From positions 5,913,001-5,977,000 of the forward strand of contig NZ_CP035088.1 in the NCBI RefSeq assembly GCF_004786035.1: a stretch of DNA of 64,000 bases, in the 5' to 3' direction. Shown piece by piece: positions 1 through 64,000 of this stretch. The first letter of the stretch is position 1, and every line of letters begins with the position of its first letter. Under the pieces are notes generated by a model. The model saw nothing but the letters and a program-made list of their open reading frames with translations. It ran no database searches and was not told the DNA's origin. This DNA is from Pseudomonas viciae. GTDB taxonomy: Bacteria; Pseudomonadota; Gammaproteobacteria; Pseudomonadales; Pseudomonadaceae. The translations under genes and the position numbers were made by a program.

Positions 1-2497
1 GGTCCACTGCATCGGCTTTGCTATCTGCGTCTTTGTCGTTCTTATCTTGCTGGGCCTTAAGGCGTTGAGCCGTTTCCAGATAAGCGCCACGAAAACCAAG
101 CAGATTTTCTCTGGGCAGGATGTGCTCGATTGCAACAGCATTGTCTTCATTGAGGTCAGTGTATTGGTCAAGTTGTGTTTTGAGGCGCTGTACTTCCTTA
201 AAGTGGCTTATAAAAGCGGCCCGAGCCTCGTCGCCCTTCAGGTTATGCACGGACTCCGGTGCACAGGCCAAACCTTGCGAACGCATAAAGTCATCTAAGC
301 TTTGTACTGCAGCCTGCAGTTTTTCAATAACCACGGGAGCCTTGTCCACCAGCCAAATTTCGCGGGCTTGTTTGCCGGACTGTTCGCCGGAGAAACGGGT
401 AATGGCGATATCTACAGCTTCTTGCTGCTGGCGAAAGTCTAGAATATTGCCGTAGGGTTTGGTGCTGTTAAGTACACGATTGGTACGCGAGAATGCCTGA
501 ATCAGGCCGTGGTACTTGAGGTTTTTATCCACGTATAACGTATTCAAGTATTTGGAGTCGAAGCCGGTTAGCAGCATGTCGACCACGATGGTAATGTCGA
601 TTTTCTGCGTATGCGGATAGTCGGCATTGGGCCACTGTTGATCTTTGATACGCTTCTGCACATCTTGGTAGTAGAGATCGAACTCGCTAAGACTGTGGTT
701 GCTACCGTAGCGTACGTTGTAGTCGGCCAGGATGGCTTTGAGCGCTGCTTTCTTGCCTTCTGGGTCTTCTTCGTTGTCCTGCTTTTCTTGCGGCAAATCC
801 TCCTGAATCTGCTTTACGTCCGCATTTCCTTCGGCCGGCGGCGAAAATACGCAGGCGATATTCAGCGGCTGGTAGTCAGGGTCCGCCTGTTGTTTAGCGT
901 GTTGCAATTCGGCAAACAGGCGGTGGTATTCGATGGCGTCGTTGATGCTGGCTGTAGCCAAAATGGCATTAAATCGACGCTGGGCTGTGGCCATGTCGTG
1001 CTTACCAAGGATGGCTTCGATTACTGCCCGCTTAGCCAAGCCTTGCCCAGGCTTGGGTGTTTTCTTGCCTTCCGGTTTGAAGTAGTCGATATGGAAGCGC
1101 AGCACGTTGGCGTCGTCAATAGCGTGAGTGATAGTGTAGGCGTGCAGTTGTTTCTGGAAAAGTTCCTCAGTTGTTTGGTACGACGCCTGCTGGTCTTCAA
1201 CCTTAACGCGGGAGGCATTGTCTTCAAAGATAGGGGTGCCCGTGAAGCCGAACAATTGGGCCTTGGGAAAGAACGCTTTGATAGCTTTGTGATTCTCGCC
1301 AAACTGGGAGCGGTGGCACTCATCAAAAATGAACACAATGCGTTTGTCGCGTAGCGGGGCCAACTGCTCTTTATAGGTGAGCTGGTCGTTGCGTTTGCGT
1401 TGCTTATTTCGTTTGCTGTTTTCATCCAAGGCAAGGCCGAGCTTCTGGATAGTGCTGACGATAACTTTGTCGGCGTAGTCATCGGACAGCAGCCGACGTA
1501 CCAGCGCAGCAGTGTTGGTGTTTTCTTCGACACAACCTTCCTGGAATTTATTGAACTCCTCACGGGTCTGGCGATCCAGATCTTTGCGGTCCACGACAAA
1601 GAGACATTTCTCAATATCAGGGTTGTCCTTGAGCAAGGTAGAAGTCTTGAAGGACGTAAGCGTTTTACCGCTGCCTGTAGTGTGCCAGATATAACCGTTA
1701 CCGCAGTTTTGCTGGATGCAGTCAACAATTGCTTTAACGGCATAAACTTGGTATGGGCGCATCATGATGAGTTTCTGCTCGCTGGCTACCAACACCATGT
1801 AGCGACTGAGTGTTTGGCCAAGCGTGCACTTAACTAAAAAACTCTCTGCGAAGCTGTCGAGAAAGGTAATTTTTTTGTTCGCTTCATCAGCGAACTGATA
1901 GATGGGTAGAAAGCGCTCATCGGCGTTGAATGAGAAATGACGGGCATTATTGTTGGCGAAGTAGTAGGTATTGTCGCGGTTGCTAATGATGAACAACTGC
2001 AGGAAACATAGTAGGGTTTTGGAGTAGCCATTGCCGGGGTCGTTTTTGTATTCGACGATCTGTTCCATGGCGCGACGCGGATTGACGCCCAACGTTTTCA
2101 GCTCCACTTGAACGCATGGCACACCGTTGATGAGGATGAGCACATCGAAACGGTGGTGGCTATTGTCAGTGTTAATACGCAGCTGGTTGACCACCTCAAA
2201 GGTGTTTTTGCACCAGTCTTTGATATTGACCAGCGTGTAGTTCAGCGGAGTGCCGTCTTCGCGGGTGAAAGCATTACGCTCGCGCAGGGTGCGAGCAGCC
2301 GCAAACACATCAGGGGTAACAATTTCGTCGAGTAGGCGGGCGAATTCGCCATCGGTGAGGCGAACGCTGTTGAGGGCCTCGAACTTCTCGCGAAAGTTGT
2401 GCTCCAGTGAGACGCGATCTGTGATATCTGGGCGGTAGGTGTATTTGAGCTCAATCAGCTTGTCGATAAAGCCTTGCTCGATTCTTTGCTCACTCAT
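1..2497 (-). CDS. hsdR: Type I restriction enzyme, R subunit (partial, 3' end outside window)
   Basis: Restriction and DNA-translocating subunit of a type I restriction-modification complex. The frame is open from the ATG at 2497 to the left edge, giving 832 codons of a family that usually runs to about 1000. In order it shows an N-terminal PD-(D/E)xK-type nuclease region (FDVLILINGVP followed by QVELKTLG), then SF2 helicase motifs: Walker A HTTGSGKT, DECHRSQ for motif II, GFTGTP for motif III, VDMLLTGFDS for motif V and QAFSRTNR for motif VI. No frameshift is seen. The start ATG overlaps the TGA of a short upstream open frame (ATGA) and has only a weak SD. hsdM and hsdS are not in the window; if linked, they lie to the left. 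The sequence is visibly less GC-rich than the core genes. Confidence 0.93.
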   Translation of the reverse strand, partial: MSEQRIEQGFIDKLIELKYTYRPDITDRVSLEHNFREKFEALNSVRLTDGEFARLLDEIVTPDVFAAARTLRERNAFTREDGTPLNYTLVNIKDWCKNTFEVVNQLRINTDNSHHRFDVLILINGVPCVQVELKTLGVNPRRAMEQIVEYKNDPGNGYSKTLLCFLQLFIISNRDNTYYFANNNARHFSFNADERFLPIYQFADEANKKITFLDSFAESFLVKCTLGQTLSRYMVLVASEQKLIMMRPYQVYAVKAIVDCIQQNCGNGYIWHTTGSGKTLTSFKTSTLLKDNPDIEKCLFVVDRKDLDRQTREEFNKFQEGCVEENTNTAALVRRLLSDDYADKVIVSTIQKLGLALDENSKRNKQRKRNDQLTYKEQLAPLRDKRIVFIFDECHRSQFGENHKAIKAFFPKAQLFGFTGTPIFEDNASRVKVEDQQASYQTTEELFQKQLHAYTITHAIDDANVLRFHIDYFKPEGKKTPKPGQGLAKRAVIEAILGKHDMATAQRRFNAILATASINDAIEYHRLFAELQHAKQQADPDYQPLNIACVFSPPAEGNADVKQIQEDLPQEKQDNEEDPEGKKAALKAILADYNVRYGSNHSLSEFDLYYQDVQKRIKDQQWPNADYPHTQKIDITIVVDMLLTGFDSKYLNTLYVDKNLKYHGLIQAFSRTNRVLNSTKPYGNILDFRQQQEAVDIAITRFSGEQSGKQAREIWLVDKAPVVIEKLQAAVQSLDDFMRSQGLACAPESVHNLKGDEARAAFISHFKEVQRLKTQLDQYTDLNEDNAVAIEHILPRENLLGFRGAYLETAQRLKAQQDKNDKDADSKADAVD

Positions 2498-3139
2498 TGA
2501 AGGTGCTCTGCGATCTTCATATGGCCGTAGTAAAACATGACTATCGTGAATCGCCACGTGTTAGCTGGAAAAGGGCCTGCGTTCGTGGTCTTTTGTGATT
2601 AGCTGCGCGACACATCCTACGGCGCACACCTAGCCCAAGCCATTAGAGCGGGACTCTAGGGACCGATAGCACAACGATTGCCCATGCGCAGCCATCTCTG
2701 ACGAGATTACAGATTTGGGCGATCTGCTTTCGAGATCGACGTTGCGCGTCTAAGAATCCGGGCCGAGAATCCCGATCACTAGCTAGCGATGACGAACCAA
2801 ATTCCCGACGGCCTCCAAAGACGCACAAGCCGGCGATTTTGGCGTAGTTGTAGGTGAAGGTGCAAGGCGACGTCGGCCGAACTTTGGGGCTGTGTCCGGG
2901 TTGTTGAGTGATCAGCAGGCTGCTGACCCGTTTCGCCGGATGTGCCGCTTCACAAGCCGGCTCGCTCCACAAAGGAACTGGTGTGCACTGTCGCCCCTGC
3001 CCCCATCAAAGGTGATCACGCCAATAGCTGCGGATACAAATAAAGAGATAAACGCCGTCGCAAGGCATCAGTCTGAGCACACGACATCACGATCCGAATC
3101 TGATTTAATGCGCACCGGCAGTTGGACAGGAAGTTATCT
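2498..3139. other. Divergent intergenic region hsdR/mrr
   Basis: A 642-bp non-coding stretch between the divergently transcribed hsdR and mrr. It holds one copy of a diverged repeat shared with 4814-4990 (listed separately). A short open frame of about 33 codons on the minus strand ends in a TGA that overlaps the hsdR ATG; it resembles no family I know and could be the tail of a lost upstream gene. No other convincing gene was found. Confidence 0.5.
2804..2990 (+). repeat. Diverged direct repeat, copy A (core plus degraded REP)
   Basis: The core at 2804-2879 aligns over about 76 bp with 4814-4889 at roughly 85% identity by eye; shared blocks include acgcacaagccggcg, ggcgtagttgtagg and gcaaggcga. 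Both cores are followed 50-60 bp later by a REP-like sequence (here at 2941-2985, degraded). The two copies have the same orientation and bracket mrr and the DUF6124-type gene. Confidence 0.7.
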
Positions 3140-4051
3140 ATGCCCATCCCAGATTTCCAGAGCGTCATGCGGCCAACACTGGCTAGTGTTGCCGACGGTA
3201 CTCCGCTTACGCTGAGCCAGCTTCGCGAACACATCGCCAACCAGTTTCAGCTTACCGACGAGGAGCGTAGCGAACGCCTCCCTTCCGGCAAGCAAACAGT
3301 GATCAATAACCGAGTTGGCTGGGCGCGGACATACTTGAACAAAGCGGGACTGCTGAGCATCCCGGCTAAAGGATTGGTACAAATTACCGATCGCGGTCGA
3401 GAGGCGCTGAACAGCGGGCCGGCACGTATTACCGTTAGGTGGCTCAAGCAATACCCTGAATTCGCCGCGTTCCATACGACCAGTCCCGCCGATGACCCAG
3501 CGTTAGCCTTGCAGAACGAACCGGTCGAACAAGCTACTCCCGACGAGCAACTGGCCGCAGCACACCAGGCGCTGACGCAATCATTGGCGGATGAACTGCT
3601 GGCCCTGGTGCGTGCAGCTTCACCAACTTTTTTCGAGCAACTGGTAGTCGATCTGATGATCGCCATGGGCTACGGTGGTTCACGTAAGGAAGCAGGTCGA
3701 GCGACGCAACAAACCAACGACGACGGCATCGACGGAATCATCAAAGAAGACAAGCTCGGCCTGGACGTCATCTACTTACAAGCCAAGCGTTGGACCAATA
3801 CCGTACACCGCCCGGAAATCGATAAGTTCATCGGCGCCCTCACCCGCCAACGCGCCCGTAAGGGTGTGTTCATTACCACTTCGGACTTTTCCAATGGAGC
3901 CCGCGAGGCCGCCATGAGCCTGGATATCAAAGTGGTTTTGATCGATGGACTGGAGCTAGCGCGGCTGATGGTCGAAAACAATCTGGGTTGCAACGTCAAA
4001 CAGGTTTACGAAGTGAAGCACTTGGATAGCGATTACTTTGTGGAAGATTGA
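3140..4051 (+). CDS. mrr: Mrr-type (type IV) restriction endonuclease
   Basis: Methylation-dependent restriction enzyme of the Mrr family, 303 aa. An N-terminal winged-helix Mrr_N region (about residues 5-100) is followed by a variable linker and a C-terminal Mrr_cat nuclease (about 150-290). The catalytic signature of the PD-(D/E)xK fold is visible as NDDGIDGII followed by YLQAKRW, and FFEQLVVDLMIAMGYGG is the typical helix opening the domain. The ATG at 3140 is chosen because AGGAAG lies 7 nt upstream and MPIPDFQSVM matches the usual family start; an in-frame TTG at 3122 lacks an SD. It is divergent from hsdR, an arrangement like the E. coli immigration control region. A hairpin terminator follows. 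Confidence 0.9.
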   Translation: MPIPDFQSVMRPTLASVADGTPLTLSQLREHIANQFQLTDEERSERLPSGKQTVINNRVGWARTYLNKAGLLSIPAKGLVQITDRGREALNSGPARITVRWLKQYPEFAAFHTTSPADDPALALQNEPVEQATPDEQLAAAHQALTQSLADELLALVRAASPTFFEQLVVDLMIAMGYGGSRKEAGRATQQTNDDGIDGIIKEDKLGLDVIYLQAKRWTNTVHRPEIDKFIGALTRQRARKGVFITTSDFSNGAREAAMSLDIKVVLIDGLELARLMVENNLGCNVKQVYEVKHLDSDYFVED

Positions 4052-4101
4052 CCCAGCTGGCTTGCCGCTCACCGCCCCCACTAATGTCTGCTGACGTGGA
4101 C

Positions 4102-4130
4102 AATTGTCCAATAGGTTGTTGGACAATTTT
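4102..4130 (+). terminator. Likely intrinsic terminator of mrr
   Basis: A 10-bp perfect stem (aattgtccaa / ttggacaatt) with a 7-nt loop runs directly into a T-rich stretch about 50 nt after the mrr stop. The left arm is also part of a 14-bp palindrome at 4097-4110, so a protein-binding site is possible. Confidence 0.6.
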
Positions 4131-4161
4131 GGCGCTCGTCGTTTCGGGACTCTCGGGATAT

Positions 4162-4194
4162 GAAAAAAGGCCTTGCCATGCAAGACCTCTTTTC
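4162..4194 (-). terminator. Bidirectional hairpin terminator of the DUF6124-type gene
   Basis: The stem pairs gaaaaaaggccttgc with gcaagacctcttttc around a 3-nt loop, with an A/T tract on each side. It lies 28 nt past the stop of the minus-strand gene and also faces mrr transcription. Confidence 0.75.
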
Positions 4195-4221
4195 ACAATC
4201 CGGGGTAAGCGCGGCCCCTTG

Positions 4222-4581
4222 CTACCTCACCTCAACAATATCCAAAGCCCGATTCGCCAACAGCTCACTCACCTCAATCACCTGCAAAATCCCCAGCGCA
4301 AAATGCCGTCGTGATCCCTCAAGACCAAACGCCAAATCACTGATCATGGCATTGGCCGAAGCCAGGTTTTCACTGAGGTTGGCAAGCAGACATTCCGAAT
4401 CAACATCAGGTGCGATACGAAAAATAGTGTTGGGCTTATCAGACGTTCCGCTCTTCGGCGTAGGCTTCAGGTAGTAATCCAAAGCCCGGTTCGCAGCATC
4501 ATCAAGCTTATTATTACGAGCAGACTGAGCGCGAGACACATGCTCATCTGCAGTCGGAGGGTTCGGTGTAATTTTGACCAT
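4222..4581 (-). CDS. DUF6124 (DUF3077-like) small protein
   Basis: A 119-aa protein of a family common in Pseudomonas and of unknown function. It starts MVKITPNPP, has a central RALDYYLKP block, and ends in a helical region that resembles family members annotated as DUF3077/DUF6124 (FRIAPDVDSECLLANLSENLASA is the recognisable stretch, split here by position 70-90). The start at 4581 is preceded by a purine-rich GAGAGTTAAGG. An upstream in-frame extension to 4761 has no family resemblance and was not used. The gene sits alone, facing mrr, with its own terminator, inside the segment bounded by the direct repeats. The family name is from memory. Confidence 0.75.
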   Translation of the reverse strand: MVKITPNPPTADEHVSRAQSARNNKLDDAANRALDYYLKPTPKSGTSDKPNTIFRIAPDVDSECLLANLSENLASANAMISDLAFGLEGSRRHFALGILQVIEVSELLANRALDIVEVR

Positions 4582-5173
4582 AGCCTTAACTCTCTTTGGT
4601 GAGGCCACGACCCTCTCGCTGCTAAACGAGTGGGTGGCAGCTGTACGCGGGTTAGCAGACCGACGAGTTAAGAAATCGGCGCGCCCGGGGGCGCCCCACG
4701 CACAGCCACCATCAAGTGCAGGGATGGGGATACCTGACTGATGAAGCTTGATACGACTCAACTCGACGGGCTGCTAAACCCGATCACTGATGGGCAGTGA
4801 CAGGATCAAAACTACCGACGCGGCCAAGGACGCACAAGCCGGCGGATTCTGGCGTAGTTGTAGGCAATGGCGCAAGGCGATGTCGGTCGTGGCTAGTCTC
4901 GTGGAGTCACGATAAACAGCTGGCCGAAATGTGGCTGATGCACCGCTATCGCGAGCAAGCTCGCTCCCACAGAGGAGCTTGTGTACGTATGTCGCTGGGA
5001 AATGCATTCGCGACCGGCTGCATCCTTGCAGCCAGTCGCGAAGAGGGTTACGACGCGTTGTTCAATGGGGCTTGCGAGCAACGTCGCAATGAATCAGGCG
5101 GGATATCTCGATCATATCCACGACGGTTTTGTCATCGACCGCAAACCCGCTGCCTGAAACCCCGGTGTTGCTG
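4582..5173. other. Intergenic region between the DUF6124-type gene and levansucrase
   Basis: 592 bp without a supported gene. It carries repeat copy B with its REP, and a hairpin at 5008-5041 (15-bp arms with one mismatch, 4-nt loop) that lies downstream of the levansucrase stop and may act as its terminator, although it has no T tract. Confidence 0.5.
4814..4990 (+). repeat. Diverged direct repeat, copy B (core plus intact REP)
   Basis: Second copy of the repeat at 2804-2990: core 4814-4889, then an intact REP at 4941-4980 (ctatcgcgagcaagctcgctcccaca). Confidence 0.7.
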
Positions 5174-6448
5174 TTACTTGAGTGTGACGTCGAGCATCGG
5201 CGGGATGTAACCGTAGTCGTACTCGGCCACCACGAAGGTCTGCTGCCCTTTTATTTTCATGCCCACCGTGGGTGCCTCGGTGCCGCCAACACGAATCTGC
5301 GTGCCGGTTTCGTCGGTCGGTACGCTGTCGATGAAGGAGGTCACCAGGCCGTTTGGCATTACATAGTGCGAGTAGGTCTGGAATGGCTGGGAGGACGGGT
5401 TGCCCAGCACCAGGCCGGATCCGTTCAGCGGCACGTAAGGGCCGAACAGCGAGTCCGCGACGAAACCGTACACGCCGTCCGGCCCGGTCACGCCGTCGGC
5501 GTAGGTGAAGGTATGGCTGATCGTGAACAGGTAGTACTTGCCATCCTGGAACACGAAGTGCGGGCGCTCGGTCTGGTCGTTTACGCCCACGGCGGTCAGC
5601 AGTGGCGGCAACATTTCCCAGTCGTCACCGTCCGCGTCGCGGGCTACGGCGATGCCGACACAGGCGGTCTGGTAGCGCGAGTTGCCGACATCTTCATAAC
5701 CCGGCGGCACATCGCCGATTTCTGCCTCTCCTACTTTGTGCGAGCCGCGCTCACCGGCCACGTTGCCCTCGAACAGCATGTAGAGCTTGCCGTCTTTCGG
5801 GTCGCGGAAAGGCCATGGGTCGCGGAAACCCCAGAACGCGTTTTGTGCTTCGGTCTGGTACATGTTGCCATCGGCCTCGAACAGCGGCTTGACCTTCTCG
5901 AAGCCGACCATGCTGACACCGTGTTCAGTGGTCACCACCCGACCACGCACCTTGACGATGGTCGCGCCTGGGGTGACGGCGGTGTAATACAGGTCCACTT
6001 CACCGCGGTCGTTCAGCAGGATCGGCGTACCGGCCCATTCGCGAGCGGTCGGCGAAACGCCTTCGGCCATCACACGGCCGCCGAACTCCCAGTTCTTGCC
6101 GGTACGCGAGAACCAGTAGTACATCTTTGCCCGACCGTGGCGATCGTTCCAATCGCGGAGGATGTCGTAGTTGCCGTCCTCGTCGAGGTACTGCGGGTCG
6201 TTTGGATGACGATCGGCAGTGAGGGTGAAGATCACCGACCAGCCATCGACGGACGTCACGTTACCGTCCAGGTCGCGCAGGGGCATGGTGTCCCAGATAA
6301 ACACGTCGTTGTTCAGTACCGGGAAATCCGCGCGGACCAGCGGCTGAGTGGTGGTGGGATCATCCGCCCGGACTTTCAACGCGTCAGCACGGGTCCAAAG
6401 GCTGGGTTGATGGGGGGTTACACCGAATTTTTCAGGGTTGGTTTTCAT
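5174..6448 (-). CDS. lsc: Levansucrase (GH68)
   Basis: Secreted or periplasmic enzyme that splits sucrose and builds the beta-2,6-fructan levan, releasing glucose. 424 aa, close to the 431 aa I remember for P. syringae Lsc proteins. The three catalytic acids are in place: nucleophile Asp53 (VFIWDTMPL), transition-state stabiliser Asp210 (GFRDPWPF) and acid/base Glu294 (DQTERPHF). Each is offset by exactly 9 from the Asp62/Asp219/Glu303 numbering I recall for Lsc3. No classical signal peptide is present, as is usual for Gram-negative levansucrases. The SD GAGG lies upstream of the ATG. The gene is monocistronic and has a clear sigma-70-like promoter with a LexA-like palindrome just downstream of the -10 (see sites). 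Confidence 0.96.
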
Positions 6449-6499
6449 GAGTTATTGCCTCGTCCATGAATGGATTCAAATAAATGATGCTTTAGAAAT

Positions 6500-6517
6500 A
6501 CTGTATGCGCATACAGT
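6500..6517 (-). promoter_or_regulatory. LexA/SOS-box-like palindrome upstream of lsc
   Basis: A perfect 18-bp palindrome containing CTGT-N8-ACAG (CTGTATGCGCATACAG), the LexA consensus layout. It begins about 8 nt downstream of the predicted -10, so it would overlap the transcription start. Confidence 0.6.
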
Positions 6518-6525
6518 GAAGCCAC

Positions 6526-6553
6526 CTTATAGAGGCTCATGCATGCGGGTCAA
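6526..6553 (-). promoter_or_regulatory. Predicted sigma-70 promoter of lsc
   Basis: On the minus strand TTGACC (6553-6548), a 16-bp spacer and TATAAG (6531-6526). The start site is expected near 6519, about 70 nt before the lsc ATG. Confidence 0.6.
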
Positions 6554-6890
6554 GCAAAAAAATGCATTTGTGCATAATTTGATTTTTTATTGTAGCTGAT
6601 ACGTTTCAGCTGCGGACGTTTGCAGAAGTTCAATCCTTGGGAGATCGGCGACGTTGGCTGCACGGTCGGTGCAGTGAACGTTACTCAGTGAAAAGCGCGC
6701 GTAACGGGGCAACGGGCGGAAGCAGTGCATAGAAGGATGGGGCAACTGAGCTTGTGCGTTTTGCGCAAAGGCCAATGCAAGGTGGGGAGCCGAAAAAAGC
6801 TTTGATTTGTCGCCGTCGGCGATATGAAAGGAAGCGGGTCGTCGTGAGCTATTCGTGAGGTGGAGAGTCAGCGGTAGTGATGTTGACTGG

Positions 6891-6990
6891 TGCGCCGCCA
6901 TCGCGGGCAAGCCTTGCTCCCACAGGGGTTTGACTTGGTTGCGGGGTTGGGTTTACTGGCCTTTTCGTGAACAAGCCCGCTTCCACAGAG
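6891..6990. repeat. REP pair (degraded)
   Basis: Two REP-like units, gccatcgcgggcaagccttg and the related tcgtgaacaagcccgcttcc, in the same orientation. Confidence 0.65.
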
Positions 6991-7030
6991 GGCTGACACA
7001 ACGTGTCGCTGTTTTTTGATTTCTGCGACA

Positions 7031-7075
7031 CGTTCTCTTCTCATGTCGCTGCCGGCGACATGAGAAGAGAACGTA
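7031..7075. repeat. 20-bp perfect inverted repeat
   Basis: The arms 7031-7050 and 7056-7075 are perfect complements separated by 5 nt. The inner part (TGTCGC tgccg GCGACATGA) recurs in diverged form at 6809-6835 and 7096-7107. It lies 60-110 bp downstream of the aldehyde dehydrogenase stop and could be a terminator hairpin, but it lacks a T tract. Confidence 0.7.
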
Positions 7076-7137
7076 TCGTCAAAATGGTGTTTTAGCGACA
7101 TGAAAGGTAAAGCGACTCCTTCGGACTGACTCGCCCC

Positions 7138-8550
7138 TCACCCCAGCGTATTCAAACAAACCACCTTCGGCTGGGTCATTTCCTCATAGGCAAACCGCAC
7201 CCCTTCCCTGCCCAAACTCCCGTATTTGGAACCACCGAACGGCATCGCATCAAAGCGAAAATCCGACGAGTCATTGATCATCACGCCCCCCGCTTCGATC
7301 CGTCGTGCAGCGCTCATCGCCGTACTGAGGTCGTTGGTGAAAATCCCGGCGTGAAGCGCGTATTCCGGTTCGTTAGCCAACGCGATGGCTTCATCAAACG
7401 TCTCGAAGGGCTGCAACACCACCACCGGCGCGAAGGCTTCATTGCGCCAGAGTCGGCTGGAATGATCGACATTTTCCAGCACCGTGGCGGCGTAGCAGTT
7501 GCCTTGTCGACGATGACCACAGAGCAAGGTCGCGCCTTGTTGCAGGGCTTCGTTGACGACCTGTTCAGCGTTCTGCGCGGCCTGTTGGGTGATCATCGGG
7601 CCGATGTCGGTGCCTGCGAGCAGTGGGTTGCCGACGACGAGGGCTTGAGCCTGGTTGACGAAGCGTTCGCGAAAGGCTGCGTAGATCGGGGCGTGGATGA
7701 GCAGGCGTTGGGTGCCGATGCAGTTTTGCCCGGCGGCCCAGAAGGCGCCGGAGACGCAGCTGTCGACGGCGGCGTCGAGGTTGCAGTCGCCCATGACGAT
7801 GACCGGGGCGTTACCGCCGAGGTCCATGGCGAGTTTTTTCAGGCCGGCGCTGCGGGCGATTTGTTCGCCGGTGACGAAGCCGCCAGTGAAGGAGATCATC
7901 CGCACGTCGCGGGCGCTGACCAGGGCTTTGCCCAGTTCGGCGCCGCCGGTGGCGACGGTGACCACGGTTTCAGGCAGGCCGGCGGCGACCAGGTAGGAGA
8001 CCAGTTTAAGGGCCGACAACGGCGCCAGTTCGGACGGTTTGAGGATCACCGCGTTGCCGCCGGCGATGGCCGGGCCGAGTTTGTGCGCCACCAGGTTCAG
8101 CGGGTCGTTGTAGGGGGTGATGGCGACGATCAGGCCCAGGGGTTCGCGGGTGAACCAGCCCTGGCGCGATTCGGCGCCTTCGTAGGCGTCGAACGGCACG
8201 ATTTCGCCGGCGTTGCGCTTGGCTTCTTCGGCGGAGAGCTTGAGGGTGTTGACGCAGCGTTTGACTTCTTTTTCCGCCTGCTTGAGGGTCTTGCCGGCTT
8301 CGTCGACGATCAGCCGGGCGAAGGCTTTGGCGTCGCGTTCGATGTTCAGCGCGGCGTGTTCGAGGATGCTGGCGCGGCGATGACGTGGCAGTGCGGCGCA
8401 GGCTTGTACGCCGCTGCGTCCGGTCTCCAGCAGGTGTGGGACTTCTGATGCGCAAACGTCCACGACGGTGCCGACGACGCTGCCGTCAAATGGGTTGAGG
8501 ACTTCGATGTGCGGTTCGACAACCGCCAGGGCCAGGCGCGATACGTTCAC
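7138..8550 (-). CDS. NAD(P)-dependent aldehyde dehydrogenase
   Basis: Aldehyde dehydrogenase superfamily enzyme, 470 aa, oxidising an aldehyde to the acid. The catalytic cysteine is Cys277 in AAGQNCIGT, the cofactor loop is ISFTGGF, and KPSELAP is the usual binding block. The position normally held by the general-base Glu of ELGGN is Asp243 (AMDLGGNAP). Overall it resembles the lactaldehyde/phosphonoacetaldehyde dehydrogenase branch. The start is GTG at 8550, overlapping the TGA of the homoserine dehydrogenase gene (GTGA), so the two are translationally coupled. The coupling suggests that its substrate is the product of that enzyme, aspartate semialdehyde, giving aspartate. That assignment is inference. 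Confidence 0.88.
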
Positions 8551-9605
8551 AGGTTGTGCTCCTGTTTGCGGGTTGCCGATTGGTGGATGTGGATGATGTC
8601 CGAGAGCAATGCGAAGGCGGTTTCGGTGCGGCCTGCACCCGGACCGGAGACGGTGACGGCGCCGAGCAGTTCACTGGTGAAAGACACGGCGTTGGTGGCG
8701 CCGCTGATGCTCGCCAGTGGGTGATCGTTGCTCAGCAGGCGCGGTTCGACGCTGGCGCTGATGGAGCCGTCGGCATTGCGGGTGGCGGCGCCGATGAGTT
8801 TCCAGCGTGCGCCGTTTTGCCGGGCTTTTTCGATGTCGTCGAGGCTGAGGGCGGAGATGCCGCGGCAGGTGACGTCGTTGACCGTGAGTTTGGCGTCGAG
8901 CAGTTCGTTGGCCAGGATCACCACTTTCAGGCGCACGTCGTGGCCTTCGACATCTGCCGTTGGGTCGGCTTCGGCGTAGCCCAGGGCTTGGGCCTGGCTG
9001 ACGGCTTCGGCGAACCCGAGGCCGCCTTCCATGCAAGTGAGGACGAAGTTGGAGGTGCCGTTGAGGATGCCTTCGAAACCGCTGATCGAACTGCCGGCCA
9101 GGGATTGTTTGGCCAGGCGAATGACCGGGGTGCCGCTCATCACTGAGCCTTCGTATTCGAAGGCGACGTTGTTGCGCTGGGCCAGGGCCTTGAGCTCGGC
9201 GCCGTGCAGGGCGATGGGGCCTTTGTTGGTGGTGACCACGTGTTTGCCGCGCTCCAGCGCCCAGCGGCAGAACGAAGTGGCGGGTTCGCCATCCACCGGG
9301 TTGGTGAAGGTGGCTTCGGCGATGATGTCGGCGCCGCAGTCTTTGATCACCGATTCGTTGAGGGCGTCGACGGTGCCGCCGGGCAGTTGTGACATGGCGC
9401 CTTTGACGGCGGGTAGTTTGGCCAGTGAGGCGGCGTCGAGGCCGTGGCGGTCCATCACCGAACCGAGGAACAGATCAGTCACGCCGACGATTTTCAGGGT
9501 GAAGCCGAGTTCGGTTTTCCAGCTTTCGTTACGCTCGGCGATGAGCTGAGCCAACGCCCGATTCACACCGCCGAAGCCGACCAGCGCCAGTTTGTATTCA
9601 GTCAT
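8547..9605 (-). CDS. Homoserine dehydrogenase, short form without ACT domain
   Basis: Interconverts homoserine and aspartate semialdehyde. At 352 aa it has the N-terminal Rossmann fold (GFGGVNRAL), the TTNKGPIAL block, and the catalytic half with [11 protein letters not shown] and a [10 protein letters not shown] active-site block. It ends without the C-terminal ACT domain that the biosynthetic Pseudomonas enzyme (about 434 aa) uses for threonine feedback control. Absence of that domain, and the coupled aldehyde dehydrogenase, favour a catabolic, homoserine-oxidising role; this is inference. A terminator upstream (9739-9764) separates it from the Lrp gene, so the pair probably has its own promoter between 9606 and 9738. 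The ATG has a weak SD. Confidence 0.92.
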
Positions 9606-9738
9606 TTTTGTTATGCCCTTGATCCGAGGAGTGGGTTGTTGGGATCTAGGTTAGGGGGGTGGGCTGGGCAGTGAAATATGCCAATTTGCTCTATTTTCTG
9701 GGCGTTTTGACCAGGAGGTGGGCGAAGCGGCAGGCATG

Positions 9739-9764
9739 AAAAAAGCCAACAGGGTTGGCTTTTT
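9739..9764 (-). terminator. Intrinsic terminator after the Lrp-type regulator
   Basis: An A/T-flanked 11-bp stem (aaaaagccaac / gttggcttttt) with a 3-nt loop. It can work in both directions and separates the regulator unit from the homoserine dehydrogenase pair. Confidence 0.85.
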
Positions 9765-9891
9765 AGTTCAGGTTGGCGCGGTCCATTTCTGGTGAGGGGA
9801 TATGTCTGTGGTGCAGGGGGTATCTGTGGCTGGCTGGGGGCTTCTTTTGAACGCATGCTTACCCCTCGCTCCCACAGGGGGGCACTGTTGC

Positions 9892-10329
9892 CTAAACCAC
9901 CGACGACAACACAAACGACGTCACCGTGTTCTCCACCCCAGGCAACGCGGATATTTCCTTCCAAACCTTATGCACCCGCTCCGGATTCGCAGCCCCCACC
10001 CGCAGCATCAAATCAAACTCGCCACTCATCACATCGCACTGCTGCACTTCCGGCATCGCGCGCAGGGCTTGCAGCACTTCCGCGCCGCGCATGCGGTCGT
10101 AGCGGTAGACGAAGATCACCGCGTTGATGTTCGAAGACGCTTGCCCGCCCTCGCCGGTGCGTACGGTGTAGCCCTGGATCGCGCCGTCGCGTTCGAGGCG
10201 TTCGATGCGTTGGCGCACGGCGTTGCGTGACAGGTTGACCTTCGCCGCCAGTTCGGCGTGGGCGGCCCGGGCGTTGAGCCGCAGTTCGGCGATGATGCGT
10301 TCGTCGAGCGGGTCGAGAATTCGCTTCAT
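9892..10329 (-). CDS. Lrp/AsnC-family transcriptional regulator
   Basis: A 145-aa regulator with an N-terminal helix-turn-helix (about residues 5-55, with LSRNAVRQRIERLERDGAI) and a C-terminal RAM ligand-binding domain (about 70-140), the standard Lrp/AsnC plan. Members sense amino acids and control nearby transport or breakdown genes. A strong SD (AGGAGG) precedes the ATG. It follows the threonine-synthase-like gene by 12 nt and is followed by a terminator, so it ends that unit. It is the natural candidate to control the homoserine dehydrogenase/aldehyde dehydrogenase pair, by inference from position. Confidence 0.92.
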   Translation of the reverse strand: MKRILDPLDERIIAELRLNARAAHAELAAKVNLSRNAVRQRIERLERDGAIQGYTVRTGEGGQASSNINAVIFVYRYDRMRGAEVLQALRAMPEVQQCDVMSGEFDLMLRVGAANPERVHKVWKEISALPGVENTVTSFVLSSVV

Positions 10330-10341
10330 GGGGGCCTCCTG

Positions 10342-11721
10342 TTATAGAGCAGCGAGCAGTTGTTGGAGGGCACCGAGGTCGTCCGGCTGGATGCGCTGGA
10401 TCTGCGCCGGGCCATGCTCGGACATGGGACGCGGTTGCGGCGCAATGTTGATCCCCAACTCGCCGAGCAGCACCGCCGATTTGGCCGGTGAAATCTCGCC
10501 CAAGGTCACCATCGGCGCCACCAGGCTGCGGCGGTACAAGCGCGCCGCGAGCACGCCCGTGGCGGTATGCGGGTCGATGACATAGCCGGTGTCGCGATAC
10601 AGCGAGGTGATCTCCTCCAGCGTCTGTTCATCCGTAACCGCATAGGAGTCGATGATCATCCGCGCCTGCAGCCAGAACTCGTTGGCGATGGTCATCTCGC
10701 CAGTGGTTTCGAAGGTTGTCATCAGCGCGCTCACGGCCTGGTCGTCGTGGCCGTAGAGCTCCCAGAGAAACCGCTCCAGGTTGGAAAAGATCGACAGGTC
10801 CATGGCCGGCGACAAAGTCTTGTTGGCGCGCAAGCGGGAGTAGTGGTTCTTCAGGAACAGCTGATGCAGCGCGTCATTCCGGTTGGTCGCGACGATCATC
10901 TGCGTGATCGGCAAGCCCATTTTCTGCGCGATGTAGCCGGCGTAGACCTCGGCAAAACTCGCCGCCGGCACGCTGAAACCGATGGGGCGCTGACCGCCGC
11001 CCAGTTGCAGCACGGCATGGAAGTAAAATACCAACTGCGCCATGACGCTGACCCAGTTGCTGGAGTTGAAACTGATCGTCTCGTGCCCGGTGCACGGCCA
11101 CTGCCGGAACAAGCGGGTAACGAGGGTCTGGCACTCATCGAAGCTGCCATTGACGGCGAACTGATGAACCCGCGGATGGGCCACCGCTTGCAGCTGTTGA
11201 AGTTGTTCCTGCGGCACGCCAGCCTCCGGGTAAATCACCACCACGTCGGTTTCAGCGCAGTGCTTGAAGGCTTCGATGGCGGCCAACCCGGTGTCGCCGT
11301 TGGTGGCGCCGATCACCACGGCGCGGCGCTGGCGTTTGCGCAGGAAGTATTGCACCAGCCGCGCCTGCAACTGCGCGGCAAAATCCTTCGAGGAACGGGT
11401 CGGGCCATGGAACAATTCCAGGACCCATTCGTTGCGATCCACCTGATGCAACGGCGCCAGGGAGCGATGGCTGAACTGGCTGCCGGCGTCCTTGAGCACG
11501 CGCTTGAAATCGGCCTCGGGAATCGCCTCGCCCACGAACGGACGCATCACTCGATAGGCCAGTTCGTCATAGGCCAGGGTCGACCAGTTGGCGATGTCCT
11601 GGGGTTCGAACTGCGGCAACTCAAGCGGGACGAACAGCCCGCCGTCTTCAGCGATGCCCGACAACACGACCTTTTCGAAATCGACCTGTACCGCCGCATT
11701 CCGGGTACTCACATAGCGCAT
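10342..11721 (-). CDS. Threonine-synthase-like PLP enzyme (divergent paralogue)
   Basis: A 459-aa fold-type II PLP enzyme of the threonine synthase family. Family marks are present: LELFHGPT, the PLP lysine Lys112 in SSKDF, GATNGDTG, MDLSIFSNLERFL and PHTATG. The canonical LAFKDF and SVPSGNFG blocks are changed here to RSSKDF and SVPAASFA, so the substrate may not be phosphohomoserine. It lies 16 nt downstream of the LysR gene and away from any thrB/hom operon, so I read it as a paralogue with a specialised role in this cluster rather than the biosynthetic ThrC. Confidence 0.85.
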   Translation of the reverse strand: MRYVSTRNAAVQVDFEKVVLSGIAEDGGLFVPLELPQFEPQDIANWSTLAYDELAYRVMRPFVGEAIPEADFKRVLKDAGSQFSHRSLAPLHQVDRNEWVLELFHGPTRSSKDFAAQLQARLVQYFLRKRQRRAVVIGATNGDTGLAAIEAFKHCAETDVVVIYPEAGVPQEQLQQLQAVAHPRVHQFAVNGSFDECQTLVTRLFRQWPCTGHETISFNSSNWVSVMAQLVFYFHAVLQLGGGQRPIGFSVPAASFAEVYAGYIAQKMGLPITQMIVATNRNDALHQLFLKNHYSRLRANKTLSPAMDLSIFSNLERFLWELYGHDDQAVSALMTTFETTGEMTIANEFWLQARMIIDSYAVTDEQTLEEITSLYRDTGYVIDPHTATGVLAARLYRRSLVAPMVTLGEISPAKSAVLLGELGINIAPQPRPMSEHGPAQIQRIQPDDLGALQQLLAAL

Positions 11722-11737
11722 GGTTGGCTCCGGCCAA

Positions 11738-12628
11738 TTATTTAAAACGATGTGCCTGCTCGACCAGCCAGGTGGAAAACATCACCGCGTCGGGGTGCTG
11801 GTCGGCCCCGGAACCGCGTACCAGGTAGAACGATTCGCTGGCTTCGATGCGCTGGGTGAAGGGCTCGACCAGCCGCCCTTCTTCAAGCAGCTCAGCCACC
11901 ATCGACGAGCGAGCCAGGGCAATGCCCTGCCCCAGTTCGGCCATGCGCAAGGTACACACCAGCGTGTCGAACTGCATGCCGGTCGAAGAATCAACGCCGT
12001 CCGCGCCGACCATGTTCAGCCAATAGCCCCAGCCCTCTTCGTAACCCAACACGTGCAGCAGCGGATGCTTCGCCACGTCCGCCGGCACCTGCAGTGGCGA
12101 ACGCGCCATCAGCGCTGGCGAGCACACCGGAAACAAGGTGTCCCAGGTCAGGCGCTGCGACACCAGGCCTGGCCATTGACCGTGGCCCCAGCGGATTTCC
12201 ATGTCGTCTTCACCGTCCAGTTCCTTGACCCAGATGTTGCTGATGTAGCGGATATCGACCTGGGGATGGGCCTGGCGAAAACTCACCAACTTGGGCGCCA
12301 GCCAGTGCACGAAAAACGCCAGGCTGCCGCGCACCTTGATCGGTCGGCGTTTGTGCTGACCGAAAATCTCATTGGTGCCGACTGCCAGCCGGGTGATCGC
12401 ATCCTGCACCACCGGCAGGTAGGCCTGGCCTTCCTCAGTCAAGCCCAGGCCACGGGGCAAGCGCTTGAACAGCGCCACGCCCAGATGACTTTCCAATTGG
12501 CGGATCTGCTGGCTAACCGCGCCTTGGGTCAAGCACAACTCTTCGGCCGCGTGGGTGAAGTTCAGGCAACGGGCAGACACCTCGAATGCCCGCAGCCAGT
12601 TCAATGGGGGTAACGGCTTTTGCTTCAT
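11738..12628 (-). CDS. LysR-family transcriptional regulator (GcvA-like)
   Basis: A 296-aa LysR regulator: N-terminal winged HTH (about residues 8-67, with FTHAAEELCLTQGAVSQQIRQLE) and a substrate-binding domain of the GcvA/AmpR type (PPLNWLRAFE start, MEIRWGHGQWPG region). It sits between the permease gene upstream (57-nt gap) and the threonine-synthase-like gene downstream (16 nt), all on one strand, so it is probably co-transcribed with one or both and controls the amino-acid cluster. The SD GAGG lies upstream of the ATG. The ligand is unknown. Confidence 0.93.
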   Translation of the reverse strand: MKQKPLPPLNWLRAFEVSARCLNFTHAAEELCLTQGAVSQQIRQLESHLGVALFKRLPRGLGLTEEGQAYLPVVQDAITRLAVGTNEIFGQHKRRPIKVRGSLAFFVHWLAPKLVSFRQAHPQVDIRYISNIWVKELDGEDDMEIRWGHGQWPGLVSQRLTWDTLFPVCSPALMARSPLQVPADVAKHPLLHVLGYEEGWGYWLNMVGADGVDSSTGMQFDTLVCTLRMAELGQGIALARSSMVAELLEEGRLVEPFTQRIEASESFYLVRGSGADQHPDAVMFSTWLVEQAHRFK

Positions 12629-12685
12629 GATCGGACCTCGCTGACACCCCTTCCACCGAGCGCACCGGCCACGCCTCAGCGCTGG

Positions 12686-14128
12686 CTAGAACGCATCGGA
12701 CGGCTGTGCCAAGGGGGCAACCGACAAGCGTTGCTCGCGGCTTTTGCGGGTAATGAAATACACGAAATAGCACCAGGCAATGAAGGGCAAGCCGAAGTAC
12801 AGGGCCACCCGCTGTTCCGGATCGAACGCGATCCCGACACACGCCAGGCTGCAGCATACCAGCGCCCCCAGCGGCACCCACGGATAACCACGAACGCGGA
12901 ACTTGAGGTTGCGAATGTCACCGCCGTTGGCCACATAGTGGCGGCGGAAGGCAATCTGGCTGGCAGCAATGCTCATCCACACCACCACCACGGCCAGGCC
13001 GGAGATCGACACCAGCGCCAGGTAGATGGTGTCGGCGGCAAACACGCTGCTGAGCAACGAAGCGGCGCCACCGGCCATGCTCACAATGATCGCGTTGAGC
13101 GGCGTGCCCATGCGGGTCAGGGCCGAGAACTGCTTGGGCAGGTGGCCTTGGTCACTGAGGGTCCAGAGCATCCGCGAAGCGGCGTACAAACCGGAGTTGG
13201 CCGCCGAGAGCAAGGCGCTGATGATCACGAAGTTCATGATGTCGGCCGAGTACGGAATGCCGATGTAGGTGAAGACGGTGACGAAGGGGCTTTCAACCAG
13301 ACCGGCCTGATCGCGGGGCAACAAGGTCGCCAGGACAAAAATGGTCCCGACAAAGAAGATCGCCAGGCGCAGCACGGTGGTGCGAATGGCGCGCGGCACA
13401 TTGCGTTGCGGATCCTTGGTTTCACCAGCGGCGATGCCGATCAGTTCCGTGCCGGAGAAGGCAAAGGAGACCGCCAGCAGCGTCATCGCAATCGGCATGA
13501 AGCCGGTGGGAAACAACCCTTCGCGAGTGAAGTTGCTCAGCCCGATACTGTGCGCCTGGTCGATGTTCAACAGGCCAAGAATCGCGCCGCCGCCGATCAG
13601 CAGGAACACCACCACCGTGACCACTTTGATCAACGATAGCCAGAACTCGGTCTCGGCAAACAAACGCACCGAGATCACGTTGGTGAGGAACACCACGCCA
13701 GCGAACAGCGCGCTCCAGATCCACACGGGCGTGTCCGGAAACCAGCGTGTCATCAAGATACCGGCGGCGGTGAATTCAGAACCGATTGCCACGGTCCAGG
13801 TCAGCCAGTACAGCCAGGCCACGGTGTAGCCGGTGCCCGGGCCGAGAAAGCGTGTGGCGTAGGTGCTGAACGAACCGGTTTCGGGCATCTGCACCGCCAG
13901 TTCCCCCAGGCACATCATCACCATGTAGACCATGAGTGCGCCGATGATGTAGGCGATCACCGCGCCCATGGGCCCGGCCTGGTTGACGGTGTAGCCGGAG
14001 GTCAGGAACAGCCCGGTACCGATGACGCCACCCAAGGCCAGCATGACGATATGGCGCGTCTGCATTTCCTGCTTGAAGCCGGCCCGCGTATTCGTTTGTT
14101 GTTCTGTTATGGACATGGTTGTTCTCAT
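12686..14128 (-). CDS. Amino-acid permease, S-methylmethionine permease (MmuP)-like
   Basis: APC-superfamily inner-membrane transporter, 480 aa, with 12 predicted membrane helices. From memory it tracks E. coli MmuP closely along its length: [67 protein letters not shown] and [14 protein letters not shown]-methylmethionine or a related amino acid is therefore the best guess for the substrate. Two starts are possible: ATG 14128 and ATG 14116; the latter has GAGAAC at a better distance. It lies 115 nt downstream of the gamma-lyase/synthase gene. Confidence 0.85.
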
Positions 14129-14243
14129 GAAATGTCAGGGCACGCATCTACGTCTGCGCGAGTAAGACAAGCGCCACTGAGCTTTTATTATTATTCCTAT
14201 TCATGAACGCCCCATTCACAGCCTTGTTATGGGGTACCAACTT

Positions 14244-15503
14244 TCAAACTTCAGTTTGCGTCTCGATGTGGACTTCATTGAGGTGCGGATTGAGGGTCTT
14301 TTTGACGAAGGCGAATGCCTGCTTCAGATCGTCCAGTAGATCATCGGTGTCTTCGATACCCACCGAGACCCGCACCAGCCCTTCGGAGATGCCCAGGGCC
14401 AGACGCTCCTCCAGGGTGTTTTCGACATGACTGGTGGTGCGGGCCGGACCGTAGATGGTTTCCACCGCACCAAGATTCCCGGCGCAATGGGCGAAGCGCA
14501 GGCGCGGCAAGAGCACCTTGACCGTGTCCATGCCACCGACCAGGACAAAGCTGACGATGGCGCCGAAGCCGGACATTTGCGCACACGCCACCGCGTGGTT
14601 CGGATGGCTGGGCAGGCCGGGATAATTCACCGACTCCACCAACGGTTCGGTGCAGAGAAACTCCGCCAGGGCCCGGGCGCTGCATTGCTGCTGACGCATG
14701 CGCAGCACCAGGGTTTTCATGCCGCGAATGATCATGTAGGCCGAGAACGGGTCGAGCGACGCGCCGTTGATTTCCCGATAATGCCGAACCTTGGCCATCA
14801 AGGCGGCGCTACCACAGACCAGGCCGCCGAGCACGTCGCCATGGCCACTGAGGAACTTGGTCGCGCTGTGGATCACCACGTCCACGCCCAAGGCCAGCGG
14901 GTTCTGATTGAGCGGCGTGGCGAAGGTATTGTCCGCCACCACCACGGCACCAACGCGCTTGGCCGCTGCCACCAAGCGTGGGATGTCGAGGATTTTCAGG
15001 GTCGGATTGGTCGGCGTTTCCAGGTACACCAACTGGCAGCCCTTGGCGATTTCCCGCTCGATTTCTTCGTGATCGAACGTCTCGCACAAGGTCACGCCCA
15101 CGCCCATGCGTGGCAGGAATTCTTCGAAAATCTTGTTGGTGCCGCCGTAACTGTCCTTGGTCGACACCACTCGATCGCCATGGGCCAGGAAGGTATAAAG
15201 CACGCTGCTGATCGCCGCCATGCCGCTGCTGAACGCCACGGCGGACTCGGCCATTTCCAACTCGCAGATCTTGGCTTCGAGGGTCTCGACGGTGGGGTTG
15301 CTCATGCGGCTGTAGATAAAGCCTGGCGCCTTGCCCAGCGCAACGTCGTACCAGACGTCGATGTCGTCGTAACCGTAAGCGGCACTGACCACGATCGGGG
15401 TTTGCGTGGCGTTATAGGGATGCCTGACTTGTTCCCCGCCCCACACCGCCCGGGTCGCCGCTCCCGCATTCTCAAGCCCTGCGCTGTCAGGTTTATTGTT
15501 CAT
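14244..15503 (-). CDS. Cystathionine gamma-synthase/lyase family PLP enzyme
   Basis: A 419-aa Cys/Met-metabolism PLP enzyme. Visible marks: FIYSRMSNPT (phosphate site of the neighbouring subunit), SSGMAAISS, ETPTNPTL, ADNTFATP, and the PLP lysine Lys216 in HSATKFLSGHGD. The residue equivalent to Cys116 of P. putida methionine gamma-lyase falls in DSYGGTNK and is not Cys, so a simple methionine gamma-lyase is unlikely. Family reactions are gamma-replacement or gamma-elimination on O- or S-substituted homoserine. The ATG at 15503 is chosen over the in-frame GTG at 15518. With an MmuP-like permease next to it, S-methylmethionine is a plausible substrate, by inference. Confidence 0.87.
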   Translation of the reverse strand: MNNKPDSAGLENAGAATRAVWGGEQVRHPYNATQTPIVVSAAYGYDDIDVWYDVALGKAPGFIYSRMSNPTVETLEAKICELEMAESAVAFSSGMAAISSVLYTFLAHGDRVVSTKDSYGGTNKIFEEFLPRMGVGVTLCETFDHEEIEREIAKGCQLVYLETPTNPTLKILDIPRLVAAAKRVGAVVVADNTFATPLNQNPLALGVDVVIHSATKFLSGHGDVLGGLVCGSAALMAKVRHYREINGASLDPFSAYMIIRGMKTLVLRMRQQQCSARALAEFLCTEPLVESVNYPGLPSHPNHAVACAQMSGFGAIVSFVLVGGMDTVKVLLPRLRFAHCAGNLGAVETIYGPARTTSHVENTLEERLALGISEGLVRVSVGIEDTDDLLDDLKQAFAFVKKTLNPHLNEVHIETQTEV

Positions 15504-15664
15504 TAGGACTACTCGCACTCAAGGGGTGAACGTTGAGCCATTCACCGGATCTGGGGGCCAATATAGGGAAAAGCCGCACGCCCGAGAAACGATGTTATCG
15601 GTGCCAAAGGGCTGCTTTTTTTAATGGCTGAATGCGAAGTAGCGACCGGTAAATCACCGACAAA

Positions 15665-15697
15665 CCTGTGGGAGCGGGCTTGCTCGCGAATGCGGTG
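15665..15697. repeat. REP element
   Basis: A single REP with the core gggagcgggcttgctcgcga, in the space between the gamma-lyase/synthase promoter and the GNAT stop. Confidence 0.85.
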
Positions 15698-15757
15698 GGT
15701 CAGCCACCCTTGATGCTGACTGACACACCGCACTCCCCTACCCAAACGACACCCGAA

Positions 15758-16216
15758 CTATAAACACCGCGCCATAAGCCACTGCTCCTTCCCCCAAGCC
15801 TCAAACCGCTCCAACACTTCCCAACCCAGCCTGGCGTAATAATCACTCTGGTTATGGGTGTGCAAGAACAGGGTGATGATTCCCACCTCCCGCGCATGGC
15901 TGCAGATGCCTTCGATCAACTGCGCCGCAAGCCCTCTGCGTCGGGCACTGGGGGCGACGAGCACGCAAGCCAGCCACGGCCCCAGCTCTGGCCGGTCCGG
16001 CAGGTCGTGACTGGCCAGTGAAGCACCACCGAGCAACTGGCCGTGTTCCATGGCGATCAGGCACTTCCAGCGCCCATCGCGCTGCCCTGCGGCGAACTCC
16101 TGCTGCCAACTGGCGAGGGATTGCTGGGCAAATTCATAACTGAATTCGCGATGGAGCCACTCGGCCATCTGGTCGCATTTATCCATGTGGTTAGCGAGCC
16201 AATCCATTTGCGGCAT
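15758..16216 (-). CDS. GNAT-family N-acetyltransferase
   Basis: A 152-aa Gcn5-related acetyltransferase. The acetyl-CoA loop is seen as VLVAPSARRRGLAAQLIEG, followed by the typical strand and helix LFLHTHNQSDYYARLGWE. The substrate cannot be told. The ATG at 16216 is preceded by AAGGAG at 8 nt; an in-frame GTG at 16225 touches the SD and was rejected. It stands alone between REP elements. Confidence 0.9.
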   Translation of the reverse strand: MPQMDWLANHMDKCDQMAEWLHREFSYEFAQQSLASWQQEFAAGQRDGRWKCLIAMEHGQLLGGASLASHDLPDRPELGPWLACVLVAPSARRRGLAAQLIEGICSHAREVGIITLFLHTHNQSDYYARLGWEVLERFEAWGKEQWLMARCL

Positions 16217-16280
16217 TTGAAACACTCCTTATTTGTCCTGGAGAGGGTTGGCGGGTCAGCAGGCTGTCGGCCTGTTCTGG

Positions 16281-16316
16281 TGTGCCGCTATCGCGAGCAG
16301 GCTCACTTCCACAGGT
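16281..16316. repeat. REP element
   Basis: REP with the core gctatcgcgagcaggctcac, slightly degraded. Confidence 0.75.
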
Positions 16317-16398
16317 TTTTCGTAGTTTGATCCTGAATGGACACACCACCAACCGCTCCTGTGGTATCGGCCAATGTGAATCAGTTGAAACACAGAAC

Positions 16399-16489
16399 CT
16401 GTGGGAGCGGGCTTGCTCGCGAATGCGGTAGACCAGCCACCATGGATGTTGACTGAAACCCCGCATTCGCGAGCAAGCCCGCTCCCACA
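16399..16489. repeat. REP doublet (REPIN)
   Basis: Two inverted REPs (gtgggagcgggcttgctcgc and its complement) about 40 bp apart, able to fold into one long hairpin. Confidence 0.9.
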
Positions 16490-16633
16490 TTGGTTGTTTT
16501 TTGCGCAGGTAATTTCGTTTTAGATGCCTACCCGCGCTCATTCTCAAGAAATACCCGCCAGCAAGCCCTCAACCTATCGTAATCTCGCACCTGTATAAGC
16601 CCCTGCCCCGCAACCGGCCGAGATCTCACCCCG

Positions 16634-17257
16634 ATGCCCTCCATTTACCAACTCAAGCCCGCCTTCCAAAACCTGCTGCGCCCTATGGTTCAACGCCTTT
16701 ACAACAACGGCGTCACCGCCAACCAAGTCACGGTGCTCGCAGGCATCGTTTCAGTCCTGGTCGGTGCGGTGATCGCGTGGTTCGCCAGCCATCCGTGGAT
16801 CTTCGTCCTGGTGCCGATCTGGATGTTCCTGCGCATGGCGTTGAACGCCGTGGATGGCATGTTGGCGCGGGAGTTTGGTCAGCAATCGCATCTGGGCGCC
16901 TACCTCAATGAGCTATGCGATATCATCGCCGACGCTGCCCTGATCCTGCCTTTTGCCCTGATTCCCGATGCCAGTCTGTTGCTCGTGTTGTTGGTCACGC
17001 TGTTGGCGTTGTTCAGCGAATACGCAGGCGTGCTGGGGGCGATGGTCGGGGCGTCGCGGCGCTATGACGGGCCGATGGGCAAGAGTGATCGCGCCTTTGT
17101 GTTGGGCGTGTTGGCGACCGGTATTGCCCTGGGTTGGCTCGGGGCGCTGTGGGTTGATGGTGTGATGGCGGTGGTTGCCGCCCTGCTGGTTTATACCTTG
17201 GTCAATCGGGTCCGTCATGGCCTGAGCCAAGTGAAGGAAAACGCTCCCTCAGCATAA
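16634..17257 (+). CDS. CDP-alcohol phosphatidyltransferase family protein (YnbA-like)
   Basis: A 207-aa inner-membrane enzyme of the CDP-alcohol phosphatidyltransferase family, with about five to six membrane segments. Such enzymes join CDP-diacylglycerol to an alcohol with release of CMP. The motif appears as NAVDGMLAREFGQQSHLGA followed by NELCD; the first and third aspartates of the canonical DxxDGxxAR...GxxxDxxxD are Asn. I remember the same changes in E. coli YnbA. It is the first gene of an operon with all ynbABCD counterparts. The alcohol acceptor is unknown. Confidence 0.9.
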   Translation: MPSIYQLKPAFQNLLRPMVQRLYNNGVTANQVTVLAGIVSVLVGAVIAWFASHPWIFVLVPIWMFLRMALNAVDGMLAREFGQQSHLGAYLNELCDIIADAALILPFALIPDASLLLVLLVTLLALFSEYAGVLGAMVGASRRYDGPMGKSDRAFVLGVLATGIALGWLGALWVDGVMAVVAALLVYTLVNRVRHGLSQVKENAPSA

Positions 17258-17268
17258 AGGAACTTGCA

Positions 17269-19026
17269 ATGCGCGAAGCCCAGGAATTGACGTTCACCAC
17301 CCACGATGGCGTGGAATTGTTCTACCGGCACTGGCCGGCTGTCGATGCGGCGGCGGGCGAACCCCGCCAAGCTGTGTTGTTGTTTCACCGTGGTCATGAA
17401 CACTCCGGGCGCATTGCGCACCTGGTGGATGAGCTGAATTTGCCCGGCTTCGACTTTTTCGCCTGGGACGCACGAGGCCATGGCCAGTCGCCGGGTGCTC
17501 GTGGCGACAGCCCGAGTTTTGCCACCAGTGCACGGGATGTGCAGACCTTCTGCGACCACATCGGCGCGACGCATCAGATCGACGAGGCGAACATCGCCGT
17601 GGTCGCGCAAAGCGTCGGGGCGGTGATCGCGTCCACGTGGGTCCACGATTACGCGCCGCGCATTCGTTCGCTGGTGCTGGCGTCGCCGGCGTTCAAGGTC
17701 AAGCTCTACGTGCCGTTCGCTCGCTCCGGCCTGGCGCTGATGCGCAAGTTTCGCGGCAACTTTTTCGTCAACAGCTACGTCAAGGCGAAGTTCCTCAGCC
17801 ATGACCCCGAGCGCGTGGCGTCCTACGACAGCGACCCGCTGATCACCAAGGCGATTTCGGTGAACGTGCTGCTGGGTCTGTACGAAGCCGCCGACCGCGT
17901 GGTGGCCGATGCCCAGGCGATCCAGGTGCCGACGCAGCTATTGATCTCCGGTTCGGACTTTGTCGTGCACCGCAAACCCCAGGAGCAGTTCTTCGAGCGG
18001 CTGGGCAGTGTGCACAAGGAGAAGCACATCCTGCCGGGGTTCTTCCACGACACCCTCGGCGAGAAGAACCGCGCGCCGGCCATCGCCAGTGCCCGTCGCT
18101 TCATCCTGCAAAACTTTGCCCGACCATTGAACCGCCCGTCCCTGCTGGACGCCGATCGCCTGGGCGTGACCTGCGCCGAAGCCGAAACCCTGGCGACACC
18201 GCTGCCGCACAATTCGCTGCGTGACCTTTACTGGCGCATGACCCGCGCCAGCATGCGCTTTGGCAGTAAATTGTCTGCGGGTGTGAAGTTGGGCTTCGAC
18301 ACCGGGTTCGACTCCGGCAGCACCCTGGATTACGTCTACCGCAATCGCCCCACCGGCACCTCGGCCGTGGGTAAAATGATTGACCAGAACTACCTGAACT
18401 CCATCGGCTGGCGCGGTATTCGCCAGCGCAAATTGAACGTCGAGGAGCTGCTGCGCCTGGCCATGGGCAAGTTGCGCGAACAGGACCGCGAGGTGCGCAT
18501 CGTCGACATCGCCGCCGGCCATGGCCGCTACATTCTCGAAGCGCTGCAAGGCGTCAGCCCGTTGCCCGAGTCGATCCTGCTGCGCGACTACAGCGACATC
18601 AACGTGCGCGACGGCAGTGCGCTGATCGTTGAAAAAGGCTTGGGCGATATCGCCCGGTTCGTCAAAGGTGATGCCTTTGATCGCCAGGATCTGGCGGCGC
18701 TGCAGCCAAAACCGACCCTCGCCGTGGTGTCCGGTTTGTATGAGCTGTTTGCCGATAACCAGATGGTCGGCGGCTCCCTCGCCGGTTTGGCCGAAGCGGT
18801 GGAGCCGGGTGGTTTCCTGATCTACACCGGCCAGCCGTGGCACCCACAGTTGGAACTGATCGCCCGCGCCCTCACCAGCCACCGTGCTGGGCAGGCTTGG
18901 GTGATGCGTCGGCGCACGCAGGCGGAGATGGATCAACTGGTTGAGGCGGCGGGCTTCCGCAAGATCACCCTGCGGGTCGATGAATGGGGCATCTTCAGCG
19001 TTTCGCTGGCCCAGCGAGTGCAGTAA
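17269..19026 (+). CDS. Alpha/beta hydrolase - SAM methyltransferase fusion (YnbC-like)
   Basis: A 585-aa two-domain protein, the length I recall for E. coli YnbC. Residues 1-290 are an alpha/beta hydrolase of the monoacylglycerol-lipase type, with nucleophile Ser115 in VVAQSVGAV and an oxyanion-side HRGHEHS loop. Residues about 390-585 are a class I SAM methyltransferase with motif I VDIAAGHGRYILEAL. It lies 11 nt downstream of the YnbA-like gene and shares TAATG with the next, so expression is coupled. A role in deacylating and methylating a phospholipid or its head group is plausible, but no substrate is known to me. Confidence 0.9.
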   Translation: MREAQELTFTTHDGVELFYRHWPAVDAAAGEPRQAVLLFHRGHEHSGRIAHLVDELNLPGFDFFAWDARGHGQSPGARGDSPSFATSARDVQTFCDHIGATHQIDEANIAVVAQSVGAVIASTWVHDYAPRIRSLVLASPAFKVKLYVPFARSGLALMRKFRGNFFVNSYVKAKFLSHDPERVASYDSDPLITKAISVNVLLGLYEAADRVVADAQAIQVPTQLLISGSDFVVHRKPQEQFFERLGSVHKEKHILPGFFHDTLGEKNRAPAIASARRFILQNFARPLNRPSLLDADRLGVTCAEAETLATPLPHNSLRDLYWRMTRASMRFGSKLSAGVKLGFDTGFDSGSTLDYVYRNRPTGTSAVGKMIDQNYLNSIGWRGIRQRKLNVEELLRLAMGKLREQDREVRIVDIAAGHGRYILEALQGVSPLPESILLRDYSDINVRDGSALIVEKGLGDIARFVKGDAFDRQDLAALQPKPTLAVVSGLYELFADNQMVGGSLAGLAEAVEPGGFLIYTGQPWHPQLELIARALTSHRAGQAWVMRRRTQAEMDQLVEAAGFRKITLRVDEWGIFSVSLAQRVQ

Positions 19027-20369
19027 TGAGCGCCGTCATCGCCCCGGCCCGCGAGACCGGTCTGCTGAAACCGGCGGTGCTCTGGTTACTGCTGTTGGCA
19101 CCGCTGTTTTTCAGCACCTATGGCTTCGCCACCTGGGTCACCTCCCAGCGTGACGACGTCGGCACGCTGGTGTTCGCCTGGGAAAGCCACATGCCGTTCA
19201 TGGCCTGGACCATCGTGCCGTATTGGTCGATCGATCTGCTGTACGGCCTGTCCCTGCTGTTGCCCACCAGCCGCGCCGAACTCAAGCGCCACGCCTTGCG
19301 CCTGCTCACGGCCCAGGTGATTGCGGTCAGTTGCTTTCTGCTCTGGCCGCTGCGCTTTACCTTCCCCCGCCCGGAAATGGACGGGGTGTTTGGTTGGTTG
19401 TTTGAAGTGCTGGCGGGCTTCGACAAGCCGTTCAACCAGGCACCGTCGCTGCACATCGCGTTGCTGGTGGTGCTTTGGGTTTGTTATCAGCGGCATCTGC
19501 AGGGGTTCTGGCGTTGGCTGATGCACGGTTGGTTCGCGCTGATTGGTGTGTCGGTGCTGACCACTTATCAACATCACTTTATTGACCTGCCGACGGGTGC
19601 GTTGGCCGGTTGGTTGTGTGTGTGGTTGTGGCCGTTGGATCGGCCGAGTCCGCTGAAAACTGCCCGTCTGACGTCGGACCGTACTCGCCTGCAATTAGCG
19701 TTGCGCTATGGTTTAGGGGCTGCGGCGTTTTTCACGTTGGCGTTTGCCTTTGGCGGCGCGTGGCTCTGGTTGATCTGGCCGGCGGTGGCGGTGCTGTTGG
19801 TGGCGCTGAATTACCTGGTGTTTGACGCGAGTGGGTTTCAGAAGCGTGAAGACGGTCGGCTGAGCCCGGCGGCGCGTTGGTTGCTGGCGCCTTATCTGGC
19901 GGCGGCGTGGATCAATTCCCGTTGGTGGACGCGCCAGCATCCGCAGCCGGATCAGGTGGCGGATGGCGTCTGGCTCGGGCGCATTCCCACGCCGATGGAG
20001 CTGAAGGACAGCGCGTTTCGCGGGGTGCTCGATCTCTGCGCCGAATTGTCCATCGACAGCACGGGTGTTGCTTATCGCTCGTTACCGGTGCTCGATTTGA
20101 CGACGCCGACGCCCGAGCAGTGCCTGAGGGCTGCACAGCTTATTGAAAACCTGCGTCAGCAGGGCCCGGTGCTGGTCTGCTGCGCCTTGGGTTATTCGCG
20201 TAGTGCCACGGCGGTGGTCGCCTGGTTGTTGCACAGTGGTCGGGCGGCGAGTGTTGATGCGGCTATCGTACAAATCCAGCGCGCCCGCCCGCACATTGTC
20301 TTGCATGCAGCACATCGTCGGGCGTTGGAGCCGTTATCCACAAGCCGGGAGAATGTCCATGATCACTGA
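19026..20369 (+). CDS. PAP2 - dual-specificity phosphatase membrane protein (YnbD-like)
   Basis: A 447-aa membrane protein. The N-terminal half is a PAP2-type lipid phosphatase with six or so membrane helices and the weakly kept sites QAPSLHIAL and TTYQHHFIDLPTG. The C-terminal 140 residues are a dual-specificity/tyrosine phosphatase domain with the CX5R loop CALGYSRSA (the usual preceding His is Cys). The ATG at 19026 overlaps the previous stop (TAATG). It probably removes phosphate from a lipid intermediate made by the operon. The same fusion is found in E. coli YnbD, from memory. Confidence 0.9.
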   Translation: MSAVIAPARETGLLKPAVLWLLLLAPLFFSTYGFATWVTSQRDDVGTLVFAWESHMPFMAWTIVPYWSIDLLYGLSLLLPTSRAELKRHALRLLTAQVIAVSCFLLWPLRFTFPRPEMDGVFGWLFEVLAGFDKPFNQAPSLHIALLVVLWVCYQRHLQGFWRWLMHGWFALIGVSVLTTYQHHFIDLPTGALAGWLCVWLWPLDRPSPLKTARLTSDRTRLQLALRYGLGAAAFFTLAFAFGGAWLWLIWPAVAVLLVALNYLVFDASGFQKREDGRLSPAARWLLAPYLAAAWINSRWWTRQHPQPDQVADGVWLGRIPTPMELKDSAFRGVLDLCAELSIDSTGVAYRSLPVLDLTTPTPEQCLRAAQLIENLRQQGPVLVCCALGYSRSATAVVAWLLHSGRAASVDAAIVQIQRARPHIVLHAAHRRALEPLSTSRENVHDH

Positions 20370-20814
20370 TATGGAACTGCACACCGTGGCGAGCCTGTTG
20401 CGTCGCGGTCAATCGCTGGATCAGCTGTCCACCGGGTTGACGCTGCTGGCGGTGCTGCTCGGATTGGGGCAGTGGTTGGTGGGGGTTATCGATCCGTGGC
20501 TGCTGTTGTTGAGCGCCGTGCTGTTTGTTCTCGGTTTGCTGGAAAAATACTGGGCGTTGCGCGTGGCCTTTGATGCCGATCTGTTTCAGCGCATGGCTGA
20601 CAGCAGCCAATCCCTGGCCGAGCGCACCTACACATTGGATCAAGCCCTCACTTCGCTTGGCCTGCAACCGGCCGAACGCGCCGGCCGCCTCTGGACTGAA
20701 CGCCGGCATGGCGCGTTGTTGCTGCTGCGCCGGCAATCGCGGCTGCTGGCCGCACAAGTTGTCTTGACGCTGGGCTTCATCCTGGCCAGCCCCTGGCTAG
20801 CCTTTTCAGGATAA
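20359..20814 (+). CDS. Small membrane protein of the lipid operon
   Basis: A 151-aa protein with two hydrophobic hairpin segments near residues 20-60 and a third near the C terminus, joined by a soluble helical stretch. I do not recognise the family. The ATG at 20359 is chosen because GGGAG lies 8 nt before it; the ATG at 20353 is too close to that SD. It overlaps the end of the phosphatase gene by 11 bp and is followed by the acyltransferase gene after 9 nt, so it belongs to the operon. It has no counterpart in E. coli ynbABCD that I know of. Confidence 0.75.
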   Translation: MITDMELHTVASLLRRGQSLDQLSTGLTLLAVLLGLGQWLVGVIDPWLLLLSAVLFVLGLLEKYWALRVAFDADLFQRMADSSQSLAERTYTLDQALTSLGLQPAERAGRLWTERRHGALLLLRRQSRLLAAQVVLTLGFILASPWLAFSG

Positions 20815-20823
20815 GGAATCCTC

Positions 20824-21444
20824 ATGTTCGAACCCGTAGTCGCTAACCTCATCACCTCCGCCGCCCGCATGGTCACGGGCGCTCGCAGCCTGTGGCTCGG
20901 CTGCGCGCCGACGCAGGTGCAACGGATCTACTTCGCCAACCACAGCAGCCACGGTGACTTCGTGCTGCTCTGGGCTTCGCTGCCGCCGGCGCTGCGCAAG
21001 CTGACCCGGCCGGTCGCGGGCGCCGATTACTGGCAAACCAGCCCAGTGCGGCGCTACATCATCAACCGGGTGTTCAACGGCGTGCTGGTGGACCGCGAGC
21101 GCAAGGATCCAGGCTACAGCCCATTGCAACCGATGCTCGATGCCCTGGAGAACGGCGATTCGCTGATCATTTTTCCCGAGGGCACGCGCAATCCGGAGGA
21201 AGGCTTGCTGCCGTTCAAGAGCGGGATCTACCACTTGATGAAAGCTCATCCCGAGGTCGAGGTGATCCCGGTGTGGATCGCCAACCTCAACCGCGTCATG
21301 CCCAAAGGACGGGTCTTGCCTCTGCCGCTGTTATGCACCACCAGTTTCGGCGCGCCGCTGTGCATCGAAGAAGGTGAAAGCAAAGAGCAATTTCTTGAAC
21401 GCAGCCGCGCTGCGCTGCTGGCACTGGCCCCGGAGCACGTCTGA
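20824..21444 (+). CDS. 1-acyl-glycerol-3-phosphate acyltransferase-like (PlsC family)
   Basis: A 206-aa PlsC-family acyltransferase. The HX4D catalytic box is His40 to Asp45 in NHSSHGD, and the substrate-binding FPEGTR motif is at about 117-122. It would transfer an acyl chain to a lysophospholipid or similar acceptor at the inner membrane. It lies within the lipid operon, one base ahead of the CDP-diglyceride synthase gene, so it may make the phosphatidate that the next enzyme activates. SD AAGGA lies upstream of the ATG. Confidence 0.92.
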   Translation: MFEPVVANLITSAARMVTGARSLWLGCAPTQVQRIYFANHSSHGDFVLLWASLPPALRKLTRPVAGADYWQTSPVRRYIINRVFNGVLVDRERKDPGYSPLQPMLDALENGDSLIIFPEGTRNPEEGLLPFKSGIYHLMKAHPEVEVIPVWIANLNRVMPKGRVLPLPLLCTTSFGAPLCIEEGESKEQFLERSRAALLALAPEHV

Positions 21445-21445
21445 C

Positions 21446-22378
21446 ATGGATCGATATACCCTGATGTTGTTTGGCGGGATCGGCGCGATTTTGCTGCTGG
21501 CTTCGCTGGTTGGTTTCATTCTCAAGCTGCGCACCAAAGGCGCGCCGAACTCGGTCATCGAAAACCTCAACGCCCGGATCAACGCCTGGTGGATCATGGT
21601 GCTGGTGATCGGCATTGCGTTCTGGCTCGGCAACGCGGCAGTGATCTTGTTGTTCTACGCCGTGTCGTTCTACGCCTTGCGCGAGTTCCTGACCCTGACA
21701 CCGACCCGGCGCAGTGACTATCCGGCGTTGGTGGCGGCGTTCTACCTGGCGCTGCCGCTGCAATACCTGCTGATTTACTACGACTGGTACGGTCTGTTCT
21801 CGATCTTCATCCCGGTGTATGTGTTCCTGCTGCTGCCGATCCTGGCGTCCCTGGGCGGCGACAGTACGCACTTTTTGGAGCGAGCTTCCAAGGTCCAGTG
21901 GGGCTTGATGATCGCGGTGTTCTGCATCTCCTTCGTCCCGGCCTTGCTGACGCTGGATATCGCCGGTTTTGAAGGGCGCAACCTGTTGCTGATCGCTTAC
22001 CTGGTGATCGTGGTGCAGCTGTCGGATGTGCTGCAGTACGTGTGCGGCAAGTTGTTCGGCAAACACAAAATCGCGCCGAACCTGTCGCCCTCAAAAACCG
22101 TGGAGGGCTTTGTCGGCGGCATTTTCCTGGCCTCGCTGATCGGTGGCGCGCTGTGGTGGATCACGCCGTTCAATCCGTGGCAGTCGTTCCTCATCGCCTT
22201 GCTGATCAACCTGCTGGGCTTTGCCGGTGGCATCGTCATGTCGGCGATCAAGCGCGACCGCGGTGTGAAGGACTGGGGCCACATGATCGAAGGCCACGGC
22301 GGCATGCTCGACCGATTGGACTCGGTGTGCTTCGCTGCGCCGATTTTCTTCCACCTGGTGCGGTACTGGTGGACCTGA
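21446..22378 (+). CDS. Phosphatidate cytidylyltransferase (CdsA/YnbB family)
   Basis: A 310-aa membrane enzyme that makes CDP-diacylglycerol from phosphatidate and CTP. Eight or so membrane helices are followed by the CdsA signature, seen as SPSKTVEGFVGG and GVKDWG...GHGGMLDRLDS. The ATG at 21446 follows the acyltransferase stop by one base; an upstream in-frame start inside that gene was rejected. As the last gene of the operon it supplies the activated lipid for the CDP-alcohol transferase encoded first. It is a paralogue of the housekeeping CdsA, which normally sits beside dxr and is not here. Confidence 0.93.
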   Translation: MDRYTLMLFGGIGAILLLASLVGFILKLRTKGAPNSVIENLNARINAWWIMVLVIGIAFWLGNAAVILLFYAVSFYALREFLTLTPTRRSDYPALVAAFYLALPLQYLLIYYDWYGLFSIFIPVYVFLLLPILASLGGDSTHFLERASKVQWGLMIAVFCISFVPALLTLDIAGFEGRNLLLIAYLVIVVQLSDVLQYVCGKLFGKHKIAPNLSPSKTVEGFVGGIFLASLIGGALWWITPFNPWQSFLIALLINLLGFAGGIVMSAIKRDRGVKDWGHMIEGHGGMLDRLDSVCFAAPIFFHLVRYWWT

Positions 22379-22402
22379 GAAAGTCTGTGGCGAACACCTA
22401 AA

Positions 22403-22430
22403 CCTGTGGGAGCAAGCTCGCTCCCACAGG
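22403..22430. repeat. Compact REP hairpin
   Basis: 11-bp arms (cctgtgggagc / gctcccacagg) with a 6-nt loop, between the convergent lipid and PspA-type operons; it may help end both transcripts. Confidence 0.75.
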
Positions 22431-22465
22431 GGGTCAGTGCTTAACCCACAGCTGTGTGCAGGCAA

Positions 22466-23623
22466 TCAGTCAAGGATCAGATGCGGCAAGAACCGGCTCG
22501 AATCCTTGGTGATCAAGCTGTTGTCTTCCCGCACGCCAATGCCCGCCGCCTGGTCGCCGATGACCCAGGAACCGATCAGCGTGTAGCTGTCGTCAAACTT
22601 CGGCAACGGCGCGAATTCCTGGAGGATGAACGGCGCGTCGGTGTAGGGGCCATCTTCTTTGACGATCAGGCCATCCGCGGTTTGCAACTCGATGTTGGCA
22701 CCTTCCCGGGAAAAGAACGGCTTGCGCACCCAGCCCTTGGGCACGGCTTCGCCCGGCTCAGTGTCCAGGTGGGCCGCTAGCAGGTTCGGGTGACCTTTGT
22801 TGAACTCCCACAGCAACGGCAGGATGCCTTTGTTGGAGATGATCGACTTCCAGGCTGGCTCGAAAAACTGCGTATCGCACTCGGCAATCGCTGCGCCGAA
22901 GGGCTCATGGAAGATGAACTCCCAGGCATGCAGCTTGAACAGGTGCGGAATCCAGCGCTCTTCCAGATCGACGAAACGTCCTTCACTGTTGAGACCGATG
23001 TCCTCGATATCGATGTGCCGCGATTCGATACCGACTTTCTCCGCGATCAACCGCAAGTAGTCCGTGGTGCCCTTGTCTTCCACCGAGCCTTTCATCGAGG
23101 CGAAATAAAACGGCTCCTTGAGCTGCAACTGGGCAAAGGCCTGGTGCAGCTTGGTGTCGATGCTGTTGAACTGGTCAGCATGCTTGGGCAACAAGCCGCG
23201 CTCGATGCACTGCTCCAGCCAACCCCACTGGAACGCCGCCGCCTCGTACAGGCTGGTCGGCGTGTCGTAGTTGAGCTCCAGCAGCTTGGCAGGGCCCATG
23301 CCGTTGTAGGAGAAATCCATGCGCCCATACAAGTGCGGGTGGCCTTCGAGCCATGAAGTGCGCACCAGGTCGAAGAACGGCGCGGGAATGCTCAGGCGCT
23401 CCAGCAATTCTTCGCTCTGCACCACCCGGGCCACCAGGTCCATGCACATGTCATGGATCTCAGTGGTCGGGTCTTCCAGGTCGTTCTCGATCTGCTTGAG
23501 CGTGAACTGGTAGTACGCGCGCTCGTCCCAATAGGGTTCGCCGTCGATGGTGTGGAACAGAAAGCCGAGATGCTCGGCCGTCTGTTTCCAGTCATGACGT
23601 TCGGCGCAATGGATTTTCTTCAT
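22466..23623 (-). CDS. Glutathionylspermidine synthase-like ATP-grasp protein (YgiC/YjfC)
   Basis: A 385-aa protein matching the size of E. coli YgiC and YjfC. It has the C-terminal ATP-grasp synthetase domain of glutathionylspermidine synthase (blocks ELNYDTPTSLYEAAAFQWGW, KLHAWEFIF and PFFSREGANI) but no N-terminal amidase, so it could ligate but not hydrolyse. Glutathionylspermidine synthesis has not been shown for this subfamily to my knowledge. It is the last gene of the operon, 12 nt after the DUF1190 lipoprotein, the same pairing as ygiBC. Confidence 0.92.
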   Translation of the reverse strand: MKKIHCAERHDWKQTAEHLGFLFHTIDGEPYWDERAYYQFTLKQIENDLEDPTTEIHDMCMDLVARVVQSEELLERLSIPAPFFDLVRTSWLEGHPHLYGRMDFSYNGMGPAKLLELNYDTPTSLYEAAAFQWGWLEQCIERGLLPKHADQFNSIDTKLHQAFAQLQLKEPFYFASMKGSVEDKGTTDYLRLIAEKVGIESRHIDIEDIGLNSEGRFVDLEERWIPHLFKLHAWEFIFHEPFGAAIAECDTQFFEPAWKSIISNKGILPLLWEFNKGHPNLLAAHLDTEPGEAVPKGWVRKPFFSREGANIELQTADGLIVKEDGPYTDAPFILQEFAPLPKFDDSYTLIGSWVIGDQAAGIGVREDNSLITKDSSRFLPHLILD

Positions 23624-23635
23624 GGCGCTGGTTCC

Positions 23636-24340
23636 TCAACCGCCGGAGCTGCTCGAACCGCCCCAACCGCTGCGGGCGCTGGACTTGCTGCCGAAGCCGC
23701 CACGGGAGGTGGATGAGGCAACGGACATCGGCTTGCTGCTGGACTTGATGGAGTCGGTGTAGCTGCCGTATCGCGCCTGGTTGGATTTGGTGAACGTCGA
23801 GCCTGTCGACACCCGCTGGCTGAGCGTGGAGGAGCCGAAGCTGCCACGATCATCGCGGTAACGGTAGACCGGCTCGGAGAAATAGCTGTTGCGGTTGCTG
23901 CTCAGCATGTTGCCGATCAGCAGTCCAGTCAGCAGGTTGCTGAAACCTCCACCGGAACTCATCGCTTCCGAGGCCGGCAATTGGGCCTTGGCCGCGTCCA
24001 CTTCGGACTGCGTGACCTCGCCCTCGGCGCTCAGTTCGAAACCACCCAGCTTGGGGATGAACTTGCCGGCGGAGTCCTGCTGGCACCAATCGGGGACAAA
24101 ATCGGCATCGCAATCGGCCTGGTTGTCATACACCGGCGCAATGCGACGATGCTCGGTCATGGCAGTCATGTAGGCGTCAGCACAAATGTCTACCGGCAGC
24201 TTTTCATCGACGCATTGCTGCACGGACTGGAAGTTGTACTTCTTTTTCAACTCGTAGGTTTTTTCCGTCGGCCCGCAGCCTGATATCGCCATGGCGACCG
24301 ACGCGGCCAGCGAAAGCTGAACGTACTTGCTTCGTTTCAT
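23636..24340 (-). CDS. DUF1190 lipoprotein (YgiB/YjfM-like)
   Basis: A 234-aa predicted outer-membrane or periplasmic lipoprotein. The signal peptide ends in the lipobox AISGC (Cys22). The mature part has a Cys-containing DUF1190 region (QQCVDEKLPVDICADAY, then CDADFVPDWCQQ) and a long low-complexity C terminus rich in Ser and Gly. It lies between the DUF350 gene (19 nt) and the ATP-grasp gene (12 nt). The function is unknown; the constant pairing with a glutathionylspermidine-synthase-like protein suggests a shared envelope role. Confidence 0.92.
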   Translation of the reverse strand: MKRSKYVQLSLAASVAMAISGCGPTEKTYELKKKYNFQSVQQCVDEKLPVDICADAYMTAMTEHRRIAPVYDNQADCDADFVPDWCQQDSAGKFIPKLGGFELSAEGEVTQSEVDAAKAQLPASEAMSSGGGFSNLLTGLLIGNMLSSNRNSYFSEPVYRYRDDRGSFGSSTLSQRVSTGSTFTKSNQARYGSYTDSIKSSSKPMSVASSTSRGGFGSKSSARSGWGGSSSSGG

Positions 24341-24359
24341 CGGGTTCTCCGTGGCGCAA

Positions 24360-24788
24360 TCAGTTCGTGGTAGGCGTCATGCACGCGGCGTTCAACATGC
24401 CGACGCTGATGGCCACGGCGGCGATGTAGATACCGGCGGCGATTTCACCGTTCTTGATACGCGCGGAAGCGCCCTTGAGCACCAGGCTGGTGACCAGGAA
24501 CGCCAGCAACTGGACGACAGCGGCGATCACCGCCCAGACGACGAAGTCCAGCATGCTGATCGAATAGGCAATCACGTTGCTGGCCGGAATGGCGAAACCG
24601 ATAAGGGCACCGCTCAGGGCGATGGCCGCAGCCACGTTGCCCGAGCGGATCAGTTCGAACTCTTTGTGCGGCGTGACATGGATGTAGATGAACTGGAACA
24701 GGGCGAACAGCACGGCGGCGCCGAGGATGTACAAAACGAAGCCGAACACGGCGGCCTTGTTCAGGGAAATGGAGAGCGCTTCAAGCAT
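24360..24788 (-). CDS. DUF350 membrane protein (YjfL-like)
   Basis: A 142-aa integral membrane protein with four predicted helices in two similar halves, each a DUF350 unit. It lies in a tight minus-strand operon, 15 nt after the DUF2491 gene and 19 nt before the DUF1190 gene. The family recurs in PspA-linked operons, as in E. coli yjfIJKLMC. The biochemical role is unknown. Confidence 0.92.
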   Translation of the reverse strand: MLEALSISLNKAAVFGFVLYILGAAVLFALFQFIYIHVTPHKEFELIRSGNVAAAIALSGALIGFAIPASNVIAYSISMLDFVVWAVIAAVVQLLAFLVTSLVLKGASARIKNGEIAAGIYIAAVAISVGMLNAACMTPTTN

Positions 24789-24803
24789 GGACTTCTTCCT
24801 TAT

Positions 24804-25472
24804 TCAAAGAGTGTTCAGGTCAGTGGTGTACAGCGAAATACCCAGCGAAGTGCTCAGGCTGACAGTGCCTTCGGCGTCCTCTTCAACGGAGAACAACAGG
24901 AACTCCCGGCGGTCCGTCAGGCCGGTGTCGCGGGCATACAGCATCGAACGGTGCTCGACGCTGTAGGACTCATCCGGATTGCTCACGCGTTCGCTCAACG
25001 CCACCAGTTCGGTCTGGCCCGCCTCGGTGCCCCATTCGCGGGTGTACTCGACACCGTTGTGGGTGTAGGTCGGCAGGCCGATCAGGCTTTCAGGGCCGGC
25101 CAGCCGGCGCAATTCCGCTTCACTGTTGAGGGTGACGTAGCTGAGGTAGTTGAACAGGATCACCGACTCGACCTGTCCGGCGACGTCGCCGCTGGTGTGC
25201 ACTTGCAGCCAGTAGTCTTCGTCGTTCATGTAATAGCGCGACAACCAGCTCGACTGTCCGAGGTCGACGACGCCCATGCTCCAGATCTGCTGGGAACCGG
25301 GGATGACCACGGTGCTGTTGCCATCGAGCAACAACTTCAGCGTGGCGTCGAACATGACCCCTTTGCCGGATGCCAGGCCCAGCGGCCCACTGATGGGCAG
25401 GCTATTGCTGGCGGTCGAGTGCTTGTTCGAGTTCGGGGCCTCAAGCCCCATCAACTGTTTAAACCATCCCAT
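24804..25472 (-). CDS. DUF2491 protein (YjfK-like)
   Basis: A 222-aa soluble protein without signal peptide or membrane helix, matching the DUF2491 family (YjfK). The start at 25472 (MGWFKQLMG) has AAGGAA upstream and overlaps the end of the channel gene by 14 bp; an upstream in-frame start at 25517 lies wholly within that gene and was rejected. It contains blocks such as GVMFDATLKLLLDG and the C-terminal REFLLFSVEEDAEG. The function is unknown; it is always found in this operon type as far as I remember. Confidence 0.88.
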   Translation of the reverse strand: MGWFKQLMGLEAPNSNKHSTASNSLPISGPLGLASGKGVMFDATLKLLLDGNSTVVIPGSQQIWSMGVVDLGQSSWLSRYYMNDEDYWLQVHTSGDVAGQVESVILFNYLSYVTLNSEAELRRLAGPESLIGLPTYTHNGVEYTREWGTEAGQTELVALSERVSNPDESYSVEHRSMLYARDTGLTDRREFLLFSVEEDAEGTVSLSTSLGISLYTTDLNTL

Positions 25473-26493
25473 GGGTGATTTCCTTGAGACGCGTGGCGGC
25501 GATGTAGAAGAGCTCACCGCCCTCGACGCGCGTGGTGCCGGGCGGGTTGATCGACGGGTGTCGGGCGCCTTTGGCGCGGTAGCCGATGAGTGTAGCGTTG
25601 TGCTGTTCTTTCATCCGCGCGTAGAGATCGCCAAATGTGGCTTCAAACGCCTCGGGCAGTTTCATCAGGTATTGAGTGGCGCCTTGGCCCACGCAGAGCA
25701 ATTCATTGATGACCACTGACGAGCCGGGATCCTGGGAGGCGCGCACCAACATTTCGATGGCCATGCTGGAGGTGCACTCCAGGGTCGGCGCATAGGCGCT
25801 GGCAAGGGCGGCGATCTCACTGTCATTGAAGTGGGCGACCACATGCCCGGTTGGGCCCAGTTGATTGACCGCCAGCACGGTGGCCAGGGTCATGTCGTCG
25901 GAGTGGGTTCGCACCAGGACGCGCTCGGCGCCGGGTACGCCGGCACGCTGCAACAGTGCCACAGAGGACAGGCTTTCGCCTTTGATGAACGTCGCCTTGC
26001 CCGGCATCGGGTTTTCTTCAAGATCGCAATCGCAGATGACGATCAGGTTGTCATTGGAGGTTTCGTCCTGCAGCAGCAATTCGATGACCCGCTCGCTGGA
26101 GGCGCCCTCCCAGCCGATGAGAACGGTGTGGCCGACCTTGCCGGTGAAATCGCCTTTGCCCTTCATGCCTTTTCTCCATACATCGATGACGCTGCTGGTG
26201 GTTTTGCCGATGGCTGCCGTCAGCAGCGCAATGCCCCCGAGCATGACCCAGGTGGCCACGAAAACTCGTCCCGCCGCTGTCTGAGGCGCGAGATCGCCGT
26301 AGCCGACGGTGAGCGTGGTGGTGAGATAGAAGTAGGTAAATGTGGCGGCGGCAATCAAGTGTTGCTCGCCCAACAGCACCAGGCCGATCCAGGCCGTGGC
26401 CAGGTGCACGCCCAACGCAATGGCCAGGCCCGCCCAGCCGAAACGATGGAAGAAGGACGAAGCGTACGTGCGCAACAATAGGAAAATCGACAT
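25459..26493 (-). CDS. Potassium channel with TrkA-N regulatory domain
   Basis: A 344-aa two-helix potassium channel: TM1 at about 20-42, pore loop with the selectivity filter TVGYGD at 62-67, TM2 at about 76-95, then a Rossmann-type RCK/TrkA-N domain (HTVLIGWEGASSERVIELL) that senses nucleotide or ions. Such channels set membrane potential or potassium efflux. It lies inside a yjf-type operon, overlapping the DUF2491 gene. E. coli yjfIJKLMC lacks this gene, so it is an addition in this lineage. A 265-nt gap upstream leaves room for a separate promoter. Confidence 0.93.
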   Translation of the reverse strand: MSIFLLLRTYASSFFHRFGWAGLAIALGVHLATAWIGLVLLGEQHLIAAATFTYFYLTTTLTVGYGDLAPQTAAGRVFVATWVMLGGIALLTAAIGKTTSSVIDVWRKGMKGKGDFTGKVGHTVLIGWEGASSERVIELLLQDETSNDNLIVICDCDLEENPMPGKATFIKGESLSSVALLQRAGVPGAERVLVRTHSDDMTLATVLAVNQLGPTGHVVAHFNDSEIAALASAYAPTLECTSSMAIEMLVRASQDPGSSVVINELLCVGQGATQYLMKLPEAFEATFGDLYARMKEQHNATLIGYRAKGARHPSINPPGTTRVEGGELFYIAATRLKEITHGMV

Positions 26494-26758
26494 TTCGTCC
26501 CTGACTCCGTGGGGCTTTGTTCCTGGAGAGGTAATCGCGCTGATATCTGAGTGATCGCGTGCGGTTACCGGGCAGCATTAAACCTGCTGCGGGGCTTGGA
26601 TAGAAGTGCTTTGGTGACAATAAATCCGGGTTTTTTCGGGAAAACAGGACTAAGGCACAAAACTTGAAGCCGAACACAAAACCTGTGAACACAAAACCTG
26701 TGGCGAGGGGGTTTATCCCCTCGTCACAAAGTCTGTGCCTGGCTTGCGCCCCGCCCGA
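26494..26758. other. Gap inside the PspA-type operon with a hairpin
   Basis: 265 bp without a gene. A stem at 26699-26727 (tgtggcgagggg / cccctcgtcaca, one mismatch) of a common Pseudomonas repeat type lies 30 nt past the PspA-family stop, next to a short tandem duplication of acacaaaacctgtg at 26660-26702. It may attenuate transcription into the channel gene. Confidence 0.5.
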
Positions 26759-27457
26759 TTACTCAGCCGATTTTTTCTTCAGGCGTTCCAGAATCGCATT
26801 GGCGCTGCCTTCGTTCGGCGTGATGCCGGCGTCGCGCAGTTTGCGCTCCAGGTCCGAGCCGGTCGAAGCCTCGGCCAGCTCGTCCTGGGCTTGCAGTTCA
26901 GCCGCACGCTGCTGTTGCTTGGCTTGCAGACGGTTCAGCGTACCGACAGCGGTTTCCAGCTTGCCATTGGCGCCGCCGCTGGCGATCGAAGCACTGACCT
27001 GGGCCTTCTGCACGCTTTCGCGGGCCTTGGCCATGTCCACTTGCTGGCGCAGGCTCTTGATGCGGCTTTCGGCCTTGGTGATGTCTTTGCGCATGTTGTC
27101 CGCATAACCGCCGAATTCGGTCGCGTGCTTTTGCTCAGCGTCCAGTTCGTTGGTCAGGGTCGAAATGGCTTCGGCCACTTCCAGCGCCAGGTCTTCGCGG
27201 TTGGCCTGGATCGCGGCCAGGGCCTTGGCTTCCAGGTCCTTGATCTTGGCGTTGTATTCGCCGACGCGATCAGTCGCCAGCTTGTGCTTGGCCATGATGG
27301 TAACCAGCTCACGCTTGGCGTTGGCCAGCGCGCTGTCGGCGTCGCGAATTTCCTGGTCGAGGATGCGCAGGGCCTGTTGGTCGACGATCGATTCGCCGAC
27401 TTCGTTGGCACCGCCACGCAAGGCGGTGAACAATTTGCTCCAGATGGACTGAGTCAT
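26759..27457 (-). CDS. PspA/IM30-family protein (YjfJ-like)
   Basis: A 232-aa almost wholly helical, coiled-coil protein of the PspA/IM30 (ESCRT-III-like) superfamily. It begins SIWSKLFTALRGGANEVGE and continues with the long hairpin helices typical of membrane-binding PspA oligomers. The family protects the inner membrane under stress. It is the second gene of the operon, 22 nt after the DUF2170 gene. It is distinct from the pspABC-type PspA and matches YjfJ in length and context. Confidence 0.92.
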   Translation of the reverse strand: MTQSIWSKLFTALRGGANEVGESIVDQQALRILDQEIRDADSALANAKRELVTIMAKHKLATDRVGEYNAKIKDLEAKALAAIQANREDLALEVAEAISTLTNELDAEQKHATEFGGYADNMRKDITKAESRIKSLRQQVDMAKARESVQKAQVSASIASGGANGKLETAVGTLNRLQAKQQQRAAELQAQDELAEASTGSDLERKLRDAGITPNEGSANAILERLKKKSAE

Positions 27458-27479
27458 TGGATAGTTCCTGTTCGGCGAA

Positions 27480-28169
27480 TTAGATGAAGAAGCGTTCGAA
27501 GGCTTCGCTGGCGCGCTGGACGTTGTCGACGAGGGTTTTGACCTCAGTCACGACGTTGGTCAGGCTGGAATCGGAGCTCAATGCACCGAACATGTTGTAG
27601 ACCACCTGCCCGTTGGGCATGGTCTCGATGCCGATGGACGACAGCGGGAACATTTCCCGGCTGCGCAGCACGGCGTCGTTGAATGCCGCGACGTCGCTGA
27701 TCGACTCGACGTCCACCAGAACGGTGTCGACGATGATCTGGTCACCCACTACCGCGATGTAAATCGGCAAGCCACCGAAGTCGTTCATTTCCAGCTTGAT
27801 GCTGGACTCCGAGCCTTGAACGAGGGAAAGGGTGATGTCGTTGGCAACCACTTCGTCCAGGGCCTGGAGGGCGCTGTAGAGGCGATCGATGTTCCAGTTG
27901 TTACCTGCGCTCATGTAATTCTCCGACATGAATGAGCCAGCCAGAATCGGTTGGCGTAGCTGTTTCTCCATCTGCTTGAGCAGGCTTCGGTTTTCAGGAA
28001 GCACCCAAGTTTCATGTTTCACATACCCGGCGGCACTCAGGCCGGCGCGCATCTGCTTCATGTAGAAGCTCGATGGTTTTTTCGCGGCGGGTTTGGAGCG
28101 CTCTCCCTTGCTGCTCGCTGAATCATCATCAGGCCCGCCTGGCGGATCCGATGGAGAGCTGGTTTGCAT
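27480..28169 (-). CDS. DUF2170 protein with N-terminal RHH-like extension (YjfI-like)
   Basis: A 229-aa protein. The C-terminal 130 residues match DUF2170 (YjfI, about 133 aa in E. coli), ending in a block like VVYNMFGALSSDS. Residues about 33-75 read as a ribbon-helix-helix-like motif (MRAGLSAAGYVKHETWVLPE), which resembles the MazE-like antitoxin fold. The first 30 residues are disordered and charged. It is the first gene of the operon. Two identical 12-bp palindromes stand just upstream, so this protein could be an autoregulator; that is inference. Confidence 0.82.
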   Translation of the reverse strand: MQTSSPSDPPGGPDDDSASSKGERSKPAAKKPSSFYMKQMRAGLSAAGYVKHETWVLPENRSLLKQMEKQLRQPILAGSFMSENYMSAGNNWNIDRLYSALQALDEVVANDITLSLVQGSESSIKLEMNDFGGLPIYIAVVGDQIIVDTVLVDVESISDVAAFNDAVLRSREMFPLSSIGIETMPNGQVVYNMFGALSSDSSLTNVVTEVKTLVDNVQRASEAFERFFI

Positions 28170-28192
28170 GGTGCTGACCCCACTGTGAAAAA

Positions 28193-28204
28193 CTCACGCG
28201 TGAG
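28193..28204. promoter_or_regulatory. 12-bp palindrome CTCACGCGTGAG, proximal copy
   Basis: A perfect palindrome 24 bp before the DUF2170 gene start. An identical copy lies 46 bp further upstream, about four to five helical turns away. It is a likely operator pair. Confidence 0.6.
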
Positions 28205-28238
28205 AAACACTACAGGTACTTTCTAAACCCCACAATAG

Positions 28239-28250
28239 CTCACGCGTGAG
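28239..28250. promoter_or_regulatory. 12-bp palindrome CTCACGCGTGAG, distal copy
   Basis: The second identical palindrome. On the plus strand it is followed by six T, but nothing upstream on that strand needs ending, so operator use is preferred. Confidence 0.6.
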
Positions 28251-28276
28251 ATTTTTTCGGGGCAACTGATGACCTC

Positions 28277-28369
28277 TGGTGGGAGCGAGCTTGCTCGCGA
28301 TAGCGGTGTATCAGGTACGTAGATGCTGAATGTGCCACCGCAATCGCGAGCAAGCTCGCTCCCACAGGA
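28277..28369. repeat. REP doublet (REPIN)
   Basis: Two inverted REPs (gggagcgagcttgctcgcga and its complement) about 45 bp apart, between the PspA-type and macroglobulin clusters. Confidence 0.9.
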
Positions 28370-28402
28370 TCTTCCCTAGGTTGAAGTATTTCCGATGGCG
28401 TC

Positions 28403-29218
28403 TTACGGGTAACTAAAACTCTTAACCAACATCAACTCCCCCGCCGTCCGCATCGGCACCACGAAGGTTTCCATCTTCTCGCTCGGCGTGCCTTCTTCGG
28501 TGATCACGCTGATTTGTGCCGTGGTCAGGGCTTGTTGCGCTTGTTCCTCGCCGTCTTCATCACTGCGATAACCGCCGCCGTAGTAGTTCACATACACCAG
28601 GTACTGGCCTTTGATCGGCGCGGGCATGGCGATGATTTCCGGGCCGTAGCCGGTGGTGACGTCGACGTCGAGGGCCGCACCGTTGGGGACGACGCGGTCG
28701 CCGTACCAGATGTGCGCGCCGTCCGGGGTGATGAGGTGCAAGTCCAGGTCGGTGCCGTCGCTGTCCCAGGTCAGCAGCACCCGCAGCTTGGCCGGGGTGG
28801 CACCGCCGCTGGTGTTGAGAAACTGCGTGCGATGGCGCTGCTGGCCGTCGGGGCTGCGCACTTCGACGCTGTTGCTGCCATTGGGGAACGAAAACGGCCG
28901 GTCGAAGCGGCCCTCCGAGTCAAGCTTCAATGGCAGGGTCACGCCGTTGATGATGAGTTTGCCTGGCTCGCTGCCTTCCTTGGGTGCGCCTTTGATCTGG
29001 CCGGTGATTCGGGCGGTGCTGGCCTGGCCTGGGGGCGTGTTGACCGACGAAGCCGGGTAGTTGACGGTCTGGCTGAAACTTTCGCCTTCACCGCCCGGCG
29101 CACCGCTGCGCCAGCCGCCGATCGGGGTGTCGAGCTTGATGTGGTCGGCGGCCATGGCCGGTGGCAACGCGGTCAAGGCGCAGAGCAACAGCAAGACCTG
29201 TGGATAACGGAGTGTCAT
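28403..29218 (-). CDS. DUF2135 secreted protein, copy 1 (YfaP-like)
   Basis: A 271-aa periplasmic protein with a signal peptide (cleavage after PAMA) and a C-terminal DUF2135 domain (LLTWDSDGTDLDLHLITPDG and the GQYLVYVNYYGGGY block). The DLDLHL pattern resembles calcium- or metal-binding beta-sandwich loops in this family. It is the last gene of the macroglobulin cluster, 3 nt after the DUF2300 gene. A paralogue heads the cluster at 37797-38585. The function is unknown. Confidence 0.9.
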   Translation of the reverse strand: MTLRYPQVLLLLCALTALPPAMAADHIKLDTPIGGWRSGAPGGEGESFSQTVNYPASSVNTPPGQASTARITGQIKGAPKEGSEPGKLIINGVTLPLKLDSEGRFDRPFSFPNGSNSVEVRSPDGQQRHRTQFLNTSGGATPAKLRVLLTWDSDGTDLDLHLITPDGAHIWYGDRVVPNGAALDVDVTTGYGPEIIAMPAPIKGQYLVYVNYYGGGYRSDEDGEEQAQQALTTAQISVITEEGTPSEKMETFVVPMRTAGELMLVKSFSYP

Positions 29219-29221
29219 GGT

Positions 29222-30841
29222 CTATTCCAGCAAGAGGTGACGGGCGAGCCCTTCGATATAGTTTTCGTCCTGGCCGTTGGGGTGAGCTTCGAAGGCCAGG
29301 TGCAAATATTCATGAGTCAGGTCAAGGCGGTCTTGCAGCGACAGCACGCCGCGCACATAGATGCGCTGGCGCTCGCGGTCGACATAAGGTCGGCCGAACG
29401 CCACACGGCACACTGCGAAAGCACTGATTTCGTTGTAGCCCACTTCGCTTTCCAGCCGCGAGCGCCAGCCGCGCCGCTGTTTCAGCAACCAGTCCTGGGC
29501 AGCCGGCAGTGCTTCGCAGGACGCCACCGGGTTGTCCCAGCGGCTGAGGCTGGCGCGCGGGTAGGCATGCAGCAGAATGGTGTCGTAGCGTTGGCCGGCG
29601 TTGGCTTGCTCCACGGCTTGGGCCCAGGACAATTTGTCCGGGCCGGCCTGGTCGGAGTGGTAGGTGACATCGGTGCCGGCCAGCACCAGATCGCTGGTCC
29701 AGGCGGCAATGGCGCGGGTTTCGGGCGCCGCCGGGCGCGGGGCGACGCGTTGGCGATGGCTGCTGTCGTCGATGCTCAGGCAGTCGCCGTTGCGTTGAGC
29801 GTTTTGCAGCAGGTAGGTGCGGGCCGCCACGGCCAAGGCCTTGGCGGCCTCGACGGGCTCAGCCTTGGCCTCCCGTTGCAGGACCCGGGCGACGTACTCT
29901 TCCCGGTCCAGTCGTGCCACCAGCTTGCCGGGCATCAGGAACAGCTCGCCGTCGCTGTGGATATCCAACTGGTTACCGTTGCTGAATTCAACGCGGTAGT
30001 CGCCGCGCAGTTGACCCGGCGTGGCTGGCCGGTCGCCCGCCATCACCCGTTGCCAGGGATAACGGGCAAACAGGCCGACTTCCACACAACGCCCGGTTTC
30101 CGCCGGCCAGCGCGATGGCAATGCCGTCGCCAAGCCATCGCCATACACCTTCAAGACCTGCTGGCTGGTGCCGCGCCCACCGGCCCACACCGGTGTGCCG
30201 TCAGCCAGCCAACCAGCGAAACCGCCCTGGCGCGACGAGGGCCCCTGGTCACCCAGCCAGCTCCAGGTCTTGACCCGCAGGCGGCTGCCCAACTCGCCGA
30301 CCAGTCGCCCGTCCGCCGCGTTGAGCACCACGTCCAGCAGCACCCGACGGGCCTGGTCCTGGGCCGGCAACGTTGCCAGGGCCTTGAGCAATTGCGCGAC
30401 AGGCACCTGCTGTTGAGGTTGCAAGGCGGGCAAGTCCGACAGCCACGCCGGCGCCTGGCGGGCTTGCCAGTAGTCGCGCCAGTCCGAGGCCGAAAGCCCG
30501 AGCCGCTGCGGTTCGAAGTACAAGCCGCAGGATTTCACCAGGGCCTGATCGCGACCGATGCTCTGCCCGGCATTGCAGCAATAGACCTCTTCCTTCGATT
30601 CGCCGCGACACTCGTAAACCGGCTCACGGGCGTTGGTGTCCACCAGCCAGGCGTAGACAAACAGCTTCCACAGGCTGCCCAGCGGCGCCTGCAAGGCATC
30701 AGGCAGTGGCTGACGATCCAGCACCTGGGTCTGGCTGACTCGCAGCAACTGACCGTCGAAAGCCAGGCGCAGCGGCTCGTCCTGCGCTGTTGCCAGCGCA
30801 GGGATCAAGCACAACAGCCAGCCAACCCACGGCCTGCGCAT
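29222..30841 (-). CDS. DUF2300 secreted protein, SpoIID-like with HExxH (YfaQ-like)
   Basis: A 539-aa exported protein (signal peptide ending near ALATA). The middle part resembles SpoIID/LytB (EAAKALAVAARTYLLQ), a family that cuts or binds peptidoglycan, and the C terminus carries HEYLHLAFEAH, an HExxH zinc-peptidase-like motif. The N-terminal third has a Cys-rich block (CNAGQSIGRDQALVKSCGLYF). Its ATG lies 1 nt after the macroglobulin stop, so translation is coupled. A role in cell-wall handling alongside the macroglobulin is plausible. Confidence 0.88.
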   Translation of the reverse strand: MRRPWVGWLLCLIPALATAQDEPLRLAFDGQLLRVSQTQVLDRQPLPDALQAPLGSLWKLFVYAWLVDTNAREPVYECRGESKEEVYCCNAGQSIGRDQALVKSCGLYFEPQRLGLSASDWRDYWQARQAPAWLSDLPALQPQQQVPVAQLLKALATLPAQDQARRVLLDVVLNAADGRLVGELGSRLRVKTWSWLGDQGPSSRQGGFAGWLADGTPVWAGGRGTSQQVLKVYGDGLATALPSRWPAETGRCVEVGLFARYPWQRVMAGDRPATPGQLRGDYRVEFSNGNQLDIHSDGELFLMPGKLVARLDREEYVARVLQREAKAEPVEAAKALAVAARTYLLQNAQRNGDCLSIDDSSHRQRVAPRPAAPETRAIAAWTSDLVLAGTDVTYHSDQAGPDKLSWAQAVEQANAGQRYDTILLHAYPRASLSRWDNPVASCEALPAAQDWLLKQRRGWRSRLESEVGYNEISAFAVCRVAFGRPYVDRERQRIYVRGVLSLQDRLDLTHEYLHLAFEAHPNGQDENYIEGLARHLLLE

Positions 30842-30842
30842 G

Positions 30843-33800
30843 TCAGTTGACCGTCACCTGACCGAGCGCCGGTTTCTGTTCCCGCGCCTGATTCTGCGGC
30901 GCGTAGACCTGAGTGAAACGCACCGGCGGCAAGCTGAACTGACCCTTCTGGGAGAAACGCACCAAATGCCGCAGGCGCAGTTCGCCACTGAGGGCATCCA
31001 CCGGCACTGCATAAGCCATCTGGCCCGGCTCGAAGCGCGCTCTTTCCAGGGAAGTCGGTTCGCTGTCGGCCTTGCCCATCAACTGGATGCCCCAGGTGGT
31101 GCGCTCCACGTCGGCGCCCGGTGGCAGCGGCACTTCGAGCATGCCGTAGCGCAGCGGCGTCGGCGCCTTGCTGTTGATGATCACTTCATCCAGATAGAGG
31201 CTGTCGCTGGACAAGGGCTTGTTGCCCACGGCTTCGAGCTTGAAGGTGAACGCCTCATCGCCCGGCACCAGCCGCGACAGGCGACGGGTGATGGACACCG
31301 CCATCGGTGCTACTGGCGCTTGCTGGCTCTGGAAGCTCAGTGCCGCTTGCAGCGGACGCTCCTCGGCACCGGTCAGCGTCAGCATCGTCGGAAGCTGCGC
31401 GCCCTGCCATTGCCAATAGGTTTCACCGGTGGCGCCTTGCTTGGCTTTCCAGCCTTCGCCCGGAGCCAGTGCCACAGCCGGCGCGGTCTGCTCGATACTG
31501 CCTTGCAGCCAGGTCAGGGCCAAGGCCCGTTCCAGGGTGGACTGTTGCGGCAACACGCGTTCCAGCAAAGCCGTGGCGCGAGCCTGATCGAAGTTCTGCA
31601 GCGACAGCACCAGGGCCTCGACGAACGGCTGAGAGCTGAGTTCCAGTTGCTGTTGCGCGGCGTCTGCTTGACGGCTGAAAGCCGCCGGCAATGGCACCTT
31701 CGCCTGTTTCGCCAAGGACGCAGTCAGCACCCGGGCACTGGCCAGCCCCAGGGCCGAATCCGGAGCGTTCATCACCAGGCTGTCTTCGCCGCTGTCCAGC
31801 ACGCTTTCGCTGCTGTCTTCACTGGCCTTCGCCAGGTCGTCCATCAGGCCGCTGAGCAAGGTATTCACCGGCAGTTGCATCTGCTTGGCGAACGACAGGA
31901 TCAGCGCACGTTGCAGCAGTGGCGTGTCACCGGCCTGCTTGGCGTAGACCTCCAGCACCCGCTGCCAGTGTTCCGGCGGCAGGCTCAGGTCCAGGGCCTT
32001 GCTGGCGTGCCAGTCGGCGTAATAGGCGTAGGCGGTGAGGAACGCATCCGGCTCGCCGTCCTGGCCCCACCAGGTGAAGCTCGCCGAAGGCCCGGCCATC
32101 TGCACCAGGCGCAAGCGACTGTTTTGCATGATCAGGCGCAAGCGATCGCGGATCTGCGGGTTCGACGCCAGGGCCGGGTAGGCAATGCTCAACGGCAGCA
32201 GGCGGCTGGCGGTCTGCTCGACGCCGCCGTAGGGGTAGCTCAGCAGATCATCCAGGGCCGAACGGAACAGCGCTTGCGGGCTGTCATCCAGGCGCAGTCG
32301 GATGTCGCTGGCGTCAGCCGGCAGGGTCAGCGGAGTGTCACCGCTGGCCACGTCGAGGCGCTGGCTCTGGGTCACTTGCCAACCGTTGCCGCTGGCGTTC
32401 AGGTGTACAGCCAGGGCGTCCTGGGTTTCACCGTTCAACTGCAACTGCACGCTCAAGTCACCGTTGCTCAGTTCCAAGGCCGGCAGCGGTACGTAGTTGA
32501 TGCCATTTTTCAGCTCTACCACCACGCGCTGTTCAGCACCGGCGTAACGGATCAACAGCTCAGCTTTCAGCGGCTTTTCCGCCTGACTGAAGGCAAACAG
32601 GCCCATCTGCGGTTTGTCGCCAGTGCGGAACCGGGTCGGGCCGCTCCACTTCAGGTACAGCGGTTTTTCCGAACCGATGAATTGTTTCTTCTGACCCACC
32701 TGGCCGTCATCGGAGATGGCCCGGGCGGTGATGCGCCAACGGGTCAGGGAGTCCGGCATCTTGAAGGTGAAACGAACCTTGCCGCTGGCGTCGGTGACCA
32801 GCTCCGGCTGCCAGGCGGCAGTGTCGATGTCTTCACGACGCGGCCGCTCCAGCACCTTGACCCCACGCTCGCTGCGGTTGGCCTTGCCCGGCGCGCCGGG
32901 GCTGCCCGGCAGTGCCACGTCGTAGCTGATGAACGACAGGCTGGCGCTGGTGCGCACGTTGTTGCGACGCGGGTGATAGAAGAACTGGTCGATGGTCGGC
33001 GCCACTTCCGGTTGCAGGGCGTAGACCATTTCATCGACGACGCTGACGGTCAGGTGCGCGGGGATCGCCTTGCCAGCGAACTGGGTGCTCAGGTCCACGG
33101 TCACCGTGTCGCCCGGCCGGTAGGTGGCTTTATCGGTGACGACGGCGACGTCGATCTGCGGCGCAACCACCTTGATGCCGGCGTTCTGGAAGCTGTACTG
33201 GCCGCCCTTGGTGTAGAGCACCGAGAAGGTCATGTTTGGCGCGAAGGCGTCCTTCACCGGAATCCGCGCGCGGTATTGGGTGTCACTGAGCTTTTCCATC
33301 TTCAGCCAGTCACTGCCCTTGGACAGCAGCGCCGTGGCCTCGACCTTGTCACGCTCAAGCGACAGCAACGCATCGCTGACCGGTTCCGGAAAGGTGATCA
33401 GCGCCAGGGCTTCATCACCCATTTTGTATTCGGTTTTATCGAGGACGATCTCTACGGTGCCCGGGACGGCCTTGATGCCTTCGCCGGTCACGGCATGGCC
33501 GGCGGCGCCAATGACTCGGCCGTGGTCATCCTTGAGTGTCAGGTTGTAGGTGCCGGGGCGGTCGAAGGTCAGGCTGAAACCCTTGTCCTTGGCCGCAAGC
33601 TTGCCTTCGCCGGTGCTCTGGTCTTCCAGCCGTACCCATCCATAACTGCCCGGGGTCACGGCTTTGGCCTGCTCGTTGCCGCCTTCGTTGGCGTAGCTGA
33701 ACGAAACCTTCTGGCCGACGGCACTGAACCGCTGGGGTGCGCTCAGGCGGAAATTCGCCGCGCCACGGTCGATGAGGATTTCCTTGGTGGTCTTGACCCG

Positions 33801-35411
33801 ATACGCCGCGCCGTCGCTGGCAAACACGGTCAACGTGTAGCGGCTCGGCTTGTCGGCGGCCGGCAGGTCGAGGATGGCGTTGCCCTTGGCATCGGTGGTC
33901 ACTTCGCTGCTGGTCAGCTCCACCGGGAATTGCCCCAGGTATTGCAGCTCGTTATCCACCATCGACAATTGCTGGGCCCGCAGGCTCAGGCTGACCTTGG
34001 CGTTGGCCACCGGCTTGCCGTCCGGGTACAGCAGCACGAGATTGCCCTTGACCGGCTCGCCGGTGCGGTAATCCTGCTTGGCCAGGTTCAGGGCGATTTC
34101 GAAGTGCGGCTTGATGTATTCGGCCACGCGAAAGGCGCTGCTGTAGAGCTGGTCCTTGTAGCTGAAGCGCAGCTCATAGCCGCCGGCCACGGCGTTTTCC
34201 GGCAGTTGGAAACGGCCTTGGGTACCGGCCTTGGAATCCAGCTTCAGGGCCAGGGTTTGCAGGGCGGTGCCGGTGGCATCCAGCACGCTGACATTGACGT
34301 CGGCGGCGCTCGGTTGCACCGAATCACGGGCGTTCTTGAATTCACGGCCGACGATTTTCAGCGACACCCAATCCCCCGGCCGGTACAGCGGCCGGTCGGT
34401 GAAGGCATAGAGCTTGGTGTCGTAGATTTCGCTGTCGTAGTAGAAGTTTTCCGAGACGAATACCCCGCCCTCCTCGTCTTCGCCGATGACGAACGAACGC
34501 TCCGGGCTGACGTGCTTGAGGCGCAGCAAACCGTCTTCATCGGTGGCACCGCTGCTCATCACGCCCAGGCCGTCGGTCCAGAGCACGTTGACCTTGGGCA
34601 CCGAACGACCTTCATGCTTGCGTGCGGCCCAGACCAGCAGCTCGTCACCGGCAATCTTGCTCACCGCCACGGTGTTGGAGACGAAGACCATGGTGGTCGC
34701 GCGGTACTTGCCGATCAGTGCTTCCACCAGGTACAGGCCCGGCTTCAACTGGCCCAGCGGCACGTAGACGTTGCCCGGCGCGACGCTGATGAAGTCACTG
34801 GACGAACCGGCCAGGTTGACGCCCGCAGGCGGCTGGATCGGCTTGGCCTGCCACAGCGGATAACGGAACTGGCTGACCACCGGCAAACCCGGGATCAAGG
34901 CGAACTGTGCCGGCGCGTCGTACGGAGTCGGTGCAACCAGGGCGTTGCCGACCTTCAATTCCGGCACTTCTTCAGTGACTTGCTGGCGCGACTCGTAGGA
35001 GAACGCCCGCTGCATGACCCGACGGGATTTGCGATACCAGTTGTCCCACAGGTACGCCAGGGTGTTCGACAGGCCTTCGCCCTTGAACTGGCCATCGCTG
35101 ACTACGCGGTGCAGGTTTTTCTGGCGCTTGAGGAAATCCAGCGGCTTGTCGATGCGATAGACGCGGATATCGGCGCCGCCGTAAGGCTCCATGCGGAACC
35201 GACGATAGTCGCGGCCCGGCGCTTCGAGGCGAACCATGGCCTGCTCGTCGCTGGCAAAGCTGCTGTCGGCCAGCAGGAAGAAGCTTTCACCGGACACCGG
35301 CGTGTAGCCGCTGGGCTCCACGGTGTCTTCGGCATTCACCAGGGGTGCCAGCAACAGGGCAAACAACAAGGGCAGTTTTGAACACAAGCGCAGCATGCGG
35401 GCACCGGTCAT
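30843..35411 (-). CDS. Bacterial alpha-2-macroglobulin, thioester-less type (YfaS-like)
   Basis: A 1522-aa periplasmic alpha-2-macroglobulin, close to E. coli YfaS (1534 aa). After the signal peptide come MG repeats (including MG2-type blocks such as [16 protein letters not shown]), a bait region, the A2M block ([27 protein letters not shown]) and the TED domain. The usual thioester CxEQ is replaced by GVEQ ([16 protein letters not shown]), so it cannot form a covalent thioester trap. The start at 35411 overlaps the YfaT-like stop (ATGA); a longer in-frame start at 35729 lies inside that gene and was rejected. Bacterial A2Ms are thought to trap foreign proteases. Confidence 0.92.
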
Positions 35412-36055
35412 TGGGAGAGAAAGTTGAGTCGATAGACGCCGATGAAGTTGGGGTTGGCTGCGTCGGGTATCCATCGGGTGTCCTTCCAGTTCATGAGTTG
35501 TTGCAGGCTTGCGGAGCGCATGCCGTTGTCGGTAGGGGTTGTGGTGCCGGTGTGATAGGCGATGTAGCGGCCCATCCAGATCATCAGGTGCTGGTCGTCG
35601 CCCTGATCGAAGAACATCAGGTCGCCAGGGCGGGCCTGGGCCACATCGCGGCCCACCAGGCGACTGTTGAACTGGATCAGCTTGATGGCGTTGACGTAGG
35701 GCCCGACCTTGCCGCCGCCCTGCTGCCATTGCTGGGCGAGGCGTCGTTGCGCATCGCTCAGGGGCAACTCCGGTGGCAGGTAGCGATTGGACAGGCCATT
35801 GCTACGCAGCCATTTGTCATCGTGGACCTTCAGCGCTTCGTTGGCGGCAAAGCGCACCAGCCCGGCACAGTCCTGCTGATACCAGCGCGGGCTCGGGCCT
35901 CTGGTCAGTTGTTCCTGGGCAATGCGCACGAACCAGGCACGAAAGACCTGGGACTGCTGCACATCCAGCGCCGGCGTCTCGACGGCAAACGCCTGCCCAC
36001 CGAGCAGCAACGCCAGCAGCAAGGTCAATCCGGAGGTGCGGATCATTCCGGTCAC
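35408..36055 (-). CDS. DUF1175 NlpC/P60-like secreted protein (YfaT-like)
   Basis: A 215-aa exported protein (signal peptide about residues 1-24) of the DUF1175 family. It has the features of an NlpC/P60-type cysteine peptidase: Cys in [14 protein letters not shown] and His in [17 protein letters not shown]. It could cut a peptide or amide bond in cell-wall material. The GTG at 36055 overlaps the DUF2138 stop (GTGA) and has GGAAA upstream; ATG 36046 is the alternative. Its TGA overlaps the macroglobulin start. Placed second in the cluster, as in E. coli yfaA-yfaT-yfaS. Confidence 0.85.
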
Positions 36056-37761
36056 AGCGCTTTCCATTCCAATGGCAGCCACTGCCAGTGACCGTCCGGC
36101 TCGCTGCCCTCAGGCAACGTCAGGGCGTATTTGCCGTAGCCGCCGAGGGTGCGCAGTTTCGGGATCAGGTAGGTTTGCGCGGCGTTGTAGAACACCGGTT
36201 CCATGTCCTGGGGCAAGCTGTCGAGGGTTTCGCGCTGCATCAGTTGCGCCATGGCGTCCGGGCCGAAGTAGATCGGCATCAGTACATCCTTGGGCACCAC
36301 GTCAGCCATGGGCGGGAAGCGTTTGGCGAGGGTGCCGAGGGCCTTGTCCACCAATTTGTCGTCGAGGGAAAACAGCAAGGTTGAACCGTGACGCGCCAGG
36401 CTCACGCGCATGAACGCCTTGCCGGTGATCGCATCGGGCTGCTCTGCGTCCTTGGCCAGGTAGGGGCCGAAATTGGAGCTGACCTGACGCTGCCACTGGT
36501 GCGTCGAGCCTTCTTGCTTCTCGACCACGGGGAACGCATGTTCGGCGACGTTGTTTTCATAGGCGCCCACCATCGAACCGAACAGCTTGCCCATGTCGGC
36601 GTCGAGCTTGCCGTCGTCTTCGTTCAGGCTCGCCACCAGCAGCGGCGTGTACAGCCGCGAATCGGCGTACCAGCACAAGCCTGCCGCGCCGGCCATGTGG
36701 TCGATCATGGACTGGGCGGCCTTGTCGTCGGCACCGAGTCTCACCAGCAAGGGTTTCTGTTGCTCGGCGGCCAGGGGCAAAGCGACGCAAGCACTGGCGC
36801 CCATGGGCATGGCCTGCCAGATCGGCTTGAAGTCGAAGTCCGGCTGGTTTTCCTGTTCGTCCAGGGCCAGGAAGCTGTGCCAGCCCTTGTCGTCCATGTC
36901 GAAACGCAAACCCGCGAAGTTCGGGATGAAACGCTGGTAGCCCATGGCAAGAACGCTGGCGTTGACCGAAAGACGTTGCTTCACTTCCGGCGCCTTGGGC
37001 GGCAGGCCGAAGGCTTCGGGGAAGAGTTTTTCACCGGCCAGCAGCGCTTCGAGGGCCTGGGTCGAGACCATGCCGGGCTCATCGACAGGGCCATTAGCGT
37101 TGTCGTAAAGCTTGGTCGGATTCGACAGCACGACCATCTTGTCGCCATGGGAGGCGAAGGCCAGGGATTTGCTGGCGTTATAGCTCAGTTGGTAAAGCGC
37201 GACCTCATCGCCGCCCACCTTCAGGTCGCCGAGCTTGCTCAACTGGGTGTCGTCCAAGGCGACTTTCGCCAACGGCTCCAGCACCTTCGCCAAGCCGCCG
37301 CGGTCCATCACCAACAGGAAGTCCTTGAGCCGCCCGTCGGCGCCCCGCCACAGCGCCACATCGGCCGGCTGGTCGAACAACTGCTCGATCAGGCTGTCCT
37401 GCAGCTTGAGGTCATGCTCGTAGATGATCCGGCGCAGACTGCCGATCAGCCCGAGGCGGTCGGCATGGGCCTCGTAATAGAAGACAAAGTCTTCGGTGAG
37501 CGTGGCCTTGAGAAACGGCACCGCCAACAGGTCCTTGGGCAACTGGCTCAGGGAATGCGCCTCAAGCAAGCCGTCGGGGCGGCTCACGCCGAGCTTTTCC
37601 AGGGCAAGCTCCATGGGTGGCGCCTTGGGCTTGGTGATGAACCAGCCCAACCCGGCAGCGACACCGACCACCAGGCACAGCCCGATCAGCAGCGCCGGCC
37701 AACGGCGTACAGGTTTGGCGAGAGGTGTCGGCGTGGTCGGGGAAGCAGTGTTGTCGCTCAT
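36052..37761 (-). CDS. DUF2138 membrane-anchored protein (YfaA-like)
   Basis: A 569-aa protein with one N-terminal membrane anchor (about residues 22-43) and a large periplasmic domain of the DUF2138 family, the size of E. coli YfaA (562 aa). No catalytic motif is recognised. It lies 35 nt after the DUF2135 gene and is coupled to the DUF1175 gene by GTGA. The ATG at 37761 is chosen over the GTG at 37767. It probably serves the macroglobulin cluster as an anchor or partner. Confidence 0.9.
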
Positions 37762-37796
37762 ATTCACAAGGGCCTGTTCATCCGTGGAGCGGATAC

Positions 37797-38585
37797 TTAG
37801 TAGTTGAAAGTCTTGACCAGCAACAGATCGCCAATGGCGCGCAGGGGCACGACAAAGGTTTCGCGTTTTTCATCGACGGTGTTTTCGTTGAGCACCAGGT
37901 TGATCTGCGAGGTGATCACCTCCTTCTCGTTACTGGTTTCCTCGAAGTTGTAGCCGCCGCTGCCGTAGTTGCCCCAATAGTTCACGTAGACCAGATAGGT
38001 GCCGTGCATAGGCGCGGTCATGGTGAACATTTCCGGGCCGGGGCCATCGACCCCATCCGGGTCGAGGCCGCCGCCGTTGGTCAGCGCCGGCTGGCCGAAA
38101 AACGCATGTTGGCCGTCGGGTGTGACGATATGCAGATCGAGTTCGGCCTTGGGATCGTCCCAGCCCAGCACCACGCGGATCTGCGCGGGGGTGCGCAGGT
38201 TGTTGGCCTCATAGAACTGCACGCGCTTGAGGGACTGGCCCTCGGAGCTGCGCACCTCGACGCTGTTGGAACCGGCGCCGAACGCATACGGCCGGGCGAA
38301 ACGCCCTTCGTCGTCGGTATAGAGATTCAATGGATTGCCGTTGACCGCCAGGCTGTGGGGCGGACGGGCCGTGCCCATGGCCTTGAGCCGACCCTCGATC
38401 ATCGTGCGATTGCGCTGCACGCCACGGTCGATGGGCGGTGTGGGATAGGCGACCCGAGGGTTTTCAGTACGATCGAGCAAGCCGCTGTAGCGCCAGCCGC
38501 CCACCGGCTCCGACATCTCAGCCGAAGGCTGCGCCCACGCCAGCGGCGCACCGAGCAACACGATCAATAAAGAAAGAAAACGCAC
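37797..38585 (-). CDS. DUF2135 secreted protein, copy 2 (YfaP-like), first gene of cluster
   Basis: A 262-aa exported protein related to the copy at 28403. It has a signal peptide (cut after PLAWA), the same VGGWRYSG entry block, and a C-terminal DUF2135 domain (LGWDDPKAELDLHIVTPDG and TYLVYVNYWGNYG). The GTG at 38585 is chosen because AGGAGG lies 6 nt upstream; the in-frame TTG at 38612 would include that SD. It heads the cluster, so the promoter should lie in 38600-38830. E. coli yfaPQSTA has only one such gene as far as I recall. Confidence 0.88.
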   Translation of the reverse strand: MRFLSLLIVLLGAPLAWAQPSAEMSEPVGGWRYSGLLDRTENPRVAYPTPPIDRGVQRNRTMIEGRLKAMGTARPPHSLAVNGNPLNLYTDDEGRFARPYAFGAGSNSVEVRSSEGQSLKRVQFYEANNLRTPAQIRVVLGWDDPKAELDLHIVTPDGQHAFFGQPALTNGGGLDPDGVDGPGPEMFTMTAPMHGTYLVYVNYWGNYGSGGYNFEETSNEKEVITSQINLVLNENTVDEKRETFVVPLRAIGDLLLVKTFNY

Positions 38586-38772
38586 GTATGCCTCCTGCCA
38601 TGCATGACGCAACCCGGCGCCCTTCCTCGGCGCTGCTTGTCATTATTCGGGTTTCGTCTGAAGGCCCCGTCGCAAGGGGGCCGTAGATGGCGCGAAGAGT
38701 ATCGATTTGACGGTTTTTTCACAATCGGGGAACGCGCGATTCTGTGTGGGAAATCACGTACTGAGGGGTGCG

Positions 38773-38817
38773 TGAGCCGAATAGACGATTTATTCGGCTC
38801 ACCAAATGAGCCGAATA
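38773..38817. promoter_or_regulatory. Triple 11-bp repeat in alternating orientation
   Basis: TGAGCCGAATA at 38773-38783, its complement at 38791-38801, and again direct at 38807-38817, all perfect. The units are separated by 7 and 5 nt. They could be operators or two alternative hairpins. Confidence 0.6.
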
Positions 38818-38837
38818 TGAAAAACGATCCCAATTGC

Positions 38838-39008
38838 TCCCGTGTGGCGAGGGAACTTGCTTCCGCTCGACTGCGCCCTGTAGGCGCTGCCGGAGGCTGC
38901 GATCTTTTGATCTTTCGCTTGGGACTCAAATGCCTGGAGAAAGATCGCAGCCTCGTTGCACTCGACAGTCCCTACACAGCCCAGCGGGAGCAAGCTCCCT
39001 CGCCACAA
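38838..39008. repeat. Long imperfect inverted repeat of Pseudomonas type
   Basis: Outer arms gtggcgagggaacttgcttc and gggagcaagctccctcgcca near each end, with an inner pair (gctgcgatcttttg / agaaagatcgcagc). It resembles a non-autonomous intergenic repeat found across Pseudomonas. Confidence 0.65.
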
Positions 39009-39109
39009 AAGCAGTGGGTCACGGGCCGCGTTTGCCCTGCCCTGATTTGCCCCAAAACCCCATGTCTGCTAGTGTCGCGCCGGTTTAACAGTCAACCGGA
39101 ATAGCCGCC

Positions 39110-39352
39110 ATGGCCCGCAAAAAAGCTGCACTGGATTTCGAACAATCTCTGGCCGACCTGCAAACGCTGGTCGAACGGCTGGAGAACGGCGAATTGTCGC
39201 TGGAAGACTCGCTGACCGCCTTCGAGCAGGGTATCGGCTTGACTCGCGACTGCCAGGCGGCGCTGGCCCAGGCCGAGCAGAAGGTGCAATTGCTGCTCGA
39301 GCGTGACGGTGAACTGACCGAAGAGCCTTTCGACGCGGAACAGCCTGAATGA
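39110..39352 (+). CDS. xseB: Exodeoxyribonuclease VII small subunit
   Basis: An 80-aa subunit of exonuclease VII, which degrades single-stranded DNA together with XseA. The sequence has the family core [27 protein letters not shown] with GIGLTRDCQ. It is the first gene of xseB-ispA-dxs, and its TGA overlaps the ispA ATG (ATGA), so translation is coupled. Confidence 0.97.
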
Positions 39353-40236
39353 TCGGCGCCTATCAGGCCAGCAGTCAGGCCCGGGTCAATGCTGCACTGG
39401 ACACTTTGTTCACCGCGCCAAGCCCGGAGCTGGCGCGCCTGTACGAAGCCATGCGCTACAGCGTGATGAACGGCGGCAAGCGCGTGCGCCCACTGCTGGC
39501 CTACGCCGCGTGCGAAGCCTTGGGCGGCCAGGCCGAACAGGCCAACGGCGCGGCGTGCGCGGTGGAGCTGATTCACGCTTATTCGCTGGTTCACGATGAT
39601 TTGCCGGCCATGGACGACGACGACCTGCGTCGCGGCCAGCCCACCACCCACAAGCAATTCGACGAAGCCTGCGCGATCCTCGCCGGCGACGGCTTGCAGA
39701 GCCTGGCCTTCAGCGCCCTGCTGGACCCGACCCTGAGCGATTGCCCGGCGCAAATTCGCCTGGACATGGTCAGTGCCCTGGCGCTGGCGGCGGGCCCCGC
39801 CGGGATGGTCGGTGGCCAGGCCATCGACCTCGGTTCGGTGGGCCTGAAGCTGAACCAGAGCGCCCTGGAATACATGCACCGGCACAAGACCGGCGCCTTG
39901 ATCGAGGCCAGCGTCAAACTCGGCGCCCTCGCCAGCGGCCGGGCGACACCCGCACAAATACAAGCCTTGCAAACCTATGCCCGGGCTATTGGCCTGGCAT
40001 TCCAGGTGCAGGACGACATCCTCGACGTCGAAAGCGATACCCAGACCCTGGGCAAACGCCAGGGCGCCGACATCGCCCGGGATAAACCGACCTACCCGGC
40101 CCTGCTCGGCCTCGACGCCGCCAAGGCTTATGCCCTGGAGTTGCGCGACCAGGCCCTGGCCGCGCTGCGACCCTTTGACGCGCCGGCCGAGCCGTTGCGC
40201 GACTTGGCGCGCTATATCGTCGAACGACGCAGTTGA
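39349..40236 (+). CDS. ispA: Farnesyl diphosphate synthase
   Basis: A 295-aa short-chain prenyltransferase that joins IPP with DMAPP and GPP to give farnesyl diphosphate. Both Asp-rich motifs are present: [17 protein letters not shown] and [11 protein letters not shown]. Also seen are GGKRVRPLL and the GDGLQSLAF helix. It is coupled to xseB by ATGA and followed by dxs after 114 nt. Confidence 0.97.
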
Positions 40237-40350
40237 TACGGGGTCAACCCCTTTAGACTGCGTATCGGCCAAGTTCCGGCCAACGCGTGGGCAGCTTGCG
40301 ATGCATAAGGTAAACTGCCGCCTCTTTCTATACCTATAACGATTCGCCTG

Positions 40351-42249
40351 ATGCCCACGACGTTTCAAGAGATTCCCCGCAAGCGCCCGACCACGCCCCT
40401 GCTGGACCGCGCCAACACGCCGGACGGCCTGCGTCGCCTGGGTGAAGCCGAGCTGGAAACCCTGGCCGATGAGTTGCGCCTAGAACTGCTCTACACGGTC
40501 GGCCAGACCGGTGGGCACTTCGGCGCGGGCCTGGGCGTCATCGAGCTGACGATCGCGCTGCATTACGTGTTCGATACTCCAGACGACCGCCTGGTGTGGG
40601 ACGTCGGGCATCAGGCCTATCCGCACAAGATCCTCACCGGCCGTCGCGAGCGCATGGGCACCCTGCGCCAGAAGGACGGCATCGCGGCCTTCCCACGTCG
40701 TTCCGAGAGCGAGTACGACACCTTTGGCGTCGGTCACTCCAGCACGTCCATCAGCGCCGCCCTGGGCATGGCGATTGCCGCCCGCCTGCAAAACAGCGAG
40801 CGCAAGGCCATTGCCGTGATCGGCGACGGCGCACTGACCGCGGGCATGGCCTTCGAGGCGTTGAACCACGCGCCGGAAGTCGACGCCAACATGCTGGTGA
40901 TCCTCAACGACAACGACATGTCGATCTCGCGCAACGTTGGCGGGCTGTCCAACTACCTGGCGAAAATCCTCTCCAGCCGCACTTACGCGAGCATGCGCGA
41001 AGGCAGCAAGAAAGTGCTGTCACGCCTGCCCGGCGCCTGGGAAATCGCCCGCCGCACCGAAGAATACGCCAAGGGCATGCTGGTGCCCGGCACGCTGTTC
41101 GAAGAATTGGGCTGGAATTACATTGGCCCCATCGACGGCCATGACCTGCCCACGTTGATCGCCACCCTGCGCAACATGCGCGATCTCAAGGGCCCGCAGT
41201 TCCTGCACGTGGTCACCAAGAAAGGCAAAGGCTTCGCCCCGGCGGAAGTCGACCCGATCGGCTACCACGCCATCACCAAGCTCGAGCCCCTGGACGCTCC
41301 GGCTGCCACGCCAAAAAAGGCCGGTGGACCGAAGTATTCCGGCGTGTTCGGCCAATGGCTGTGCGACATGGCCGCCGCTGACCCGCGCCTGGTGGGCATC
41401 ACCCCGGCAATGAAGGAAGGCTCGGACCTGGTGGCCTTCAGCGAGCGCTACCCACAGCGCTATTTCGACGTGGCGATTGCCGAGCAGCACGCTGTGACCC
41501 TCGCGGCCGGCATGGCCTGCGAAGGCGCAAAACCGGTGGTGGCGATCTATTCGACGTTCCTGCAACGCGCCTATGACCAGTTGATCCATGACGTCGCGGT
41601 GCAGAACCTCGACGTGTTGTTCGCCATCGACCGCGCCGGTTTGGTCGGCGAAGACGGCCCGACCCACGCCGGCAGCTTTGACCTGTCGTTCCTGCGCTGC
41701 ATCCCCGGCATGCTGGTGATGACCCCGAGCGATGAAAACGAGCTGCGCAAAATGCTCACCACCGGCCACCTGTTCAATGGTCCGGCGGCGGTGCGTTATC
41801 CCCGCGGCACGGGTCCGAACGCCCCCATCGAAGCCAACCTCGAGCCGATCGAAATCGGCAAGGGCGTGATCCGCCGCCAAGGCAAGCAGACCGCCCTGCT
41901 GGTGTTCGGCGTGCAACTGGCCGAGGCCCTGAAAGTCGCCGAGACCCTGGACGCCACCGTGGTGGACATGCGTTTCGTCAAACCCCTGGACGAAGCCCTG
42001 GTGCGCGAGATGGCCGGCAGCCACGAACTGCTGGTGACCATCGAGGAGAACGCCATCATGGGCGGCGCCGGTGCGGCGGTCAGCGAATTCCTGGCCCGGG
42101 AGAACATCCTCAAGTCGGTGCTGCACCTGGGCCTGCCGGACAGCTACGTCGAACACGCCAAGCCAGCACAGATGCTGGCTGAGTGTGGGTTGGATGAGGT
42201 CGGGATCGAAGCGTCGGTGCGCCAGCGGTTGCAGCTGCTGGGCCGCTGA
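40351..42249 (+). CDS. dxs: 1-deoxy-D-xylulose-5-phosphate synthase
   Basis: A 632-aa thiamine-diphosphate enzyme, first step of the MEP pathway (pyruvate plus glyceraldehyde 3-phosphate). Visible are the HQAYPHK loop, the ThDP motif from GDGALTAGM to NDNDMSIS, and the transketolase central and C-terminal domains ([26 protein letters not shown]). The gene order xseB-ispA-dxs is conserved in gammaproteobacteria. A REP doublet follows the stop. Confidence 0.98.
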
Positions 42250-42266
42250 TCCAGACAACACCCAAC

Positions 42267-42362
42267 CCTGTGGGAGCGAGCTAGCTCGCGATGGCAGCAG
42301 ATCAGTCAGTAAATTATTGGCTGACACACCGCTATCGCGAGCAAGCGCGCCCCCACAGGGGG
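42267..42362. repeat. REP doublet (REPIN)
   Basis: Two inverted REPs (gtgggagcgagctagctcgcg and the degraded complement) between dxs and btuB, filling nearly all of the 145-bp gap. Confidence 0.85.
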
Positions 42363-42394
42363 TTCTGTACGAACCAGAAATTTGCGGAACGCCC

Positions 42395-44275
42395 ATGAAA
42401 CTGCGCCTCACCCTCGCCCTTTCCCTACTCCCCGCCACCCACCTGCTCGCCGACACCTTCGAACGCGACCAAGCCCTGAAGCTGCCCGACATCGTGATCA
42501 GCGCCAACCGCCAGGTCGAGGCCCGCAACGACAGCAGCGCGGCCAATACCGTGTTCACCCGCGACGACATCGAGCGCCTGCAACCGGCCAGCGTCACCGA
42601 CCTGCTCAGCCGCGTGCCGGGGGTGCAGGTGGCGCCGTTGGGCGGTCGCGGCAGCTTGCCGGGAATTTACATTCGCGGCACCAAATCGGCCCAGAGCCTG
42701 GTGCTGGTGGACGGCCAGCGTATTGGCAACGCCACCTCCGGCGACAGCAACCTGCAACGCCTGAACATCAACCAGATCGAACGAGTGGAAGTGCTGCGCG
42801 GTTCGCGTTCGGTGATCTACGGCGCCGACGCGGTGGGCGGGGTGATCCAGATTTTCACCCGTCGCGCTAGCCAACCAGGCCTGCAACCGCGCCTGCACCT
42901 GGGTTTCGGCAGCCACCAGACCTGGGAGCGCAGCCTGAGCCTGTCCGGTGGCGACGAGCAGACGCGCTTCAACCTCGGCGCCAGCCTGGACGAAAGCGCC
43001 GGGGCCAATCGAACCCAGGAGTCCTACGCCAGTGACCGGGACAACGATGCCAACCGCAACCAGTCCGTCAGCTTGAGCGCAAGTCATGCCATCAACGATG
43101 ACCTGGAGGTTGGCCTGAACCTGCTGGATAACCGTGGCAAGAGCGAATACGACAACCCGTTCGGCCGCTTCGACCCGAGCACGTTCGAATCACTGCCCCA
43201 GCAGCCCTACAGCGACTTTGCGGTGAGCAGTTTCAGCACTTATGTAGACGGCCGGATCAACGATACCTGGAAATCCCGTCTCGAACTGGGCCACAGCGAA
43301 AACCGCGAGAAGACCTTCGACAAGCTCAGCGATGTCCGCGAAGTGTTCAACACCTACCGCGACTCGCTGACCTGGCAGAACGATGTGAAACTGGACGAGC
43401 GCAACAGCCTGATCGTCGGCGGCGACTGGTACCAGGATCGGGTCAACAGCAGCACACCGTTCGACGAAGGCAGCCGCTGGAACCGCGCAGCGTTTATCCA
43501 GCACCGCTTCCAGGCCGAAACGTTCTCCACCGAACTGGGCCTGCGCCGCGACCAGAACCAGCAATTCGGCGGCCAGAACAGTTGGAGCGGCACCCTCACC
43601 CTGCCGGTGAACGCCGACAACGACCTGCTGCTGACCTACAGCGAAAGCTTTCGCGCCCCCACCTTCAACGACCTGTACTACCCGGACTTCAGCAACCCGG
43701 ACCTGAAACCCGAAACCGCCAAAAGCTACGAACTGCAATGGCGCAGCCAATTGAGCGACAACGCCCGCCTGGAGACCTCGCTGTACCGCACGGACCTGGA
43801 AGACGCGATCATTTTTGGCAGCCACTCACGTCCGCAGAACGTCGCCTCGGCGCGGATCAACGGTTTTGAGATGGCCCTCATGCAGGATATGTTCGGCTGG
43901 CAGAGCAACCTGGGCCTGGCCATCATCGACCCGCGTGACCGTGACAGCGGCCACACCCTGGCCCGCCGCGCGCGCCGGACCGTGAGCATGGACCTGGACC
44001 GGCAATTCGACCGCCTTGGCCTGGGCGCCACCTGGCAAGCAGTGAGCGGCAGCTACGACGATGAAAACAACCGCAATGCCCTGGGCGGCTATGCCCTGCT
44101 CGGGTTGCGCGGCAGTTGGGCGCTGACCCGCGAGGTGAAGCTAGAAATGAAGGTGGATAACCTGCTGGACAAGGGGTACAGCCGGGCGCTGTATAGCCAT
44201 GATGGTCAGCAGTATGGGTATCGGGAAGAGGGGCGGAGCTGGGTGTTTGGGGTGACTTGGACACCGGATATCTGA
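42395..44275 (+). CDS. btuB: TonB-dependent vitamin B12 outer-membrane receptor
   Basis: A 626-aa outer-membrane receptor. A signal peptide (about 18 residues, cut near LLA-DTF) is followed by a TonB box PDIVISANR, a plug domain (LQPASVTDLLSRVPGVQV, GIYIRGTKSAQSLVLVDG, VEVLRGSRSVIYGADAVGG) and a 22-strand barrel ending in an aromatic-rich strand. Identity as BtuB rests on overall similarity and on btuF in convergent orientation downstream. The start at 42395 follows the REP doublet; no cobalamin riboswitch is seen in the gap. Confidence 0.9.
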   Translation: MKLRLTLALSLLPATHLLADTFERDQALKLPDIVISANRQVEARNDSSAANTVFTRDDIERLQPASVTDLLSRVPGVQVAPLGGRGSLPGIYIRGTKSAQSLVLVDGQRIGNATSGDSNLQRLNINQIERVEVLRGSRSVIYGADAVGGVIQIFTRRASQPGLQPRLHLGFGSHQTWERSLSLSGGDEQTRFNLGASLDESAGANRTQESYASDRDNDANRNQSVSLSASHAINDDLEVGLNLLDNRGKSEYDNPFGRFDPSTFESLPQQPYSDFAVSSFSTYVDGRINDTWKSRLELGHSENREKTFDKLSDVREVFNTYRDSLTWQNDVKLDERNSLIVGGDWYQDRVNSSTPFDEGSRWNRAAFIQHRFQAETFSTELGLRRDQNQQFGGQNSWSGTLTLPVNADNDLLLTYSESFRAPTFNDLYYPDFSNPDLKPETAKSYELQWRSQLSDNARLETSLYRTDLEDAIIFGSHSRPQNVASARINGFEMALMQDMFGWQSNLGLAIIDPRDRDSGHTLARRARRTVSMDLDRQFDRLGLGATWQAVSGSYDDENNRNALGGYALLGLRGSWALTREVKLEMKVDNLLDKGYSRALYSHDGQQYGYREEGRSWVFGVTWTPDI

Positions 44276-44298
44276 TGCAGGATGTGTGATGTTTGAGC

Positions 44299-44377
44299 GG
44301 GCCTCTTCGCGAGCAAGCCCGCTTCCACAGTAGGAATGCGTACCCTGTGGGAGCGGGCTTGCTCGCGAAGGGCGCAC
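44299..44377. repeat. REP doublet (REPIN)
   Basis: Two inverted REPs (tcgcgagcaagcccgcttcc and gggagcgggcttgctcgcga) between the convergent btuB and btuF. Confidence 0.9.
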
Positions 44378-44383
44378 CGCGGT

Positions 44384-45181
44384 CTACCTGTCCGGCGCAA
44401 TCAACCCACACAACCCAGCCGTCGCCTCGATCATCTGCCCACTGGGCCGCTCCAGCCCCTTGTCACGCACTAACAACAACCGGCCCTGCGCCACTGCCGG
44501 CAACTGCGGCCAGGCTTTCCAGGCGTCGAGCTGGGCCTGCTCGGTGGCGAGGATGACCTGCGGATTGCGCTGCAACACTGACTCCACGCTCACCTGCGGC
44601 GCCGGCAGACTCAGGTCGGCAAAGACGTTCCGCGCCCCGCACACCGCCAGCGCATCGCTGATGATCTGCCCGCCACCGACGGTGTACAACGGCCGGTCCC
44701 AGACCTGATAGAACACCGGCAACGGCGTGTCACGCCGGTAACGCTGGCGCAGCTCTTCCAGACGCACGCGCAACTGCGCCGCTCGCTGCACGCCTCGCGC
44801 CGGGCGACCGAGTTGTGCGGCGATGTCTTCGATTTGGCTGATGAGTGGGTCGAGGCCATGGGGCTCGGCGACGTAGGTGGGGATGTTCAAGCCCTTGAGC
44901 TGTTCGCGCTGGGCCGGCCCAACACTGCCGGGCCAGAGCAGCAGCAGATCAGGCCGCAGGCTGAGCAAGCGCTCCATGTCCAGTTGCCCGTAACGGCCTA
45001 CCGAGGGCAGCTCTTTGAGCCCCTGCGGACGATCACCGGCATCCAGCACGCCCACCAGCAGGTCGGCGGAGTCCAGCTCAACAACAATTTCCGTAAGCGA
45101 CGGCGCCAGACTGACGACCCGCGGGGCCGCCGTCGTCGAGGCGCTGAGGGCCAGCAGCAGGACCGCCAGCCAGCGGTTCAT
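44384..45181 (-). CDS. btuF: Cobalamin-binding periplasmic protein
   Basis: A 265-aa periplasmic binding protein of the BtuF/helical-backbone metal-receptor type: signal peptide to about residue 18, then PRVVSLAPSLTEIVVELD, and the VGRYGQLDMERLLSLRPDLLL block. It would bind vitamin B12 brought in by BtuB. It is the last gene of the riboflavin operon, overlapping the membrane protein gene. No btuC or btuD is in the window. Confidence 0.9.
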   Translation of the reverse strand: MNRWLAVLLLALSASTTAAPRVVSLAPSLTEIVVELDSADLLVGVLDAGDRPQGLKELPSVGRYGQLDMERLLSLRPDLLLLWPGSVGPAQREQLKGLNIPTYVAEPHGLDPLISQIEDIAAQLGRPARGVQRAAQLRVRLEELRQRYRRDTPLPVFYQVWDRPLYTVGGGQIISDALAVCGARNVFADLSLPAPQVSVESVLQRNPQVILATEQAQLDAWKAWPQLPAVAQGRLLLVRDKGLERPSGQMIEATAGLCGLIAPDR

Positions 45182-45600
45182 CAGCCGAGCTGACGCGGGA
45201 TGCGATACAGGTAGAACAACACCGTGGAGGATAAGGCCAGCAACATCAGCGGCACCGCCTCCAGGCCCACGAACACCCCCAGGGCGCCGATCCAGGCCGG
45301 CAGCCCGGCGACCAGGAACGCCACACGACGGCGGGCCGCCAGGGCGATCCAGGCCTGGGGCTCTTCCGGGGTGTCGAGGGCGTTCTGGGTGGCGATCAAG
45401 GCGTGTTTATAAGGCCCGAAGAATCGCAGGCTGACAAACATCGACGCCACGCCCGCGATAAACAGCGGCATCGCCAGCACCGGCAGAATCGCTTCGCCCT
45501 GGCCAAACACCGCGTTGATCACGAACAGCGGCACCAAGGCCAGCGCCAGGTACTGCCACCAACTGACGGCCAGTCGCCGCCGAACCTGGCCACGCGTCAC
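45181..45600 (-). CDS. Conserved membrane protein of unknown function
   Basis: A 139-aa protein with four predicted membrane helices and a short Arg-rich N terminus. I do not recognise a family; similar Pseudomonas proteins are often labelled MFS transporter, which its size does not support. Its GTG start overlaps the ribA TGA (GTGA), and its end overlaps the btuF start, so it is locked into the operon. Confidence 0.75.
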
Positions 45601-46214
45601 GCCCGGTCAACCTCGCCCTGGTGCTCGTTGCCCATCATGTGGTCGAGCTTGCTGGCCTTGGTCGCCAGATAGAGTTTGTTATGCGGATTATGGCCGGTGT
45701 GCAGCGGCACCCGCTCAGCAACCACGATACCCATGTCGGTCAGCGCCTTGACCTTGCGTGGGTTGTTGGTCATCAGCCGCAGGGACTTGATACCCAGGTG
45801 TTCGAGCATCGGCAAGCAAATGCTGTAGTCACGCAGGTCGGCGGCAAAGCCCAGGCGTTCGTTGGCTTCCACGGTATCGGCGCCGCCATCTTGCAGTTCG
45901 TAGGCGCGGATCTTGTTCAACAAGCCAATCCCACGCCCTTCCTGGCGCAGGTACAGCAACACACCACGGCCTTCGCGGGCGATGGCTTGCAGCGCGGCCT
46001 CAAGTTGCGAACCGCAATCGCAGCGTTGGCTGAACAGGGCGTCGCCCGTCAGGCATTCGGAGTGCAGGCGGCCGAGTACCGGGCTACCGTCGGCGAAATC
46101 ACCCAGGCTCAGCACGACGTGCTCGCGACCGGTGGCTTCATCGAGAAAACCATGCATGGTGAATTGCGCAAAAGGCGTTGGCAGCTTGGAAGCGGCAACA
46201 AAAACGACAGGCAC
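45597..46214 (-). CDS. ribA: GTP cyclohydrolase II
   Basis: A 205-aa enzyme that opens GTP to the first riboflavin intermediate. The zinc-binding cysteines are present in [16 protein letters not shown], and the catalytic block is [16 protein letters not shown], with TNNPRKV later. The start is GTG at 46214 with AGGAG 7 nt upstream. It provides the GTP cyclohydrolase activity that the degraded C-terminal half of RibBA (49640-50731) appears to lack. Confidence 0.97.
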
Positions 46215-46323
46215 CGGTGTGCTCCTGATCTAGTACTGGAGTTTCGCAGAGGCGGGCATTGTAACAGCACGTCCCGACAGACGCTTAGGCTGAATTGTCG
46301 GCTATAACCATCGAAAAGTTTGA

Positions 46324-47082
46324 TTACGGCTTCGGTGGCTTGCCATGCTCGTCGAAGGGATAGGGTTGCTTCCAGCGTTCGAAAATCGGTTTGAGCTGGC
46401 CAGTTTTCACCAGTACCTCCATGCGCCGGTCAAACAGATCAAGTAGCGCCTTTCCATTTGCAGTGTTGGCAAAGCCCAGGTACAGCGGCAAATTGATCAG
46501 CGGCGAGAGTTTGAACTGCTTGGGATTATCGGCCTTGGCCAGTAGCTCTTCGATTTCCATCGACGCATCGATGTAATAATCCGCACGCTCATGGATCAGC
46601 ATCGGCAAGATACCCACCGAACGATGGACTTCATTGAAACGGCGAATGTTGGGCAGGTAGTTGTTGTATTCGTATCCGCGCATCCATACCAGGCGGTAAT
46701 TGCCAATCGTCGCCAGCGTCGGCGTCGGTTTGGAGGTCAGTCCCAAGGCATAGATGTGATCGACGTCGTAGTGCCACTCGGGGTAAAGCACGCCTTCGGA
46801 CTCATCCCGATAGGCACCGACCTGCACGTCGACTTCGCCGCGCTGCACCAATCCGATCGAACGGGTGTACGGCACGCTGCGGATCTCCAGCTTGACGCCT
46901 TCGGGTTCGAACACCTCACGCAAGATGTCCCAGCCCATGCCCTCGCCATTGGCCTGGGTGTAATCGGCCCACTCCTCACTGGCCGCGCGGACCTTGCCCG
47001 GCAGCTGCGCCGGGTCGGCCGCCCGTACGCCGAGACAGGCCCCTAGACACAGCAACAGCAGTAGTGCACGGCTTACGCCCAT
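46324..47082 (-). CDS. Periplasmic amino-acid-type substrate-binding protein
   Basis: A 252-aa SBP_bac_3-type protein: signal peptide (about residues 1-20), then EWADYTQANGEGMGWDILREVF and VPYTRSIGLVQRGEVDVQVGAY, typical of amino-acid-binding or related periplasmic proteins. No permease or ATPase lies next to it, so it may act as a lone receptor or with a distant transporter. It starts 11 nt after pgpA (SD GGGAG), inside the riboflavin operon. A longer in-frame start inside pgpA was rejected. Confidence 0.85.
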   Translation of the reverse strand: MGVSRALLLLLCLGACLGVRAADPAQLPGKVRAASEEWADYTQANGEGMGWDILREVFEPEGVKLEIRSVPYTRSIGLVQRGEVDVQVGAYRDESEGVLYPEWHYDVDHIYALGLTSKPTPTLATIGNYRLVWMRGYEYNNYLPNIRRFNEVHRSVGILPMLIHERADYYIDASMEIEELLAKADNPKQFKLSPLINLPLYLGFANTANGKALLDLFDRRMEVLVKTGQLKPIFERWKQPYPFDEHGKPPKP

Positions 47083-47093
47083 TCCTGGCTCCC

Positions 47094-47597
47094 TCAGGTG
47101 AAACACCACACTAATCCTTGCATTGCCAACCAGGCAAAGACCCCGGCCAATACATCGTCGAGCATGATCCCGACGCCTCCATGCACGTGCCGATCGATCC
47201 AGCGAATCGGCCACGGCTTGAGAATATCGAAGAAGCGGAACACCAGGAAACCCGCCAACAGCCAGTACCAGCCTTCTGGCACCAGCCACAGGGTGATCCA
47301 CATGCCGACCATTTCGTCCCAGACGATACCTTCATGATCGTGCACCCGCAGGTCATCCGCCACTTTGCCGCACAGCCAGAAGCCGAACAGCATGGTGATG
47401 CCCAGCATCAGCCAATAGCCCCAATCCGGCAACATCTGCCACAACGGTATAAAGGGTAGCGCAACCAGCGAGCCCCATGTGCCCGGTGCTTTAGGCAAAG
47501 TACCCGAACCGAAGCCAAATGCCAGGAAATGCCAGGGATTACGCCAGACCGAGGGCGGAACGAATTCTGCCGGGACCTGGTTGGGATGATCTGTCAC
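47094..47597 (-). CDS. pgpA: Phosphatidylglycerophosphatase A
   Basis: A 167-aa membrane phosphatase that makes phosphatidylglycerol from its phosphate. The family marks GSGTLPKAPGTWGSL, HDHEGIVWDEMVGM and RFFDILKPWP are all present, with three or four membrane helices. It overlaps the end of thiL (ATGA), the usual thiL-pgpA arrangement. Confidence 0.97.
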   Translation of the reverse strand: MTDHPNQVPAEFVPPSVWRNPWHFLAFGFGSGTLPKAPGTWGSLVALPFIPLWQMLPDWGYWLMLGITMLFGFWLCGKVADDLRVHDHEGIVWDEMVGMWITLWLVPEGWYWLLAGFLVFRFFDILKPWPIRWIDRHVHGGVGIMLDDVLAGVFAWLAMQGLVWCFT

Positions 47598-48559
47598 GGT
47601 GTCTCCCGAAAATGTTGATAGCCCCGGATTTGCGGGGTGATGTCGCGTCCTTCACTGTCGAGCAGCGTGACGCCTTGCCCGGTCATGACGGAGCCGATCA
47701 CGTGGACAGGCCAGCCGTCGGCCTGCAACGTCGCCAGTCGAGTCGGTGGCACGGTGAATAACAACACATAATCGTCGCCACCACTCAGGGCGGCGTGTGC
47801 GGCACCCGACGGGCCGAGGAACGTTACTAGAGCGTTGGACAGCGGCAGTCGGTCCCGTTCAACGTGTAATGCCACGCCAGACGCCAGAGCGATATGCCCG
47901 CAATCGGCCAGTAGCCCATCGGAAATGTCCATCGCCGCACTGGCCTTGCCCCGCAATGCCAGGCCCAAGTCGATCTGCGGCTGGGGTGACCAGTAGTGGG
48001 CCAGCAGTGGCTCGGCGACCGCAGGTTCGGCGTCGCGCTGGCCGAGCACCAGCGGCAATGCGCCGGCGGCATTGCCTAGCTCGCCGCCAACACACAGCAA
48101 ATCGCCAGGCTGCGCGCCGCCTCGGGTCAGGGCCTGGCCGGATGGCACACTTGCGAACACGGTCATGGTCAGGCTCAGTGGGCCACGGGTGGTATCCCCT
48201 CCCACCAGTGCTACACCGCAAGCCTGGGCCATCTGATTCAAACCACGGGCATAGGCTTGCAGCCAATCGGCGGTCACCGTCGGCAAGGTCAGGGCAAGGG
48301 TAAATGCAACAGGGGTGGCGCCCATGGCAGCCAAGTCACTGACCGCCACGGCCAGCGAGCGCTGGCCGAGCAGGAACGGGTCGCACGGGTCTGGAAAATG
48401 CACACCGGCCACGAGGGTGTCGGTGGACACCGCCAGCTGTTCCCCGGGAGGAACGGCCAGCAAGGCGCAGTCGTCGCCGATCCCCAGCACAACGCCCTCG
48501 CCGCCTTGGGCGCAAGGCGCGGCGGCGAAGTAATTACGGATCAGCTCAAACTCACCCAT
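47594..48559 (-). CDS. thiL: Thiamine-monophosphate kinase
   Basis: A 321-aa kinase that phosphorylates thiamine monophosphate to the active diphosphate. PurM-like fold with the marks GDDCALLAVP, STDTLVAGVHFP, GDTTRGPL, and AMDISDGLLADCGH. It starts 16 nt after nusB, and its stop overlaps the pgpA start. Confidence 0.97.
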   Translation of the reverse strand: MGEFELIRNYFAAAPCAQGGEGVVLGIGDDCALLAVPPGEQLAVSTDTLVAGVHFPDPCDPFLLGQRSLAVAVSDLAAMGATPVAFTLALTLPTVTADWLQAYARGLNQMAQACGVALVGGDTTRGPLSLTMTVFASVPSGQALTRGGAQPGDLLCVGGELGNAAGALPLVLGQRDAEPAVAEPLLAHYWSPQPQIDLGLALRGKASAAMDISDGLLADCGHIALASGVALHVERDRLPLSNALVTFLGPSGAAHAALSGGDDYVLLFTVPPTRLATLQADGWPVHVIGSVMTGQGVTLLDSEGRDITPQIRGYQHFRETP

Positions 48560-48575
48560 GGGATTTCAAGCGCAA

Positions 48576-49076
48576 TCAGCGCTTGAACGCCTTCACTTCA
48601 GCTTCACGCAGACGCGGGGCCAGCTTGTCGAGCACGCCGTTGACGAACTTGTGGCCATCGGTGGAACCGAAGACTTTCGCCAGCTCGATCCCTTCGTTGA
48701 TCACCACGCGGTACGGCACGTCGGCGCGCTGCATCAGTTCCCAGGTAGACAGGCGCAACACCGCCAGTTCAACCGGGTCCAGCTCTTCGATGGTCAGGTC
48801 CAGGCAAGGGGCCAGGGCGATGTCGATCTCGGTCTTGTGGGCCGGCACGCCGTGGAGGATCTCGCGGAAATACGCGCCATCGACATCGCTGAAATCGTTG
48901 TCGACCCGAAACTGCGCTTCGATCTCGTTCAGCGATTGCTTGGCCATGTGCCATTGATACAGCGCTTGGGTCGCGAGCTGGCGGGCTTCGCGACGCTTGA
49001 CGCTTTTCGAAGGCTTGCCGGCATCGGCAGGCTTGGGATCGCGCGGGTTGAAACGATCGCTTTCGTCGCTAATCAC
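48576..49076 (-). CDS. nusB: Transcription antitermination factor NusB
   Basis: A 166-aa helical RNA-binding protein that joins NusE at boxA during rRNA transcription. It has the marks [15 protein letters not shown] and [19 protein letters not shown] with a C-terminal [14 protein letters not shown]. The start is GTG, overlapping the ribH stop (GTGA). Confidence 0.97.
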
Positions 49077-49549
49077 TTGGCCTCCAACTGCGCCAGCAGG
49101 CTGACCATTTCCAGGGCGGACAGGGCAGCTTCGGCGCCTTTGTTACCGGCCTTGGTGCCGGAACGTTCGATGGCTTGCTCGATGGAATCAACGGTCAGCA
49201 CGCCGAAGGCGACCGGAACGCCGAACTCCATGGACACCTGGGCCAGGCCCTTGGTGCATTCGCCGGCCACGTATTCGAAGTGCGGAGTACCGCCACGAAT
49301 GACCGCGCCCAGGGCGATGATCGCCGCATACTCGCCCTTTTGAGCGACTTTCTGCGCAACCAGTGGAATTTCGAAGGCGCCAGGCGCACGGATGATGGTG
49401 ATGTCGCTTTCGCTCACGCCATGGCGAACCAGGGCATCGACCGCACCGCCGACCAGGCTCTCAACCACGAAGCTGTTGAAACGGCCCACTACCAGAGCGT
49501 AGCGGCCTTGAGGGGCGATGAAGGTACCTTCGATGGTCTTCAGGGTCAT
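49073..49549 (-). CDS. ribH: 6,7-dimethyl-8-ribityllumazine synthase
   Basis: A 158-aa enzyme, penultimate step of riboflavin synthesis. Marks: [34 protein letters not shown], and [21 protein letters not shown] with the active-site His in the last. It overlaps nusB (GTGA). A hairpin lies in the 90-bp gap before it. Confidence 0.97.
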
Positions 49550-49572
49550 TCGTCAGATCTCTTAAAGAGCCA

Positions 49573-49593
49573 GAGCGCGTTCAATACGCGCTC
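49573..49593 (-). terminator. Hairpin between ribBA and ribH
   Basis: A perfect 8-bp GC-rich stem (gagcgcgt / acgcgctc) with a 5-nt loop inside the operon. There is no long T tract, so attenuation or an RNA-processing site is as likely as termination. Confidence 0.45.
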
Positions 49594-49639
49594 CTTAGTG
49601 ATATTAGCCACGAATACAGGGCCGGAAAATCCCGGGTGA

Positions 49640-50731
49640 TTATTCGGAGGGCACGTATTCTACAACTTCCAGATCGAAACCGGATATCGCATTAAATTTC
49701 ATCGGTGCGCTCATCAGGCGCATTTTACGCACGCCCAGGTCGCGAAGGATCTGCGAACCGGCACCGACGATGCTGTAGGTGGTCGGTTTTTTCACCACGG
49801 CCTGATCGCCGGTTTCGCGGATGTGCGCCAGCAGCACGTCGCCGTCGAGCGGGTGACCGAGCAGCAGCACCACGCCGCTGCCAGCCGCGGCCACCGCGAC
49901 CATGGCGGCCCGCAGGCTCCAGCGGCCGGGCTGCTTGACCATCAACAGGTCGCGCAGCGGGTCCATGTTGTGTACGCGCACCAGGGTCGGTTCCTCGGCG
50001 CACACGGTGCCCAGGGTCAGCGCCATGTGCACGTCGCCTTCCACCGAGTCGCGGTAGGTCACCAGGTTGAACTGGCCCAATTCGCTGTCCAGCGGCTGCT
50101 CGGCAATCCGCTGAACGGTACGTTCGTGGATCATCCGGTAGTGAATCAGGTCGGCGATGGTGCCGATCTTGATGTTGTGTTCGGCGGCGAACGTTTCCAG
50201 TTCCGCGCGACGGGACATGGTGCCGTCGTCGTTCATCACCTCGCAGATCACCCCACTGGGTTCGAAACCGGCCATGCGCGCCAGGTCGCACGCCGCTTCG
50301 GTGTGGCCGGCACGGGCCAGGGTGCCACCGGCCTGGGCCATCAACGGGAAGATGTGGCCGGGGCTGACAATGTCTTCGGCCTTGGCGTCTTTCGCCGCGG
50401 CGGCTTGCACGGTGCGCGCACGGTCAGCGGCGGAGATACCGGTGGTCACGCCCTCGGCAGCCTCGATGGACACGGTGAACTTGGTGCCGAAACCGGAGCC
50501 GTTGCGCGGCGCCATCAGCGGCAGCTTCAGCAGCTCGCAGCGCTCGCGGGTCATCGGCATGCAGATCAGGCCACGGGCGTGCTTGGCCATGAAGTTGATG
50601 TGTTCGGCCTTGCAGCACTCGGCGGCCATGATCAGGTCGCCTTCGTTCTCGCGGTCTTCGTCATCCATAAGGATGACCATCTTGCCTTGGCGGATGTCTT
50701 CAACCAGTTCTTCGATGCTATTGAGCGCCAC
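49640..50731 (-). CDS. ribBA: DHBP synthase fused to degraded GTP cyclohydrolase II domain (RibBA/RibBX type)
   Basis: A 363-aa protein. Residues 1-205 are an intact 3,4-dihydroxy-2-butanone-4-phosphate synthase (MDDEDRENEGDLIMAAE, GGTLARAGHTEAACDLAR, EVMNDDGTMSRR). Residues about 210-363 are related to GTP cyclohydrolase II but lack the zinc cysteines and the RQEGRG block, so that half is probably not an enzyme. I recall such hybrids described as RibBX. The start is GTG with GGGGG upstream. The separate RibA at 45597 supplies the missing step. Confidence 0.95.
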   Translation of the reverse strand: MALNSIEELVEDIRQGKMVILMDDEDRENEGDLIMAAECCKAEHINFMAKHARGLICMPMTRERCELLKLPLMAPRNGSGFGTKFTVSIEAAEGVTTGISAADRARTVQAAAAKDAKAEDIVSPGHIFPLMAQAGGTLARAGHTEAACDLARMAGFEPSGVICEVMNDDGTMSRRAELETFAAEHNIKIGTIADLIHYRMIHERTVQRIAEQPLDSELGQFNLVTYRDSVEGDVHMALTLGTVCAEEPTLVRVHNMDPLRDLLMVKQPGRWSLRAAMVAVAAAGSGVVLLLGHPLDGDVLLAHIRETGDQAVVKKPTTYSIVGAGSQILRDLGVRKMRLMSAPMKFNAISGFDLEVVEYVPSE

Positions 50732-50747
50732 GCGGCACCCCCTTGGG

Positions 50748-51422
50748 TCAGGATTTGAGGTAGCCGTTGGCGGCCAGAAAGCTTTCAGTGATGTTACCCG
50801 GCTTTTGTGGGGAGCCAGGCTCTGCGGCCTTGTCTCCCATAAGCAGGCGCTCCAGGTAACGGGCCAGCAAGTCGACTTCCAGGTTGACCCGGCGACCCGG
50901 CCGATACGAGGCCATGATGGTTTCGCTCAGGGTGTGCGGGATGATGGTCAGCAGGAATTCGGCGCCATCCACCGCATTGACCGTCAGGCTGGTGCCGTCG
51001 ACGGTGATCGAGCCTTTATGGGCGATGTACTTGGCCAGTTCCTTCGGCGCACGGATGCGAAACTCCACGGCCCGGGCGTTATCGCTGCGCGAGACCACTT
51101 CGCCGACGCCGTCGACATGGCCGCTGACCAGGTGTCCGCCCAGGCGAGTGGTGGGGGTCAGGGCTTTTTCCAGGTTGACCGGGCTGCCGCTCTTGAGATC
51201 GTTCATGGCGGTGCAGTCGAGGGTTTCGCGGCTGACGTCGGCCAGGAAACCGTTGCCCGGCAGCTCCACCGCGGTCAGGCACACGCCGTTGACCGCAATG
51301 CTGTCGCCCAGTTTGACGTCGCTCAGGTCGAGCTTGCCGGTTTCGACATAAACCCGCACATCGCCGCCCTTGGGGGTGAGTGCGCGGATGCTGCCGATGG
51401 ATTCGATGATGCCGGTAAACAT
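50748..51422 (-). CDS. ribE: Riboflavin synthase alpha chain
   Basis: A 224-aa enzyme that dismutates two lumazine molecules into riboflavin. Two tandem lumazine-binding halves are visible: MFTGIIESIGSI with GDSIAVNGVCLTAVEL, and then GGHLVSGHVDGVGEV with GSITVDGTSLTVN. GGAGGA lies 6 nt before the ATG. It sits between ribD (45-nt gap) and ribBA (16 nt). Confidence 0.97.
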   Translation of the reverse strand: MFTGIIESIGSIRALTPKGGDVRVYVETGKLDLSDVKLGDSIAVNGVCLTAVELPGNGFLADVSRETLDCTAMNDLKSGSPVNLEKALTPTTRLGGHLVSGHVDGVGEVVSRSDNARAVEFRIRAPKELAKYIAHKGSITVDGTSLTVNAVDGAEFLLTIIPHTLSETIMASYRPGRRVNLEVDLLARYLERLLMGDKAAEPGSPQKPGNITESFLAANGYLKS

Positions 51423-51467
51423 GGAGTCCTCCTCGAGAACAGGCCGCCGCTTAGCGAAAGCCGGGAA

Positions 51468-52601
51468 TTATACGCTCGCCGGCGAAACGGGGACGGCGAT
51501 GACTCGCCAGTCATCGCCCACGGCGCGGATTTCGGTAATTTTCAGCGCTGGGGCATCTTTCATCTGCGCCAGCGGCCAATCCAGCAACGGTCGCGCCGTA
51601 GAACCGAGAAACTTGCCGGCGATGAAAATCTGGAATTCGTCCACCAGACCTTGCCGGGCAAATGCCCCCGCCAGGCGCGGACCGGCCTCCACCAACACCT
51701 CGTTGACGCCACGGCCCGCCAGCTCCACCAGCAGGCGACGCAGATCGACCTGGCCGTCATCGCCCGCCACAATCATGCATTCAGGGCCGTTGGCGTACTG
51801 TTCTTCCACCGCCATGCAGGTAGCGACCAACGCCGGGCCGGCCTTGAAGAACGCTGCATCCAGCGGCACCCGCAGGCGCCCGTCCACCAGCACCCGCAGC
51901 GGTGGACGGCTCATGACCAGCGCGGTCTGCTCCGGGTCCAGCCCGAGTTCATCGGCGCGCACGGTCAGCCGGGCGTTGTCCGCCAGCACCGTATCGGCGC
52001 CGGTCAGCACCACGCTGGCCTGGGCCCGCAGGCGTTGCACCGCCGAGCGTGCGGCCGGGCCGGTGATCCATTGGCTTTCGCCACTTTCCATGGCGGTGCG
52101 ACCATCCAGGCTCATGGCGAGCTTGACCCGCACGAACGGCAGGCCGTGTTCCATGCGCTTGAGGAAGCCCTGGTTGAGCTGGCGCGCCTCGCCTTCCAGC
52201 ACGCCGCTTTCAGTGGCGATGCCAGCCTGGGCCAGCCGTTGCAGACCCCGACCGGCAACTTCCGGGTTCGGGTCCTGCATTGCCGCCACCACCCGCGCCA
52301 CGCCGGCGTTGACCAGCGCGTCGGCACACGGCGGCGTGCGCCCGTGATGGCTGCAGGGCTCGAGGGTCACGTAGGCCGTGGCGCCCCGGGCCTGTTCACC
52401 GGCGGCGCGCAGGGCATGGACTTCGGCATGGGGTTCGCCGGCGCGGATGTGCCAGCCTTCGCCGACAATCTGTCCGTCACGCACGATCACGCAACCGACC
52501 CGGGGATTGGGGTGGGTGGTGTAGTGACCGCGCCGCGCCAATTCCAGGGCACGGGCCATGTAGTGGGCGTCGAGGACGGCCTGCTGCGCCGAAACGGTCA
52601 T
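51468..52601 (-). CDS. ribD: Bifunctional pyrimidine deaminase/reductase
   Basis: A 377-aa two-domain enzyme of riboflavin synthesis. The N-terminal deaminase carries the zinc site [11 protein letters not shown] and [18 protein letters not shown]. The C-terminal reductase has [14 protein letters not shown] and [14 protein letters not shown]. Its ATG overlaps the nrdR stop (ATGA). Confidence 0.97.
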
Positions 52602-53062
52602 TCTTTCACCGGTTCGCGGGCCAGGCGGTCGATTTCTTCGCGGAATTCGTTCAAGTCCTGGAAGCGCCGGTACACCGAGGCGAAACGGATGTAGGCGACT
52701 TCATCGAGCTTCTGCAGCTCGGCCATCACCAGCTCACCGACCACCAGGGATTTGACCTCACGCTCGCCGGTCGCCCGCAGCTTGTGCTTGATGTGCACCA
52801 GCGCCGCTTCCAGGCGCTCGACACTCACCGGGCGTTTTTCCAGGGCGCGCTGCATGCCGGCGCGCAGTTTGTCTTCGTCGAACGGCTGGCGGCTGCCGTC
52901 GGTTTTGATCAGGCGCGGCAACACCAGTTCAGCGGTCTCGAACGTGGTGAAACGCTCGCCGCAGGCCAGGCATTCGCGGCGGCGGCGGACCTGTTCGCCC
53001 TCGGCGACCAGTCGCGAGTCGATGACCTTGGTGTCGTTGGCACCGCAGAAGGGACAGTGCAT
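52598..53062 (-). CDS. nrdR: Transcriptional repressor NrdR
   Basis: A 154-aa zinc-ribbon/ATP-cone repressor of ribonucleotide reductase genes. The ribbon MHCPFCGAN with CLACGERF gives four cysteines, and the ATP-cone begins [21 protein letters not shown]. The ATG at 53062 gives the standard family length; the upstream in-frame extension has no family resemblance. It is the first gene of the riboflavin operon. Confidence 0.97.
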
Positions 53063-53189
53063 GGTGGCAGGCAACAAAAAAAGGGAGGGCCATGGTAGCG
53101 CATCCCACTGGCAAGACAAGCCATAGGGTTTACGGTATACAGACGGGCATACCGTCAGATCCATGGAATTCACCTTGCTGGAGCCACAC

Positions 53190-53654
53190 ATGCCGTTACG
53201 ATCACTCGTTTTGCTCAGTCTTTTCAGCCTGCTGATGGCGTGCAGCAGTGACGCTCCCAAGCCCGCCGCCCCCGCACCGGCCTCGGCGCCGAAACAGGCC
53301 CAGGAAAAAGCCCGCCAGGCCGCCGAACTGGGGCCACTGCCGGCGTACCAGCGGGAATTGAGCGGCACCTTGCAAGGCGTACCGGTTGGGGCCGAGGTCG
53401 AATTGGCGCTGCTGGTGATCGATGACAAGGACCGCCCGCAGCAACTGCTCGCCAGTTCCAGCCTGATCGGCACCAACCAGGTCCTGCCCTTCCGCCTGCG
53501 TTTCAACCCCGATGCCTTCCCGGTCGGCGCCCGGGTAGAGCTGCGCGGTCGTGCCAGCCAGTCCGGCCAGTTGATCCTGCACCTGCCGGAACAACGTATC
53601 AGCCAACCGACCACCCAGGCGTTGGGCGCCCTGCAATTCGTCAAAGCGCCATGA
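53190..53654 (+). CDS. YbaY-family lipoprotein
   Basis: A 154-aa predicted lipoprotein with the lipobox LLMAC (Cys17), an Ala/Pro-rich linker and a C-terminal YbaY/YscW-type beta-sandwich ([35 protein letters not shown]). The ATG at 53190 has GGAG just upstream. It is divergent from nrdR, and its end overlaps the methyltransferase start by 4 bp (ATGA). The function is unclear; some members are outer-membrane assembly pilot proteins. Confidence 0.87.
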
Positions 53655-54307
53655 ATGCACCGCAAGACCTGCAACACGCGTTGGCCGAGTTGCTGGGCGA
53701 CGCGCGCCTGGTGGCCTGTCCGCTGCCCGACACCGAGCTGAAACTATGGCTGATCGACGGCGACAACATGGACCGCGCCTTCAGCCCGGAAGAAACCCGG
53801 CGCATCCTCCACGAACCGCCTTACTGGAGCTTCTGCTGGGCCAGCGGCCTGGCGATGGCCCGCTACCTGGCCGAACGGCCGCAATGGGTCGAGGGTAAGC
53901 GGGTGCTGGATTTCGGTGCCGGCTCGGGTGTCGCTGGCATTGCAGCGGTCAAGGCCGGCGCGCTGGAAGTGGTGGCTTGCGACCTCGATCCGCTGGCGAT
54001 TGCCGCATGCCGGGCCAATGCCTTGCTCAATGACGTGGCGCTGAGCTATTCGACGGATTTTTTCGCCGAGGCCGATCGCTTCGACCTGATCCTGGTCGCC
54101 GATGTGCTCTACGACCGCGCCAACCTGCCGCTGCTCGACCACTTCCTCAGCCGCGGCCGCGAGGCCCTGGTGGCCGATTCCCGAGTGCGGGATTTCCAGC
54201 ATCCGCTGTACCGGCGCATCGAAATGCTGGAAGCCATGACGTTGCCGGACTTGGCTGAGCCTGAAGAGTTTCGGCATGTGAGCCTGTACCACGCGCGGCG
54301 CGACTAG
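53651..54307 (+). CDS. Class I SAM methyltransferase (ETFB-lysine methyltransferase-like)
   Basis: A 218-aa SAM-dependent methyltransferase. Motif I is [20 protein letters not shown], with [15 protein letters not shown] after it and [11 protein letters not shown] as motif IV. The region [11 protein letters not shown] just before motif I is typical of the METTL20-like protein-lysine methyltransferases, so the target may be the electron-transfer flavoprotein beta subunit; the target itself is inference. It is coupled to the YbaY-family gene. Confidence 0.87.
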
Positions 54308-54313
54308 ATAAAA

Positions 54314-54411
54314 GCTTCGCGAGCAAGCCCGCTCCCACAGTCGATCTCCAGTGGATACAAAATGCATGTTCACCGCAGACCCCATGTGGGAGCGGGCTTG
54401 CTCGCGAAGGC
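54314..54411. repeat. REP doublet (REPIN)
   Basis: Two inverted REPs (tcgcgagcaagcccgctccc and its complement) between the methyltransferase and thioredoxin genes. Confidence 0.9.
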
Positions 54412-54507
54412 GTCCCATCAGACACCACAAGACGAAAGCCCCCCCGCTTTCAGCCACCCCCACCAAGCCGTATAGTTGCCCCATTCAAGCGCTCTACGAG
54501 ATCCCCC

Positions 54508-55380
54508 ATGACCCAGGACACGCCCTACATTTTCGACGCCACCACCGCCGATTTCGACCAATCGGTGATCGCCAACTCTTTCCACAAACCGGTGCTGGTG
54601 GATTTCTGGGCCGAGTGGTGCGCGCCATGCAAGGCGCTGATGCCGATGCTGCAAACCATTGCCGAGAGTTATCAGGGCGAACTGCTGCTGGCCAAGGTCA
54701 ACTGCGACATTGAGCAGGACATCGTCGCCCGCTTCGGCATCCGCAGCCTGCCCACCGTGGTGCTGTTCAAGGACGGCCAGCCGGTTGACGGTTTCGCCGG
54801 GGCCCAGCCGGAATCGGCGGTGCGCACGATGCTCGAGCCCCATGTGCAAATGCCGCCACCGGCCGCGGCCGACCCGTTCGAACAGGCCCAGGCGCTGTTC
54901 GATGACGGTCGTTTCGCCGACGCCGAAGCCGTGCTCACGGTGTTGCTGGGCGAAGACAATACCAACGCCAAGGCCCTGATCCTGTACGCCCGCTGCCTGA
55001 CCGAACGCGGCGAACTGGGCGAAGCGCAAACCGTGCTCGACGCGGTGAAAAGCGACGAGCACAAGGCCGCGCTCGCTGGAGCCAAGGCGCAGATCCAGTT
55101 CCTCGGCCTGGCCAAAAACCTGCCGGATGCCGCCGATCTCAAGGCCCGCCTGGCGAAAGACCCGCAGGACGATGAAGCGGTGTATCAACTGGCGATCCAG
55201 CAACTGGCCCGCCAGCAGTACGAAGCGGCCCTCGACGCACTGCTCAAGCTGTTCGTGCGTAACCGCAGCTACAGCGAAGGCCTGCCCCACAAGACCTTGC
55301 TGCAGGTGTTCGAACTGCTGGGCAACGATCATCCGCTGGTGACGACCTATCGCCGCAAGCTGTTCGCCGCGCTGTATTAA
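54508..55380 (+). CDS. Thioredoxin-TPR protein (CnoX/YbbN-like)
   Basis: A 290-aa protein: a thioredoxin domain (residues 10-115) with the active site WAEWCAPCK, followed by a helical TPR-like region (about 125-290), the plan of E. coli YbbN/CnoX, a chaperedoxin that protects proteins and hands them to GroEL. E. coli CnoX has SxxC, whereas here both cysteines are kept, so it may be a true oxidoreductase. Its stop codon overlaps the stop of the convergent gene (TTAA). Confidence 0.92.
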   Translation: MTQDTPYIFDATTADFDQSVIANSFHKPVLVDFWAEWCAPCKALMPMLQTIAESYQGELLLAKVNCDIEQDIVARFGIRSLPTVVLFKDGQPVDGFAGAQPESAVRTMLEPHVQMPPPAAADPFEQAQALFDDGRFADAEAVLTVLLGEDNTNAKALILYARCLTERGELGEAQTVLDAVKSDEHKAALAGAKAQIQFLGLAKNLPDAADLKARLAKDPQDDEAVYQLAIQQLARQQYEAALDALLKLFVRNRSYSEGLPHKTLLQVFELLGNDHPLVTTYRRKLFAALY

Positions 55381-55730
55381 GCCTCGGGCCCGACCCAGCT
55401 ATAGAGCGGCGTGTCGCCGCCGCTCAACACCTTGACCTCGGCGCTATGGCGCAAGCGCACCAACAACCGCTTGCCCGCCGAGGCGCTGCCGGTGAGGCCT
55501 TCGAGCTGCTCCAGCAAATCCGGGCCGCTCAACTGCCCGGCCTTGCGCAGCAGTTCCTTGGCGATCTGCCACGGGGCATCGTCCTGATTCGCCGGTTTGG
55601 CCACCGGTGCCGCCACGCCCTCGGACTTGGCCACTTGTAACTGCGCGCCGAGCTGCGCCCAGTCGCCTTCATCCATTTCGATCGACAAGTCCACCGGCCA
55701 ATCGCCGACGGTTCCGCGTATCCGCAACAT
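55377..55730 (-). CDS. Conserved hypothetical protein
   Basis: A 117-aa protein without signal or membrane segments. It starts MLRIRGTVGDWPVDLSIEM, has a helical middle and ends TPLYSWVGPEA. I do not recognise a named family, although similar proteins occur at this place in other pseudomonads. AGGAG precedes the ATG at 55730; a longer in-frame start at 55769 has none. It is convergent with and shares stop bases with the thioredoxin gene. Confidence 0.8.
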   Translation of the reverse strand: MLRIRGTVGDWPVDLSIEMDEGDWAQLGAQLQVAKSEGVAAPVAKPANQDDAPWQIAKELLRKAGQLSGPDLLEQLEGLTGSASAGKRLLVRLRHSAEVKVLSGGDTPLYSWVGPEA

Positions 55731-55815
55731 TACTGTGCTCCTGAAGATTTCATGTCCCCATGCTCCCATGGGCCTTGCGCGACGCCAAGCAGACGGTCAA
55801 ACTCTGCGCACTTTC

Positions 55816-55833
55816 GTTATAAGATTACATAAC
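55816..55833 (+). promoter_or_regulatory. Zur-box-like site
   Basis: An inverted repeat GTTAT-N8-ATAAC, 28 nt before the DUF2796 start, in A/T-rich sequence. The right half (ttacataac) resembles the Pseudomonas Zur half-site I remember. The spacing is not the classic one, so this is a candidate only. Confidence 0.45.
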
Positions 55834-55860
55834 ACAACTCGTACTTTCTGGAGACTCGTC

Positions 55861-56442
55861 ATGCGTCGTCTGCTTCTTGCCCTGCCGTTCGCCCTGCTGC
55901 CATTGGCTGTCGCTCATGCGGCGGTCGAACACGATCATGACCACGAGCACGGCAGCCTCGGCGCCCACGAACACGGGGTTGGCCGATTGAACGCTGCGTT
56001 GGACGGCCAGACCCTGGAGCTGGAACTGGAAAGCCCGGCGATGAACCTGGTGGGCTTCGAACACGCCGCCACCAGCGATGCCGACAAAGCCAAGGTCGCC
56101 GCCGTACGGGCACAGTTGGACAAGCCGCTGGCACTGTTCAACTTGCCGGCCGCGGCCCAATGCACCGTGGCCCAGCAGGAACTGGAAAGCCCGTTGTTCG
56201 GCGACGAACCGGACCACGAAGACCATGATGAAGATGCCGACGGTGACGAACACCACGAGCACAGTGAGATCCACGCCCACTACCAGTTCACTTGCGCCGC
56301 CCCAGGTGCGCTGAAGAACCTGGACCTGGCAACACTGTTCAAAACCTTCCCGGCCACCCAGAAAATTCAGGTACAACTGATCAGCCCGAGCGGCCAGCAG
56401 GGCGTGGAAGTGACGGCCAAGGTGCCTACCCTGAAGTTCTGA
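55861..56442 (+). CDS. DUF2796 zinc-binding periplasmic protein (ZrgA-like)
   Basis: A 193-aa exported protein (signal peptide cut after AHA) with two His-rich metal-binding runs, VEHDHDHEHGSLGAHEHG at the N terminus and a long acidic His-rich loop in the middle (residues about 125-145). The family is DUF2796, shown in Vibrio (ZrgA) to bind zinc. It is the first gene of an operon with an ABC ATPase, a permease and a DUF3299 protein, which matches PA4063-PA4066 from memory, a Zur-controlled set. GGAG lies upstream of the ATG. A REP doublet follows the stop. Confidence 0.9.
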   Translation: MRRLLLALPFALLPLAVAHAAVEHDHDHEHGSLGAHEHGVGRLNAALDGQTLELELESPAMNLVGFEHAATSDADKAKVAAVRAQLDKPLALFNLPAAAQCTVAQQELESPLFGDEPDHEDHDEDADGDEHHEHSEIHAHYQFTCAAPGALKNLDLATLFKTFPATQKIQVQLISPSGQQGVEVTAKVPTLKF

Positions 56443-56473
56443 CTCACCGCAAAACCCATGTAGGGGCGAGCCT

Positions 56474-56574
56474 GGTGGGAGCAAAGCTTGCTCGCGATAG
56501 CGGTCCGACTGTCGACATCCAAGCTGAATGTTACGGCCTCATCGCCAGCAAGCTGTGCTCCCACAGATATCCCA
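56474..56574. repeat. REP doublet (degraded)
   Basis: Two inverted, partly altered REPs (gggagcaaagcttgctcgcga and a degraded complement) inside the zinc operon. Confidence 0.7.
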
Positions 56575-56604
56575 CAGGTGCTCCATTACCTTGAAGCGGC
56601 AAAC

Positions 56605-57315
56605 ATGACCCAAGCACTCATCGAACTCTCCGACCTGGGCTTCAGCTGGCCCGGGCATCCGCCGTTGCTGGATATCCCGGCGTTTCGCCTGGAAGCCGGC
56701 GAGACGTTGTTCCTCAAAGGCCCGAGCGGCAGTGGCAAAACCACGCTGCTGGGGCTGCTGGGCGGTGTGCAGACGCCGGACCGGGGCAGCATTCGCCTGC
56801 TCGGCCAGGAACTCACCGAACTGGGCGCTGGCAGCCGCGACCGCTTTCGCGTGGACCACACTGGCTACATCTTCCAGCAATTCAACCTGCTGCCGTTTCT
56901 CTCGGTGCGCGAAAACGTCGAACTGCCCTGCCACTTTTCCAAGCTGCGTGCGCAACGGGCCATCCAGCGCCACGGCAGCGTCGACCAAGCTGCCGCCACG
57001 CTGCTGGCTCATCTGGGGCTGACCGATCCAAACCTGCTGGAACGCCGCGCCGACTCGTTGTCCATCGGCCAGCAGCAACGGGTCGCCGCAGCCCGGGCGT
57101 TGATCGGTCAACCGGAACTGGTGATCGCCGACGAACCAACCTCGGCCCTGGACTACGACGCGCGGGAAAACTTCCTGCGGCTGTTGTTCGCTGAATGCCG
57201 CGAGGCCGGGTCGAGCCTGTTGTTTGTCAGCCATGACCAGAGCCTGGCGCCGCTGTTTGACCGTAACCTCTCGCTGGCCGATCTCAATCGCGCCGCCACG
57301 CCACTCGAGGTCTGA
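56605..57315 (+). CDS. ABC transporter ATP-binding protein (LolD/MacB type)
   Basis: A 236-aa ATPase with Walker A GPSGSGKTTLL, Walker B LVIADEPTSALD, a Q-loop in YIFQQFNLLP, and a signature LSIGQQQR that differs from LSGGQ in the second residue. Together with the following FtsX-type permease it forms a MacB-like transporter for a periplasmic or membrane process. The start at 56605 is chosen because it gives family length. It is followed by the permease after one base. Confidence 0.93.
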   Translation: MTQALIELSDLGFSWPGHPPLLDIPAFRLEAGETLFLKGPSGSGKTTLLGLLGGVQTPDRGSIRLLGQELTELGAGSRDRFRVDHTGYIFQQFNLLPFLSVRENVELPCHFSKLRAQRAIQRHGSVDQAAATLLAHLGLTDPNLLERRADSLSIGQQQRVAAARALIGQPELVIADEPTSALDYDARENFLRLLFAECREAGSSLLFVSHDQSLAPLFDRNLSLADLNRAATPLEV

Positions 57316-57316
57316 G

Positions 57317-58582
57317 ATGTATTTGTTCCGTCTAGCCATGGCCAGCCTGGCGAACCGCCGCTTCACCGCGATCCTCACCGCTTTCGCCATCGCCCTTTCG
57401 GTGTGCCTGCTACTGGCGGTGGAGCGGGTGCGCACCGAGGCCCGGGCGAGTTTCGCCAGCACCATCAGCGGCACCGATTTGATCGTCGGCGCCCGCTCAG
57501 GTTCGGTAAACCTGCTGCTGTATTCAGTGTTTCGCATCGGCAATGCCACCAACAACATACGTTGGGACAGCTTCGAACACTTCGCCAGCAACCCGAAAGT
57601 GAAGTGGGCGATCCCGATGTCCCTCGGCGATTCCCATCGCGGCTACCGGGTGATGGGCACCACCGAAGCCTACTTCGAGCACTACCAGTACGGCCGCCAA
57701 CAACACCTGGAGCTGGCCGATGGCCGGGCCTTCGCCACCGACCCTTTCGAAGTGGTGCTCGGTGCAGAAGTGGCCGAGGCGTTGCACTACAAGCTCGGTG
57801 ACAAACTGGTGCTGGCCCACGGCGTGGCAGTGGTCAGCCTGGTCAAGCATGACGACAAGCCCTTTACCGTGGTCGGTATTCTCAAGCGCACCGGCACGCC
57901 GGTAGACCGCACGCTGCACATCAGCCTCGGTGGCATGGAAGCGATCCACATCGACTGGAAAAACGGCGTGCAGGCCCAGGGCAACGGTCGCATCAGTGCC
58001 GATCAGGCGCGCAACATGGACCTCACGCCCCAGGCGATCACCGCGTTCATGCTCGGCCTCAACAGCAAGATTTCTACGTTTGCCTTGCAGCGCGAAATCA
58101 ATGAGTTCCGCGGTGAACCGTTGCTGGCGATCCTGCCCGGCGTGGCGCTGCAGGAGTTGTGGAGCCTGATGGGCACGGCGGAAAAAGCCTTGTTCGTGAT
58201 TTCATTGTTCGTGGTACTCACGGGGTTGATCGGCATGCTCACGGCGATCCTCACCAGCCTCAACGAACGCCGCCGGGAAATGGCGATCCTGCGTTCGGTG
58301 GGCGCGCGGCCGTGGCACATCGCGACGCTGCTGGTGCTCGAAGCCTTCGCCCTGGCGCTGGCCGGGGTCGTCTCCGGGCTGGCCTTGCTGTACATCGGCA
58401 TCGCCGCCGCCCAGGGTTACGTGCAGTCGGCCTATGGCTTGTACCTGCCGCTGGGCTGGCCAAGCGAATATGAATGGACGCTGATGGCTGGCATCCTGGT
58501 CGCCGCCCTGTTGATGGGCAGCGTGCCGGCCTGGCGCGCCTATCGCCAATCGTTGGCCGATGGCCTGTCGATCCGTTTATGA
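57317..58582 (+). CDS. ABC transporter permease (FtsX/MacB type)
   Basis: A 421-aa membrane protein with one N-terminal helix (about residues 15-37), a large periplasmic domain (40-290) and three C-terminal helices carrying the FtsX signature ERRREMAILRSVGAR. Partner of the ATPase before it. Its TGA overlaps the DUF3299 start (ATGA). A role in zinc uptake or in handling a zinc-free form of an envelope protein is suggested by the operon, not by the sequence. Confidence 0.92.
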   Translation: MYLFRLAMASLANRRFTAILTAFAIALSVCLLLAVERVRTEARASFASTISGTDLIVGARSGSVNLLLYSVFRIGNATNNIRWDSFEHFASNPKVKWAIPMSLGDSHRGYRVMGTTEAYFEHYQYGRQQHLELADGRAFATDPFEVVLGAEVAEALHYKLGDKLVLAHGVAVVSLVKHDDKPFTVVGILKRTGTPVDRTLHISLGGMEAIHIDWKNGVQAQGNGRISADQARNMDLTPQAITAFMLGLNSKISTFALQREINEFRGEPLLAILPGVALQELWSLMGTAEKALFVISLFVVLTGLIGMLTAILTSLNERRREMAILRSVGARPWHIATLLVLEAFALALAGVVSGLALLYIGIAAAQGYVQSAYGLYLPLGWPSEYEWTLMAGILVAALLMGSVPAWRAYRQSLADGLSIRL

Positions 58583-59112
58583 GGACCTTGAAGATGCCCC
58601 GCGCCCTGCTTGCGCTGTTGATGTTGGTCGCCCTGCCGCTGTGGGCGGCCGAACCAAGGGACCTGGCCTGGTCGGAAATGATCCCGCCGGACGCGCCGCC
58701 GGAAGTGCCAAACATGACCCCACTGCACGACCTGTCGAAGATGAGCGATGCCCTGGCCGCCGAATCCGCCCCGGCGGCCAAGCAGGATTTGCCCAACGCC
58801 CCGGTGGTCAAGGCCCTCGACGGCCAGCAGATCCGGCTGCCGGGCTACATCGTGCCGCTGGAAGTCAGCGAGGAAGGCCGTACCACGGACTTTCTACTGG
58901 TGCCGTACTTCGGCGCCTGCATCCACGTGCCGCCACCGCCGTCGAATCAGATCGTGCATGTGAAAAGCGAGGTTGGGGTCAAGCTCGACGAGTTGTACCA
59001 GCCGTACTGGGTCGAAGGCCCGATGCAGGTCAAGCCGTCCACCAGTGAACTGGCCGATGCCGGGTATCAGATGGAGGCGCAGAAGATTTATGTGTATGAG
59101 CTGCCGGAGTGA
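58579..59112 (+). CDS. DUF3299 exported protein
   Basis: A 177-aa exported protein (signal peptide cut after LWAAE) of DUF3299. It has the family block GYIVPLEVSEEG, then LLVPYFGACIHVPPPPSNQ with one conserved cysteine. Last gene of the zinc-linked operon, coupled to the permease by ATGA. The function is unknown. Confidence 0.9.
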   Translation: MRTLKMPRALLALLMLVALPLWAAEPRDLAWSEMIPPDAPPEVPNMTPLHDLSKMSDALAAESAPAAKQDLPNAPVVKALDGQQIRLPGYIVPLEVSEEGRTTDFLLVPYFGACIHVPPPPSNQIVHVKSEVGVKLDELYQPYWVEGPMQVKPSTSELADAGYQMEAQKIYVYELPE

Positions 59113-59143
59113 ATCCCGGGGTTATGTATCGCCTTTGAAATAG

Positions 59144-59231
59144 CTTTCGCGAGCAAGCCCGCTCCCACAGTTGACCGAGTTCCGTCAGAAGGAATGCGGT
59201 CGAATGTGGGAGCGGGCTTGCTCGCGAAGGG
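59144..59231. repeat. REP doublet (REPIN)
   Basis: Two inverted REPs (tcgcgagcaagcccgctccc and its complement) between the DUF3299 gene and oprG. Confidence 0.9.
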
Positions 59232-59301
59232 GGCCTCAAGGTTGCTCATCGCATTTTCATTGAGCTGAGTCAAAAGCCGCCTACATACGCCTTCGTACCA
59301 T

Positions 59302-59325
59302 AGGACATCAATTTTGAAATGTCCT
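59302..59325 (+). promoter_or_regulatory. Inverted repeat just upstream of oprG
   Basis: 7-bp perfect arms (aggacat / atgtcct) with a 10-nt spacer, ending 2 nt before the SD region (ggag at 59328). It may be an RNA hairpin that affects translation, or an operator. Confidence 0.45.
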
Positions 59326-59336
59326 CTGGAGCCCCC

Positions 59337-60035
59337 ATGCACAAGTCCTTGCTCAGCGCTTCCCTCGTTGCCCTCGCGCTCTCTACTCCGCTCGCCCAGG
59401 CCCATACGGCCGGCGACATCATCGTTCGCGCCGGCGCCATCACCGTCAATCCAGAAGCCGACAGTTCCAGCGTCAAGGTCGACCGTGGTCCGCTGGCCGG
59501 CACTGATCTGGGCGGCAAGGCGACCATGAGCAGCGACACGCAATTGGGCCTGAACTTCGCCTACATGATCACCAATAACCTGGGTATCGAATTGTTGGCG
59601 GCCTCGCCGTTCGAGCATGACGTGAAAATCAAAGGCACCGCCCTGGGCGCGGCCAATAACAAGCTCGGCACCCTCAAGCACCTGCCGCCGACCTTGAGCC
59701 TGGTCTACTACCCGCTCGATGCCAAATCCACCTTCCAGCCTTATGTCGGCGCCGGCATCAACTACACCTGGATCTACGACGAGCACGTCGGCAGCGAAGC
59801 CAGTGCCAACGGTTTCAGCAACTTCCGGGCGAGCAACAGCTGGGGCATGGCGTGGCAAGTGGGCGCCGACTACATGCTGACCGACAACGTCATGATCAAC
59901 GGCCAGATTCGCTACATCGACATCGACACCACCGCTTATGTGGACAACAACGCCGTGGCCGGCGGGACTCGCGCCAAAGTGAATGTCGATGTGGATCCGT
60001 GGATCTACATGGTGGGGTTGGGTTACAAGTTTTAA
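59337..60035 (+). CDS. oprG: OmpW-family outer-membrane protein OprG
   Basis: A 232-aa eight-strand outer-membrane barrel: signal peptide cut after AQAHT region, GDIIVRAGAITVNP as first strand, and a C-terminal aromatic strand (PWIYMVGLGYKF) for BAM recognition. OprG/OmpW channels pass small hydrophobic molecules. The ATG at 59337 has GGAG upstream. It is followed by a strong terminator. The position next to the zinc operon matches PA4067 from memory. Confidence 0.94.
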   Translation: MHKSLLSASLVALALSTPLAQAHTAGDIIVRAGAITVNPEADSSSVKVDRGPLAGTDLGGKATMSSDTQLGLNFAYMITNNLGIELLAASPFEHDVKIKGTALGAANNKLGTLKHLPPTLSLVYYPLDAKSTFQPYVGAGINYTWIYDEHVGSEASANGFSNFRASNSWGMAWQVGADYMLTDNVMINGQIRYIDIDTTAYVDNNAVAGGTRAKVNVDVDPWIYMVGLGYKF

Positions 60036-60058
60036 GTGAAGACGCTGTAGGACTCACG

Positions 60059-60087
60059 AAAAAGGCGCCCCGAAAGGCGCCTTTTTT
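60059..60087. terminator. Bidirectional intrinsic terminator
   Basis: A stem aaaaaggcgcc / ggcgcctttttt with a 6-nt loop between convergent oprG and the epimerase gene, with A and T tracts on either side. Confidence 0.92.
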
Positions 60088-60102
60088 GTGGCTGGTGGAA
60101 AC

Positions 60103-61032
60103 TCAGCGCCCCAACAACCGCGCCAGCCCCACGCTCATCGGCGTTTGCGTTGGAAAGCTGAAACGCTCCAACAGCCGACTGTTGTTGGCCCGCGAATGGC
60201 GGATGTCGCCGGAACGCGCCGGGCCGTAGCTGATCGGCGGCAGGTCACCCACCACCGCAGCCAAGGCCTGGAGCATCTGCTTGAGGGTCGTGGCCTGGTT
60301 CCAACCGATATTCACCGCGCCTACTTCCACCTCGGGTTTCTCGATGGCCTGCACCAGCAGGTCAACCAGGTCTTCGACGTAGACAAAATCCCGGGTCTGC
60401 TCGCCGTCGCCGAACACAGTGATCGGCAGGCCTTTCTGCACCCGTTCGCTGAAGATGCTGATGACCCCGGAATACGGCGAGGACGGATCCTGGCGTGGAC
60501 CGTAGATGTTGAAGAAGCGGAATACCACCGGCTCCAACGCGTGCTGGCGGCGATAGAAGTCCAGGTAGAACTCGCTGGCCAGTTTGTCCGAGGCATACGG
60601 CGTGAGCGGGGCCTTGGGCGTTTCTTCGTCGATGGACTCGCCTTCGCCGTTGTTGCCGTAGACCGCTGCGCTGGAAGCGAACAACACCCGTTTTACCCCG
60701 GACTGTCGCATGGCTTCGCAGACATTCAGGGTGCCGATGAAATTGCTCTGGTGCGTGCGCACCGGGTCGTCCACCGACGCTTGCACCGAGGCCACCGCCG
60801 CCAGGTGCGCCACGGCGCTGCAACCGGCCATGGCCCGGGCCACCAGCGCGGCATCGGCGACATCGCCTTCGATCAGTTCGACAGCGGGGTTGTCCAGCGG
60901 CAGGTTGCTGCGCTTGCCGGTGGACAGGTCATCGAGGATGCGCACCGTGTGTCCCTTGGCGAGCAAAGCGTCGGTCAGGTGCGAGCCAATGAAACCGGCG
61001 CCGCCGGTGATTAAAACAGGGCCTTCAGCCAT
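60103..61032 (-). CDS. NAD-dependent epimerase/dehydratase (UDP-glucose 4-epimerase-like)
   Basis: A 309-aa extended SDR enzyme. The NAD loop is VLITGGAGFIGSHL, the catalytic block has the SSAAVYGNNGEG serine region and Tyr-x3-Lys in YASDK, and NIYGPRQDPSSPYSGVI is the substrate loop. It would epimerise or dehydrate a nucleotide sugar for surface polysaccharide. The ATG at 61032 overlaps the end of the upstream SDR gene by 8 bp. Confidence 0.93.
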   Translation of the reverse strand: MAEGPVLITGGAGFIGSHLTDALLAKGHTVRILDDLSTGKRSNLPLDNPAVELIEGDVADAALVARAMAGCSAVAHLAAVASVQASVDDPVRTHQSNFIGTLNVCEAMRQSGVKRVLFASSAAVYGNNGEGESIDEETPKAPLTPYASDKLASEFYLDFYRRQHALEPVVFRFFNIYGPRQDPSSPYSGVISIFSERVQKGLPITVFGDGEQTRDFVYVEDLVDLLVQAIEKPEVEVGAVNIGWNQATTLKQMLQALAAVVGDLPPISYGPARSGDIRHSRANNSRLLERFSFPTQTPMSVGLARLLGR

Positions 61033-61909
61033 GACGATAAAACCTATCCAGTAAGCCCGGGAGTGCCGCGCGCCAGGCGCGGGGCTTGATCCCGAAAGTG
61101 TGCAGAATTTTCTTGCAGGCCAGTACCGCGTGTTGCGGTTCTTCGGCGGCGTCCGGCCGTGCGGCGTGAGCCTGGGCCGTGGGCGCTTCAATCGCCAGCG
61201 GATGCAGGGCGCGGGCTTCGGTAAGGATCGCCTGGCCCAGCGCCAGTGGCGTGGTCGCCTCATGCCCGGCGTAATGATAGGTGCCCCACAGCGGCGCCGC
61301 GCAATCGAGTTGCTTGAGCACCGAGATGATCACCCGTGCGGCGTCGTCCACCGGCGTCGGATTACCGCGTCGGTCGTCGGCCAGCAGCAACTCTTCAGGC
61401 TGCTCGGCCCGGGCCAGGAAACGGCCGAGGATACCGTCGGCGCTGTCGTCCAGCAGCCAGCCGAAACGCAGCAACACATGCTGCGGACAGGTGGCACGCA
61501 CGCTTTGCTCGATCCGCCACAACGCCTGGCCACGCAGGCCCAGGGGCACGGGTTCGTCCTTTTCGCTGTAGGCGGTGGCGCGGGAGCCGTCGAACACCCG
61601 ATAGCTGGACGGTTGCAGCAAGACGATGTTGTGGTGCTGGCACAACTCGGCCAGACGCTCGACAGCGCGCTCCTGATTGGCCAGGCGCTGCTCGCTGACG
61701 ACCTCGGCCTGGAACCAGTCGAAGTAGTACGCCAGGTTGATCAAGGCGTCCGGCCGGGTGTCGTCGAGCAACTGAGTCAGGCTCGCGGCATCCCAACCGT
61801 CTTCGGGGGGGCGGGGGGCAAGAAAACCGATGTCTTCTTCTGCACCGAGGCGAATCAGCGCCTGCCCGAGGGCATTCCCGCCGCCCAGTAACATAAGGCG
61901 CATTCGCAT
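61025..61909 (-). CDS. RmlD-like sugar-nucleotide reductase family protein
   Basis: A 294-aa SDR-fold protein resembling dTDP-4-dehydrorhamnose reductase. The N-terminal loop MLLGGGNALGQALIRLG is a variant Rossmann motif; SSYRVFDGSRATAYSEKDEP is the equivalent of the family's SSDYVFDG...Y region. The classic YxxxK is replaced by sequences around RGQALWRIEQ, so the activity is doubtful. Start 61909 is chosen; 61984, 61903 and 61894 are alternatives without clear SDs. Paired with the epimerase as in PA4068-PA4069, from memory. Confidence 0.82.
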   Translation of the reverse strand: MRMRLMLLGGGNALGQALIRLGAEEDIGFLAPRPPEDGWDAASLTQLLDDTRPDALINLAYYFDWFQAEVVSEQRLANQERAVERLAELCQHHNIVLLQPSSYRVFDGSRATAYSEKDEPVPLGLRGQALWRIEQSVRATCPQHVLLRFGWLLDDSADGILGRFLARAEQPEELLLADDRRGNPTPVDDAARVIISVLKQLDCAAPLWGTYHYAGHEATTPLALGQAILTEARALHPLAIEAPTAQAHAARPDAAEEPQHAVLACKKILHTFGIKPRAWRAALPGLLDRFYRHG

Positions 61910-62048
61910 AAAGTCAGCAGGCCCAGTCTGTTGGCACAAGAATTTGGTCGACAACGCCCGCAGGCGTTGTCGGAATCGTTGCATTTTGCGGGTTTAGTGC
62001 GCAACCGTCATCCGTAAAGTGCAGATCCGGCATTTGTACTGTTCTTTA

Positions 62049-62127
62049 GGGCCCGTTCGCGAGCAAGCCCGCTCCCACATGAGAATGCCTTCCAAATGTG
62101 GGAGCGGGCTTGCTCGCGAAGGGGCCC
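62049..62127. repeat. REP doublet (REPIN)
   Basis: Two inverted REPs extended by gggccc ends, between the divergent SDR and helicase genes. Confidence 0.9.
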
Positions 62128-62191
62128 TGCCAGGCGATGCATAGCTCAGAGGTACTTGCATCTTCCCCCTCCCACCCGCATAACTGCCCCC

Positions 62192-64000
62192 ATGAATCTG
62201 CCCCTTGCAGCCGACCACGCCATGGCAGGCTTTCACCCCGCCGTTCGCGCCTGGTTCAGCCAGACATTCCCGGCGGTCACGGCCGCCCAGGCCCAGGCGT
62301 GGCCGTTGATCGGCCAACGCCGCTCGACCCTGGTGGCGGCACCCACCGGTTCGGGCAAGACCCTGACTGCGTTTCTCGCCGTGCTCGATGACCTGGTGCA
62401 TCGCGGCCTGGAACAGGGCGGCCTGCCGGACCAGACCCTGGTGGTCTACGTCTCGCCGCTCAAGGCCTTGAGCAACGACATCCAGATCAACCTGCAAAAC
62501 CCGCTGGCCGGCATCACCGAACAGCTGCGACAAATGGACCTGCCGCCCCTGCACATCACCACCGCCGTGCGCACCGGCGACACGCCACAGAAAGAACGCA
62601 CGGCGATGCGCAAGAGCGCGCCGCACATCCTGGTGACCACGCCTGAGTCGCTCTACGTGCTGCTCGGTTCCGATTCCGGGCGGCAGATGCTCGCCAGCAC
62701 CCGCACGGTGATCGTCGACGAAATCCACGCCATCGCCGCCAGCAAGCGCGGCAGTCACTTGGCCTTGAGCCTGGAACGCCTGCAAGCCCTGTGCGCCGAA
62801 CCGCTGATGCGCATCGGCCTGTCCGCCACGCAAAAACCCATCGAAGCCGTGTCGCGCTTCCTCGTGGGCCAGGGACGCACCTGTGCAATCGTCGACATCG
62901 GCCACGCTCGCCCGCGCGACCTGGACATCGAGGTGCCGCCGGTGCCGCTTTCGGCGGTGATGGCCAACGACGTGTGGGAATTGGTCTACAACCGCCTCGC
63001 CGAGCTGGCCCGGGAACACCGCACCACGCTGGTGTTCGTCAACACCCGGCGCCTGGCCGAGCGCCTGAGCCGGCACCTGAGCGAGCGTTTGGGCAAGGAC
63101 GCGGTGGCGGCCCATCATGGCAGCCTGGCGAAAGAGTTTCGCCTCGACGCCGAACAACGCCTCAAGCGCGGCGAATTGCAGGTATTGATCGCCACCGCGT
63201 CCCTGGAGCTGGGCATCGACATTGGCGACGTCGACCTGGTGTGCCAGATCGCCTCGCCCCGTTCGATCTCGGCGTTCCTGCAAAGAGTGGGTCGCTCCGG
63301 GCACCAGGTCGGCGGCACGCCCAAGGGCCGTTTGTTCGCCACTACCCGCGATGATTTGCTCGAGTGCGCCGCCCTGCTCGATTGCGTGCGTCGGGGCGAA
63401 CTCGACACCTTGCACATCCCTATCGCCCCACTGGATGTGCTGGCCCAGCAGATCGTCGCCGAGGTCAGTTGCCAGGAATGGCAGGAACAGGCGCTACTGG
63501 ACACCTTCCGCCGAGCCTCCCCCTACGCCGAACTGGACGACGGCCACTATCAGGCGTTACTGCGAATGCTCGCTGAAGGCTTCAATGGCCGCCAGGGCGT
63601 GCGCAGTGCCTACCTGCACCGGGACGCCGTCACCCGTACCCTGCGCGGGCGCCGGGGCAGCAAGCTGACCGCCGTGACCAGCGGCGGCACCATCCCGGAC
63701 AACGCCGACTACAGCGTGCTGCTCGAACCCCAAGGGCTGAACATCGGCAGCGTCAACGAAGACTTCGCGGTGGAGAGCATTGCCGGCGACGTGTTCCAGC
63801 TGGGCAATACCTCCTACCGCATCATTCGCGTCGAGACCGGCCGCGTGCGGGTCGAGGACGCCCAGGGCCAGCCGCCGACCATCCCGTTCTGGCTCGGCGA
63901 AGCCCCCGGGCGCAGCGCCGAATTGTCCCTGGCCGTGGCCCGCCTGCAAGCCCAGCTGGACGATTTGCTCGGCGCCACGCCGGGCAATCTGCAACCAGCC
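62192..64000 (+). CDS. Lhr-type large DEAD/DEAH helicase (partial, 3' end outside window)
   Basis: First 603 codons of a large SF2 helicase of the Lhr family, ATP-dependent and acting on DNA or RNA-DNA duplexes. Motifs in order: [10 protein letters not shown] (I), VSPLKAL (Ia), TTPESLY, DEIHAI (II), LSATQKP (III), [12 protein letters not shown] (IV), [12 protein letters not shown] (V) and QRVGRSGHQ (VI), then the Lhr winged-helix region ([12 protein letters not shown] onward). The gene runs off the right edge without a stop. Confidence 0.95.

Follow-up and report, generated by a model that had tools for sequence, protein, structure and literature searches.

Which compound is taken up and broken down by a row of seven genes on the minus strand of Pseudomonas viciae, and by what route, is the question raised by the locus described here. 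The window, that is, the whole stretch of DNA analysed, comprises 64,000 nt of contig NZ_CP035088.1 (GCF_004786035.1; positions 5,913,001–5,977,000 of the forward strand), and seven adjacent, intact open reading frames occupy its positions 7138–15518 (Table 1). The initial annotation had placed seven same-strand genes in this interval, and this holds: all of them are open, and the Pfam and NCBIfam scans agree with the families assigned to them.

Table 1. The seven genes of the cluster, with positions in the window and the evidence for each assignment
Feature	Position	Strand	Evidence and reading
PLP-dependent Cys/Met-family enzyme (NCBIfam PRK08249)	14244..15518	-	732.1 bits, cut-off 600; putative homoserine-forming gamma-lyase
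APC amino acid permease, MmuP-like	12686..14128	-	Pfam/NCBIfam; 57% identity to E. coli MmuP
LysR-type regulator	11738..12628	-	Pfam; accompanies the PLP gene in other loci
Threonine-synthase-like (ThrC-like) protein, altered GNFG loop	10342..11721	-	TIGR00260 192.5 bits, cut-off 167.1
Lrp/AsnC-type regulator	9892..10329	-	Pfam; 60–69% identical copies in CtdA-linked regions
Homoserine dehydrogenase (HSD) without ACT domain	8547..9605	-	Pfam/NCBIfam; 67% identity to CtdA-linked copy
Aldehyde dehydrogenase (ALDH), putative aspartate semialdehyde oxidation	7138..8550	-	Pfam/NCBIfam; 70% identity to CtdA-linked copy

The start of the PLP gene given in the table is that of the longest open reading frame (a GTG at 15518), and an internal ATG at 15503 is equally possible. 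The GTG start of the ALDH gene overlaps the end of the HSD gene by four bases. The intergenic gaps measure 115 bases (PLP enzyme–permease), 57 (permease–LysR), 16 (LysR–ThrC), 12 (ThrC–Lrp) and 286 (Lrp–HSD), and because the last is larger than the others, HSD and ALDH may form a separate transcription unit. A search of positions 5000–19000 with Rfam at the gathering threshold gave no match and hence no sign of riboswitch control; promoter and terminator matches were no commoner than in shuffled sequence, and no tRNA was found in the window.

The grouping of these genes exceeds chance, since all seven are kept, in the same order and on the same strand, in 70 of 80 related loci; these 80 are the best-scoring of 102 confirmed stretches, so close relatives are over-represented among them. 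Some of the incomplete loci (L040, L068, L071 and L099) run into a contig end, L071 also being without a permease match, while L078 has its HSD gene about 5 kb further away and its ALDH gene outside the visible region, and L067 has neither gene within the 6 kb examined. Outside Pseudomonas, L094, L102, L113 and L114 hold the PLP enzyme and the LysR regulator only. A LysR copy (64–70% identical) adjoins the PLP gene in these four loci and in the marine relatives L142, L150 and L151; judged by gene position, this regulator travels with the PLP enzyme. Wider sampling added few relatives: with the window's genome counted each time, there were 4 among 369 genomes of the class, 3 among 398 of the phylum and 6 among 341 of the order.

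Gene content, conservation, a shared set of exit genes and the distinctness of the PLP enzyme all come from comparison, and from them we infer a two-module catabolic cluster, with an entry and an exit part, together with its reactions, its substrate and the roles of its regulators. The MmuP-like permease would bring in S-methylmethionine (SMM), the PRK08249 enzyme would eliminate the gamma-substituent as dimethyl sulfide and add water to leave homoserine, the HSD would convert homoserine to aspartate semialdehyde, and the coupled ALDH would convert the latter to aspartate. A route of this kind had been put forward before; homology supports it, through the presence of HSD and ALDH genes beside a PLP enzyme here, in the CtdA-linked regions described below and in Priestia, and its individual reactions stay predictions. 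Whichever the substrate, it is highly probable that the cluster forms homoserine and then oxidises it to aspartate.

The HSD contains only the NAD-binding and Homoserine_dh domains in the Pfam scan, which confirms the absence of ACT noted earlier, and it exceeds the cut-off of NCBIfam PRK06270 (468.2 vs 373 bits). No NCBIfam equivalog is over its cut-off among the best 25 matches of the ALDH, for which oxidation of aspartate semialdehyde is proposed. Free homoserine is less likely to be the imported compound, as this would leave the conserved PLP enzyme without an evident function. The homoserine catabolism of Rhizobium leguminosarum resembles the proposed route in that, in the available parts of its descriptions, HSD is discussed in the degradative direction (PMC10228743, PMC3333776); it differs in that homoserine itself is the substrate.

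The exit genes recur elsewhere. Among 20 Pseudomonas regions around stand-alone B3/4 (CtdA-type) genes, six contain homologs of the ThrC-like protein (37–57% identical), the Lrp regulator (60–69%) and the ALDH (66–71%), five of these six contain an HSD homolog (67–68%), and five contain a different PLP enzyme, 34–37% identical to that of the window. This recurrence had no place in the initial annotation. Five of the six genomes also hold a PLP enzyme of the window type, and HSD and ALDH genes adjoin the PRK08249 gene in an ectoine operon of Priestia as well. Since the exit genes are found beside another PLP enzyme, in genomes that also carry the window-type one, homoserine is probably the product of an exchangeable entry enzyme, and a common module then oxidises it to aspartate.

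The CtdA-linked regions with ThrC-like, Lrp, ALDH and HSD genes we take to be the setting of canavanine use, a pathway reportedly described by Hauth et al. 2022. That pathway seems to share this back half, with a different gamma-lyase in front of it; the earlier statement that no described pathway has exactly these parts is therefore only partly correct. Could the cluster itself be a canavanine utilisation operon? Its exit genes are identical in kind to those of the CtdA-linked regions, where homologs of ThrC-like protein, Lrp, HSD and ALDH (37–71%) likewise stand beside a Cys/Met-family PLP enzyme. This reading was nevertheless rejected as extremely improbable: the PLP enzymes are non-orthologous (36–37% identity) and fall in separate 100/100 clades, and five genomes have both clusters. 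The permease also differs (28–31%), and the LysR gene is extra. CtdA, moreover, belongs to the canavanine setting in the available text of PMC10018355, whereas a CtdA-like gene has no match in the window or in the 80 loci, and of the two B3/4 matches of the window's genome, one falls in a frame of PheT size and the other in a TrpB-like fusion. Because the outgroup branches of the tree are very long, reliance is placed only on the clade of the window and that of the CtdA-linked enzymes; the tree was built without L139, a homolog with stop codons inside the match, and without L152, found later.

The PLP enzyme itself, a cystathionine gamma-synthase family protein by its NCBIfam model, keeps the PLP-lysine motif in all 80 orthologs. 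The PDB entries nearest to it in sequence are methionine gamma-lyases, which would suit ordinary sulfur amino acid metabolism, with a methionine gamma-lyase or transsulfuration enzyme among neighbours that do not form one pathway. This is very improbable, given that the protein falls below the cut-offs for methionine gamma-lyase (TIGR01328; 378.2 vs 549.7 bits) and cystathionine gamma-synthase (327.6 vs 504.55 bits), that it has YGG where four aligned methionine gamma-lyases have YGC, the Cys of which is important for that enzyme, and that the seven genes stay together in most loci. The literature matches listed, which cover few subscription papers, assign no function to any PRK08249 enzyme and contain no bacterial gene for the conversion of SMM to homoserine.

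As for the substrate, the earlier choice of SMM or another homoserine derivative can be weighed further. SMM is favoured because the permease is 57% identical to MmuP (over 465 residues) and because 9 of the 80 loci, from few lineages, carry a gene of the homocysteine S-methyltransferase family immediately upstream of the PLP gene, in two orientations; the chances that SMM is the main substrate are about even. Against the MmuP model PRK11387 the permease scores 657.5 bits, below the equivalog cut-off of 716, and 401.6 bits against the next family; it is proposed as an MmuP-like, putative SMM importer. Within the genus, a methyltransferase homolog is present in 28 of 32 genomes with the PLP enzyme (and missing in the other 4) vs 70 of 166 without it, in a count that ignores relatedness. 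Of the nine neighbouring methyltransferases, the two that were scanned share about 28% identity with E. coli MmuM and score 120.4 and 135.5 bits against the MmuM model PRK09485, short of its cut-off of 215. Clustering of neighbouring ORFs returned mostly core genes and antisense ORFs, the methyltransferase being the one followed up. Permease and methyltransferase are what the cluster has in common with mmuPM (L143), with scores short of the models in both cases; E. coli, in the available part of its description, turns SMM into methionine (PMC3228920), whereas the PLP enzyme, HSD and ALDH suggest here a use of C and N through homoserine. For animal organs, the accessible text of PMC13209565 reports an activity that hydrolyses SMM, yielding dimethyl sulfide and homoserine. 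A point against SMM comes from L142, L150 and L151: these marine relatives carry genes for ABC transporters and lack methyltransferase, HSD and ALDH, and the scanned binding proteins of L142 and L094 resemble cystine and Lys/Arg/Orn binders. Another gamma-substituted amino acid (such as an O-acylhomoserine, a seleno-analogue or some unknown compound from plants), with the same exit to aspartate, has a small but real chance: related PLP gamma-enzymes accept many substrates and one exit module serves differing entry enzymes, but the permease and methyltransferase links point to SMM.

L-2,4-diaminobutyrate is a serious rival, because three of the six outside relatives (52–61% identical) with visible surroundings sit in ectoine operons. 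The PLP enzyme would then convert diaminobutyrate to ammonia and homoserine, and what the permease imports would be diaminobutyrate or some cationic amino acid like it. The PRK08249 enzymes of Priestia (L135/L136; 60%), Klebsiella (L137; 54%) and L152 (59%) lie within ectoine or hydroxyectoine operons, that of Priestia with adjoining HSD (46%) and ALDH (48%) genes, and two Pseudomonas ectoine operons examined have an aminotransferase-like gene and no PRK08249 gene. Diaminobutyrate is an intermediate of ectoine breakdown in the available part of PMC7192451. Those operons differ from the window in their ectoine hydrolase and deacetylase genes, and no MmuP-like permease was seen in them. We hold the diaminobutyrate reading to be rather unlikely for the window: L138, L139 and L140 (58–61% identical) show no ectoine genes, at the Y-R-M/N motif the window clade is unlike the aligned relatives, the permease is similar to MmuP, and the reaction needs ammonia, a poor leaving group, to depart. 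DoeA passes its cut-off in 7 of 31 genomes with the cluster and in 4 of 31 without it (p 0.51); it has no match over cut-off in the window's genome, for which an ectoine link is unsupported.

A wider proposal, tentative and rather doubtful as a whole, is that PRK08249 enzymes are unrecognised homoserine-forming PLP gamma-lyases for cationic gamma-substituents. In ectoine operons that lack the usual transaminase, their substrate would be diaminobutyrate, which would give a second route of ectoine breakdown via homoserine; in Pseudomonas and marine bacteria it would be SMM, with microbial release of dimethyl sulfide. HSD and ALDH, where present, would make up an exchangeable module that leads from homoserine to aspartate and is used for canavanine too, and the Lrp-paired ThrC-like partner would be remodelled and possibly non-catalytic. 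If this is true, canavanine breakdown is one arm of a modular system for the bacterial use of several plant non-protein or sulfonium amino acids, and candidate genes are at hand for the conversion of SMM to dimethyl sulfide and homoserine and of diaminobutyrate to homoserine, for neither of which we know of a bacterial gene.

Of the remaining genes, the LysR regulator would respond to the entry substrate, and the ThrC-like/Lrp pair would control or assist the exit module. The ThrC-like protein has a predicted cofactor site that is remodelled: all 76 orthologs compared keep the PLP lysine and have replaced the GNFG loop, which presumably has a role in the cofactor site of threonine synthase.

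The seven same-strand genes recognised in the initial annotation are present on the minus strand, where they span positions 7138–15518 (see table). Scanning species genomes yielded 102 confirmed stretches related to this cluster, and in the best 80 of these 102, among which close relatives are over-weighted, 70 loci hold the full set in the same order and on the same strand (genes in the fetched loci were called by plain ORF selection, which in some cases took an antisense ORF). The flanking GNAT gene has a match in one of the 80 loci and the GH68-family gene lies near the cluster in three (L041, L042 and L044), so both fall outside the conserved unit. In the genus sample, the PLP enzyme was found at E <= 1e-120 in 32 of 199 genomes.

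Genes of the cluster in transcription order, followed by other genes mentioned in the text
Feature	Position	Strand	Description
Gene 1	14244-15518	-	PLP enzyme, Cys/Met family
Gene 2		-	APC permease
Gene 3		-	LysR regulator
Gene 4		-	Threonine-synthase-like (ThrC-like) protein
Gene 5		-	Lrp regulator
Gene 6		-	Homoserine dehydrogenase (HSD) without ACT domain
Gene 7	7138-8550	-	Aldehyde dehydrogenase (ALDH); 4-base overlap with HSD gene
GNAT gene	15758-16225		Flanks the cluster
GH68 levansucrase/invertase-family gene	5174-6448	-	Lies downstream of the cluster; scores 516 bits in Pfam
Window-genome B3/4 fusion	L005:217-2196 (C1 near 4010855)		659-residue frame; B3/4 editing-like domain (PF03483 match) + putative TrpB-like PLP enzyme
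Rid-family gene	L125:3767-4147		Flanked by ALDH and permease genes in one CtdA-linked cluster; 100 bits, just below the 106.25 cut-off
PRK08249 relative	L140:8507-10902		58% identical; between putative Lrp-like gene and putative LysE/RhtB-like exporter gene

Whatever the substrate, it is likely that homoserine is formed and then oxidised to aspartate. The permease, given its similarity to MmuP, would be responsible for uptake, and the PLP enzyme would carry out gamma-elimination and hydration to homoserine, a role to which its family, the analogy with canavanine and the neighbouring HSD genes all point. The HSD, which scores over its model's cut-off, would perform the oxidation of homoserine, and the context of the ALDH suggests that it takes the following step. 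Judging from the module with which each regulator travels, LysR would control entry (PLP enzyme and permease) and Lrp would control exit (HSD, ALDH and ThrC-like protein). The Glu of the usual ALDH motif is the usual general base; 70 of the 72 clustered ALDH ORFs carry Asp in its place (MDLGGNAP), the other two having ELGGKNP.

As for the substrate itself, the sequences give S-methylmethionine (SMM) roughly an even chance of being the main one. Over 465 residues, the permease shares 57% identity with E. coli MmuP; it reaches 657.5 bits with the MmuP model, below the cut-off of 716, the next family scoring 401.6 bits. A homocysteine S-methyltransferase-family gene lies directly upstream of the PLP gene in 9 of the 80 loci, on that gene's strand in six loci of the P. 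putida group and on the opposite strand in L094, L113 and L114; the two of these nine that were scanned fall below the MmuM cut-off and share about 28% identity with E. coli MmuM. In the window's genome, a homolog 71–72% identical to the six P. putida-group copies lies away from the cluster, divergent from genes for an ABC binding protein and a permease, and those six loci have the same trio upstream of the PLP gene (binding protein 85–87% and permease 75–77% identical). Within the genus sample (199 genomes scanned for the PLP enzyme, 198 for the methyltransferase), the methyltransferase occurs in 28 of the 32 genomes that have the PLP enzyme vs 70 of the 166 that lack it (odds ratio 9.6, Fisher p 1.6e-6, kinship ignored). 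According to a review (PMC13209565), animal organs metabolise SMM in two ways: by methylation of homocysteine, or by a hydrolysis that yields dimethyl sulfide and homoserine.

SMM and diaminobutyrate are both positively charged at the gamma position, which would allow a single family to handle both; that the PLP enzyme acts on diaminobutyrate, yielding homoserine, is unlikely. The enzyme matches the NCBIfam model PRK08249, and three of the six outside relatives whose surroundings were inspected (52–61% identical) lie inside ectoine-degradation operons. In Priestia (L135, L136) the neighbours are EutB, an M24 gene, a cyclodeaminase, an M20 gene below the DoeB2 cut-off, HSD and ALDH, the latter two adjoining the PRK08249 gene in this ectoine case only; in Klebsiella (L137) they are EhuABCD, DoeA and DoeB, and in L152, from a Pseudomonadales genome, DoeA-like and DoeB-like genes in a region cut by the contig end. 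No DoeD-type transaminase adjoins the PRK08249 gene in these operons. The Klebsiella stretch does contain one "PLP-dependent aminotransferase family protein" gene, which we take to be the MocR-type regulator EnuR, and L152 has a putative BioA-like gene 2.4 kb away. Three Pseudomonas ectoine regions were fetched, and in the ORF listings of two (L158, L160) DoeB is followed by an ALDH and an aminotransferase-like gene (putative names), with no PRK08249 gene present; Pseudomonas ectoine operons carry a 56–58% homolog of the Klebsiella EnuR-like gene besides their own transaminase-like gene. This distribution suggests that PRK08249 replaces the transaminase in ectoine operons, converting diaminobutyrate to homoserine. 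The other three outside relatives (L138, L139, L140) are not in ectoine operons. Two findings speak against such a role in Pseudomonas: DoeA exceeds its cut-off in 7 of 31 Pseudomonas genomes with the cluster vs 4 of 31 without it (62 genomes picked from the genus sample, leaving out G076, one of 32 positives) but not in the window's genome, and the PLP enzyme reads YSRM/YGRM in 80 of 80 members of the window's clade vs YSRN/YGRN in the four aligned outside relatives. Another gamma-substituted amino acid seems equally improbable as the substrate, and all remaining readings together are very improbable.

Ectoine breakdown via homoserine is a possible second route, given PRK08249 genes apparently placed where a diaminobutyrate transaminase is expected. 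Beside the L140 relative, an amino acid exporter would suit a homoserine-making enzyme.

A 2022 paper reportedly places HSD and aspartate-semialdehyde dehydrogenase activity in the canavanine pathway. A survey of stand-alone B3/4 (CtdA-type) genes gave 38 non-PheT matches in 33 genomes; in 18 of the 20 regions fetched the B3/4 gene is 67–100% identical to that of L131, those of L132 and L133 being 29% and 33% identical. Six regions (L118, L123, L125, L126, L129 and L131) contain homologs of the window's ThrC-like (37–57%), Lrp (60–69%) and ALDH (66–71%) genes, a set not found in the other 14 within the stretch seen. An HSD 67–68% identical to the window's is present in five of the six, being absent from L129, and MDLGGNAP in the three ALDH copies checked. 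A PLP enzyme 34–37% identical to the window's is also found in five, with none in L126, where the fetched stretch ends nearby, and of the six genomes, five (G079, G112, G153, G165 and G173) additionally have the window-type enzyme. Taken together, these homologies and the coexistence of both PLP types indicate that the clusters are paralogous, with a common exit module and different entry enzymes. Gamma-lyases can leak reactive enamines, which Rid proteins remove, and one CtdA-linked cluster has a Rid-family gene.

The window was also considered as a canavanine operon, a reading rejected on the divergence of its PLP enzyme and the lack of a CtdA-like gene. The window and CtdA-linked enzymes are 36–37% identical, and each set forms its own clade with 100/100 support, in a tree with long outgroup branches; no CtdA-like gene was found within the window or the 80 loci. 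Of the two B3/4 matches in the window's genome, one falls in a PheT-sized frame and the other in a B3/4-TrpB-like fusion; G160, a sampled genome, has a 660-residue frame with the same PF03483 match as the latter.

The ThrC-like gene directly precedes the Lrp gene in both types of cluster. The window's protein scores over the cut-off of the threonine synthase model, and all 76 orthologs keep the PLP lysine and have the GNFG loop replaced (ASFA or ASSA type). Five of five CtdA-linked copies (L118, L123, L126, L129 and L131) have Gln for this lysine and keep GNFG, and are thus unlikely to be typical PLP enzymes. It may be conjectured that the ThrC-like protein is a partner or sensor for Lrp, or a vinylglycine scavenger. 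A canonical threonine synthase is encoded elsewhere in the window's genome (269.6 bits).
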